Source: a virus. Taken from it: a stretch of 36,507 nucleotides of DNA. Numbering within the stretch: the stretch's first letter is position 1; the number at the start of each line of letters is the position of its first letter. A program made the position numbers and the translations under genes. The notes under the pieces are model-generated. The model was given only the letters and a program-made list of their open reading frames with translations. It was not told where the DNA came from and did not search any database. Below, piece after piece: positions 1-36,507 of this stretch. The stretch is from the IMG/VR virus record IMGVR_UViG_3300046557_000366, positions 1-36,507 of that record; one strand, given 5' to 3'.

Positions 1-127
1 ACCGTGCGCACCGTCCCCGTGTGGACGGACGGCAGCGGCACCGCCCGCGTGTCGACGTGGGTCACCCTCGACAACGCCCTCGGCCAGCCCCTCGCCGCCG
101 ACCGCGCCGCGCACCGCGCCGCCCGCA
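1..127. repeat. Terminal direct repeat, left copy
   Basis: These 127 bases are identical to the last 127 bases of the window (36381-36507). A coding frame (36237 to 267) runs through the overlap without interruption. The simplest reading is that the sequence is a circular or circularly permuted molecule of 36,380 bp written with its overlap. The length equals a common maximum assembly k-mer (127), so this is probably not a biological terminal repeat. Confidence 0.95.
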
Positions 128-267
128 AGCTGCTGCACGACGCGTTCCCGGGCGCCGACTGGACCCGCCCGCAGGACTACGACACCCACACCGGCCAGCT
201 CACCACCCCGCCGCCGCTCGCCGTCCCGGCCGGCCTCGGCATCGACACCGCGCAGGCCGCCCGATGA
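1..267 (+). CDS. Hypothetical early protein, 3' part of a gene crossing the contig join
   Basis: This is the C-terminal part of a 136-aa protein that begins at the GTG at 36237 and continues through the 127-base overlap; joining 36237-36380 to 1-267 gives one open frame. The GTG at position 4 is therefore an internal codon. The protein is basic at the N-terminus (many Arg in the part at the window's end) and has a VRTVPVWTDGSG segment followed by a region rich in Ala/Leu. It ends in a TGA that overlaps the next gene's ATG (ATGATG at 264-269), so translation is coupled to the early operon. I do not recognise a family. Confidence 0.75.
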   Translation, partial: TVRTVPVWTDGSGTARVSTWVTLDNALGQPLAADRAAHRAARKLLHDAFPGADWTRPQDYDTHTGQLTTPPPLAVPAGLGIDTAQAAR

Positions 268-638
268 TGCGCCCCGGACTCACCGCCGACGGCCGCCACG
301 TCCGTATCCCCGTCCGCGACCAGCTGCTCGCCCCGCTGCTCGACGACGTCGCCATCGCCTACGCCGAGGACCCCGTCACGTTCGGGCACCTGCTCGCCCG
401 GCACGCCGCATCGGTGTTGCGCCTCGACCACGCCGAAGTCTCCGACGACATGCCCGACCACGAACGGCACATGCGCGCCGCCGAGGCCGACGGCACCCGC
501 GAGGCCCTGCTCGCCGACCTCCCCGACGAGCACCAGGCCGACCCCCTGCTCGGCCCGGACGACGCAATCACCCTCGCCACCCGCATTACCAAGCTCGCCG
601 CCCACATCCGCAACACCGCGAACAGGACCAGCCGATGA
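264..638 (+). CDS. Hypothetical early protein (124 aa)
   Basis: A 124-aa acidic, mostly helical protein with no motif I recognise. Two ATG codons in a row (264, 267) could start it; the first overlaps the stop of the preceding gene, and its own TGA overlaps the ATG of the ERF gene at 635. It is therefore translationally coupled on both sides in the recombination cluster. A short motif, PDEHQAD near residue 90, recurs in related form (PVDDEHQA) in the proteins at 6748 and 9258. A role linked to the following ERF protein is possible from position only. Confidence 0.7.
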   Translation: MMRPGLTADGRHVRIPVRDQLLAPLLDDVAIAYAEDPVTFGHLLARHAASVLRLDHAEVSDDMPDHERHMRAAEADGTREALLADLPDEHQADPLLGPDDAITLATRITKLAAHIRNTANRTSR

Positions 639-1690
639 CCGTCACCGCACTGCACCCCGGATACTCGCCCGCCGCGCCGATGCCGTCCGCCAACCTGCCC
701 GCCGTCGAGGTCACTTACGAGCCCGCACCCGAGGGCGCCCCCGCGGACGCCCCGCGCGTCTTCGTTGCGATCGGTGGCGTCATGCGGGATGCGATGCCCG
801 TGGGCAAGGACCAGAAGAACACGCAGCAGAACTACAACTTCCGCGGTATCGACGACGTCATGTCGGCCATGGCCGGGCCGATGCGGACGCACGGCGTGTT
901 CATCCTGCCGAGCATCGCCAGCCACAAGCAGGACCGCGACGGGAAGATGACGCGGACCATGATCATGATGCGGTATCGCATCTACGGGCCCGCGGGTGAC
1001 TGCCTGATCGCGACTGTGCCGGGCGAGGCGTTCGACTTTGCGGACAAGGCGACGAACAAGGCTCAGTCCGCGGCGCTCAAGTACCTGTTGTTCACCCTGT
1101 TCATGCTGCCTGTGGACGGCCGCAGCATCGACGACGGCGACCGCGAACACCCCGTGTCCGAGGAGCACCGCGCCGAGCGGCAGCAGAACCAGCAGCGCCG
1201 CAACCAGCGGCAGCAGAACGGGCAGCAGCGCAACCAGCAGCGCCCGCAGAACGGGCGGCAGCAGCGCCCCAACCGTGGCGGGCCCGACCCGGCACAGCAG
1301 GCCCCGAGCCGCGACTACCTCGCCGAGGCGACCGCCGCGCCCAGCCCGCAGGCGTTCGCCAAGGTGCGCGCCGATGCCGTCGCCGCCGGGGCGCCGCCGG
1401 AATACCTCGCCAGCCTCGACGCCGTGGCCGCGCAGAAGCAGGCCGCCGCGAACAAGCCGCAGCGGCAGCAGCAGGCCCCCGCCGCGGGTGTCGTCGAGGA
1501 CCAGGAGCACGCCGCCGCCCTCGGCGAGATGTACGACGCCGCCAAGTCCGCCGGCCTCACCCGCGAGGAAGCCGACGCCGTCATGGTCACCCACCACAAG
1601 ACGGCACCGCAGGCCGCGACCACCGCCGCCCTGCGCGCCCTGCGCGACGACCTGCTCGACGCCGCCCGCCAGAACGGGGCGACCGCATGA
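635..1690 (+). CDS. erf: ERF-family single-strand annealing protein
   Basis: Probable phage recombinase of the ERF superfamily, which anneals complementary single strands for homologous recombination, genome circularisation or recombination-dependent replication. The ERF core lies at about residues 40-170 of 351, with the typical run of a helix, then QQNYNFRGIDDVM and a short loop before a beta strand (MIMMRYRIYGPAGD), then the DKATNKAQSAALKYLL helix. Residues about 178-222 form a linker almost entirely of Gln, Arg and Asn, encoded by degenerate CAG/CGC/AAC repeats. A helical C-terminal region of about 120 residues follows. The gene overlaps its neighbours by ATGA on both sides. A phage SSB lies downstream at 6149, the usual partner. 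Family call is firm; function is by analogy with P22 Erf. Confidence 0.88.
   Translation: MTVTALHPGYSPAAPMPSANLPAVEVTYEPAPEGAPADAPRVFVAIGGVMRDAMPVGKDQKNTQQNYNFRGIDDVMSAMAGPMRTHGVFILPSIASHKQDRDGKMTRTMIMMRYRIYGPAGDCLIATVPGEAFDFADKATNKAQSAALKYLLFTLFMLPVDGRSIDDGDREHPVSEEHRAERQQNQQRRNQRQQNGQQRNQQRPQNGRQQRPNRGGPDPAQQAPSRDYLAEATAAPSPQAFAKVRADAVAAGAPPEYLASLDAVAAQKQAAANKPQRQQQAPAAGVVEDQEHAAALGEMYDAAKSAGLTREEADAVMVTHHKTAPQAATTAALRALRDDLLDAARQNGATA
1180..1275 (+). repeat. Degenerate CAG/CGC/AAC repeat coding a Gln/Arg/Asn linker
   Basis: Within the ERF gene, short units such as CGGCAGCAGAACGGG and CAGCGCAACCAGCAG repeat irregularly. They encode a low-complexity Gln/Arg/Asn stretch between the ERF core and the C-terminal helical region. 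The repeat looks like a slippage-prone flexible linker rather than a DNA-level element. Confidence 0.7.
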
Positions 1691-2406
1691 CCGAGCAGAC
1701 CCTCGCCGAGCAGATCTACAAGCACCACGAAGACACCATCGTTGAGCGCCTCGGCCTCGCCCGCCTCGCCGCCGCCGAGCGCGCCGAGCAGGGCGAGCAG
1801 GAGCCGACCGCCGAGCAGATCGAGCGCGCCGCAGCCGAGCGGGCCGCCGCCAACCGGGCCGCCGTCCGTGAGGCCGTTACCCGCGAGGCCGTCCTCGCCG
1901 CGCTGTCCAAGGAGATCGGCGAGGCCCTCGCCGCCGCGAAGACGGACGTTCAGTACCTGCTCGACCAGCAGTACGAGGCGACCGGCACGACGAAGGTCGA
2001 CGCGACGTTGCCGGACGGCACCAAGGTCGGTTCCATCAGCCGGACCAGTGGCGAGACCGCCGCGCAGATCATCGACGCCGCAGCGTTTCGGGCATGGGTC
2101 GCCGAGGCGTACCCGGCCGAGACCACGATTGAAATCGTCAAGTCCGTGCGACCGGCATTCAGTTCGCTGATGCTCGCCGCGATGACCGCGGCCGGTGTGA
2201 CGCAGTGGGCCGACCCGGAAACGGGCGAGGTCCACGACGTGCCCGGAGTCGAGATCCGGCCCAGCCGCGCCCGCTCGCACCGCATGACGTTCTCTCGCAC
2301 GTCGAAGTCGTCGCCCGTCGACGGCCGCGAGTTGGTCGCCCAGGCGTGGCGCCGCGGGGACCTCGCCCCGATCGTGCTGCCCGCCCTCGCCCCCGCCGAG
2401 CAGTAA
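1687..2406 (+). CDS. Conserved actinophage-type hypothetical protein (239 aa)
   Basis: A 239-aa protein whose ATG overlaps the stop of the ERF gene (ATGA), so it is co-translated with it. Residues about 20-95 are Ala/Glu/Arg rich and probably a long helix or coiled coil. A compact central part follows (LPDGTKVGSISRTSG, then helices ending in VRPAFSSLML). The C-terminus contains DVPGVEIRP and a basic Ser/Arg stretch. I do not recognise a named family. Linkage to ERF in the same transcript suggests an accessory role in recombination or DNA protection, but nothing in the sequence proves that. The gene ends at the first of the recurrent GC-rich intergenic hairpins. Confidence 0.75.
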   Translation: MTEQTLAEQIYKHHEDTIVERLGLARLAAAERAEQGEQEPTAEQIERAAAERAAANRAAVREAVTREAVLAALSKEIGEALAAAKTDVQYLLDQQYEATGTTKVDATLPDGTKVGSISRTSGETAAQIIDAAAFRAWVAEAYPAETTIEIVKSVRPAFSSLMLAAMTAAGVTQWADPETGEVHDVPGVEIRPSRARSHRMTFSRTSKSSPVDGRELVAQAWRRGDLAPIVLPALAPAEQ

Positions 2407-2413
2407 CCGCCCC

Positions 2414-2438
2414 GGCCCGCCCCACGCCGGGGCGGGCC
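2414..2438. promoter_or_regulatory. GC-rich intergenic hairpin
   Basis: A perfect 10-bp stem (GGCCCGCCCC / GGGGCGGGCC) with a 5-nt loop sits between genes at 2406 and 2455. There is no T tract. It is nearly identical to the hairpin at 11134-11158, down to its flanking bases. It may be a partial terminator, an mRNA stabiliser or a spacer element. The Shine-Dalgarno sequence GGAAGGA of the next gene begins 3 nt after it. Confidence 0.7.
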
Positions 2439-2454
2439 CCGGAAGGACCACCGC

Positions 2455-3042
2455 ATGCCCATCTCTGACGCCATCCGCAGCCGCATTGTCGAGCTGCTGA
2501 AAGAGGGCGCCACCAACCGCGCCATCGCCCGCGAGCTGAACGTCGACAAGAGCACCCCGGCCCACTACCGCCGCCTGCTCGGCATCGCCCCCGCCACCCG
2601 TACCCTGCCGCGGAACCGTTCGCCGCTCACCATCGAGCAGAAGTGGGCGACGTACACCCGCCCCGCCGAGGGCGACGGCGGACACCTCGAATGGACCGGG
2701 CGACGCACCAAGGTCGGCGCCACACCGGTCATGACGTACAGGGAGCGCACCCACACCGCCCGCATCGTGGCGTTTCGGATCCGGCACGGCCGCGACCCCA
2801 TCGGCTACGTCAAACCGGAGTGCGGCCGGCCCGACTGTGTCGCGCCCGATCACCTCGAAGACGAGCAGGGCCGCAACCGCGTGCGCTCCCAGTTCGGCGC
2901 CCTGCTCGGCCGCACCCCCCGCATCACCGAGTGCACCCGCGGCCACGCCGTCGCCACCCACCGCCGCTACGCGAGCGACGGCACGTCGTACTGCGGCACG
3001 TGCCACGAGGACGCCAACAGAGCCCGCAGGGCCGCCGGGTGA
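2455..3042 (+). CDS. HTH protein fused to a degenerate HNH-like domain
   Basis: A 195-aa protein with two parts. Residues about 3-42 form a helix-turn-helix of the homeodomain-like type (RSRIVELLKEGATNRAIARE, then LNVDKST). Residues about 75-190 align by eye with the intact HNH nuclease at 5670: HTARIVAFRI matches [20 protein letters not shown] matches [12 protein letters not shown], and a shared C-terminal zinc-type module (C-x3-H ... CGTC) follows. At the place of the catalytic VDH of the nuclease this protein has VKP, so the key His is lost. It probably binds DNA without cutting, perhaps as a regulator, but this is inference. Start ATG is supported by GGAAGGA seven bases upstream. Its stop overlaps the next gene (GTGA). 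Confidence 0.72.
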   Translation: MPISDAIRSRIVELLKEGATNRAIARELNVDKSTPAHYRRLLGIAPATRTLPRNRSPLTIEQKWATYTRPAEGDGGHLEWTGRRTKVGATPVMTYRERTHTARIVAFRIRHGRDPIGYVKPECGRPDCVAPDHLEDEQGRNRVRSQFGALLGRTPRITECTRGHAVATHRRYASDGTSYCGTCHEDANRARRAAG

Positions 3043-3245
3043 CGCCCGCCGCCCGCCGTCGCCGACCGGCCGCCTCGCCCGCCAAGCGCTACAACGGGCC
3101 GCCGCCCGCCGACCGGCCCGCCCCCACATGCAACTACGGCAACCCCCGGTGCGGCGCCCAACCGGCCCGCCCGTACCCGTGCGGCCCCATGTGCGACGAG
3201 CACCAGCCCGCCAACACCCACCCGTTCTACCGCCGCCCCCAGTGA
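3039..3245 (+). CDS. Small Cys-rich protein (68 aa)
   Basis: A 68-aa protein starting at a GTG that overlaps the stop of the previous gene (GTGA). The first 25 residues are strongly basic. The second half holds a likely zinc-binding set: CNYGNPRCG followed by YPCGPMCDEH. Together with the Cys pairs in neighbouring genes it fits the many small zinc-ribbon-like proteins of actinophage early regions. No specific function can be assigned. A long GC-rich hairpin (3250-3288) follows. Confidence 0.65.
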   Translation: MTPAARRRRPAASPAKRYNGPPPADRPAPTCNYGNPRCGAQPARPYPCGPMCDEHQPANTHPFYRRPQ

Positions 3246-3249
3246 CGGC

Positions 3250-3288
3250 CCCGGGGCGAGAACGAGCCGCCGCGCCCCTCGCCCCGGG
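3250..3288. promoter_or_regulatory. GC-rich intergenic hairpin
   Basis: An 11-bp perfect inverted repeat (CCCGGGGCGAG / CTCGCCCCGGG) with a 17-nt loop lies between the small Cys-rich gene and the initiator gene at 3319. No T tract follows, so it is not a classical terminator. It may mark a processing or attenuation point ahead of the replication genes. Confidence 0.6.
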
Positions 3289-3318
3289 CGCCACGCCCCC
3301 GAACAGGAGCACCACCCC

Positions 3319-4221
3319 GTGACCCTCGACGCCATGGATTGGGTATGGACCCGGTCCCGCAGCCGCGGTAACGCGCGTCTCGTCCTGCTCGCCGTCGCCG
3401 ACAAAGCACCCGACGCCACGGCCACCGTGCGCATGGGCACCGCCGAAATGGTGCGCAGGGTCAACGCGGCCCGCTCGACCGTCCTCGACGCCGTCGCGGC
3501 CGCCCTCGCGTCCGGCGAGCTGGAGATCACCGAGGCCGCCGCAGGCAGTCGAGCGGCCACCTACCGCATCCCCGGAGCCGTCGACTACGTGCGCGCTACC
3601 GGTCCGAAATCCGGACCGCAAACGCACGACACCCGGGGGTCCGAATCTCAGACCACAAACGGCTACCGGTCCGAATCTCAGACCACAACCGCCCCCGCTA
3701 GTGGTCCGAATCCCGGACCACAACCCGCAGAGCCCGAGGCCGGTTTGTGGTCCGAATCTCAGACCGCTTGTGGTCCGAATTCCGGACCCCTCTACCACCC
3801 AATAGAGAGAGTGAATGAAGGAGTGAGGGAAGAGGGCCCGCCCTCGGCCGTCATCCCCCAGTTCGCCGAGCAGCTGGTCGGCCAGATCACCGCCGCCCGC
3901 GTCTACGTCCCGTGGAACCTCACCCCCGGTGAGTGGTTCAAGGTCGACGCCCTGATCAAGCGCTCCGGTGTCGACATGCTCGCCGCCGTCGCCGTCAGGG
4001 CCGCCACGAAGAAGGACGTAGGCCACGCCCGGTACTTCCTGCGCGCCTGGCAGTCCCTGCCCGCGCTCCCCGCCCCCGGCACCGTCCCCGCGCAGCCCGC
4101 CGGGCCCGGAGCCGACGTGATCCCCCTCGCCGCAGGCCCTCGCCGCCAGGGCCGCGTAGCCACCGCGCAGGCCATGTTCGCCGCCGCGGCCGGCCTCGAC
4201 CCCCAGGAGAACGTTCGATGA
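3319..4221 (+). CDS. Replication initiator-like protein with internal iterons
   Basis: A 300-aa protein with a winged-helix-type N-terminus (residues about 15-75; TAEMVRRVNAARSTVLDAV is the recognition-helix region). A Ser/Gln/Pro/Gly-rich linker (about 94-156) and a helical C-terminal domain (about 172-260) follow. The linker is where the DNA carries six 17-bp palindromic repeats (3601-3788), followed by a stretch noticeably poorer in G+C (3789-3834). This is the lambda O / P22 gp18 arrangement: an initiator that binds an origin lying inside its own gene. The next gene, coupled by ATGA, looks like a helicase loader. GTG start, with CAGGAG about 9 bases upstream. The initiator role is inference from architecture; the repeats and HTH are visible directly. 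Confidence 0.7.
   Translation: MTLDAMDWVWTRSRSRGNARLVLLAVADKAPDATATVRMGTAEMVRRVNAARSTVLDAVAAALASGELEITEAAAGSRAATYRIPGAVDYVRATGPKSGPQTHDTRGSESQTTNGYRSESQTTTAPASGPNPGPQPAEPEAGLWSESQTACGPNSGPLYHPIERVNEGVREEGPPSAVIPQFAEQLVGQITAARVYVPWNLTPGEWFKVDALIKRSGVDMLAAVAVRAATKKDVGHARYFLRAWQSLPALPAPGTVPAQPAGPGADVIPLAAGPRRQGRVATAQAMFAAAAGLDPQENVR
3601..3788. repeat. ori: Six iterons, probable origin of replication
   Basis: Six 17-bp repeats with arms GGTC...GACC start at 3601, 3638, 3668, 3703, 3749 and 3772. Two types alternate. Type A (3601, 3703, 3772) reads GGTCCGAA(A/T)(T/C)CCGGACC-like, with 6-bp arms GGTCCG/CGGACC. Type B (3638, 3668, 3749) is GGTCCGAATCTCAGACC in all three copies. Type A copies lie in codon phase 0 and type B in phase 1, so the DNA, not the peptide, is what is conserved. 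Start-to-start spacings are 37, 30, 35, 46 and 23 bp. The stretch at 3789-3834 is relatively A+T-rich and could be the unwinding element. This is typical of iteron origins. Confidence 0.75.
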
Positions 4222-4922
4222 TCCGTCAGCACGTCGCCGCGCTGCTCGCCTACGCCGTCCGCCTCGACCCCCGCAGCGCTCCCACCGACGCCGCCGCCGC
4301 CGAGGAAACCCTCGACCAGTGGGCCGACATCCTCGCCGACGTCCCCCCGACGGCCCCGCACCCCAACGGCCTCGGGTGGGACGCCTCGCAGGCCGTACGC
4401 CACCACATCGCGACCAGCCCCTACCCGATCAAGCCCAGCGACGTATCGCGGCCGTGGCACGCGTTCAAGGCCGACGTAGTCAGCCGCCACACGGGCACCT
4501 TTGAGCCGAGCAGGCACCCCGAGCTGGACCCCGACGACGTCGCCGGATATCAGCGCGCCCTGTACGCCGACCGCCAGGCCGTAGCCACCGGAGCCGTTCC
4601 TGCCCGGCCGTTCAAGGAGCTCACCGCGGGCCCCGAGGCCGAGGCACAGGCCCGCCTCGCCGCCCTCGGCACCTACCTGCCGCGCACCGTCGCCGACGCC
4701 CTCGCCACCCACCGCCCCGACCGGGCCGAACGCGAACGCCTCGCCCGCACCGGCCGCCCCGACCCGCTCAACGTGCCGTGCCCCTACGAGCCGTGCCGCG
4801 CCCCGACCGGCGAGAAGTGCCGCAACCCCACACGCGGCCGGCCGACCCGCGCCACCGCCCACCCGTCCCGCCTCGACGCCGCCACCGCCCGCCACCACGC
4901 ACAGACCGAGGTCGCAGCATGA
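4218..4922 (+). CDS. Possible helicase loader-like protein with C-terminal zinc motif
   Basis: A 234-aa protein translated from an ATG overlapping the initiator's stop. The N-terminal 80 residues (helix, then LDQWADILAD, AVRHHIATS, YPIKPSDV) resemble by eye the small-helix pattern of phage helicase loader/inhibitor proteins of the SPP1 G39P type: W..hL.D, hAh..hi.ts, P...Di. Such proteins bring the replicative helicase to the initiator at the origin. The C-terminus carries a zinc-type motif seen in many actinophage proteins: VPCPYEPCRAPTGEKC followed by HPSR. Position directly after the initiator with its iterons supports an O/P-like pair. No helicase is encoded, so it would act on host DnaB. 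Loader assignment is tentative. Confidence 0.5.
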   Translation: MIRQHVAALLAYAVRLDPRSAPTDAAAAEETLDQWADILADVPPTAPHPNGLGWDASQAVRHHIATSPYPIKPSDVSRPWHAFKADVVSRHTGTFEPSRHPELDPDDVAGYQRALYADRQAVATGAVPARPFKELTAGPEAEAQARLAALGTYLPRTVADALATHRPDRAERERLARTGRPDPLNVPCPYEPCRAPTGEKCRNPTRGRPTRATAHPSRLDAATARHHAQTEVAA

Positions 4923-5395
4923 ACCGCAACGGAAAGCACCCGGGCAAGACCCACAGGCGCAAGGCCGCCGCCACCGACCGCACCCACAACCGCAACGGCT
5001 ACCGCGTCACCGCGTCATGGGACGCCCGTCCCGACCGGCCCGCCATCCGTGCCACCCCCGACCGCAAGGCCGCCCGCCGCATGGCCCGCCAGATGGCAGA
5101 CGACGGCGCATACGTGATCGTCGAGGAGCACCTCGGCCACAGCGCCTACCGCACCCTGTACGAGCTGGACGGGCCCGCCCTGCTCGCCGAGCGCGCCGCC
5201 GCCGAGCAGGCCGCCGCCGAAGCCGCCGACCGCGCCCGCGCGTTCGAGCAGGACCGCGCCGCCCAGGCCGAGGCCGACCGCCTTGCCCGCGTCCGCCGCG
5301 ACCGAGACGCCGCCCGCTACGCCCGCCAGTTGATGACCGCCCCGCCCAACACCCGCACCGACCGCCGCGCCCGGCACACCGCAGGCGGCCGCTGA
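4919..5395 (+). CDS. Hypothetical basic/coiled-coil protein (158 aa)
   Basis: A 158-aa protein coupled to the previous gene by an ATGA overlap. The N-terminal 25 residues are very basic and His/Asn rich. A short mixed alpha/beta part follows (YRVTASWDARP, YVIVEEHLG, YRTLYELDGPALL). Residues about 88-130 form a long Ala/Glu/Arg helix of coiled-coil type. The end is again basic. It could bind nucleic acid, but no family is recognised. It shares a transcript with the replication genes. Confidence 0.65.
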   Translation: MNRNGKHPGKTHRRKAAATDRTHNRNGYRVTASWDARPDRPAIRATPDRKAARRMARQMADDGAYVIVEEHLGHSAYRTLYELDGPALLAERAAAEQAAAEAADRARAFEQDRAAQAEADRLARVRRDRDAARYARQLMTAPPNTRTDRRARHTAGGR

Positions 5396-5556
5396 TGATT
5401 CCCGACGCCGTCGCCGCCGTCATCGCCGCCACCATCCGAGACCACCCCGGCAGCACGCCCGAGGCCGTCGCCCGCGCCGCCGTAGCAGCCCTACAACGCG
5501 AGGGGTGGCACATCGTCGCCCCGGACGTCGCCAACTCCGCTCTACGGGCCGCGTAG
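5395..5556 (+). CDS. Small hypothetical protein (53 aa)
   Basis: A 53-aa helical protein whose ATG shares one base with the preceding TGA (TGATG), the usual sign of re-initiation. It reads as two amphipathic helices ([16 protein letters not shown] and [17 protein letters not shown]). No motif is recognised. It is the last gene of the first early cluster; a terminator-like hairpin and a promoter-like sequence follow. Confidence 0.6.
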
Positions 5557-5565
5557 AGCCTCACC

Positions 5566-5601
5566 AGGGGGGTGCACCCCAAGTAGCCACCGCACCCCCC
5601 T
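5566..5601 (+). terminator. Hairpin ending the first early cluster
   Basis: A perfect 10-bp stem (AGGGGGGTGC / GCACCCCCCT) encloses a 16-nt loop. The left side can fold instead into the 12-bp palindrome GGGGTGCACCCC (5569-5580). There is no T tract, as is common for actinobacterial terminators. It separates the replication cluster from the HNH/ssb pair. Confidence 0.5.
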
Positions 5602-5628
5602 GACAGGTAGGTTTCATCCATGGATGAT
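5600..5628 (+). promoter_or_regulatory. Promoter candidate for the HNH/ssb genes
   Basis: CTGACA (5600-5605), a 17-bp spacer and GATGAT (5623-5628) fit a vegetative sigma promoter reasonably well. Transcription would start near 5635, leaving a leader of about 35 nt before the HNH gene at 5670. A 12-bp palindrome CATCCATGGATG (5615-5626) overlaps the spacer and -10 and could be an operator. Confidence 0.4.
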
Positions 5629-5669
5629 CGAGGATCGTTCACGGGACATACGGAACGGGGATAGGTGCC

Positions 5670-6146
5670 ATGCCCGCAGCAGCCACAACCGCCGAGCGAT
5701 TCGCCGACAAGGTGAACACCGCCGGGCCCCTCTCCCTCCGCAAGGACGCCCCCGGCCCCTGCCACCTATGGACCGGCCGCCCCAACGCCAAGGGATACGG
5801 GCGGTTCTGGACCGCCGGGCGCAACGTCAAGGCCCACCGCTACGCCTACGAGCTCCACATAGGCCCCATCCCCGCCGGCCTCGAAGTCGACCACCGATGC
5901 CGCACCCGCGCATGCGTCAACCCCGCCCACCTCGAAGCCGTCACGCACCGCGAAAACGTGCTGCGCAGCTCCAACGTCGCCGCCATACGCGCCGCCCGAA
6001 CCCACTGCATCGCAGGCCACAAGTTCGACACGGCCAACACCCGCATACGCCCCAACGGCACCCGCCAATGCCGCGCATGCCAGCGCAACCGCCGCCGCGC
6101 CCCCCGCACCGCACAGACCCCCACCGCATACCGAAGGGCCGCATAA
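5670..6146 (+). CDS. HNH endonuclease
   Basis: A 158-aa HNH nuclease of the phage type. The beta-beta-alpha metal motif is intact: KAHRYAYEL, then GLEVDHRC with the catalytic His, CVNPAHLE with the Asn and second His, and ENV. A C-terminal zinc-type module (CIAGHKFD and CRACQRN) follows and is shared with the protein at 2455. Free-standing phage HNH proteins nick or cut double-stranded DNA. Some work with terminase in packaging and others are homing enzymes. This one sits beside ssb rather than terminase, so homing or recombination is more likely than packaging. AGGTG precedes the ATG. Two bases separate its TAA from the ssb ATG. Confidence 0.85.
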
Positions 6147-6148
6147 CC

Positions 6149-6652
6149 ATGTCCGGCGAAACCATCATCACCGTCATCGGGAACATCACCGATAACCCCG
6201 AACTCAGGTTCACCCCGTCCGGCGCCCCCGTCGCCAACTTCACCATCGCCAGCACCCCCCGCATCTTCGACAAGCAGACGAACGAGTGGAAGGACGGCGA
6301 GACCCTCTTTCTCCGGTCCGCCGTATGGCGCCAGGCCGCCGAGAACGCCGCCGAATCCCTCACCCGCGGCATGCGCGTCATCGCCCAAGGCCGACTCACC
6401 CAGCGCAGCTACGAGAAGGACGGACAGAAGCGCGTCGCCTACGAGCTCCAGGTCGAGGAAATCGGCCCCTCGCTCAAGACCGCCACCGCCGCCGTCACCA
6501 AGACCAACGGCAACAACGGCCAGCAGACCCGCCAGCAGCCCAGCACCGGCGGATACGGCCAGCAGACCCAGGGATACGGCCAGCAGCCCGCCCAAGACCC
6601 GTGGGCCCAGCAGCAGCCCCGCCAGGGATACACCGACGAACCCCCGTTCTGA
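6149..6652 (+). CDS. ssb: Single-stranded DNA-binding protein
   Basis: A 167-aa SSB with an N-terminal OB fold (residues about 1-112: [27 protein letters not shown], then [18 protein letters not shown] and [14 protein letters not shown]). A Gln/Gly/Tyr-rich linker and the acidic tip DEPPF at the C-terminus follow. This tip is the standard docking site for replication and recombination partners. Bacterial SSBs of this class act as tetramers that coat single-stranded DNA. Together with the ERF protein at 635 it makes up the phage recombination set. It follows the HNH gene after two bases and probably shares its promoter. Confidence 0.95.
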
Positions 6653-6659
6653 CCCGCGC

Positions 6660-6708
6660 CCGCGACCGGTCGCGGCCCCAGCCGTGCGCGCGAGCAGACC
6701 GCGCGCAC
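6660..6708. promoter_or_regulatory. Two palindromes after ssb
   Basis: CCGCGACCGGTCGCGG (6660-6675) is a perfect 16-bp palindrome. Eight bases further on, GTGCGCGCG (6684-6692) pairs with CGCGCGCAC (6700-6708) around a 7-nt loop. Either could slow or end transcription after ssb, or be a protein site. No T tract is present. Confidence 0.5.
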
Positions 6709-6747
6709 CCCAGCCCCGCTCGACTCCACACGAGACAGGACCAACCC

Positions 6748-7671
6748 ATGAACCACCGCGCCACCCTCGCCGAGCTCGACGCCATGGCGTACGTCATCAT
6801 CCGACCCGCCCCGGCCGCCGACGACAACGACGACTTGGGCACGTACGCCGTTGAGGCCGCCTCACACGGGATGAGCAAGCGCGCCGCCGCGTACGCGCTC
6901 CGCCAGGTTGCCGACCGGTTCGACGCCGACGCCGCGGCCGTGGGCGACCAGCCGCTCGACGCCGACACCATTGCCGAGGCCAACGCCCGCAACGCCCAGC
7001 GCCCGGCCGGCCTCGACGCGCTGCTCGACCACGTCGCCGCGCACCTCGACGACGACCACACCTCCCCCGTTCTCCCCGCCCTCGCCACGGCCCTGCTCGA
7101 CGAGGAGCGCGCACCCACCCCCGTCGCCGCATACGGAGCCGCCCGCATCCTGCTCGCCGAGCACGCCCGCGACCTGTCCGCCATGCTGCGCACCGCCGCG
7201 CACCCGCGCTGCGACTGCTGCCTCGACCAGGCCGCCCGCCTCGCCGAGTACGCCGGACGCCTCGCCCCGCACCTCGCCCCGGCCCGGCCCGTCGACGACG
7301 AGCACCAGGCCGCCGAGCAGCCCGCCCCGCCCATCGGCGCCCGCTACACCAAGCGGCTCAACCCCAACCAGACCGTCACCGTGACCCGCGTATGGCAGGC
7401 CGAGGACGGACACACCGCCGTCGCGTACGAGTGGCGCGACGACAAGCCCGGCCAGTGCGGCAGCGCCTGCCCCATCGACGTGTTCCACCGCGAGTACAGG
7501 CCCGCCGAGGAGCAGCCCGCCGAGCTGTCGTGGAAGGGCCGCGCCGACCACGCCGTCGAGATGTACGCCCGGACCGCCATCGAGCGCGACGACGCCCAGG
7601 CCGAGGCCGCCCAGCTGCGCGCCCGCGTCGCCGAGCTGGAGAAGCGCGACGCCGCCGAGGCCGGCCGATGA
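6748..7671 (+). CDS. Hypothetical protein (307 aa)
   Basis: A 307-aa protein of unknown function with three visible parts. A helical N-terminal region (1-180) contains a Cys trio (HPRCDCCLDQ near residue 152). A small beta-rich module lies at about 195-245 (YTKRLNPNQTVTVTRVW, AVAYEWRDDKPG, FHREYRP). A coiled coil forms the last 35 residues. The motif PVDDEHQA (about residue 180) recurs in the protein at 9258. The start is the ATG after a weak GACAGGA ribosome site; its stop overlaps the next ATG. The beta module looks like a short SH3-like or DNA-mimic-type fold, but that is a guess. Confidence 0.65.
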   Translation: MNHRATLAELDAMAYVIIRPAPAADDNDDLGTYAVEAASHGMSKRAAAYALRQVADRFDADAAAVGDQPLDADTIAEANARNAQRPAGLDALLDHVAAHLDDDHTSPVLPALATALLDEERAPTPVAAYGAARILLAEHARDLSAMLRTAAHPRCDCCLDQAARLAEYAGRLAPHLAPARPVDDEHQAAEQPAPPIGARYTKRLNPNQTVTVTRVWQAEDGHTAVAYEWRDDKPGQCGSACPIDVFHREYRPAEEQPAELSWKGRADHAVEMYARTAIERDDAQAEAAQLRARVAELEKRDAAEAGR

Positions 7672-7910
7672 TCCGCCGCACCGGGTGGCGCTACCTCGCC
7701 CACCGCACCGGCCTGCTGTGCTCCCCATCCCTCCTGTTCCACGACGTGCCGTTCTCGAACCGATGGCACCGCCGCCGCATCGCCGACCGCCACCTCGCCC
7801 GCCTCGCTCGAACCACCGGAGCCCCCGCCGTGACCATCGCCAACGACCCTCAGCGCGACCCCGATTGGTGCTGGACGTGCGGCCGCAAGTGCGGATCCCA
7901 GCCCCACTAG
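7668..7910 (+). CDS. Small basic Cys-containing protein (80 aa)
   Basis: An 80-aa basic protein, coupled to the previous gene by ATGA. It is Arg-rich in the middle (NRWHRRRIADRHLARLAR) and ends with WCWTCGRKCGSQPH, a compact Cys set like half a zinc ribbon. It probably binds nucleic acid or folds around a metal. No family is recognised. A GC-rich hairpin follows. Confidence 0.6.
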   Translation: MIRRTGWRYLAHRTGLLCSPSLLFHDVPFSNRWHRRRIADRHLARLARTTGAPAVTIANDPQRDPDWCWTCGRKCGSQPH

Positions 7911-7922
7911 CCGACATCCACC

Positions 7923-7948
7923 GGGGCGCCGCCGCCGCGCGGCGCCCC
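7923..7948. promoter_or_regulatory. GC-rich intergenic hairpin
   Basis: A perfect 10-bp stem (GGGGCGCCGC / GCGGCGCCCC) with a 6-nt loop lies between 7910 and the gene at 7971. No T tract. It belongs to the same class as the hairpins at 2414, 3250, 11134 and 36179. Confidence 0.6.
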
Positions 7949-7970
7949 CGCACCACCGGGAGCCCACCCC

Positions 7971-8462
7971 ATGCCACGCCGCACCATGGCCGAGCGCAAG
8001 CGCCGCGCCGCCGACCGCGACACCCGCCGCGACAGCCTGCTCGTACTCCTCTCCCGCGTCCAACGCGCCGTACCCATCACCCCGGCCGAGGCATCCCTAC
8101 TCCGCGCACACGTCGAGGTCGAGCTCACCGAGTCCAACGAGCTGCGCCGCACCGTCGCCGGACAACAGGACGTCATCCAGCAGCAGGGCCGCCAGCTCGA
8201 CGCCGCACACGAGGCCATCGTCGAGGCCGAGCAGCACGCCGCCGACCGCGACGAGCAGCTGCGCATGTACCTCGCCGTCTACGGGCCCGACGCCATCGAC
8301 CGCACCCGCCGTATCCGCGATGCCTACGACCGGGCCCGCCGACTCTCCGCCACGTGGCGAGTCTCCCGCGACGCCAACACCCGCCACGCCGGATACGAGC
8401 TCGACGCCACCCTCGACAACGCCCCGCGCACCACTGACACCACACCGGAGCAGCAGCCGTGA
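7971..8462 (+). CDS. Hypothetical coiled-coil protein (163 aa)
   Basis: A 163-aa helical protein. The first 25 residues are basic (RKRRAADRDTRRD). A long coiled-coil candidate covers about 48-95 (heptad-like ELRRTVAGQQDVIQQQGRQL). The C-terminus contains another Arg-rich helix. GGGAG lies nine bases before the ATG. The stop overlaps the GTG of the next coiled-coil gene (GTGA), and the two may interact. Function unknown. Confidence 0.65.
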   Translation: MPRRTMAERKRRAADRDTRRDSLLVLLSRVQRAVPITPAEASLLRAHVEVELTESNELRRTVAGQQDVIQQQGRQLDAAHEAIVEAEQHAADRDEQLRMYLAVYGPDAIDRTRRIRDAYDRARRLSATWRVSRDANTRHAGYELDATLDNAPRTTDTTPEQQP

Positions 8463-9082
8463 CCATCGAAGCGCTGAAAGCCCTCGCCACCATCGAGGAC
8501 GCCTTGCCTACCCTCGTACGCTCCCTCGCGGAGGCCGCCCAGTCCGAGGCCGAGCTCGGCCGCGTGCAGCGGAAAGCGTGCGACACCGCCGAGCAGCTAC
8601 GGAACGCCGAGAAGCGCGCCGAGGCCGCCGAGCACCGTGCCCGCCGGTTGGCCAAGGCATGGACGGGCGCCGAGAACGACGTCACCACCACGGCACGCGC
8701 CACCCTCGACGCCGACGCCCGCGCCACCAAGGCCGAGCAGCGCCTCGACACGCACCGCCGCCGCCTCGCCGCCATCCTCGCCCAGCCCGCCGAGACACCC
8801 CTCGAACAGCTCGGCGAGTACGCGGCCCGCACCCTCACCGGCAACGGCGCCCGCCTGCTCGCCGCCGACAAGGCCCTCGCCGCCATGGAGGCCGACCGCA
8901 ACCGGCAGCAGAAGCACGCCACCAAAGCCGCTCAGCGCCTCGACCAGGCCAAGCGCGACGCCGCCGCCGTCGAGCAGGTCGCCGACCGCGCCCGCAAGGC
9001 CGAGCAGCGCGCCGACCAGACCGAGGCCGAGCTCGCCCAGCTGCGCGCCGCCCTCGCCGACCTCGTCCACCAGGAGCACTGA
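8459..9082 (+). CDS. Hypothetical coiled-coil protein (207 aa)
   Basis: A 207-aa protein that is almost wholly helical: two long Ala/Glu/Arg coiled-coil stretches (about 22-105 and 140-203) separated by a short PAETPLEQLGEYAA segment. It starts at a GTG overlapping the preceding stop. Low sequence complexity means distant similarities would be uninformative. It may pair with the product of the gene before it. Function unknown. Confidence 0.65.
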   Translation: MTIEALKALATIEDALPTLVRSLAEAAQSEAELGRVQRKACDTAEQLRNAEKRAEAAEHRARRLAKAWTGAENDVTTTARATLDADARATKAEQRLDTHRRRLAAILAQPAETPLEQLGEYAARTLTGNGARLLAADKALAAMEADRNRQQKHATKAAQRLDQAKRDAAAVEQVADRARKAEQRADQTEAELAQLRAALADLVHQEH

Positions 9083-9085
9083 CCC

Positions 9086-9241
9086 ATGCCCCGGTTCCTG
9101 CTCGGCCTATCGCTCGGCGCCATATCCGGCGCAGGCACCTACGTCCTCACCGGCGAGACGCAGCTCGCCGCCATCGCCGCCGCCATCGCCGCTGTCATCA
9201 CGTGGTGCGGCATCGCCACCATCGCGTTTCTCGACGACTGA
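9086..9241 (+). CDS. Small two-TM membrane protein (51 aa)
   Basis: A 51-aa protein with two hydrophobic stretches (FLLGLSLGAISGAGTYVL and LAAIAAAIAAVITWCGIATI) separated by a TGETQ turn. This is a hairpin membrane protein. It lies in the early region, far from the lysis genes, so a role in host membrane change or superinfection exclusion is as likely as any holin function. The ATG follows the previous stop by three bases. It was found by reading the gap directly. Confidence 0.6.
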   Translation: MPRFLLGLSLGAISGAGTYVLTGETQLAAIAAAIAAVITWCGIATIAFLDD

Positions 9242-9257
9242 TCAGGAGCAGTACTCC

Positions 9258-10115
9258 GTGACTGACACCCTCGACCGCATCGCGCCCCCCGCCGCGCACC
9301 GGGCCGCCGTCGACCTCGCCGCCGTACGCGAGCAGTGGGGCGACCTGCTCGCCGCCATCGAGCAGGCGCCGGCCGCCGAGTGGCCCCCGCGCGACGCCCG
9401 CGACTTCGACCGCCCCGCCCCCGTTGACGACGAGCACCAGGCCGACACCATCGGCCGCATGCCGCTCGTACTGCGCGAGCACCCCGCCCCGCTCAACCTC
9501 GACGCGCTCGACGCCGCCCTCGCCGTCGAGGAGGCCCTGTTCGACACGGCCGACGCCATCGCCGAAGTGGTACAGCGGCCCATCCGAACCGTGCCCATCC
9601 CGACGTACGGCAACCCCGACGCCACCATGCCGGACCCGGACGACGCCGCCGACCCGGCACGGTGGCACTACCAGGCAGCCACCTCGCCCGGCAGCCGCGC
9701 GTATGGGCTCCATTGGGCCGCGGTGTGGCTTGAGGGGCGCGCCCTCGGCGAAGGCACCACCGCGCCGAGGCCGAGCAACACCGTGCACCAGCCCCTGTTT
9801 GCTCCGGTACCGGCCCGCACCCTCGACGACCTCGCCCGCGTCGCCTCGCTCGCCCGTCGCAAGGTCGAGCGAGCCCTCGGCCGCGACGGGCGCACCCTCG
9901 CCCTTGACCGGCCATGCCCGTGGTGCGACGGCCCGCTCACCGGCCGGACGCAGCCGGGGGGCGAACCGTCCGTCACGTGCACGCGGGGCGAGGCGTGCAC
10001 CGCGCCCGTGCTGCTCGACCGAGGCCGGCGGGTATGGCGGGGCGCCGAGCTGGTCGGTTTGTGGACCGCCCTCGACGCGGCCCAGCGCAGGGGCGAGGAG
10101 CAGCCCGCGGCATGA
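9258..10115 (+). CDS. Hypothetical protein with C-terminal zinc ribbon (285 aa)
   Basis: A 285-aa protein of a type common in Streptomyces phages and integrative elements but without known function. The N-terminal part is helical and holds PVDDEHQAD (about 54-62). The middle has proline-rich loops (VPIPTYGNPDATMPDPDD). The C-terminus is a zinc ribbon: CPWCDGPLTGR, then VTCTRGEAC, and a last helix. GTG start with AGGAG nine bases upstream. It is the last gene before a true terminator (10124-10154). Confidence 0.68.
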   Translation: MTDTLDRIAPPAAHRAAVDLAAVREQWGDLLAAIEQAPAAEWPPRDARDFDRPAPVDDEHQADTIGRMPLVLREHPAPLNLDALDAALAVEEALFDTADAIAEVVQRPIRTVPIPTYGNPDATMPDPDDAADPARWHYQAATSPGSRAYGLHWAAVWLEGRALGEGTTAPRPSNTVHQPLFAPVPARTLDDLARVASLARRKVERALGRDGRTLALDRPCPWCDGPLTGRTQPGGEPSVTCTRGEACTAPVLLDRGRRVWRGAELVGLWTALDAAQRRGEEQPAA

Positions 10116-10123
10116 ACGGGCCG

Positions 10124-10154
10124 AGGGGCGCCGGGAGTTGACCGGCGCCCCTTT
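10124..10154 (+). terminator. Intrinsic terminator
   Basis: An 11-bp perfect stem (AGGGGCGCCGG / CCGGCGCCCCT), a 7-nt loop and a short TTT run follow the gene ending at 10115. A new promoter begins a dozen bases later, so this separates two transcription units. Confidence 0.75.
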
Positions 10155-10165
10155 CCCCGACCCCC

Positions 10166-10196
10166 TTGTGTACTAGGTACTGTACTGAGTACAGTA
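10166..10196 (+). promoter_or_regulatory. Promoter overlapped by a palindromic operator
   Basis: TTGTGT (10166-10171), an 18-bp spacer and TACAGT (10190-10195) form a plausible vegetative promoter. The perfect inverted repeat TACTGTAC-TGA-GTACAGTA (10178-10196) covers the spacer and the -10. A related half site (TACTAGGTAC) lies just before it. A protein bound here would block transcription of the gene at 10244. The AT-rich palindrome style fits a GntR-type regulator such as the one encoded at 31456, but that pairing is untested. Confidence 0.6.
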
Positions 10197-10243
10197 GGCG
10201 TTGCCGCTCCACACGGCACCGACCAACCCAGGGAGCAAACCCC

Positions 10244-11125
10244 ATGGACACCTACGCACACGGCTACGGACGCACCGGCCACTACGCCAAGCCCGGCACC
10301 CACACGAGCTACTGCGGCCGCGAGCTCATGCACGAGCCCAACAACGGCATCCGGAACCACATCTGCGCCCCGTGCGCCAAGGCCGAGAAGCGCGACCGCG
10401 TCGCCGCCGAACAGGTCGCCGCCGACCACGCCGTCGACGGCCCGACCCTCGCCGAGCGCGCCGGAGTCCGCTACGCCACCGTTGGCACCGGCCGCCGCGT
10501 CCACTACTCGAACAACGACGACACCCTCTGCGGCCGCGAGGTCTCCGAGTACGTCGACGGTTCCGACCTGCTCGCCCTGTTCAACAAGGGACACGAGCTG
10601 TGCGTACCGTGCGACCGCGCCGCCGAGAAGCGCGCATACGCCCGCTCGCTCGCCGCGACCGTCGAGCAGCCCGCCGCCGAGCAGGCGCCGGCCGAACCCC
10701 TCGCGATCCTGCGCGCCGCCGTCGAGGCCGAGCTCGGCGGCTGGAACACCGACCGCGCCGCCGCCACGCTCAAGGCCGCCGGGGTCGACGTCGCCCGCAG
10801 CACGAGTTGGGGCCTCCTGCGACACCTCGCCATGGCCGAGCACCTGCTCACTGCGAACAGCGAGCCCGGTTGCTTCACCGCCAACGCGGCCGACGTCGCA
10901 TTCGCCACCGCGGCCCGCGCCGTCGACGCCGTCGAGTACGCCGAGCAGACCGGCGCCGCCGTCGAGACTGTCGAGGACGCCGAAGCCCTGTTCGCCGCGC
11001 AGCTGGTCACCGAGGCCGAAGCCACCGCCGGAACGTGGCGCGGCGAGTGGATCGGCCAGGCCGCCGCCGACGACGCCCTGTTCACCCTCACCCCCGACCG
11101 CGAACAGGGCGCCCTGTTCGCGTAA
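10244..11125 (+). CDS. Protein with two tandem zinc-binding modules (293 aa)
   Basis: A 293-aa protein whose first 130 residues contain the same module twice: HYAKPGTHTSYCGREL ... HICAPCAKAEKR, then VHYSNNDDTLCGREV ... ELCVPCDRAAEKR. In each, one His, a CGRE and a CxxC are in matching places, so each probably binds one zinc. The remaining 160 residues are helical, with a repeated Ala/Glu pattern. Related modules occur singly in many Streptomyces mobile elements. The gene is first in its transcription unit, directly under the palindrome-controlled promoter, with GGGAG before the ATG. Function unknown; DNA or RNA binding is a fair guess. Confidence 0.68.
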   Translation: MDTYAHGYGRTGHYAKPGTHTSYCGRELMHEPNNGIRNHICAPCAKAEKRDRVAAEQVAADHAVDGPTLAERAGVRYATVGTGRRVHYSNNDDTLCGREVSEYVDGSDLLALFNKGHELCVPCDRAAEKRAYARSLAATVEQPAAEQAPAEPLAILRAAVEAELGGWNTDRAAATLKAAGVDVARSTSWGLLRHLAMAEHLLTANSEPGCFTANAADVAFATAARAVDAVEYAEQTGAAVETVEDAEALFAAQLVTEAEATAGTWRGEWIGQAAADDALFTLTPDREQGALFA

Positions 11126-11133
11126 CCCACCCC

Positions 11134-11158
11134 GGCCCGCCCCACACCGGGGCGGGCC
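11134..11158. promoter_or_regulatory. GC-rich intergenic hairpin, twin of the one at 2414
   Basis: A 10-bp stem (GGCCCGCCCC / GGGGCGGGCC) with the loop ACACC. Stem and flanks match the hairpin at 2414-2438 except for one loop base. It lies between genes ending at 11125 and starting at 11179. Confidence 0.7.
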
Positions 11159-11178
11159 CTCGCCGAGGAGAACCCCGT

Positions 11179-11688
11179 ATGAGCACCAGCGACGAGCAGC
11201 CGACCACCGACCACTACCGCCGCACCCCCGAGGACGAACTACCGGCCGCACCCGCCGCGCAGGTCGCCGACATCGACCGCCTGCTCGCCGAGCACGGCGC
11301 CGCTCCGCTCGGCCGGCTTCAATCCAGCCTGCTCGCCGCGGTCGAGCAGTTCGAGCGCGAGCGCCGCGCCGAGCGGATCGCCGCCGGGGCCGACCCGGAC
11401 GAGGACCGCGACCCGTTCGAGCAGGTGCGCGCCATCGCCGACGAGTGGGCCGACACCGCCGACGACGCCGACCGCCGCGCCGCCCTGCTCGACCGCCTCG
11501 CCGACCGCCTCGACACCAGCCAGGTACGGGCGCTGCGCCTCGCTGCCGAGGCCGCCGTCGCCATCACCCCGCGGCTCATCTACGCGGACGCAGACGCAGG
11601 GGTGAACGTCGGCGACACGGCCGCAGACCTCGGCCTCACGCCCTCGTACGTCTACCGCGTCCGGCGCGAGCAGCGCGCGACCAACTGA
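11179..11688 (+). CDS. Protein with C-terminal helix-turn-helix (169 aa)
   Basis: A 169-aa acidic protein. Residues 1-140 are mostly helical, with long Ala/Glu/Arg/Asp stretches. The last 25 residues (GDTAADLGLTPSYVYRVRREQ) have the form of a helix-turn-helix close to sigma region 4 or a resolvase tail. It may regulate transcription; being near the late promoter it is one candidate for a late regulator, on position alone. GAGGAG precedes the ATG. Confidence 0.6.
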   Translation: MSTSDEQPTTDHYRRTPEDELPAAPAAQVADIDRLLAEHGAAPLGRLQSSLLAAVEQFERERRAERIAAGADPDEDRDPFEQVRAIADEWADTADDADRRAALLDRLADRLDTSQVRALRLAAEAAVAITPRLIYADADAGVNVGDTAADLGLTPSYVYRVRREQRATN

Positions 11689-11765
11689 CCCACCACACGC
11701 AAACGGGCCCGCCCGCGACTCCACATCGCGAACAGGCCCTCACCACACCGGGAGCAAACCCCGCC

Positions 11766-12050
11766 ATGGCTAAGCCGAAGACTACCCAGACCGACACCAA
11801 CGCCATCCCCGAGGTAGGCAAGCCGGTCACGGTCCGCGTGCTCGACGAGGGCATGCGCGACGACCTCGCCGTCATCATGCGCACCGGCTGCAACGCGTCC
11901 GACGCCGTACGACAGGCCCTGTACATCGTCGCGAACGCGTATCACGCAGCATGGGCAAGCGGGCACTACCCGCCCGGCACGACGCCCCAGATCCTCGCTC
12001 ACCAGCTCGCCCCGTACGACGCATCAAAGGCCCTTGACCAGGCCGTATGA
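11766..12050 (+). CDS. Ribbon-helix-helix-like DNA-binding protein (94 aa)
   Basis: A 94-aa protein with a basic N-terminus (MAKPKTTQ), then a beta strand PVTVRVLDEGMRDDL and two helices (LAVIMRTGCNASDAVRQALYIV split by a turn). This is the size and pattern of Arc/MetJ-type ribbon-helix-helix proteins, which bind operators as dimers through the strand. The rest is a short tail rich in Tyr/His/Pro. It may regulate middle or late transcription. GGGAG lies upstream of the ATG. Confidence 0.6.
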   Translation: MAKPKTTQTDTNAIPEVGKPVTVRVLDEGMRDDLAVIMRTGCNASDAVRQALYIVANAYHAAWASGHYPPGTTPQILAHQLAPYDASKALDQAV

Positions 12051-12064
12051 CGCCCGCACGACAC

Positions 12065-12099
12065 GCTGCGCCCCGCTGTACGACACGGCGGGGCGCAGC
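12065..12099 (+). terminator. Strong hairpin after the RHH gene
   Basis: A perfect 12-bp stem (GCTGCGCCCCGC / GCGGGGCGCAGC) with an 11-nt loop follows the stop at 12050. There is no T tract, but its position in a 174-nt gap suggests a terminator. I saw no convincing promoter between it and the next gene at 12225. Confidence 0.55.
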
Positions 12100-12224
12100 C
12101 GTATGTCCGGACGCGACACCCGTCGTGCGGGCACAGGCAGCGCCACCGCGCCGACCGCTCTGCAACCATGCGGCACACAGAACCGTCACAGCACATACAT
12201 CCCACCTGCACACGAGGAGCGTTC

Positions 12225-12749
12225 ATGTCGCAGCCGCCCCGCCCGCCGTACCAGCCGCCGCAGCCGCCGCAGTACGTGACGTGGGGACAGCAGCAGCCCG
12301 CGCAGCCCGCCCCGCAGTACCAGCAACCGCCGCACCCGATACCGGCCCCGCCGCGCAAACGCCCTCGGTGGCCCTTTGCCGTCGGTGCCATCGTCGCGGC
12401 GCTGATCGTGGCGGCCGCCGTCGGTGGTTCCGGCGACGACGACCAGGCCGCCACCAAGACCGCGCCGAAGGCCCCCGCGTACAAGGTCATCAACGAGGAC
12501 ACCGGCGGGAAGCAGGGGCGCGCCGACCTGCTCATGCCGAAGGCCACACCCGAGCAGGCCGAGGCCGCCATACGGGACTACGCCAAGCGCATTGACGGGC
12601 CCCGCGCATTCGAGATCGGCACCGTCCGCAGTCGAGACGCCGCCGTCATCGTGTGCCGCGGCGAGTGGCGCGCCGACGACGACGCCGCGCAGATCTACGG
12701 CGGAAAGGCCGGCCTCGCCGTGACGTGCCCCGACCCCAAGCCTCTTTGA
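12225..12749 (+). CDS. Membrane-anchored protein with Pro/Gln-rich N-terminus (174 aa)
   Basis: A 174-aa protein. The first 46 residues are Pro/Gln rich and end in the basic stop PPRKRPR. One membrane segment follows (WPFAVGAIVAALIVAAAVGG). About 105 residues after it would lie outside the cell and include a DLLMPKATPEQAEAAIRDYA helix and two Cys (VICRGEW, VTCPD) that could form a disulphide. The layout is like actinobacterial surface lipoprotein-like or DUF4190-type membrane proteins. In a temperate phage it could alter the host surface or block superinfection; this is inference. GAGGAG precedes the ATG. The late promoter overlaps its stop codon. Confidence 0.65.
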   Translation: MSQPPRPPYQPPQPPQYVTWGQQQPAQPAPQYQQPPHPIPAPPRKRPRWPFAVGAIVAALIVAAAVGGSGDDDQAATKTAPKAPAYKVINEDTGGKQGRADLLMPKATPEQAEAAIRDYAKRIDGPRAFEIGTVRSRDAAVIVCRGEWRADDDAAQIYGGKAGLAVTCPDPKPL

Positions 12750-12774
12750 CCGTGACCTTTCCGTGACCTATCGT
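12746..12774 (+). promoter_or_regulatory. Probable late promoter
   Basis: TTGACC (12746-12751), a 17-bp spacer and TATCGT (12769-12774) match the vegetative consensus well. The spacer holds two direct repeats CCGTGACCT (12750-12758, 12761-12769), possibly an activator or repressor site. Transcription would start near 12781 and enter a folded leader and then a terminator before the terminase genes. Confidence 0.65.
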
Positions 12775-12787
12775 GGAGAGCGGCCCC

Positions 12788-12812
12788 GGCGTGCCCGGAA
12801 ACGGGCGGCGCC
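12788..12812 (+). promoter_or_regulatory. GAAA-tetraloop hairpin in the late leader
   Basis: GCCCG-GAAA-CGGGC (12793-12806) is a hairpin capped by a GNRA tetraloop. Its stem extends through a G.U pair and one bulged G to GGCG/CGCC (12788-12812). It would lie within the first 30 nt of the late transcript, between the promoter and a terminator. The position recalls RNA antitermination sites such as HK022 put, but sequence homology is not claimed. Confidence 0.5.
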
Positions 12813-12824
12813 ATAAGAGACCCG

Positions 12825-12856
12825 AACGCCCCGTCATCCCCCCCGGCGGGGCGTTT
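12825..12856 (+). terminator. Terminator/attenuator ahead of the terminase genes
   Basis: AACGCCCCG pairs with CGGGGCGTT around a 13-nt loop and is followed by one more T. It lies about 50 nt after the predicted late start and 39 nt before the small terminase gene. Late transcription must pass it, so it could be an attenuator, or simply end transcription from upstream units. Confidence 0.65.
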
Positions 12857-12894
12857 CGCATGCCCGCACCCCGCGGCGAGGAGGTGACGCGCCC

Positions 12895-13404
12895 ATGGGC
12901 CGACCCATCACTGACACCGACCGGCGAGCAGTGCGCCGCCACCACGCCGCGGGCATGACCCGCAACGCCATCGCCAAGAAGATCAAGCGCAGTACCTCGA
13001 CCGTTTCGAAGCTCGCCGAGGAGCTCGGCCTCAGCTTCGAGCGAGGGCCCGAGGTCATCGCCGCCACCGAGGCCCGCCGTATCGACCTCGCCGCGCGTCG
13101 CACCCTGCTCGCCGAGCAGCTGCACCAGGACGCCGAGAAGCTGCGCGCCCAACTGTGGGCGCCCACCACGTACGGCGAGTTCGCAGGCAAAGACGGCACG
13201 TGGCAACACGTCGACCTCGACCGCCCGCGGTTCGTAGACCAGCGCCAGATCATCGCCGCGACCGGCACCGCGATTCAGCAGTCACTCAAGCTCGCCCCCG
13301 CCGAGGGTGGCGAGGGAGCCGACCAGGTGCGCTCGATGCTCGGCGCCCTTGGCGAGGCCCTGACCCGCGCAGCCGACGACGACGGGGGCGACGACGGGGG
13401 GTGA
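12895..13404 (+). CDS. terS: Terminase small subunit
   Basis: A 169-aa protein with an N-terminal helix-turn-helix (residues about 7-48: DRRAVRRHHAAGMTRNAIAK followed by IKRSTSTVSKLAEELGL), a central helical region and an acidic Asp/Gly tail. Small terminases recognise the packaging site and form a ring that regulates the large subunit. HTH type, size and position immediately before the large subunit support the call. GAGGAGGTG lies eight or so bases before the ATG, one of the best ribosome sites in the window. The stop is three bases before the next GTG. Confidence 0.8.
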   Translation: MGRPITDTDRRAVRRHHAAGMTRNAIAKKIKRSTSTVSKLAEELGLSFERGPEVIAATEARRIDLAARRTLLAEQLHQDAEKLRAQLWAPTTYGEFAGKDGTWQHVDLDRPRFVDQRQIIAATGTAIQQSLKLAPAEGGEGADQVRSMLGALGEALTRAADDDGGDDGG

Positions 13405-13407
13405 CGC

Positions 13408-14691
13408 GTGCTCGACCTCGACGCGCTCCCCCTCTCCCGAAAGCAGCTGCGCAGCATCGGCCGCGCCACGGCCCGCATCAACCTGTGGCACGGGTCCGTG
13501 CGATCCGGCAAGACCATCGCAAGCCTGCTCGCGTTCGTCATCGCCGTGGCCACGGCCGGCCCGTCCGGACTGATCATCATCTGTGGGCGGTCGCTCCAGA
13601 CGATCGAGCGCAACGTGTTCGAGCCGTTGCAGGACGCCGCACTGTTCGGCCCCCTCGCCCAGCACGTGCACCACACCCGGGGCGCCACCACCGCCACGAT
13701 CCTCGGCCGCACCGTCCACCTGATCGGCGCCGCCGACACCCGGGCCGAGGGCCGCCTACGAGGCCTCACCGCGCAGCTCGCGTACGTCGACGAGGCGACC
13801 CTCCTGCCCGAGGGATTCTGGACGCAGCTACTCGCCCGACTGTCCGTGCCGGGCGCCCGCCTGTACGCGACGACCAACCCCGACAGCCCGCGGCACTGGC
13901 TCAAAGCCGGATACCTCGACCGCGCCGCCGAACTGAACTTGCGTGCCTGGCACTTCAAGTTGGCCGACAACCCGAGCCTGTCGCCCGAGTACGTCGCCGA
14001 CCTGTCAGCCGAGTACGTCGGCCTATGGCGCCGCCGCATGATCGATGGGGCGTGGGTGGTCGCCGAAGGCGCCATCTACGACATGTGGGACGAGCGGGCC
14101 CACGTCGTCACCGACCTCCCCGAGATGCGCCGCTATTGGGTCGGCCTCGACTACGGCACGACGAACCCTTTCTCCGCAATCCTGCTCGGCCTCGGCGCCG
14201 ACGACCGCCTGTACGCGTGCGCCGAGTGGCGCCACGACTCCCGCGCCACGCACCGCAGCATGACGGACGCGCAGTACTCCGCAGCGTTGCGCGAGTGGCT
14301 CGGCGAGTGGCGGCACCCTGCGGCCGGCCCCGGCACACCGCCGGGCGTCGCACCGGAGTGGACGTTCGTCGACCCCAGCGCCGCGAGCTTCATCACGCAG
14401 CTATGGGCCGACGGGCACCAGGGCGTGACCCGCGCCAACAACGACGTGTCGGACGGGATCCGTTCCGTGTCGTCCGTCCTCGCCGCCGGGCGCCTGTTCG
14501 TCCATGAGAGCTGCACCGGCCTGCTCACCGAGATGCCCGGTTACAGCTGGGATCCGAAAGCGACCGAGCGCGGCGAGGACAAGCCGTTGAAGGTCAACGA
14601 CCACTCGGCCGACGCGCTGCGCTACTCCGTCCACACCACCGCCCACGAGTGGCGTCACCTACTCGCCGCGCCGAAGGAGGCCCCCGCATGA
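13408..14691 (+). CDS. terL: Terminase large subunit
   Basis: A 427-aa packaging motor of the PBSX/SPP1-like terminase type. The N-terminal ATPase has Walker A GSVRSGKT (29-36) and Walker B LAYVDEA (about 128-134), with a YATTNPDSP coupling motif after it. The C-terminal RNase H-like nuclease shows its acidic residues in VGLDYGTTNPFSA (about 249-261), TFVDPSA and NDHSADALRY. It cuts concatemers and drives DNA into the prohead at the portal. It starts at a GTG after a GGGGG ribosome site. Its stop overlaps the ATG of the next small gene. Confidence 0.95.
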   Translation: MLDLDALPLSRKQLRSIGRATARINLWHGSVRSGKTIASLLAFVIAVATAGPSGLIIICGRSLQTIERNVFEPLQDAALFGPLAQHVHHTRGATTATILGRTVHLIGAADTRAEGRLRGLTAQLAYVDEATLLPEGFWTQLLARLSVPGARLYATTNPDSPRHWLKAGYLDRAAELNLRAWHFKLADNPSLSPEYVADLSAEYVGLWRRRMIDGAWVVAEGAIYDMWDERAHVVTDLPEMRRYWVGLDYGTTNPFSAILLGLGADDRLYACAEWRHDSRATHRSMTDAQYSAALREWLGEWRHPAAGPGTPPGVAPEWTFVDPSAASFITQLWADGHQGVTRANNDVSDGIRSVSSVLAAGRLFVHESCTGLLTEMPGYSWDPKATERGEDKPLKVNDHSADALRYSVHTTAHEWRHLLAAPKEAPA

Positions 14692-14918
14692 CCGACATCC
14701 CTGTCGCCCTGAGTACCGAGCAGGTCCGCACCGTGTGCCGTGCCCTCGGCCTGCCGCCGTCCCTTGTGCGCAGCGTGCACCTGGACGTTGACGACGGCGT
14801 GCGCGCCCTGCTGTACGTCCGCGACCGCGAGGGCCGCCGCATCACCCACGGCGACGACGTACTGACCACCACCGTGCACATCCCATTTGAGGAGGCGAGC
14901 ACCCGTGGCACTGCCTGA
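14688..14918 (+). CDS. Small hypothetical protein between terminase and portal (76 aa)
   Basis: A 76-aa protein whose ATG overlaps the terL stop and whose end overlaps the start of the portal gene (portal GTG at 14905). It reads as one helix (STEQVRTVCRALG) and a beta sheet (VRSVHLDVDDGVRALLYVRDRE, ITHGDDVLTTTVHIPF). No family is recognised. Tight coupling to terL and portal suggests a packaging or head accessory. Confidence 0.65.
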   Translation: MTDIPVALSTEQVRTVCRALGLPPSLVRSVHLDVDDGVRALLYVRDREGRRITHGDDVLTTTVHIPFEEASTRGTA

Positions 14919-16389
14919 GAACGGCACCGCGTGGCCGCCCCCGCAGTGGGCCCCGATCTATGCCGAGATGCGCGTCGACGACGCGTGGTACTCCGGCGAC
15001 CGCCGCCGCCTCGCCCGCGTCTACGGGCACGCGCAGCACCACAACGAGCGCCGGACGCTATGGGGCCGCCGCCGCATCCAGCACCCGCACAAGCGCGAAC
15101 ACCGCCTGCACGTCCCGTTGCCGGGCGACATCGCCAGCACCAGCGCCGACCTGTTGTTCGCCACCATGCCCGTCCTGACCGTCGAGAACACGGCCACACA
15201 GGACCGCCTCGCGGTGCTCATCGATGAGGGCCGCGTGCAACAGGTGCTGCTCGGAGCAGCCGAGCAGGCCGCCGCCCTTAGCGGTGTGTTCCTGCGCGTG
15301 ACCTGGGACCGCGAACTCGCCGAGCGGCCCCTACTCACCGTCATGCAGCCGGACCGCGCCGTACCGGAGTTCCGGTTCGGGATGCTGCGCGCCGTCACGT
15401 TCTGGCGTGAGCTGAGCGGCAGCACCACGCAGACCGTTTACCGGCACCTCGAACGGCACGAGAGCGGCAGTATCCGCCACGGCCTGTACGAGGGCGCACC
15501 GGACAGCCTCGGCCGCCTTGTGCCGCTCACCGCGCACCCCGACACCACAGGCCTTATCGAGTCCCTCGACAAGGACGGCGACGGGCAGACGATCAGCACG
15601 GGTATCCGCGACCTCACCGCCGCCTACGTGCCGAACATGCTGCCCAACCGGCTGCACCGAGACAGCCCCGTCGGGCGCAGCGACTACGCGGGTGGCGTTC
15701 ACGACCTGTTCGACGCGCTCGACGAGACGTGGACGTCGTGGATGCGCGACATTCGCCTCGCCCGCGCCCGCCTGATCGTTCCCGACGCCTACCTGCGCAG
15801 CAACGGCCGCGGCGAGGGCGCCAGCTTCGACGACGACCGCGAGGTCTTCCAACAGCTGAACATCCCGCCCACCGAGCAGGGCAACTCAATCACCCTGTCG
15901 CAGTTCGCGATCCGGGTGGAGGAGCACCGCGCCACCGTCGAGGCGATCGTGCGCCAGGCCGCGCAGTCGGCCGGCTATTCGGCGCAGTCTCTCGGCCTCG
16001 ACGGCGAGGGCCAGGCCGTCACCGCCACCGAGGTAGACAGCCGCGATCAGCGGTCGATGGTGACCCGGAAGAAGAAGACCGGCTATTGGCGGCACCCGCT
16101 CGCCGACATGCTGCACGTCATGCTGCAACTGGACGCCGCCCTGTTCGGCAACCGTGCGATCAAGCCGGAGCGGCCGCGCGTCGAGTTCGGCGACGGCGTC
16201 GCGGAGTCCGAGCAGGCCACCGCCACGACCCTCGACCTGCTCAACCGGGCGGGCGCCGTGTCGACCGGCACCAAGGTCAAGATCCTGCACCCGGATTGGG
16301 ACGACACCGCCGTCGCCGCCGAGGCCGCCGCGATCCTCGCCGAGACCGGCGCAGGCGCACCCGACCCCGTCGGCACGTTCCCCATGTAA
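14905..16389 (+). CDS. Portal protein (SPP1 gp6-like)
   Basis: A 494-aa portal of the SPP1 gp6 family. It makes the dodecameric ring at one head vertex, where terminase docks, the scaffold starts and the tail joins. Features seen: an N-terminal region with a W-rich start and basic helices, the VPLPGDIASTSADLLF segment typical of this family, a central beta part, and the helical wing and C-terminus (VEEHRATVEAIVRQAAQSAG, TATEVDSRDQRSM). I chose the GTG at 14905 because GAGGAGG lies nine bases upstream; the longer frame from TTG at 14887 has no such site. Order after terL and before the MuF gene is canonical. Confidence 0.93.
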   Translation: MALPENGTAWPPPQWAPIYAEMRVDDAWYSGDRRRLARVYGHAQHHNERRTLWGRRRIQHPHKREHRLHVPLPGDIASTSADLLFATMPVLTVENTATQDRLAVLIDEGRVQQVLLGAAEQAAALSGVFLRVTWDRELAERPLLTVMQPDRAVPEFRFGMLRAVTFWRELSGSTTQTVYRHLERHESGSIRHGLYEGAPDSLGRLVPLTAHPDTTGLIESLDKDGDGQTISTGIRDLTAAYVPNMLPNRLHRDSPVGRSDYAGGVHDLFDALDETWTSWMRDIRLARARLIVPDAYLRSNGRGEGASFDDDREVFQQLNIPPTEQGNSITLSQFAIRVEEHRATVEAIVRQAAQSAGYSAQSLGLDGEGQAVTATEVDSRDQRSMVTRKKKTGYWRHPLADMLHVMLQLDAALFGNRAIKPERPRVEFGDGVAESEQATATTLDLLNRAGAVSTGTKVKILHPDWDDTAVAAEAAAILAETGAGAPDPVGTFPM

Positions 16390-16402
16390 GGAGGGTGCCG
16401 CC

Positions 16403-18616
16403 GTGGCGATCCATCCGGGCATGGTCGAGGACCTCGCCACCGGCACCCGCGACCTGTACGAGCAGGCCGAGCAGCGCCTGTTGGGCATCATCGCCCGCCA
16501 GCTCGCCGACGGCCTCGACGCCCCGGGATGGGTCGAGCGGAAGCTGTCCGCCGTGCAGGCCGTACGCCGCGCCTCGCAGGCCGTTGTCGGCGAGCTCGGC
16601 AAGGCGACCACGCTGGAAGTGTTCGACGTGGTCGCCGAGGCGTACAACGTGGGGCACCGCTCCGCCGTCGCCGAGCTCGGCGCACTGTCGGATGACGCCC
16701 GCCGCCTGGTCGACGACGTCACCCCGAACGCGCAGGCCGTCGACCGCCTCGCACAAGAGACCGTCGACCGGATCACCGCGACCCACCGCAGCATTCTGCG
16801 GGCCGTCGACGACCGGTACCGCGGCATCGTCGCCGAGGTCACCGCCACGCCCCTGCTCGGCACCGGCACGCGCCGCCAGGCCACGCAGGACGCCATGCGC
16901 CGGTTCGCCGACGAGGGCATCACCGGCTTTCGCGACCGCGCCGGCCGCCGTTGGCAGCTCACGTCGTACGCGGAAATGGCGGTGCGCACCAGCGTCGGGC
17001 GCGCCGCCACCGAGGCCCACATGCGCACGTTGGACACGGCCGGAGTGCAGTTCGTAGTGGTGTCCAACGCACCGCGCGAGTGCCCGTTGTGCCGCCCGTG
17101 GGAGGGCAAGGTACTGGCGATCAGCGGCGCCGAGGGAGCCCGCACCGTCGAGGCCGAGCACGCCATCGAGGACGGGCGCATGGTCCCCGTCAGGGTCGCC
17201 GGATCGCTCGACGAGGCCCGCCGCGCCGGATTCCAGCACCCCAACTGCCGTCACTCCGTATCGGCGTACACCCCGGGGCTCACCCGCACCGAGGACGCCG
17301 AGAGCGACCCCGACGGATACGAGGCCGGCCAACGGCAGCGCGCCATCGAACGCAACATCCGAAAGCACAAGAACCGCGCCGCGGCCGCCACCTCCCCCGA
17401 GGCCAAGCGCGCGGCCGAGGCCAAGGTCAGGCAGTGGCAGGGCGCCCAGCGCGAGCACCTCGCCGCCCACCCCGACCTACGCCGCAACCCCAAGCGCGAG
17501 CAGCCCGGTGCCTCGAACCTCCCCCCTGCTCGCCGCCCGGTCCCCGAGGAGGCACAGCAGGCCGCCCGCATCCGATCCGGCGACGACCTCACCCCACGGG
17601 AGATGAGCGACGACGAGCTGACAGCCGCCATGCGACACGGTGAGCTCACCGAACGCGACCGCGCCCGCATCGAGACCGAGGCCGACCGCCGCGACCAACA
17701 GGCCCTGCTCGACCGCGCCGCCCCCGGCGGCCGCCTTACCGACGACCTGCTCGGACTGTCCGACCAGGAGCTCGGCAAAGTGTTCGGCCACCTCGACGAC
17801 AGCGACGCGCTACGCGTCATGTCCGAGCTGGACCGCCGCGACCGCGCCGGACAACTCCCCGGGGCGCGCCGCGATCTCCACGGACTGTCCGACGACCAGC
17901 TCGCCGCCCGCTACCGCGACGCACCGGCCGACCGCGACGCCCTCGCCGCCGAGGCACACCGCCGCGACCTGCTCGCCCAGCACTTCCCCAGCGGCGAGCT
18001 GCGGGCCGACCTCGACCAGGTCGGCGACGACGAGCTCGCATGGTGCATGCAGTACGCCCACCCCGACGAGATCCTGCGCATTGCGGGGGAGATGGACAGC
18101 CGCGACGCCGTCGACCTCCCGCACCCGGCCGCGACCGGCAACGCCGTCGACGACCTGCTCGCCGACCGCAACGCGCTCGCCGAAGCGATGGACCCCGCCC
18201 CCGACCCGGAAGGGTGGGGCGCCCTCGCCGACGACGCAGCGTTCGCCGAGCAGCTCGCCGAAGCCGTCGCCGAGGCAGGAGGAGCCGAGGCCGCCGAGGC
18301 GGCACCCCTCCTGACCCGCAGGCAGGCCCGCGAGCTGTACGACGAGTACATCTACCGGCAGTACCTGCAAGCCGAGGAAGACCTACGCGGTGTGCTGCTC
18401 AGCAAGAAGGCAGCAGCGGCCGGCCGAGCACCCATAACCCTGTTCTCTGGCCCGGCACGCATCGCCCACGCGAACGCGTCGGACGAGCTGAAAGAGTGGT
18501 GGGCCGAACACGGCCGCATGACGCAGGCCGAGTTCATCGAGAAGGCCACCGGCCAAGCCCAGCGGTGGGCATCCGGTGCCCGTAAGAATGAGTCCGACCA
18601 CCAGAACCGGAGATGA
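16403..18616 (+). CDS. MuF-type minor capsid protein with four-repeat C-terminal extension
   Basis: A 737-aa protein. Residues 1-310 are a minor head protein of the Phage_min_cap2/SPP1 gp7 type: a helical start, then EMAVRTSVGRAATEAH (about 190), NAPRECPLCRPWEG (about 225) and the metal-type HPNCRHS (about 279). Such proteins sit at the portal and are carried in the head. The rest is extra. After a basic linker, four related units open with MSDDEL (401), LSDQEL (452), LSDDQL (495) and VGDDEL (540) and close with an E..RRD-like end. A terminal domain (636-737; RQARELYDEYIYRQYLQAEE, then ITLFSGPA) follows. MuF proteins can carry effector domains at this place, so the end may be ejected cargo. 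GTG start after AAGGAGGG. Confidence 0.85.
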   Translation: MAIHPGMVEDLATGTRDLYEQAEQRLLGIIARQLADGLDAPGWVERKLSAVQAVRRASQAVVGELGKATTLEVFDVVAEAYNVGHRSAVAELGALSDDARRLVDDVTPNAQAVDRLAQETVDRITATHRSILRAVDDRYRGIVAEVTATPLLGTGTRRQATQDAMRRFADEGITGFRDRAGRRWQLTSYAEMAVRTSVGRAATEAHMRTLDTAGVQFVVVSNAPRECPLCRPWEGKVLAISGAEGARTVEAEHAIEDGRMVPVRVAGSLDEARRAGFQHPNCRHSVSAYTPGLTRTEDAESDPDGYEAGQRQRAIERNIRKHKNRAAAATSPEAKRAAEAKVRQWQGAQREHLAAHPDLRRNPKREQPGASNLPPARRPVPEEAQQAARIRSGDDLTPREMSDDELTAAMRHGELTERDRARIETEADRRDQQALLDRAAPGGRLTDDLLGLSDQELGKVFGHLDDSDALRVMSELDRRDRAGQLPGARRDLHGLSDDQLAARYRDAPADRDALAAEAHRRDLLAQHFPSGELRADLDQVGDDELAWCMQYAHPDEILRIAGEMDSRDAVDLPHPAATGNAVDDLLADRNALAEAMDPAPDPEGWGALADDAAFAEQLAEAVAEAGGAEAAEAAPLLTRRQARELYDEYIYRQYLQAEEDLRGVLLSKKAAAAGRAPITLFSGPARIAHANASDELKEWWAEHGRMTQAEFIEKATGQAQRWASGARKNESDHQNRR

Positions 18617-18625
18617 GGTCAGCAC

Positions 18626-18799
18626 ATGGGAACGCGCGAGGACATCGCACGGGCAGTGACCGAGGGAGCCGAGGCCGGGCGCCAAGGCAACCCCCCGACC
18701 GCATGCCCGTACCCGCGCACCAGCGTGCTGCGCACCGCGTGGATTCGCGGCTACGCAGGCACCGCGCCTCGCCCCACCGAGGGCGACGACGACGCCTAA
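18626..18799 (+). CDS. Rmf/CrpP-like small protein (57 aa)
   Basis: A 57-aa protein read directly from the gap after the MuF gene. Its pattern is that of the ribosome modulation factor / CrpP fold: a helix with EGAEAGRQG, then ACPYPRTS, then LRTAWIRGYAG (general form EG..AG..G....CPYP....l..aWi.Gy). Bacterial Rmf binds 70S ribosomes and makes dimers in stationary phase; CrpP-like relatives are frequent on mobile DNA with unclear roles. Here it lies within the late operon, before a terminator, so it would be made with virion proteins. AGATGAGGT gives a ribosome site before the ATG. The fold call is by motif only. Confidence 0.6.
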   Translation: MGTREDIARAVTEGAEAGRQGNPPTACPYPRTSVLRTAWIRGYAGTAPRPTEGDDDA

Positions 18800-18824
18800 C
18801 AGCCACCACTGACAGCACCACCCG

Positions 18825-18855
18825 AAAGGGGTCCGCCAGGAGCGGGCCCCTTTTT
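18825..18855 (+). terminator. Intrinsic terminator within the head operon
   Basis: AAAGGGGTCCGC pairs with GCGGGCCCCTTT (one G.U pair) around a 5-nt loop and is followed by further T residues. It stands between the Rmf-like gene and the scaffold. It would reduce expression of scaffold and capsid relative to the upstream genes unless antiterminated or unless a promoter lies downstream; I see no clear promoter there. Confidence 0.75.
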
Positions 18856-18918
18856 CTGTATGCCCGCACGCGGGGCGCCAGGCGCGCCCCGTCCCCGACT
18901 AAGGCTCCAGGAGGGCCC

Positions 18919-19626
18919 ATGTCCACCCCGACCCCCACCGCCCCGGCACCCGCCGCCCCGGCACCCGCACCCGCCGCCCCGGCCGCCACCGCCCCGCAGG
19001 GCGCCCCGGCCGCCGTACCCGCATCGCAGGACCCGGCCGCGCCCGCACAGCCGCAGACGCCCGCACAGCCCGCCCCGCAGGGTGAGCCGCAGGACGTCGC
19101 CAGCCTGCCCGCATGGGCGCAGACGCTCATCGCGAACACCCGCGCCGAGGCAGCCCAGTACCGGACCCGGGCGCAGACTGCCGGGCAGCCGCCGCAGCCC
19201 ACGCCGACCGCGCCCGAGCCGATCGCCGAGGGCGCCGTCGAGCGTCTCCCGCAGTGGGCACAGCGACTCGTCACCGACGGACAGGCCGCGACCCAGCGGG
19301 CCGCCGTTCAGTCCGCCGTCTACACCACCGCCGCCGCGGCCGGCGCCGATCCGGCCGCGCTGCTCGACAGCACATCGGCCATGGCAGCACTCGCCGCCAT
19401 CGACCCGACCGACCCCGCGGCCGTCACCGCGGCGATTCAGGCAGCGATCACCGCACAGCCGTACCTCGCCGCCCGCGCCGCCGGGCCCTCCCGCGGCGGC
19501 GCCGACTTCACCAGCGGCGGAAACGGCGAGGTCACCCCCGCCCAGTTCGCCGCCATGGACTACACCGCGCGCACCGCGCTGTACGAGTCCGACCCCGACA
19601 CGTACCGGCGCCTCGCCGGTTCCTGA
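18919..19626 (+). CDS. Scaffold protein
   Basis: A 235-aa protein with an Ala/Pro/Gln-rich N-terminal 60 residues, a helical middle that repeats the theme LPxWAQxLxxxxxA twice (SLPAWAQTLIANTRAEAA and RLPQWAQRLVTDGQAA), and a C-terminal part with VTPAQFAAMDYTARTALYES before the end YRRLAGS. This composition and the place just before the capsid gene are typical of actinophage scaffolds, which guide prohead assembly and then leave. AGGAGGG precedes the ATG. No protease is evident. Confidence 0.82.
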   Translation: MSTPTPTAPAPAAPAPAPAAPAATAPQGAPAAVPASQDPAAPAQPQTPAQPAPQGEPQDVASLPAWAQTLIANTRAEAAQYRTRAQTAGQPPQPTPTAPEPIAEGAVERLPQWAQRLVTDGQAATQRAAVQSAVYTTAAAAGADPAALLDSTSAMAALAAIDPTDPAAVTAAIQAAITAQPYLAARAAGPSRGGADFTSGGNGEVTPAQFAAMDYTARTALYESDPDTYRRLAGS

Positions 19627-19630
19627 AACT

Positions 19631-19649
19631 GCCCGGCCCCGTGCCGGGC
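19631..19649 (+). promoter_or_regulatory. Hairpin in the capsid leader
   Basis: GCCCGGC-CCCGT-GCCGGGC is a perfect 7-bp hairpin four bases after the scaffold stop and 47 bases before the capsid ATG. It may protect or define the 5' end of capsid mRNA. No T tract follows. Confidence 0.45.
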
Positions 19650-19695
19650 GACCCAAAGCCCGGCGCACCGTCGCCGGAGAGAGTGAGCAACGACC

Positions 19696-20553
19696 ATGGC
19701 TCAGACCACCGCAGCCGCTGTGATCAACCCCGAGGTGTGGGGCGACATGGCGCAGGCGTCTTTCGTCGGACAGGTCCGCGTCGCCGGATCGGCCGCCGTC
19801 ATCGAGGACAACACCCTTGAGGGCGCCCCCGGCGACACCGTCAACTTCCCGAAGTGGGGGGCGATCGGCGACCTCGACGACCTCACCGAGACCACGGCGA
19901 TGACCCCGACCGCCATGTCGACGGCGGACGCCACGGCCACGATCAAGGAGGCCGGTAAGGCGGTCGAGATCACGGACAAGGCCCGCCTTACCTCCCTCGG
20001 CGACCCCGAGGCCGAGGCCCGCCGCCAGTTCGGCATCCTCGCCGCCCGCAAGGTCGACGCGGCGCTGATCGCTCAGGCGCAGGCCAACGAGACCGCGCAG
20101 GGTGGCGGCACTCCGTTCGCGTTCACCACCGCCACGGGCAAGACCAAGTTCACGTGGGCTGACTCGATGGTGCCCGCCATCGGCCAGTTCGGCGACGAGT
20201 GGGAGCCGTCCGACTTCGCCGGCCTGTACCTCAACAGCGTTCAGCTCGCCGAGGCCATGGCCGACGCGCAGTTCGTCGACGCGGCGAAGCTCGGCAACGG
20301 TGCGTCCGCGGCCGTGACCGGCTCTATCGGCCGGATCGGTGGCGTGCCCGTGTTCATCACGAACCGGATCACCGCGGGCAAGTTTCTGCTGCTCAAGAAC
20401 AACGCGCTTGGCCTGCTCTACAAGCGGCGCCCGCTGGTCGAGTCGGACCGCGACATCCTCGCCCGCTCGACCGTCGTCACCACGACCATGCACTACGCCG
20501 TCAAGCGCCTCAACGACCGCGGTGTGTGCGTCGGCACCCTCGCCACCACCTGA
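19696..20553 (+). CDS. Major capsid protein
   Basis: A 285-aa protein in the standard capsid position after the scaffold. It shows the HK97-type capsid pattern found in this group: an N-terminal arm (NPEVWGDMAQASFVGQVRVAG), an extended loop (TVNFPKWGAIGDLDDLTE, AGKAVEITDKARLTSLGDP), the spine helix (RRQFGILAARKVDAALIAQ), and A-domain segments (GLYLNSVQLAEAMAD, GGVPVFITNRI) ending in a strand-rich tail. Subunits form the icosahedral shell. The ATG is preceded by GGAGAGAG at a longish spacing. It has no signs of a protease-cleaved delta domain. Confidence 0.92.
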   Translation: MAQTTAAAVINPEVWGDMAQASFVGQVRVAGSAAVIEDNTLEGAPGDTVNFPKWGAIGDLDDLTETTAMTPTAMSTADATATIKEAGKAVEITDKARLTSLGDPEAEARRQFGILAARKVDAALIAQAQANETAQGGGTPFAFTTATGKTKFTWADSMVPAIGQFGDEWEPSDFAGLYLNSVQLAEAMADAQFVDAAKLGNGASAAVTGSIGRIGGVPVFITNRITAGKFLLLKNNALGLLYKRRPLVESDRDILARSTVVTTTMHYAVKRLNDRGVCVGTLATT

Positions 20554-20573
20554 TCAGGAAGGAGGGCGCCGCC

Positions 20574-20777
20574 GTGCTGCTGCGCCGCCACCACCAGGCC
20601 GAGGCGTCCGACACTCCGTCGGACACCGCGCCGGACCCGTCCGACACCCCGTCGGACACCCCGGCCGAGCCGGAACCCGAGCCGGACCACGACGCCCCGC
20701 AGGCCAAGCCCGCGGGGCGTTCCCGTACCCGCCAGAAGAACGAGCACCAGGAGGTGACCGCCGATGCCTCGAACTGA
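20574..20777 (+). CDS. Small Pro/Asp-rich protein after the capsid (67 aa)
   Basis: A 67-aa protein beginning at a GTG with GGAGG eight bases upstream. The middle is a repeat of Ser-Asp-Thr-Pro units, then a Glu-Pro stretch (PAEPEPEPDHD), and the end is basic. The DNA coding the repeat carries two inverted repeats (20606, 20639). Small proteins like this after the capsid in actinophages are of unknown role; a flexible head decoration or tether is possible. It overlaps the next gene by 14 bases. Confidence 0.65.
   Translation: MLLRRHHQAEASDTPSDTAPDPSDTPSDTPAEPEPEPDHDAPQAKPAGRSRTRQKNEHQEVTADASN
20606..20660. repeat. Two tandem copies of a palindromic repeat
   Basis: The units at 20606-20627 and 20639-20660 differ by one base and are 33 bp apart. 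Each contains GTCCGAC-N5-GTCGGAC, a perfect 7-bp inverted repeat. In mRNA they would make two hairpins just after the capsid gene. They also encode the SDTPSDT peptide repeat. Confidence 0.7.
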
Positions 20778-21105
20778 GTTCGTCGCACAGTCGGTGTCCG
20801 CAGGCGCACCGCTCGCCGCCATCACGCTGACCGCCGCGGACGGCACCAACGGCAACCAGTGGCGCTACACCGGCCGCCGCCGGCTGATCGTCCGCAACGG
20901 TGCGGCGAGCGCCGTCACGGTCACCATTCGTAGCAACAGCCGCGTCGCTGGTCTGGCCGTGCCCGACCGTGTCGTGTCCGTCGCCGCGTCCGCCACCGCG
21001 TACATCCCCGAGGGCCCGGAGGCACTCCAGACCGACGGATACGTGTACTGCGATTGGTCCGCGGCCGCCTCGGTCACCGCCGGGCTGATCGAAGAGACCA
21101 GGTAA
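20764..21105 (+). CDS. Probable head decoration or stabilising protein (113 aa)
   Basis: A 113-aa, mainly beta protein (ITLTAADGTNG, WRYTGRRRLIVRNG, AVTVTIRS, VVSVAASATAYIPEGP, GYVYCDWS, VTAGLIEE). Its size, fold pattern and position between capsid and connectors suggest a decoration protein or a head stabiliser, though I cannot name a family. The start is fixed by AGGAGGTGA before the ATG, inside the end of the previous gene. Confidence 0.6.
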   Translation: MPRTEFVAQSVSAGAPLAAITLTAADGTNGNQWRYTGRRRLIVRNGAASAVTVTIRSNSRVAGLAVPDRVVSVAASATAYIPEGPEALQTDGYVYCDWSAAASVTAGLIEETR

Positions 21106-21118
21106 GGGGGGCGCGGCC

Positions 21119-21502
21119 ATGGTGTACGCGACGCCCGAGGAGCTCGCCGCCTACACCGGCCAGCCCGCCCCGGCCGATGCCGAACGGCTGCTGACACGCG
21201 CCTCGCAGGACGTCGACGACGCCTTGCGCACGGCCGTCTACTGCACCGACGTCGAGGGCATGCCCACCGATCCCGCCATCGTCGCCGCACTCAGTGAGGC
21301 GACGTGCGCGCAGGTCGAGTACCAGCGGGCGACCGGCGACGACGGCACCGGCGCGGCCGGCCGATGGGACTCCGTCAGCATCGGCCCGGTAGCCCTGTCC
21401 GGCCGCAAGGACGCACCGCGCGGGGCGGGGGACGTCGACATCGCCCCGCGCGCCGACCGAGCCCTACGGCGCGCCGGACTCCTGCCGGGGGTGATCTGGT
21501 GA
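21119..21502 (+). CDS. Head-tail connector (gp15-like adaptor)
   Basis: A 127-aa helical adaptor in the position of SPP1 gp15 / HK97 gp6. It starts with YATPEELAAYTGQP, followed by a helix ADAERLLTRASQDVDDALR and a second helix DPAIVAALSEATCAQVEYQRA, then VSIGPVALSGR, which is the typical signature of these ring-forming proteins that extend the portal. AAGGGGGG precedes the ATG. The stop overlaps the next gene's GTG (GTGA). Confidence 0.82.
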   Translation: MVYATPEELAAYTGQPAPADAERLLTRASQDVDDALRTAVYCTDVEGMPTDPAIVAALSEATCAQVEYQRATGDDGTGAAGRWDSVSIGPVALSGRKDAPRGAGDVDIAPRADRALRRAGLLPGVIW

Positions 21503-21819
21503 CCGCCGTACCCGCATGGCTGCTGCGCCACCGGATCACCATCGAGCCCTACCTCGGCGTAGGGGCGTACGGGCCCCGCTACGGGCCGCCCGTCGCGGAC
21601 GTGCCCGCCATGGTCGCCAGCACCATCAAGCGGACACGCGACGCGACGGGCGCCGAGGTCGTTTCCACCGCGCAGATCATCGCCGCCCCCGGCCTCGACT
21701 GCCCGACCGGCTCACGCGTCACCCTGCCGGACGGGCGCACCACCGTCGTGATCAGCAACGCGCAGCACACCGCGCCGGGCCTCCCGGTGCCCGCCTGTAC
21801 GGAGGTGATGTGCGAGTGA
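21499..21819 (+). CDS. Head-tail stopper/joining protein (gp16-like)
   Basis: A 106-aa beta-rich protein in the SPP1 gp16 (stopper) position. It begins WLLRHRITIEPYLGVGAYGPRYG, continues with a beta barrel pattern (VPAMVASTIKRTRD, SRVTLPDGRTTVVISNAQHT) and ends near the next start. Such proteins close the connector and retain DNA until the tail joins. It is coupled to both neighbours by GTGA overlaps. Confidence 0.75.
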   Translation: MTAVPAWLLRHRITIEPYLGVGAYGPRYGPPVADVPAMVASTIKRTRDATGAEVVSTAQIIAAPGLDCPTGSRVTLPDGRTTVVISNAQHTAPGLPVPACTEVMCE

Positions 21820-22166
21820 CGCAGTCCGGTCCCATCCGATGGGACGGCGACATAGCCCTCGCCGCCATGCGCCAGGGCTCCGCCCTCGGCCTACGCCTCG
21901 CCGCCGAGCACGTCCTCGCCGTATCGCGCGGACGGGTGCCGATCGAGGAGGCCACCCTCGAACGCTCAGGCGTCGCCACCGTCGACGAGGCGAACCTCAC
22001 CGCCGCCGTGTCGTACGACACCCCGTACGCGGTGCGCCAGCACGAAGAGTTGAACTACCAGCACGACGCCGGGCGCACCGCCAAGTACCTCGAACGGCCT
22101 CTCATCGAGGAGGCCGACACGGCAACCGCGCTCATCGCCGCACAGGTACGGAGGGCACTGCGGTGA
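21816..22166 (+). CDS. HK97 gp10-like / minor capsid tail-joining protein
   Basis: A 116-aa protein with an N-terminal helix (ALAAMRQGSALGLRLAAEHVLAVSRGRVP) and the YDTPYAVRQHEELNYQHDAGRTAKYLERPL segment that marks the HK97 gp10 / minor capsid family in this gene order. It probably helps in head-tail joining. I take the GTG at 21816, with GGAGGTGA eight bases upstream, over the GTG at 21810, which would be too close to the ribosome site. Confidence 0.78.
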   Translation: MTQSGPIRWDGDIALAAMRQGSALGLRLAAEHVLAVSRGRVPIEEATLERSGVATVDEANLTAAVSYDTPYAVRQHEELNYQHDAGRTAKYLERPLIEEADTATALIAAQVRRALR

Positions 22167-22594
22167 GCTTTCTCGTCGACGTCGTCGACGGCCTCGCCCA
22201 GCTGCTCGCCGCGAACGGCGCCGGGACGTACCGGCCCGATGGCATCTACGCCGCAGGAGAGACCGCCATCACTGACACGGTGATGCCGGACGCCCCCGAC
22301 CGCGTCATCTGCCTGACCGCCTACGCGGGAACCGAGTCTGCCGCCGTCACCGACACCACCGTTTCCGTGCAGGTCCGCACCCGCGCCGGCCAGGACCCGC
22401 GCGACGTCGCCGCCCTCGACGACCAGGTGTTCGCGGTACTGCACGCCGCCGGGCCGCTCGACCTCAACGGCCACCCCGTCGCGCTCATCTACCGCGCCTC
22501 GGCCGCCTCGCTCGGAGCCGACACCACCGGCCGGTTCGAGCGGACCAGCAACTACACCATCCGCGCCAACCGGGCGCATCCCAACCTTGACTGA
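22163..22594 (+). CDS. Tail terminator-like protein
   Basis: A 143-aa alpha/beta protein in the tail-terminator slot directly before the tail tube gene. It opens with FLVDVVDGLAQLLAANG, then PDRVICLTAYAGTES, TTVSVQVRTRAGQDPRDVAALDDQVFAVL, the pattern of minor capsid/terminator proteins that cap the tube. GTG start overlaps the preceding stop. Assignment rests on pattern and order. Confidence 0.75.
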   Translation: MSFLVDVVDGLAQLLAANGAGTYRPDGIYAAGETAITDTVMPDAPDRVICLTAYAGTESAAVTDTTVSVQVRTRAGQDPRDVAALDDQVFAVLHAAGPLDLNGHPVALIYRASAASLGADTTGRFERTSNYTIRANRAHPNLD

Positions 22595-22608
22595 GAGGAG
22601 CCGACACC

Positions 22609-23088
22609 GTGGCTGACATCGCCGCCGAGTCCGCAACCCTGCTCGCCCGCCGCTACCGGCTGGAAATCGACCTGTCGGCGACCGGCACCCCTTCATGGGC
22701 CGTCGTCCCGGGCATGTCCGAGTTCGCCCCGAAAATCGAGCCGACCGACCAGGACTCCACCGACTACGGGTCGGACGGATGGGGACAGGTCACCCGCACC
22801 AAGCTCACATGGTCGGCCGAGGCAACGTTCCTGCGCCGGGCGCACCCCACCACCAAGGCGTTCAACGCCGCTCAGGAAAAGCTCCGCCTCGCGGGCCGTT
22901 CGTTCGGCGCCCTGTCGTACGTGCACGTGCGGTGGTACGACCGCGACGGCCGCGACGGCGACAACTGGGAGGGGCTCGCGCTTGTGACGTGGGAGCCCGA
23001 GGGTGGCGACTCCGAAGAGCTGGAGTCCATCAAGGTCACGCTCACCGGCCACGGCGCGCCGACCGAGATCACCAACCCCGCCACGTAA
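22609..23088 (+). CDS. Major tail (tube) protein
   Basis: A 159-aa protein in the tube position between the terminator and the tail chaperones. It is beta-rich (YRLEIDLSATGTPSWAVVPG, RTKLTWSAEATFLRR, YVHVRWYDRDG, GLALVTWEPEGGDSEELESIKVTLTGHG), with the common tube signature of a late SIKVTLTGHG strand. It has no Ig-like C-terminal extension. GTG start after GAGAGGAG. Confidence 0.88.
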   Translation: MADIAAESATLLARRYRLEIDLSATGTPSWAVVPGMSEFAPKIEPTDQDSTDYGSDGWGQVTRTKLTWSAEATFLRRAHPTTKAFNAAQEKLRLAGRSFGALSYVHVRWYDRDGRDGDNWEGLALVTWEPEGGDSEELESIKVTLTGHGAPTEITNPAT

Positions 23089-23102
23089 GGAGAGTTCCAC
23101 CC

Positions 23103-23588
23103 ATGGCATTTGAAGCACTGGGCGAACTGCTCGACGACGAGCTGCGCCTCCCGCTCGGCGGGAAGACCTACCGCATCCCCGCCCCGTCGGCCGCGATCGG
23201 TCTGCGCACGCAGGCCATCATGCAGGCCGCCGCCATCGCCGCGGACGGCGGCCGCGTAGACGAGACCGTCCTCGCCGACGCAGCCGAACGCGACCTGTAC
23301 GCGGACGTCCTCGGCACCGCGTACGACGAGATGGTCGACGACGGCGTGACGTGGCCGGCCATGAAACACGCCGCCATCACCGCCATGGTGTGGATCGTCC
23401 AGAACAAGGAACAGGCCGAACGGTTCTGGAACTCCGGTGGCGACCCAAATCGTCTGGCCTCGAACAGGCAGCAGCGCCGCAACCCGTCGGGTGCGGCGAG
23501 CTCGACCCAGTCTCGGGGCTCTACGAGTGGTACGAGTACCCGCCCGGCACGGCCCCGCGGAAAGGGCAAGGGCGCGCGCCGCACGTGA
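23103..23588 (+). CDS. Tail assembly chaperone G (0-frame product)
   Basis: A 161-aa chaperone read without frameshift. The folded part (residues 1-115: LGELLDDELRLPLGGKTYRIP, RTQAIMQAAAIAADGG, DEMVDDGVTWPAMKHAAITAMVWIV) is followed by a low-complexity Ser/Arg tail that looks like out-of-frame sequence. It probably helps the tape measure protein fold and the tube form. At codons 115-116 lies the slippery heptamer CCCAAAT, where a fraction of ribosomes shift to make the longer GT protein. AAGGAGAG precedes the ATG. Confidence 0.85.
   Translation: MAFEALGELLDDELRLPLGGKTYRIPAPSAAIGLRTQAIMQAAAIAADGGRVDETVLADAAERDLYADVLGTAYDEMVDDGVTWPAMKHAAITAMVWIVQNKEQAERFWNSGGDPNRLASNRQQRRNPSGAASSTQSRGSTSGTSTRPARPRGKGKGARRT
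23444..23450 (+). promoter_or_regulatory. -1 frameshift slippery site CCCAAAT
   Basis: CCCAAAT matches X XXY YYZ exactly in the 0 frame of the chaperone gene (codons GAC-CCA-AAT, shifting to CCC-AAA). Twenty-four bases downstream a 9-bp hairpin with one bulge can form at 23475-23498 (CGCCGC / GCGGCG, extended by ACC/GGT). This links the G frame to the T frame. Confidence 0.8.
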
Positions 23589-23797
23589 GTTGGCCGCAGA
23601 TCCTCGACGAGTGGCCCATCGTCGAGGCCGACTTGCACGAGATCTACGGCGTGGACGTCGGCGCCCCCGGCCTGCTCGACACCCGTTCGTGGCGATGGCT
23701 ACGGGTGCGCATCTATGGCCTGCTCTCGGCCGACTCCCGCCTGTCTCGACTCAACAACCCCCCACCCGAGCCACCGCGCCCCACGCGCGGCGGCTGA
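23450..23797 (+). CDS. Tail assembly chaperone T extension (-1 frame)
   Basis: This is the -1 frame part of the GT chaperone. After the shift at 23444-23450 the product would be 116 residues of G plus 115 residues here, 231 aa in all. The sequence is well-folded looking and continues the family (CGELDPVSGLYEWYEYPPGT, WPQILDEWPIVEADLHEIYG, TRSWRWLRVRIYGLL), while the 0 frame in the overlap is low complexity. No ribosome site or good start exists for separate translation. This is the usual arrangement just upstream of the tape measure in long-tailed phages. Confidence 0.82.
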   Translation, partial: SSGLEQAAAPQPVGCGELDPVSGLYEWYEYPPGTAPRKGQGRAPHVSWPQILDEWPIVEADLHEIYGVDVGAPGLLDTRSWRWLRVRIYGLLSADSRLSRLNNPPPEPPRPTRGG

Positions 23798-23839
23798 TCC
23801 CGCGCGCACGCGCGGCCACAGACAAGGAGGTGGCCGCGC

Positions 23840-26056
23840 ATGGCGCTTCAAGTGGGCGAGCTCGCCGCAACGATCAGTGTCGACGACAGCCAGGGCGCCG
23901 CCGGACTGCGCCGGTTCGAGGGGCGCCTCAGAACCACCGGAGACCGCGCCGTGTCCGACGCGGGCGACATCGGCCGCGACTCCGGCCAGGCCCTCGGCGA
24001 CGGCCTCGCCGAGGGCGCCGAGGACGGCGCCGACCAGGCCGTCGAGGGCATGGGGAGCAAGCTGCGCGGATTCGCCGCCGCGACCATCGGCGCAGGCATC
24101 GGCGCGGCGCTCATGGAAGGCGTGGCCCAAGCCGTCGAACAGCAGCAGATCACGGCGAAGCTCGGCGCGCAGCTCGGCAAGACGCCGGCCGAAGCGAAGC
24201 GGCTGGGAGAGATCGCAGGCGACTTGTACGCGAACGCGATCACCGAGGACTTCCAGACCGCCGCGGACACCATCCAAGCAACCATGGGTTCCGGCCTGCT
24301 CCCGCCGGGCGCCACCAACGCACAGATTCAGTCCATCTCGACCAAGGTCGCCGACCTCGCGGGCACGTTCGACCAGGAGCTCGGCGGTGTGACGAACGCC
24401 GTGTCGCAGATGCTGCGCACCGGCCTCGCATCGAGCGCCAATGAAGCGTTCGACATCCTCGCGGCAGGCTTCACGACCAGCGCCAACAAAGCGGACGACT
24501 TGTTGGAGACGTTCAACGAGTACTCGACGCAGTTCCGGCGCGTCGGCCTCGACGGACAGACGGCCCTCGGCCTGATCGACCAGGCCGTGAAAGCGGGTGC
24601 GCGCGACAGCGACCAGGTCGCCGACGCCATCGGGCAGTTCGGCGAGCTCGCCCTGTCGAGCAGCACGGGCGTGCAGGAGGCGTTCGCCTCCATCGGGCTG
24701 AACGCCGACACGATGGCACAGAAGATCGGCAAGGGCGGCAGCAGCGCCGAGGAGGCCCTACAGCAGACCCTCGACGCACTGCGCGGCACCAAAGACGAGA
24801 CAGTCAAGCTCAACGCCGCCACTGCCCTGTTCGGCGACCCGGGCACCGTCATGGGCGAGGCCCTGTTCGCGCTGGACCCGGCAACCGCGGCCGCATCGTC
24901 CGGCATGGACAAGGCCGCAGGGGCAACGGACCGGCTCGGCAAGAGCCTGCACGAGACGGCCGGGGCGCGCATCGAGCAGCTCAAGCGCGGGTTTACGCAA
25001 GGGTTCGTCGAGTTGCTCGGCAACACCGTCGTGCCCATCCTCGAAGTGTTCGCCAAGTACGTCACGAAGAACATTGCCGTGATCGGCCCGCTCGCCGGTG
25101 TCGTCATCGGCGTGGCCACGGCCATGGGCGTGTGGACCGTCGCACAGGCGATCTTCAACGCCGTTATGGCTGCCAACCCCATCGTGCTCATCATCGGCGC
25201 GATCATCGGCCTTATCGCCGTGATCATCCTCGCCTACCAGCACAGCGAGACTTTCCGGAACATCGTGCAGACCGCATGGGGCGCGATACAGGCCGTCATT
25301 TCCACGGCCATCGCCGGAATCGCCATCGCCATCAATTGGTTCGCCGGACTGCCAGCGATGCTCGCCGGTTGGTTCGGGCAGGCAGCAGACTGGGCCATCG
25401 AAAAGTTCGTCGGCCTGGTGCTGTGGCTGGTCGGCCTTCCCAACCGCGCAGTGATGGCCCTCGCAGGCCTCGGCGTATCCCTGGCCGGCGCAGCCCGTAA
25501 GGGCTTCACCGCCTTTCGGACCATGGCCGCGACGAAGGTGACCGACTTCATCGGGTGGGTGCGTGGTCTGCCCGGCCGCATCATGAGCGCGATCGGGAAT
25601 CTCAACACGCTCCTGGCCGACAAGGGCCGCGACCTTATCCGCGGCCTGCTCAACGGCGTTCAGTCGATGGGCTCATGGCTGCGCTCGCAGCTGATGTCAT
25701 TCGCCAAGTCAATGATCCCCGGGCCTATCGCGGACGCCCTCGGCATCCACTCGCCGTCGCGCGTACTCGCCGATCAGGTCGGCCAGTGGATCCCGGCCGG
25801 TATCGCCCAAGGCGCCGAGGACAACGCAGGCGTCATCGATCGCACCATGCGAAACCTGGTGTCCGTGCCCACCCCGGGCGCGGCCACGGCCGCCGCAGTA
25901 GCAGCGCAGGCCGGCAGGGCATCGGGCGGCGCGGTGGGCGGCGGCCGCATCGTCCTGGACGTCACCGGCGCGGACAGCGACATGAAGCGGCTCATCCGCC
26001 GCATGGTCCGCGTGGACGGCCGCGGCTCCGTACAGACCGCATTCGGCGCAGCATGA
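23840..26056 (+). CDS. Tape measure protein
   Basis: A 738-aa protein that sets tail length; at about 1.5 angstrom per residue this predicts a tail near 110 nm. It opens with GELAATISVDDSQGAAGLRRFEG, the common start of actinophage tape measures, followed by a Gly/Ala hydrophobic stretch (GFAAATIGAGIGAAL). A long helical body contains PhageMin_Tail-like segments (TMGSGLLPPG, LAAGFTTSANKADDL, GTVMGEALFALDP). Two clear hydrophobic segments near residues 415-465 (IGPLAGVVIGVATAMGVW, IVLIIGAIIGLIAVIILAY) and LGIHSPSRVLAD near 640 complete the family signs. Strong AAGGAGGTG before the ATG. Confidence 0.95.
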   Translation: MALQVGELAATISVDDSQGAAGLRRFEGRLRTTGDRAVSDAGDIGRDSGQALGDGLAEGAEDGADQAVEGMGSKLRGFAAATIGAGIGAALMEGVAQAVEQQQITAKLGAQLGKTPAEAKRLGEIAGDLYANAITEDFQTAADTIQATMGSGLLPPGATNAQIQSISTKVADLAGTFDQELGGVTNAVSQMLRTGLASSANEAFDILAAGFTTSANKADDLLETFNEYSTQFRRVGLDGQTALGLIDQAVKAGARDSDQVADAIGQFGELALSSSTGVQEAFASIGLNADTMAQKIGKGGSSAEEALQQTLDALRGTKDETVKLNAATALFGDPGTVMGEALFALDPATAAASSGMDKAAGATDRLGKSLHETAGARIEQLKRGFTQGFVELLGNTVVPILEVFAKYVTKNIAVIGPLAGVVIGVATAMGVWTVAQAIFNAVMAANPIVLIIGAIIGLIAVIILAYQHSETFRNIVQTAWGAIQAVISTAIAGIAIAINWFAGLPAMLAGWFGQAADWAIEKFVGLVLWLVGLPNRAVMALAGLGVSLAGAARKGFTAFRTMAATKVTDFIGWVRGLPGRIMSAIGNLNTLLADKGRDLIRGLLNGVQSMGSWLRSQLMSFAKSMIPGPIADALGIHSPSRVLADQVGQWIPAGIAQGAEDNAGVIDRTMRNLVSVPTPGAATAAAVAAQAGRASGGAVGGGRIVLDVTGADSDMKRLIRRMVRVDGRGSVQTAFGAA

Positions 26057-26069
26057 AAGGGGGGAACAC

Positions 26070-29000
26070 GTGACGTTCCCGAATACTCCGTTGGACGTGC
26101 GGACCGAAATTCAGGTCGCCTCGACGTGGGTCGACATCACCCGCGACACGTTCACCCGCGACCCGATCACCATCGATCGGGGAGCGGCCGACGAGGCATC
26201 CACGACCGACCCGTCGCGCTGCTCGATGAGCCTCAACAACCGCAGCGGGAAGTACAGCCCGCGCAACCCCATGTCGCCCTACTACGGGCTGATCGGCCGC
26301 AACACACCCTTGCGGGTATCCGTGCCCGGTCCCGAGTCGTACCTCGCCCTGGACGGCTCCACATCGTCGTACGCCCGCACGCCGGACGTCGCCGCGCTCG
26401 ACATCGTCGGCGACCTCGACCTACGAGTCGAAGCAACGGCCGAGGACTGGACCGCTGTCCAGAGTCAGTCCCTGATCGGCAAGTGGGACTCGACGGCCAA
26501 CCAAAGGTGCTACCTGCTGCGCCTCGAACCCGGGTGGCTGACGCTCAACTGGTCGACGGCCGGGAGCGCCACCCTGTTCGTCTCTCGGCCCCTGCCCGCA
26601 CTGCCGCGGCGGGCCGCACTGCGCGCCGTCCTGGACGTCAACAACGGGGCCGGCGGATTCACCGCAACGATGTACTGGGCACCGTCGATGGACGGCCCCT
26701 GGACCATGATCGATGTCCCGTTCACGGCCGCAGGCGTCACGAGCGTGTTCGCCGGTACCCCGCCGCTGGAGGTCGCCCCCATCGCCGCGTCGGGGGTAGC
26801 TCCCCTGACAGGCAGGGTGCACCGCGCCGAGGTCCGCAACGGCATCGACGGCCCCGTCGTCGCCGCCCTCGACACCCGGGCACTGACCCCCGGCACGACC
26901 GGATGGACTGATGCGGCCGGCCGTCTCTGGACCCTCGGCAGTGCGGCCGCGATCAGCGACCGCGAGTACCGGTTCACCGGCGAGGTCAGCACCTGGCCCC
27001 CGCGGTGGGACGTGTCCGGCCGTGACGTGTGGGTGCCGATCGAGGCGGCCGGGGTGACGCGCAGGATGGGCCAGGGGCAGAAGGGCCTCAGCTCGACGCT
27101 GCGCCGCCGTATCCCGTCCGCCCCGGCCCTGCTCGCGTACTGGCCGATGGAGGAGGGCCCCGCCGCCATCGCCAGCGCGTACAGCCCGGTGCGCGGTGTG
27201 AAGCCGTTGCAGTTGACCGGGGTCGATTGGGCCGCCGTCGACACCCTCGGCGGATCCTCGGCGCTACCCACCATCAAGAACCCCGCCACCCTCAGCGCCC
27301 GGGTGCCGACCACAACCACGACCGGTTGGCAGGTCGAAATGGTCTACAACCTGCGCACCCTGCCCACCACACAGACGGAGATCCTGCGCGTGCAGGTGGG
27401 CGGCGCCGCGATGCAAACGGCCGTCCTCTACGCGTCCACGGCCGGAATCCGGATCGAGGCCCGCGACCAGGACGACGCCCTGATCGGGGGCGTCACGTAC
27501 AACGACCCGGGCGCGCTCAGCGCGTTCGTCGGAGTCTGGAACCGCCTTGCGTTCTACACCGGTAACGCGGGTGGCGGCCGCACCATGCTCCAAGCCACGT
27601 GGCGCGACGTCGTGACCAACATCCGCTGGTACGTATCGACGAACCCCATCACCGCACAGGGCCGTGTCGCCGGAGTCTCCGCCACCTGGGGAGCCGGTAC
27701 CGAGGGGATGGGTATCGGGCACCTCGCCGTGTTCGCCACCCCGGGCACCGGGGTCGCAGGCTCGCCCCCCACCAGCACCATTTTCGAGGGGGCGGACAAC
27801 GGATTCACGGGCGAGACGGCCCTCGACCGAATGCGACGCCTCGCCATCGAGGAGGCCACACAGGTCCACCTGTCCACCGTCGACGGCGACACGACCGCGG
27901 CCACCGAGCGCATGGGCCCGCAGCGCCCGGCCCCTCTCCTGTCCCTGCTCGAAGAAGCAGCAGGGACAGACGGCGGGATCCTGTACGAGAACCGCGACCG
28001 CCTCGGACTGATCTACCGCGACCGCACATCGCTCTACAACCAGCGCCCCGCCCTGACCCTGGACTACACAGCCGCGGGGGAGGTACCGCCGCCGCTGGAA
28101 CCGACCGAGGACGACCAGCACCTACGCAACGACGTCACGGTCACGCGGGACGGCGGATCATCCGGCCGGGCCGTCCGCGAGGACGGGCCCCTGTCCGTAC
28201 TGCCACCGCCGGCCGGTGTCGGCATCTACGACGAGGCGGTGACCCTGTCCCTCGGCGACGACACGCAGCCCGAGCGGCTCGCCGCATGGCGCATGCACTT
28301 GGGCACGTGGGACGAAGCCCGGTATCCGACGGTCACGGTGTGGCTGCACACCGCGCCGCATCTGATTCCCGACGTCCTTGCCATGGACATTGGCGACCGT
28401 CTCACCATCGCCAACCCCCCGCCGTGGCTGGCACCCGGTGCGATCGATCAGCACATGCGCGGATACACCGAGACCCTCGCCCCGTTCACGTGGACCATTA
28501 CGCAGAACTGCACGCCCGCCGGGCCGTGGTCGGTGGGCGTGGTCGGCAGCCCGGTGAGCCGGGTGGACACGGACGGATCACAGCTCGCCGCCGATGCAAC
28601 CCCGTCGGCGACGACATTGTCGGTGGCAACCACGGTCGGACGGCCGTGGGTAACTGACCCCCGCGACTACCCGTTTGATCTCAGGGTGGGCGGCGAGGTT
28701 GTCACCGCCGTGGCGGCCGGCCCCGTTCTCGGCGACAACCCCTTGTTGCTGTCCGACCTCACCGGCTGGTCGGGACTCTCGGCGACGATCGCCTACGACA
28801 CCACCGTCGTGCACCGCGCCGCAGGGGCGACCGCCTCAATGCGGGTGACGGGTACGGGCGCAACATCCGCGTCCGCCCCGCAGGCCGTCAACACGGCTGT
28901 CGGCAGCATCACCCCCGGCGCCTCGTACACGATGTCCGGGTGGGTGTACTCACCCGTCGCGTGGTCCGACATGAGGATCGTCACCGACTGGTTCGACGCC

Positions 29001-29309
29001 GCGAATGTGGCTCTCTCAACCTCCCCGTCGGTTCCGATAGCCGTACCCGCCGGTCAGTGGACGTTCATCACGGTGACTGCCACCGCCCCAGCTCTGACAT
29101 CACGGGCCCGGATCCGTGCCCGCATCGGGGCGTCCCCGGCACTGACCGATGTCTCGTACTGGTGGAATCTCCAACTCCGCCCGGACGCCTCGGTGTCCAC
29201 GTCCAGCCCGCAGACGATGACCGTGGTCCGTTCCGTCAACGGCATCACCAAGCCGCAGACCAAGGGCACGCCCGTGAGCCTTGCCCACCCCACCATCGTC
29301 GCCCTTTAG
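26070..29309 (+). CDS. Large tail/tip protein with LamG-like and CBM-like domains
   Basis: A 1079-aa protein that follows the tape measure and appears to combine distal-tail and tip functions. No separate distal tail gene is present. The N-terminus (1-90) resembles a Dit-type belt (ITIDRGAADEASTTDPSRCS). Residues about 92-275 look like a LamG/ConA-like sandwich (ALDGSTSSYARTPDVAALDI, LIGKWDS). A second one begins at LLAYWPMEEG (354) and ends near 560. The middle (about 580-850) fits a hub/tip region. Residues about 890-1045 resemble a CBM4/9 carbohydrate-binding module (TPGASYTMSGWVYSP, PAGQWTFITVTA). It probably binds host surface glycans. GTG start after AAAGGGGGG. Confidence 0.8.
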   Translation: MTFPNTPLDVRTEIQVASTWVDITRDTFTRDPITIDRGAADEASTTDPSRCSMSLNNRSGKYSPRNPMSPYYGLIGRNTPLRVSVPGPESYLALDGSTSSYARTPDVAALDIVGDLDLRVEATAEDWTAVQSQSLIGKWDSTANQRCYLLRLEPGWLTLNWSTAGSATLFVSRPLPALPRRAALRAVLDVNNGAGGFTATMYWAPSMDGPWTMIDVPFTAAGVTSVFAGTPPLEVAPIAASGVAPLTGRVHRAEVRNGIDGPVVAALDTRALTPGTTGWTDAAGRLWTLGSAAAISDREYRFTGEVSTWPPRWDVSGRDVWVPIEAAGVTRRMGQGQKGLSSTLRRRIPSAPALLAYWPMEEGPAAIASAYSPVRGVKPLQLTGVDWAAVDTLGGSSALPTIKNPATLSARVPTTTTTGWQVEMVYNLRTLPTTQTEILRVQVGGAAMQTAVLYASTAGIRIEARDQDDALIGGVTYNDPGALSAFVGVWNRLAFYTGNAGGGRTMLQATWRDVVTNIRWYVSTNPITAQGRVAGVSATWGAGTEGMGIGHLAVFATPGTGVAGSPPTSTIFEGADNGFTGETALDRMRRLAIEEATQVHLSTVDGDTTAATERMGPQRPAPLLSLLEEAAGTDGGILYENRDRLGLIYRDRTSLYNQRPALTLDYTAAGEVPPPLEPTEDDQHLRNDVTVTRDGGSSGRAVREDGPLSVLPPPAGVGIYDEAVTLSLGDDTQPERLAAWRMHLGTWDEARYPTVTVWLHTAPHLIPDVLAMDIGDRLTIANPPPWLAPGAIDQHMRGYTETLAPFTWTITQNCTPAGPWSVGVVGSPVSRVDTDGSQLAADATPSATTLSVATTVGRPWVTDPRDYPFDLRVGGEVVTAVAAGPVLGDNPLLLSDLTGWSGLSATIAYDTTVVHRAAGATASMRVTGTGATSASAPQAVNTAVGSITPGASYTMSGWVYSPVAWSDMRIVTDWFDAANVALSTSPSVPIAVPAGQWTFITVTATAPALTSRARIRARIGASPALTDVSYWWNLQLRPDASVSTSSPQTMTVVRSVNGITKPQTKGTPVSLAHPTIVAL

Positions 29310-29318
29310 GAGGAGCCC

Positions 29319-29711
29319 ATGCCAACTGCCTGGCTGCCAGGAATGATCATCACCGGGGACCGACTCCTGGGGGACCTGATCGAGTGGCAAGACCTGCCGA
29401 TCAAGGGCGCCGCCTCCGACGGCGCACCCGGGCAGTCTCTGCACCGGATCCGCAGACACCCCGACGGACAGGTTGAACTGCAACTGGACGTCGCCATCAA
29501 CACCACCACGAGTGCGGCTATCGCGACGCTACCGACATGGGCGCGGCCGAGCACGGGACTGCGCCGAAGCGCACCAGCGACGAACTCGGCCAACGCCACG
29601 TTGAACGCGCACGTGGACCTGTCCACGACCGGTGACGTAACCCTGTTCGCCCTCACGGCGAACCTGGCCAGCATTACGTGGCTCTCCATCCACATCACGT
29701 ACACCCCGTAA
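29319..29711 (+). CDS. Small tail tip/fibre protein (130 aa)
   Basis: A 130-aa protein starting at an ATG right after GGAGGAG. The first 40 residues (PGMIITGDRLLGDLIEWQDLPIKGA) look like an assembly or adaptor segment; the rest is a beta sandwich with repeated Thr/Ala strands (VELQLDVAINTTTSAAI, TLNAHVDLSTTGDVTLFALTANL, ITWLSIHITYTP). It probably decorates the tail tip. A strong terminator follows, so it closes the tail gene block. Confidence 0.68.
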   Translation: MPTAWLPGMIITGDRLLGDLIEWQDLPIKGAASDGAPGQSLHRIRRHPDGQVELQLDVAINTTTSAAIATLPTWARPSTGLRRSAPATNSANATLNAHVDLSTTGDVTLFALTANLASITWLSIHITYTP

Positions 29712-29729
29712 GAGCCCACACCCCGCCCG

Positions 29730-29757
29730 CCCCGCGCCCTATGGCCGGGGCTTTTTG
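29730..29757 (+). terminator. Strong intrinsic terminator after the tail genes
   Basis: GCCCCG and CGGGGC close a stem that continues through one bulged C with GCC/GGC around a CTAT loop, followed directly by TTTTT. It is one of the best terminators in the window and separates tail and lysis genes. Confidence 0.82.
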
Positions 29758-29776
29758 CATGTCTGGAGACACCACC

Positions 29777-30706
29777 ATGGCAACACCGCTCACCGCGGCT
29801 CGGTTCCTGTCCGCCCTGCGCGGCGCGGACGTCGACGTCGTCGAGGTCGGATCCTGGCGCACCCACAACAGGGCCGGACACGGGGCGTGGGGCCCCATGC
29901 ACGGCATCATGATTCACCACACCGTGACGTCGGGCGTCGCAAGCTCGGTAGCCATCTGCCGCGACGGCCACAGCGACCTTCCCGGCCCGCTCTGTCACGG
30001 CGTAATCGACAAGGCCGGGACCGTGCACCTGGTCGGCTACGGGCGCGCGAATCACGCCGGACTCGGCGACGATGACGTACTCGCCGCCGTCATCGCCGAG
30101 CGCGCCCTACCGGCCGACAACGAAGCCAACACCGACGGCAACGCACGGTTCTACGGCTTCGAGTGCATCAACCTCGGCGACAACAAGGACCCGTGGCCCG
30201 AGGCACAGGTCGAGGCCATAGCCCGCACCGCCGCGGCTATCTGCCGCGCGCATGGATGGGGCGCCGAGTCCGTCATCGGCCACAGCGAGTGGCAGCCCGG
30301 CAAGATCGACCCGCGCGGCCCGATCGGCAAGACCGGCGGGCCCGCACTCACCATGGGGAAGATCCGGGCCCGCGTCGCCGAGCTGCTTGACGCGAAGGCA
30401 CCGAGCAAGCCGTCGACCCCGAGCAAGCCGCCGAAGCCCACGCCGTACACCCCGCCGAAGTTCCCGGCCGGCCTCGCCCCGGGCCGTACGAAGCCGTCGG
30501 CGCGGAGCTTGCAGCGCGCGCTGAAGGCCGCCGGATACCTCGCCAAGAGCGTGCCCGAGGCCGACAACTACGGCCCGCAGACTCAGGCCGCCGTCGCCCG
30601 CTTCCACAACGCGCACACGCAGTACCGCGCCGCCGGAAAGCAGCACGATCCGGCGATCGGCCCCAAGGGTTGGGCCGCCCTGTTCCGCCTCGCCTACGGC
30701 AAGTAG
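29777..30706 (+). CDS. Endolysin: N-acetylmuramoyl-L-alanine amidase with peptidoglycan-binding domain
   Basis: A 309-aa lysin. The Amidase_2-type catalytic domain covers about 20-195: MHGIMIHHTV with the zinc His (47/48), FYGFECINLG and GHSEWQPGKIDPRG with the second zinc His (169) and Asp (178). It cuts the bond between muramic acid and L-alanine of the peptide stem. A Pro/Lys/Ser linker (about 212-233) joins a PG_binding_1-type domain (about 236-305; LQRALKAAGYL, YGPQTQAAVARFHNAH). No signal peptide is seen, so release depends on the holin. I chose the ATG at 29777, with GGAG eight bases upstream, over an in-frame ATG at 29759 next to the terminator. Confidence 0.93.
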   Translation: MATPLTAARFLSALRGADVDVVEVGSWRTHNRAGHGAWGPMHGIMIHHTVTSGVASSVAICRDGHSDLPGPLCHGVIDKAGTVHLVGYGRANHAGLGDDDVLAAVIAERALPADNEANTDGNARFYGFECINLGDNKDPWPEAQVEAIARTAAAICRAHGWGAESVIGHSEWQPGKIDPRGPIGKTGGPALTMGKIRARVAELLDAKAPSKPSTPSKPPKPTPYTPPKFPAGLAPGRTKPSARSLQRALKAAGYLAKSVPEADNYGPQTQAAVARFHNAHTQYRAAGKQHDPAIGPKGWAALFRLAYGK

Positions 30707-30714
30707 CCGCCCCA

Positions 30715-30803
30715 CCGCCCCGGCACCGCGCCGCCAAAAACCTCGAGTTTTCTCGTCAGCCTGACGACAATGCTCGAGCATTCGACACCGCGCCGCCGGG
30801 GCG
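30715..30803. repeat. Nested palindrome cluster between endolysin and holin
   Basis: Three palindromes lie in a row: AAAACCTCGAGTTTT (30737-30751, imperfect), TCGTCAGCCTGACGA (30753-30767, perfect) and AATGCTCGAGCATT (30769-30782, perfect). The two CTCGAG cores are placed symmetrically, 15.5 bp each side of the centre at 30760. Outside them are a 12-bp direct repeat CACCGCGCCGCC (30724-30735, 30786-30797) and 9-bp inverted arms CGCCCCGGC / GCCGGGGCG (30715-30723, 30795-30803). The centre is much richer in A+T than its surroundings. Purpose unknown: protein site, recombination site or RNA structure. Confidence 0.85.
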
Positions 30804-30840
30804 CACCCCGCCCATCCGCACCCCGAACCGAGGTCCCCCC

Positions 30841-31077
30841 ATGACCCCCGCCAACAAGCGCACCATCCGCACCGCCATTCAGGGCGTCGTCGGTTTCGCG
30901 CTCGCCCTGCCCGCGATCGTTGCCGCGTCCGGCATACCCGAGTCCCTGCCATGGGTCGCGGGTGCCGTCGCCGTATCCGCCGGCCTCGCCCGCATCATGG
31001 CCCTGCCCGCCGTCGAGCAGCTGCTCGACCGCCTCGGCCTCGGCCTGGTCGACGACGTCGAGGACGGCAGCGAGTGA
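30841..31077 (+). CDS. Holin (two transmembrane segments)
   Basis: A 78-aa protein with two hydrophobic stretches (AIQGVVGFALALPAIVAASG and WVAGAVAVSAGLARIMALPA), a short loop containing IPESLP and an acidic tail DDVEDGSE. Size, topology and the place after the endolysin support a holin that opens the membrane for lysin release. GAGG lies about eight bases before the ATG; the stop overlaps the next GTG. Confidence 0.78.
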   Translation: MTPANKRTIRTAIQGVVGFALALPAIVAASGIPESLPWVAGAVAVSAGLARIMALPAVEQLLDRLGLGLVDDVEDGSE

Positions 31078-31379
31078 CCGAGCCGAACGACTCGACCGCG
31101 GCCGCCGTCGCGGTCGCCCTCGCCGAGCTGCGCGGGACCATGGCCGAAGGATTCGCCACCGTCAACGGATCGCTGGCACTACTCGCCCAGCGCGGCGACC
31201 AGACCGACCGACGCCTCGAAGACCACGAGCGGCGCCTCGACGCCAGCGAGCGGGGCGAGACGGAGCGACAGAAGCGGGACACGGCACGCCTCGACGCGTT
31301 GGAGCGGGCCCGGTGGCCGATCCCGTCCGTGGCCGCACTGGTCGGCGTGTCCGGCCTTGTCGTATCCCTGTGGCGGTAG
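31074..31379 (+). CDS. Coiled-coil membrane protein of the lysis cassette (101 aa)
   Basis: A 101-aa protein coupled to the holin by GTGA. Residues about 8-80 form a charged coiled coil (GDQTDRRLEDHERRLDASER). One C-terminal membrane segment follows (WPIPSVAALVGVSGLVVSLW). Genes like this often accompany actinophage holins and are thought to be second holin components or partners. It is the last gene of the late operon. Confidence 0.7.
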   Translation: MTEPNDSTAAAVAVALAELRGTMAEGFATVNGSLALLAQRGDQTDRRLEDHERRLDASERGETERQKRDTARLDALERARWPIPSVAALVGVSGLVVSLWR

Positions 31380-31400
31380 CCCGCCGAGCAGCAGCACAAC

Positions 31401-31443
31401 GCCCCCCGTACGGCCATGCGCGGCCGTACGGGGGGCGCCTTTC
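31401..31443. terminator. Bidirectional terminator between late operon and GntR gene
   Basis: A perfect 15-bp stem (GCCCCCCGTACGGCC / GGCCGTACGGGGGGC) with a 6-nt loop lies between convergent genes. On the + strand it is followed by GCCTTT. It would stop the late transcript and the GntR transcript. Confidence 0.82.
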
Positions 31444-31455
31444 GCGTATCCGGGG

Positions 31456-32220
31456 TCAGGCGTCGGGCTGGTCGATGCCGATCTCGTAAGCGATCTCCCA
31501 CCGGATATCGGGTACGACGATGTCTGCGGTCTCGACCGGTCGCCCGTCGGTGGCGTAGTAGGTTCGCTCGACTTCAGTGATCAGGTCGCCGACCGAGATG
31601 CCGAGGAGGTTGGCCTGTTCCTGCGACGCGCGGGCCGGGCGCGGCACTTCGACGGCGGTCTCGATGATGACGCCGATTGACCGCATGCGTTCCACCACGC
31701 CAGCACCCGCGTGCGGGCCCATCTCGGGCAGCACGACCGGGGTGCCGTCCGTGATGGCCATCGGCTCCCAGCTCTCGGAGAGTTGGACAGGGAGGCCGTC
31801 GGCAAGGAACTCGTAATTCGTCACGACGCAGAGGTCGCCCGGTTCGATGGCCAACCGTTCCGCGATGTGTGCCGGTGCTGGGGTGCGGGCTGCGCTGCGC
31901 GACTCCCATGTGCCAGCGCGGCCCTGCTCTTTCATGTCGGCACGGAACGGGGACCCGCCGCGGCGTTCGCGGTGACGGGAACGGACCATGCGCAGGCGTT
32001 CGCGTGGCCGGCGGACGTACGTGCCGGATCCGGCGCGGCCTTCGAGGATGCCCTCGATGATCAGGCGCTCCATCGCGCGCTGGGCAACGGACTGGCCGAC
32101 GTTGTACTCCTCGGCGAACCGTGCGCGGCTGGGCAGCTTGTCGCCTACCGCCCACTCGCCGCCTTTGATGCGGGCGCGCAGAGCGTCGGCCACCTGCAAG
32201 TAGGGCGTTTCCCGTGGCAT
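31456..32220 (-). CDS. GntR-family transcription regulator (HutC/UTRA type)
   Basis: A 254-aa regulator. The N-terminal winged helix (about 1-70) has the GntR form: PYLQVADALRARIKGGEWAVG, LPSRARFAEEYNVGQSVAQR, GSGTYVRRP. The C-terminal UTRA-type sensor domain (about 90-250) contains IEPGDLCVVTNYEFLADGLP and ends with ITEVERTYYATDGRP. Such proteins act as ligand-responsive repressors; the KorSA/TraR regulators of Streptomyces integrative elements are of this class. I prefer the ATG at 32220, with GGAG eight bases upstream, to the ATG at 32238. It is transcribed divergently from three tiny genes. Targets are unknown; the palindromes at 32278 and 10178 are candidates. Confidence 0.88.
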   Translation of the reverse strand: MPRETPYLQVADALRARIKGGEWAVGDKLPSRARFAEEYNVGQSVAQRAMERLIIEGILEGRAGSGTYVRRPRERLRMVRSRHRERRGGSPFRADMKEQGRAGTWESRSAARTPAPAHIAERLAIEPGDLCVVTNYEFLADGLPVQLSESWEPMAITDGTPVVLPEMGPHAGAGVVERMRSIGVIIETAVEVPRPARASQEQANLLGISVGDLITEVERTYYATDGRPVETADIVVPDIRWEIAYEIGIDQPDA

Positions 32221-32277
32221 ATGCGCAGCTCCGAGCATTGTCCGTCGACGTTGACAAAGCTAACCCATCAGGTCGAA

Positions 32278-32291
32278 GCTGAATACTCAGC
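32278..32291. promoter_or_regulatory. Operator-like palindrome between GntR and the small-gene cassette
   Basis: GCTGA-ATAC-TCAGC is a perfect 5-bp inverted repeat with a 4-bp centre in the 109-nt divergent gap (32221-32329). It could be the regulator's own operator. A TTGACA (32251-32256) is present on the + strand, but I found no good -10 at the right distance. Confidence 0.35.
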
Positions 32292-32329
32292 ATCACGAAA
32301 AGTGACAGGCTGATCACCAGGGGAGTGCT

Positions 32330-32575
32330 ATGTCAGTCGTGCCTCCGCGTGCCGTTGCCCTCGCGGGCATGCTCGCCGCCGCGACCGGCAACGAGCCAAG
32401 AACCACCGCGACGGCCACCAGCGTTCGCGTAGAGGCCGACCTCCCCGACGAGCTGACAGCAACCAGGCGCACCACCATCCTCACCGCCCTCGCGGCTGCG
32501 GACCGGTACGGGCACGACCGCACCGAGGCCAGCGACACCGTATGGGCCGAGCTCGACAGAGAGGCAGCGCAGTGA
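32330..32575 (+). CDS. Small hypothetical protein divergent from GntR (81 aa)
   Basis: An 81-aa protein with GGGGAG seven bases before the ATG. The first 20 residues are hydrophobic/Ala-rich (ALAGMLAAATG), but too short for a clear membrane segment. The rest is helical (DELTATRRTTILTALAAADRYG, ASDTVWAELDRE), with a KH-like or replication-accessory look common in Streptomyces mobile elements. No family assigned. Its stop overlaps the next GTG (GTGA). Confidence 0.62.
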   Translation: MSVVPPRAVALAGMLAAATGNEPRTTATATSVRVEADLPDELTATRRTTILTALAAADRYGHDRTEASDTVWAELDREAAQ

Positions 32576-32718
32576 CCACGACGCAACCGACCCAACCGAC
32601 GGACACCGCGTACCGAACGCTCATCGGGCACACGGTCACCTGTGCCACCTGCCGCGCTCGCGCCGCCTGCCCCACGGCTGCCCGGCTCAATCGCGCATGG
32701 CGGGCGGCGCGGGGATGA
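32572..32718 (+). CDS. Tiny Cys-rich protein (48 aa)
   Basis: A 48-aa protein read directly from sequence, starting at a GTG that overlaps the previous stop. It has a Thr/Gln-rich start, then YRTLIGHTVTCATCRARAAC and a basic helix ARLNRAWRAARG. The C-x2-C-x5-C set plus His resembles small zinc proteins of Streptomyces integrative elements (form H...C..C.....C). Its TGA overlaps the next ATG. Confidence 0.58.
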   Translation: MTTTQPTQPTDTAYRTLIGHTVTCATCRARAACPTAARLNRAWRAARG

Positions 32719-32876
32719 AGACCGAGTCAACCGACGTCATCACGCACGTCTGCTGGGACCTGGACCCGAAGACCGGGGCGCGCTGCCGAAAGGACCCCCA
32801 CCACAAGGGGGACGAGCACTACGACCCGCACACTCGGCCATCGTGGGACCACCCCGGGACCACGTGGCGTAGCTGA
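32715..32876 (+). CDS. Tiny Cys/His-rich protein (53 aa)
   Basis: A 53-aa protein, third in the coupled set. It contains VCWDLDPKTGARCRKD followed by HHKGDEHYDPHTRPSWDH, a Cys2-His pattern ending in a D-x(3)-T-x-P-S-W tail. This looks like the short C..C..HxGxHxD..T...W modules scattered in Streptomyces phage and plasmid genomes. Function unknown. A terminator follows at 32931. Confidence 0.58.
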   Translation: MKTESTDVITHVCWDLDPKTGARCRKDPHHKGDEHYDPHTRPSWDHPGTTWRS

Positions 32877-32930
32877 TCTCCCGCGCGCACCCGAGGCCGG
32901 CGGCGGTCAGGGTGCGGGCGGGGCTCCACG

Positions 32931-32970
32931 CCCCCGATCATCTGCCCCCGTCAGATGGTCGGGGGTTTCT
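32931..32970 (+). terminator. Intrinsic terminator after the small-gene cassette
   Basis: CCCCCGATCATCTG pairs with CAGATGGTCGGGGG (14 bp with one wobble) around a 7-nt loop, followed by TTTCT. It ends the + strand cassette before the attP region. A smaller stem (GGGCCGC / GCGGCCC, 32993-33018) lies after it. Confidence 0.8.
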
Positions 32971-33045
32971 GCATGTCAGGCTTGTAGGTGGCGGGCCGCC
33001 CCGGGGCAGGAGCGGCCCGACCTTGCCTCACTCGGAGCGAGCACG

Positions 33046-33101
33046 GGGGAGAGTGTTTTAGACACACTCACGCTGGTCACTGTGATCAAAACACTCTCCC
33101 C
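33046..33101. other. attP: Probable phage attachment site attP
   Basis: GGGGAGAGTGTTTT (33046-33059) and AAAACACTCTCCCC (33088-33101) are perfect 14-bp inverted arms around 28 bp. The inside shows weaker symmetry (CACA.T.AC / GT.A.TGTG). The whole is 56 bp, the size and style of attP sites of large serine integrases, and it ends 22 bp from the integrase stop codon. The symmetry centre is between 33073 and 33074, which would make CT the candidate crossover pair. It could also be a terminator, but a good + strand terminator already lies at 32931 and neither side here has a proper T run outside the stem. Confidence 0.7.
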
Positions 33102-33123
33102 TTATGCGTGGGCCCGTGCCCCA

Positions 33124-34746
33124 CTACTCGGCCCACGGGTCCGGCTCCCACACAGGATGCACCACGACCTTTGTGCCGTCCTCGGTGCGTACCAGTGCCA
33201 CCCGTCGCGCAAGCTGCTTGAGTAGGCCGTTTCTCCCGCGCGTGTCCAGCGTCGGCCACTCCGCGACCGTGCCGACCAGCAGAGGCACATAGTCGGCGCG
33301 GTGCGGGGTGGTCTCGACGGTAGAGACCCGTTCCAATGCGGCCTGCGTCGCCGCCTGCTTCTTCCGGATGAGATCGCGGGCGGCCTCATACTCGCCCGGC
33401 TCGAATTCGTCCGGGTCGGCTGCGCGTTGGGCCCGCAGGTTGGCGAGGGCGGCGGCATGTTTGTCGACCTCGGCTTGCAGCCTGGCACGGTCGAGCGCGG
33501 CGGCGGCGCGGTGGTCGCGCTGCTCGATGCGCTGCTGAGGGATGCTCGGCGCGGTGTCGATTCCGGGGGCGGCCTCCTTGGCGAGCCACTTCAACACCTC
33601 GGCCTCGACGTCTTCGCGCTTGACCCATACTCCGTCACAGCCGTGGGCGGCCTGTACCGCCCGCCGGCCGCATGTGTACGAGTAGCCGAGGACGTTGGTC
33701 GGAACGTCGTTGATGACGCGCACGGCAGAGTTCGCGGGCGTCGTGCCGCGGCACTGCCCGCACCGGACAAGGTTGGTCAGCATGTACGTGGCACGGCGGG
33801 CCCGCGGCGGTGTGTTCCGCACCTCCTCGCGGCGGTCGCGGTACTGCTGCCACAGCTCGGCATCGATCAGTTCCTCTTGCGCCCCAGGGACGAACAGGCA
33901 GTTTTGACAGTTGTTGCGCGTCTCTGGGTTGCACAGGCACTTTGGGTCATGGATGCGGAGCAGGCCTGCGGCAAATCCGGAGTCCATGTACCGGATCAGT
34001 GTCTGTTCGGACCACAGCCCGCCGCGTACCGTCCGGTGGCCGGCCGCGTTGAGCTCGCCGACGAGCGAATAGAACGCGTCTCCGTCGGTGTACTGCCGGT
34101 ATCGGTCGGCCATGACTGGCCCCGTTTTCGGGTCGGCTAGGTATCTCTCCTCTTGCGTGGTCCAGCCCCCGCGGCCGTCGGGGAGTCGGCGGGGGTGCCA
34201 GATGTAGCCGAAGCGGGGGCGGCCGGTGGCGGGCAGGTGCAGTTTGTAGCGGCGGTGGTCATGGGTCTCCTTCCACTGCTCGCCGCGCACGTCGGATTCA
34301 TATGCCGCGAACTCGAACAGGATCCCGCGTTGCAGTCGGCCGGTCGCCGTACGCGCGTCGCCCTCCTCGGTCGCAGACTCCAGCGTCCCGCCCGCGTCCT
34401 CAAGGCGTTTGAGGTTGACGGCGATACCGTCGCGGCTGCGGCCGAAGCGGCTGTATTTCCATACGGCGATGCCGCGCGCCTCGCCGTCCTCAACGCGCTT
34501 GATGGCGCCCATGATGCGCCGCTTGAAGTTCCGGCCGGTGGCGTCGAGGTCGGTGATGAACGGTTCGAGCAGGCGGCGCCCGGTGCGCTTTGCCCACGCC
34601 CGTAGGGCTGCCTCTTGCAGCTCGGGGCTGATCTTCTCCTCTTTCCACGTGCTCACCCGGATATAACCGAGCCAGGGCTCGCCGTCCTCATCGGTCGGCA
34701 AGCCCTGGAACGTGCTTGGCACGTGCTGAGTTGGTCCTGCTGTCAC
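33124..34746 (-). CDS. int: Large serine recombinase (integrase)
   Basis: A 540-aa integrase. The N-terminal resolvase domain has the catalytic Ser at residue 32 (LGYIRVST) and the usual Arg-rich active-site segment (VWKYSRFGRSRDGIAVNL). The recombinase domain (about 165-290) contains RPRFGYIWHP and FYSLVGELNAAG. An actinophage-type Cys cluster (KCLCNPETRNNCQNC) precedes the zinc ribbon (LVRCGQCRGT ... YTCGRRAVQAAHGC). A coiled coil (about 410-475) and C-terminal tail complete the family plan. It joins attP and attB without host factors; excision needs a directionality factor, which I could not identify. GTG start overlaps the upstream stop (GTGA), with GGGAG before it. Confidence 0.95.
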   Translation of the reverse strand: MTAGPTQHVPSTFQGLPTDEDGEPWLGYIRVSTWKEEKISPELQEAALRAWAKRTGRRLLEPFITDLDATGRNFKRRIMGAIKRVEDGEARGIAVWKYSRFGRSRDGIAVNLKRLEDAGGTLESATEEGDARTATGRLQRGILFEFAAYESDVRGEQWKETHDHRRYKLHLPATGRPRFGYIWHPRRLPDGRGGWTTQEERYLADPKTGPVMADRYRQYTDGDAFYSLVGELNAAGHRTVRGGLWSEQTLIRYMDSGFAAGLLRIHDPKCLCNPETRNNCQNCLFVPGAQEELIDAELWQQYRDRREEVRNTPPRARRATYMLTNLVRCGQCRGTTPANSAVRVINDVPTNVLGYSYTCGRRAVQAAHGCDGVWVKREDVEAEVLKWLAKEAAPGIDTAPSIPQQRIEQRDHRAAAALDRARLQAEVDKHAAALANLRAQRAADPDEFEPGEYEAARDLIRKKQAATQAALERVSTVETTPHRADYVPLLVGTVAEWPTLDTRGRNGLLKQLARRVALVRTEDGTKVVVHPVWEPDPWAE

Positions 34747-35069
34747 GTTGCGTTCTCCCGTTGACGTCGTGCCGCGTCGAACTCAACGACGGTGCTCGGC
34801 GCGGTGAATTGGGCGTCGTGCTGAACGATGGCCTTCACGAGTGCGGCGCTGTCGGCGTGCGCCACGCGTGACGTGATGTATTCGTTCAGTGCCCGGTAGC
34901 CGTTGACCACGGTGGCGATGACGCCGATGGCGGTCGTGGTGGTACCGGTCTGGATGACCAACCCGACCCGTCTGTCCGTGAGTACACCGGTGATCAGGAT
35001 GGTGAGGCCGATCAAGAGAAGTCCGGCGGAAAGCGCGGCAGTCAGGTACAGGGTTGTGCGTGATGACAC
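34743..35069 (-). CDS. Two-TM membrane protein between repressor and integrase (108 aa)
   Basis: A 108-aa protein with two hydrophobic segments (LYLTAALSAGLLLIGLTILIT and VIQTGTTTTAIGVIATVVNG) and a 50-residue hydrophilic end with a helical VKAIVQHDAQF segment. It starts at a GTG with GGAAGG seven bases upstream, that ribosome site overlapping the repressor's stop, and ends overlapping the integrase start. As it would be expressed with the repressor in lysogens, superinfection exclusion is a reasonable idea. Nothing in the sequence proves it. Confidence 0.68.
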   Translation of the reverse strand: MSSRTTLYLTAALSAGLLLIGLTILITGVLTDRRVGLVIQTGTTTTAIGVIATVVNGYRALNEYITSRVAHADSAALVKAIVQHDAQFTAPSTVVEFDAARRQRENAT

Positions 35070-35081
35070 GGGTGGACCTTC

Positions 35082-35486
35082 CTAGGTTGCGCTCTCCCCC
35101 TTTGCGCGGAGGGCGCGAATCATGCTGAGGACTGCGATTTGGTCGGCCTCTTCGGTCACGCCGAGGGCCGCTAGCGCTTCATGTGAAGAGATCTTCGTCG
35201 GGGTTTGCGCGTCGGACTCGTAGAGCTCTTCGAGTGGCAGGAGGCCGGCGCGCGCGAGTAGCGGCATTACCGGGACTTCGAGTGTCTTGGCGACTGCGAG
35301 GAGCGTGCGGGCGTCGGGTGACCCTGCGTCCCGCAGGAGTCGTGAGACCGTCGCGACGGGGATGCCGGAGGCTTCGGCGAAGCGCGCCCGGCTACCGCGC
35401 TCTTCTAGGTCGTACCCGCGGCGCGGGAGGGCCCATCCGAGCCACTCGCCGATGCTCGCCGTCAGGGGCGGCTCTGGTCTTGTCAT
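35082..35486 (-). CDS. Phage repressor-like XRE-family HTH protein
   Basis: A 134-aa protein with an XRE-type helix-turn-helix (about 25-65: SRARFAEASGIPVATVSRLL, then SPDARTLLAVAKTLEVPV) and a helical C-terminus (ISSHEALAALGVTEEADQIAVLSMIRALR). It lacks a LexA-like protease domain, so induction would not go by self-cleavage. It is divergent from the Cro-like gene at 35765 and first in the repressor-membrane protein-integrase operon, which marks it as the probable immunity repressor. I start it at the ATG at 35486. It has no ribosome site, but TACATT lies six bases upstream, fitting a leaderless mRNA. The longer frame up to 35603 would run across the operator region. Confidence 0.78.
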   Translation of the reverse strand: MTRPEPPLTASIGEWLGWALPRRGYDLEERGSRARFAEASGIPVATVSRLLRDAGSPDARTLLAVAKTLEVPVMPLLARAGLLPLEELYESDAQTPTKISSHEALAALGVTEEADQIAVLSMIRALRAKGESAT

Positions 35487-35764
35487 GCGGGCAATGTATC
35501 GCGCATGAACGGTTTTTTGACAGGTGCGCACAGATTCCACACATGCCGAGGTCCCCCCTCGCCCGCTTATCCAGTAGTTGCACGTACAACTTATCGCACA
35601 CATGCTCGATTGAGCACGCTTCTTTCACATTCTCATTACGAAGCCTCGTACCTCGCACACATCGGAGTCAACCCCTCCACTTGGTCGTTCCATGCGTGAT
35701 CGATACGTGTTATGTTTCATCCGTGATCGATACACGATCGCTCATGAATCAGCGAGGTACCGCC
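35487..35764. promoter_or_regulatory. Divergent immunity control region
   Basis: This 278-nt gap separates the repressor and Cro-like genes and is clearly less G+C rich than the genome. Leftward: TACATT six bases before the repressor ATG suggests a leaderless start. Rightward: TTGGTC (35681-35686), 17 bp, TACGTG (35704-35709). Operator candidates: the direct repeat CGTGATCGATAC at 35695-35706 (over the -10) and 35722-35733, the second extending to an imperfect palindrome CGTGATCGATACACG; AGTTGCACGTACAACT (35576-35591, 14 of 16 symmetrical); and TGCTC-GATT-GAGCA (35603-35616). A TTGACA at 35517 has no good partner. Confidence 0.55.
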
Positions 35765-35983
35765 GTGCCGTTCAACCCCCGCCCCCTGCGCGCCGCCGCC
35801 GCCGAGCTCGGCGACAACACCGCCGTCGCGATCGCCGCCCGCCTCAACTGCCCTTACGCCACTGTCCGTCGGTGGACCAGCGGCCGAGGCATCCCCGCCG
35901 GCCCCGCGCTCGCCGCCATCGAGCGCACCTACGGAGTCACCCCCGCCGCCCTGTTCCCCGCAGACACCGCGGACGCGGCATGA
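35765..35983 (+). CDS. Cro-like HTH protein (72 aa)
   Basis: A 72-aa protein with a helix-turn-helix (about 12-45: AAELGDNTAVAIAARLN, then CPYATVRRWTSGRGIP) and a short LAAIERTYGVTPAALF end, the form of small Cro/repressor-type regulators. It is the first gene of the rightward early operon and divergent from the repressor. The GTG at 35765 has GAGG seven bases upstream; the in-frame ATG at 35744 lacks one. Besides a Cro role, control of integrase direction cannot be excluded. The stop overlaps the next ATG. Confidence 0.72.
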   Translation: MPFNPRPLRAAAAELGDNTAVAIAARLNCPYATVRRWTSGRGIPAGPALAAIERTYGVTPAALFPADTADAA

Positions 35984-36168
35984 CCGCCCCCACGGTCACC
36001 CGCGAGCAGGCGTTCGCGAACGCCCGCCGCGTCCTCGACGCCGCCCGCGCCCGCCGCGACGCCGACCGCGCCGCCGGACGCCTCGCCCCCGAGGTCGAGC
36101 TCATTTGCCGCCGCCTCGAACGCCAGCAGCGCCACCAGACCGCTACACCCCACCGCGCCGCCGCCTGA
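35980..36168 (+). CDS. Small hypothetical early protein (62 aa)
   Basis: A 62-aa helical, basic protein coupled to the Cro-like gene by ATGA. It has a single long helix pattern (REQAFANARRVLDAARARRDAD) and a His/Arg/Gln-rich end. No family recognised; it could be a partner of the HTH protein. Confidence 0.6.
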   Translation: MTAPTVTREQAFANARRVLDAARARRDADRAAGRLAPEVELICRRLERQQRHQTATPHRAAA

Positions 36169-36178
36169 AAACGACAGC

Positions 36179-36209
36179 GGGCCGCCCCGGATTGCGCCCG
36201 GGGCGGCCC
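36179..36209 (+). promoter_or_regulatory. Early-operon hairpin
   Basis: A perfect 12-bp stem (GGGCCGCCCCGG / CCGGGGCGGCCC) with a 7-nt loop lies between the second and third genes of the early operon. There is no T tract. It may be an attenuator or partial terminator like those at 2414 and 11134. Confidence 0.65.
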
Positions 36210-36236
36210 ACCACGACCCGTGAGGAGACACGAATC

Positions 36237-36507
36237 GTGAACACCCCGCAGATTACCCGCACGAATACCCGCACCCTGCGCGCCCACCTCGCCATCCGAG
36301 GCGCCCGCGGAGCCCGCACCTTCCTCGCCCACCGCGCCGCCCTCGCCGCCGAGCTCGACCGCATCGCCCCCGGTATCACCACCGTGCGCACCGTCCCCGT
36401 GTGGACGGACGGCAGCGGCACCGCCCGCGTGTCGACGTGGGTCACCCTCGACAACGCCCTCGGCCAGCCCCTCGCCGCCGACCGCGCCGCGCACCGCGCC
36501 GCCCGCA
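36237..36507 (+). CDS. Hypothetical early protein, 5' part of the gene crossing the join
   Basis: This is the start of the 136-aa protein completed at 1-267. The GTG at 36237 is fixed by GAGGAG nine bases upstream. The N-terminal part is basic (NTRTLRAHLAIRGARGARTFL) and helical (HRAALAAELDRIAPG). The frame enters the 127-base overlap in phase with the frame at base 1. No family recognised; it is third in the early operon. Confidence 0.75.
   Translation, partial: MNTPQITRTNTRTLRAHLAIRGARGARTFLAHRAALAAELDRIAPGITTVRTVPVWTDGSGTARVSTWVTLDNALGQPLAADRAAHRAAR
36381..36507. repeat. Terminal direct repeat, right copy
   Basis: These bases are identical to 1-127. See the left copy: the overlap shows that the sequence closes into a circle of 36,380 bp. 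Confidence 0.95.

Follow-up and report, generated by a model that had tools for sequence, protein, structure and literature searches.

A candidate replication origin inside the initiator gene of a Streptomyces phage family, with initiator residues that covary with the bases of its sites

Introduction

Can a phage carry its replication origin inside the gene for the protein that reads it, and what would then match protein to site? A 36.5-kb virus record, analyzed here in its entirety (the window), raises this question with six 17-bp near-palindromes at positions 3601 to 3788, in the linker-coding part of a gene for a putative replication initiator. An earlier note, made from the sequence alone, had proposed that these repeats are the iterons of a lambda O-like origin. 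In-gene origins are already established in lambda and in RepA_N plasmids such as pSK41 (PMC5703833). In lambda, dimers of O bind four inverted repeats inside O beside 39 bp of AT-rich DNA, and P delivers the helicase (PMC6022878, PMC7466680). In pSK41, four Rep boxes lie centrally in rep, and the part of the protein encoded by the origin is a dispensable linker (PMC5703833). In the PLE satellites of V. cholerae, the DNA-binding domain of RepA covaries with the origin (PMC8263062).

The window is related to the Streptomyces siphophages SoJo, Raleigh, Picard, SV1, and Eklok. Relatives of its initiator have been named replication initiation protein or RepA-like replication initiator, and the relative of the next gene is named helicase loader in SoJo. 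The two roles were thus already suspected from annotation.

Results

We identified six iterons with start-to-start spacings of 37, 30, 35, 46, and 23 nucleotides (Table 1). The three B sites are identical and the three A sites differ centrally (AAATC, AATCC, and AATTC); the arms of A and B are alike apart from one base. Two points of the earlier note were confirmed: the sites alternate as A B B A B A, and the two kinds differ in codon phase (A in phase 0, B in phase 1). To score the array, we used synonymous-codon shuffles of the initiator gene that preserve the peptide and its codon usage. The gene scored 17, while 300 such shuffles had a mean of 5.15 (standard deviation, 1.19) and a maximum of 10. 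The array is not a product of chance. Further matches to the iteron anywhere in the window all had 3 mismatches, and the observed match count was reached by no shuffle of the window. We rejected scattered operator or stoperator sites, as there were no comparable sites elsewhere in the window.

Table 1. Positions of the initiator gene, its parts, the iterons, and other genes in the window
Feature	Positions	Strand	Remarks
Replication initiator gene	3319-4221	+	GTG start, 300 aa; PHROG matches and annotation of relatives
Winged helix-turn-helix domain (residues 1-91)	3319-3591	+	AlphaFold2 pLDDT mostly >90
Predicted recognition helix (residues 52-65)	3472-3513	+	AlphaFold2 model; S53 and L56 near helix start
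Iteron 1 (A)	3601-3617	+	GGTCCGAAATCCGGACC; codon phase 0
Iteron 2 (B)	3638-3654	+	GGTCCGAATCTCAGACC; codon phase 1
Iteron 3 (B)	3668-3684	+	GGTCCGAATCTCAGACC; codon phase 1
Iteron 4 (A)	3703-3719	+	GGTCCGAATCCCGGACC; codon phase 0
Iteron 5 (B)	3749-3765	+	GGTCCGAATCTCAGACC; codon phase 1
Iteron 6 (A)	3772-3788	+	GGTCCGAATTCCGGACC; codon phase 0
G+C-poor stretch, candidate unwinding element	3778-3834	.	GC 0.49-0.50 versus 0.70 for the gene
Helical C-terminal domain (residues 181-244)	3859-4050	+	AlphaFold2 model
Helicase-loader-like gene	4218-4922	+	Overlaps initiator stop codon; phrog_8924 match and fold
Single-strand DNA-binding protein gene	6149-6652	+	phrog_44, E value 3.9e-41
Serine integrase gene	33124-34746	-	
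Repressor gene	35082-35603	-	

In a profile search, residues 1 to 261 of the 300-residue initiator matched phrog_6643, "replication initiation protein" (E value, 1.8e-48), with a weak match to phrog_391, "replication initiation O-like" (E value, 2e-7). There was no Pfam match for the protein at E values up to 1, and hence none to the RepA_N and Phage_rep_O models; among 44 relatives, the only Pfam families were HTH_36 and one other, and RepA_N had no match there either. The AlphaFold2 model has a winged helix-turn-helix domain and a helical C-terminal domain joined by a linker (residues ∼98 to 172) that is predicted to be disordered; the array encodes residues 95 to 157, which is essentially this linker. 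A Foldseek search with the model returned generic winged helices, none at an E value of ≤0.001. By structure comparison, the winged helix resembled the plasmid initiator chains 4pql (Z score, 8.3) and 4pt7 (Z score, 7.9); regulators of the MarR/Fur type were also among the fold matches. A search of solved structures by sequence gave no useful relative of the initiator or of the loader-like protein.

We collected ∼90 related genes from scans of viral contigs and genomes, with more added by later scans, and found them in Streptomyces phages, prophages, and a plasmid-phage. The family was counted in 103 of 395 Streptomycetaceae genomes, a number that includes weak matches. The earlier note had suggested a search for homologues with similar repeats. 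Most relatives carry an array of 4 to 8 palindromic 17-mers at the same position in the gene, just after the DNA-binding domain. The spacing is fixed per clade, being 37/30/35/46/23 in the group of the window and in Eklok, 36/30/24/46/23 in the Picard group, and 17/17/23/22/23 in another clade. The iteron sequence varies between clades, with the two arms changing together (GGTCCG, GGGCCG, GGTACG, GGTCGG, GGGTCA, and GCCCCG). Iterons 2 and 3 fall in different reading frames in the window group and the Picard group, so the sites are kept at the DNA level but encode different linker peptides.

It is important to note that the per-gene statistics are uneven in strength, since the arrays of four relatives (L030, L067, L078, and L087) did not exceed the best of their own shuffles (12 per gene). 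In the distant relatives L152, L154-L156, L166, L170, L183, and L184, the 17-mer detector found only two or three weak copies. The distant plasmid relative L010 (pMDJK44.2) has no array; at the corresponding place in its gene there is a single perfect 17-bp inverted repeat (L010:4404-4440).

Three phages, Raleigh (L007:3395-4345), Darolandstone (L008:3377-4327), and Ignacio (L012:7492-8403), have no detectable array in the initiator gene. Their initiators begin with a different N terminus (TWFKVDDTAH...), Raleigh and Darolandstone retain a C-terminal part akin to that of the window protein, and the same loader family lies next to the initiator in all three. It looks as if the DNA-binding cassette had been replaced. 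We considered these phages as array-less homologues that would speak against an in-gene origin and rejected this reading, because the N-terminal domain is a different one.

To relate protein to site, we compared initiator residues with half-site bases in 53 representatives that were <90% identical, with the sites of nine loci placed by hand. Of all columns, residue 56 showed the strongest association with base 3 (z, 17.6; runner-up, 7.9), and residue 53 the strongest with base 4 (z, 6.9). In the AlphaFold2 model, these residues lie one turn apart, close to the start of the predicted recognition helix. Across all loci, half-sites had T at base 3 where residue 56 is V, L, I, or T (498 of 502), G or A where it is R (516 of 528), and C where it is E (16 of 16), although shared descent inflates these half-site counts. 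At residue 53, S, G, and E occurred with C at base 4, N with T, and R with G. Most R56 exceptions at base 3 came from Eklok (L001:4273-4460), in which R56 occurs with T or C and the sites (GGTCGGGAATCCCGGAC) have an altered right arm. Eklok and L018 also have in common one extra residue before the recognition helix.

We fixed the rule in advance and then applied it to 32 unseen loci, whose sites were located and put in register blind to the protein; T53 was given no prediction. Base 3 fitted in 330 of 370 half-sites and base 4 in 243 of 268, compared with shuffled means of 53% and 47%, respectively, and none of 10,000 shuffles scored as high. This result held after removal of loci that were >85% identical. 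The fit was poorest in the T53/R56 group (L207, L209, and L221), which has asymmetric sites. One locus with Q at residue 56 had mostly A at base 3.

To account for descent, we used a tree built by a quick method, with the recognition helix and linker left out and the majority base of each new locus entered by hand. On this tree, 12 changes are needed for the class of residue 56 and likewise 12 for that of base 3. Base 3 tracked residue 56 in an average of 5.9 out of 6 independent pairs on supported branches, and no pair ran the opposite way (sign test, P = 0.03). The corresponding numbers for residue 53 and base 4 were 5.5 out of 8, again with no opposite pair. The tree supports repeated joint change of residue and base, though this test alone is not overwhelming. 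Taken together, sequence-specific reading of the sites by the initiator is well supported by these comparisons.

The array is adjoined by a stretch with less G+C, as the earlier note had remarked. Positions 3789 to 3834 have 50% G+C compared with 70% in the gene, and just 0.6% of the 46-mers in the window are as low; the candidate element as a whole is poor in G+C relative to the gene and is not AT rich in absolute terms. The placement recurs among the relatives: in 47 of 53 representatives, the 45-mer with the lowest G+C in the gene starts between −20 and +80 nucleotides from the end of the array (∼12% expected). GC3 in this stretch is 0.57 among the relatives, compared with 0.88 to 0.89 in the rest of the gene, and the encoded peptides differ between clades. 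The low GC3 fits selection on the DNA for easy opening. GC skew gave no origin signal at the array, and we dropped it as a marker, the extremes of cumulative skew lying far away at 12.4 kb and 35.5 kb.

A loader-like gene had been described as coupled next to the initiator; its start at 4218 does overlap the initiator stop, and its predicted fold bears out the resemblance. The predicted N-terminal domain matched G39P of SPP1 (1no1_A) with a Z score of 9.6 (66 of 67 residues aligned; root mean square deviation [rmsd], 1.4) and lambda P with a Z score of 8.4 (77 residues; rmsd, 2.5), while the first unrelated row in the comparison had a Z score of 3.3. These matches rest on a second structural comparison because the plain Foldseek E values were weak. 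A relative of this gene lies next to the initiator in most loci. The product is likely a helicase loader, as predicted from the model; the common fold with G39P and lambda P does not prove function.

We found no match to DnaB_C, DNA_pol_A, or Toprim_2 in the whole record, which fits the use of host replication machinery. The serine integrase and repressor genes suggest that the phage is probably temperate. An HNH endonuclease-like gene with an N-terminal helix-turn-helix lies upstream of the initiator (2455 to 3042), and a second HNH gene is present at 5670 to 6146.

Discussion

On the evidence of sequence comparison and of analogy with lambda, the array is very probably the replication origin of the phage, situated within the coding sequence of its own initiator and working in the manner of lambda ori, O, and P. 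Initiator dimers would bind each 17-bp dyad through their winged helix-turn-helix domains; in the recognition helix, residue 53 would read base 4 of a half-site and residue 56 would read base 3. The complex may then strain the DNA so that the adjoining G+C-poor stretch (∼3778 to 3834) opens, and the loader would deliver the host replicative helicase; we assign the helicase to the host because no match to DnaB, Pol A, or Toprim was found in the phage itself. Opening, helicase loading, and use as an origin are inferred by analogy with lambda. The lambda O-like origin of the earlier note is thus supported by the relatives, the covariation, the drop in GC3, and the fold of the loader; its further idea of two binding modes is not supported (see below).

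Other functions could be imagined for such repeats. Selection may have acted on a repetitive peptide linker with units such as GPESGP, with the DNA repeats a by-product, and GPESG, GPDSG, and GPKSG do dominate in the phase-0 sites. However, one DNA repeat is read in different frames within the gene and between clades to give unrelated peptides, the array is lost in synonymous shuffles, and its bases change with the recognition helix. We rejected peptide selection on the codon phases and shuffles, and its chance of being correct is negligible; the claim that selection acts on the DNA and not on the peptide is sustained by the frames of the relatives, the shuffles, and the covariation. Equally, the six-base arms and five-base loop could pair as hairpins in the transcript, for instance in translation coupling or stability. 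This is extremely unlikely, given that arm changes track DNA-reading residues, that the site centers vary freely, and that the gene encodes a winged helix-turn-helix suited to reading DNA. Another reading is that of a transcription regulator whose sites are operators controlling its own operon, with no origin involved. Covariation shows that protein and site are matched, not why the protein binds; the HTH_36 domain is generic, and the fold matches include regulators of the MarR/Fur type. Yet the sites lie mid-gene, away from any promoter position, and are followed by a G+C-poor stretch with lowered GC3; in most relatives a G39P/lambda P-like loader comes next, and the PHROG families are those of replication initiators. 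We therefore regard the operator reading as very unlikely and prefer an origin.

Within the origin reading, the A and B sites had been suggested to reflect two binding modes or a switch between dimer and monomer. G stands at base 7 in 125 of the 169 phase-0 sites, whereas 52 of the 83 phase-1 sites have A there; A at base 13 is seen in 5 and 24 of these sites, respectively. The centers that define A and B thus follow codon phase, the covarying bases sit in the arms, and relatives such as L034 and Eklok have sites of almost a single kind. On the other side, the AATCT center (the B spacer) comes back at the third and fifth iterons of several Picard-like relatives, once in phase 0, which may point to a position-specific role. 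We rejected A and B as two functional classes, since the central bases track the reading frame, and consider two modes of binding unlikely. The simplest reading is that the site center tolerates change and is tuned so that the linker peptide remains acceptable whichever frame is used.

Among known systems, lambda has a similar plan. Both have inverted-repeat sites within the gene, between the DNA-binding and partner domains, an adjoining region of lower G+C (AT rich in lambda), and the loader gene next; O has 299 aa (PMC6022878, PMC7466680) and the window protein 300, and Stx phages have six iterons, as here. Unlike lambda, the window protein has no Phage_rep_O Pfam match and just a weak PHROG link to the O-like family, the hosts are G+C-rich actinobacteria, the iteron sequences and spacing differ, and the loader has an extra C-terminal zinc-finger-like domain. 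The window initiator would work like that of lambda and is not shown to belong to the lambda O sequence family. SPP1 likewise pairs an initiator (G38P) with a helicase loader (G39P), and the predicted N-terminal domain of the loader is close to the solved G39P; SPP1 is a lytic Bacillus phage, however, and its comparison with the window phage covered the loader. pSK41 and other RepA_N plasmids also have sites within the initiator gene, and the winged helix here matches plasmid initiator chains, but the window protein has no RepA_N Pfam match, and the C-terminal domain of pSK41 Rep contacts primase, whereas here a loader gene follows. In PLE, the origin is intergenic and the covariation is between modules, with no residue-to-base rule.

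Our search of the literature, which subscription papers mostly lay outside, found no paper on this origin, and the accessible literature held no binding, footprint, or origin-mapping study of this initiator family. To judge from the literature that could be searched, three things are new: the actinobacterial family itself, an array geometry that is conserved while the sequence changes, and the rule linking residues to bases. We consider it probable that, in this large family from actinobacterial phages and prophages, a readable code of two positions (residue 53 with base 4 and residue 56 with base 3 of each half-site) largely sets the specificity between initiator and origin. With protein and target in one gene, each gene would then be a self-contained and swappable replicator, with a specificity predictable from its sequence.

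The family offers dozens of matched protein-target pairs in one gene, with a simple rule that predicted unseen loci. Such pairs make it testable how the specificity of initiator and origin changes jointly without loss of function, what limits array geometry places on an origin, and which phages could share or exclude origins. A likely origin and helicase loader can also be assigned for many unannotated Streptomyces phages and prophages.

Arrays of other forms were seen among the more divergent relatives. A further clade (L197-L226; e.g., L214 and L220), with initiators of the form MSSDAREWVWEHSSSRG..., was found in many Streptomycetaceae genomes and has arrays at ∼nucleotides 380 to 500 of the gene, spacing near 16, 20, 23, and 23, and a loader relative next. 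In L044 and L085, six iterons at gene nucleotides 291 to 458 have a mirror-symmetric spacing of 24, 30, 42, 30, and 24. The distant relatives L160, L163, L164, L167, L181, and L193-L195 carry other array sequences (such as CCCCCGAACACGGTTC or GCAGAATCTGCACCCC) at gene nucleotides ∼250 to 450 and often have Q at the position of residue 56.
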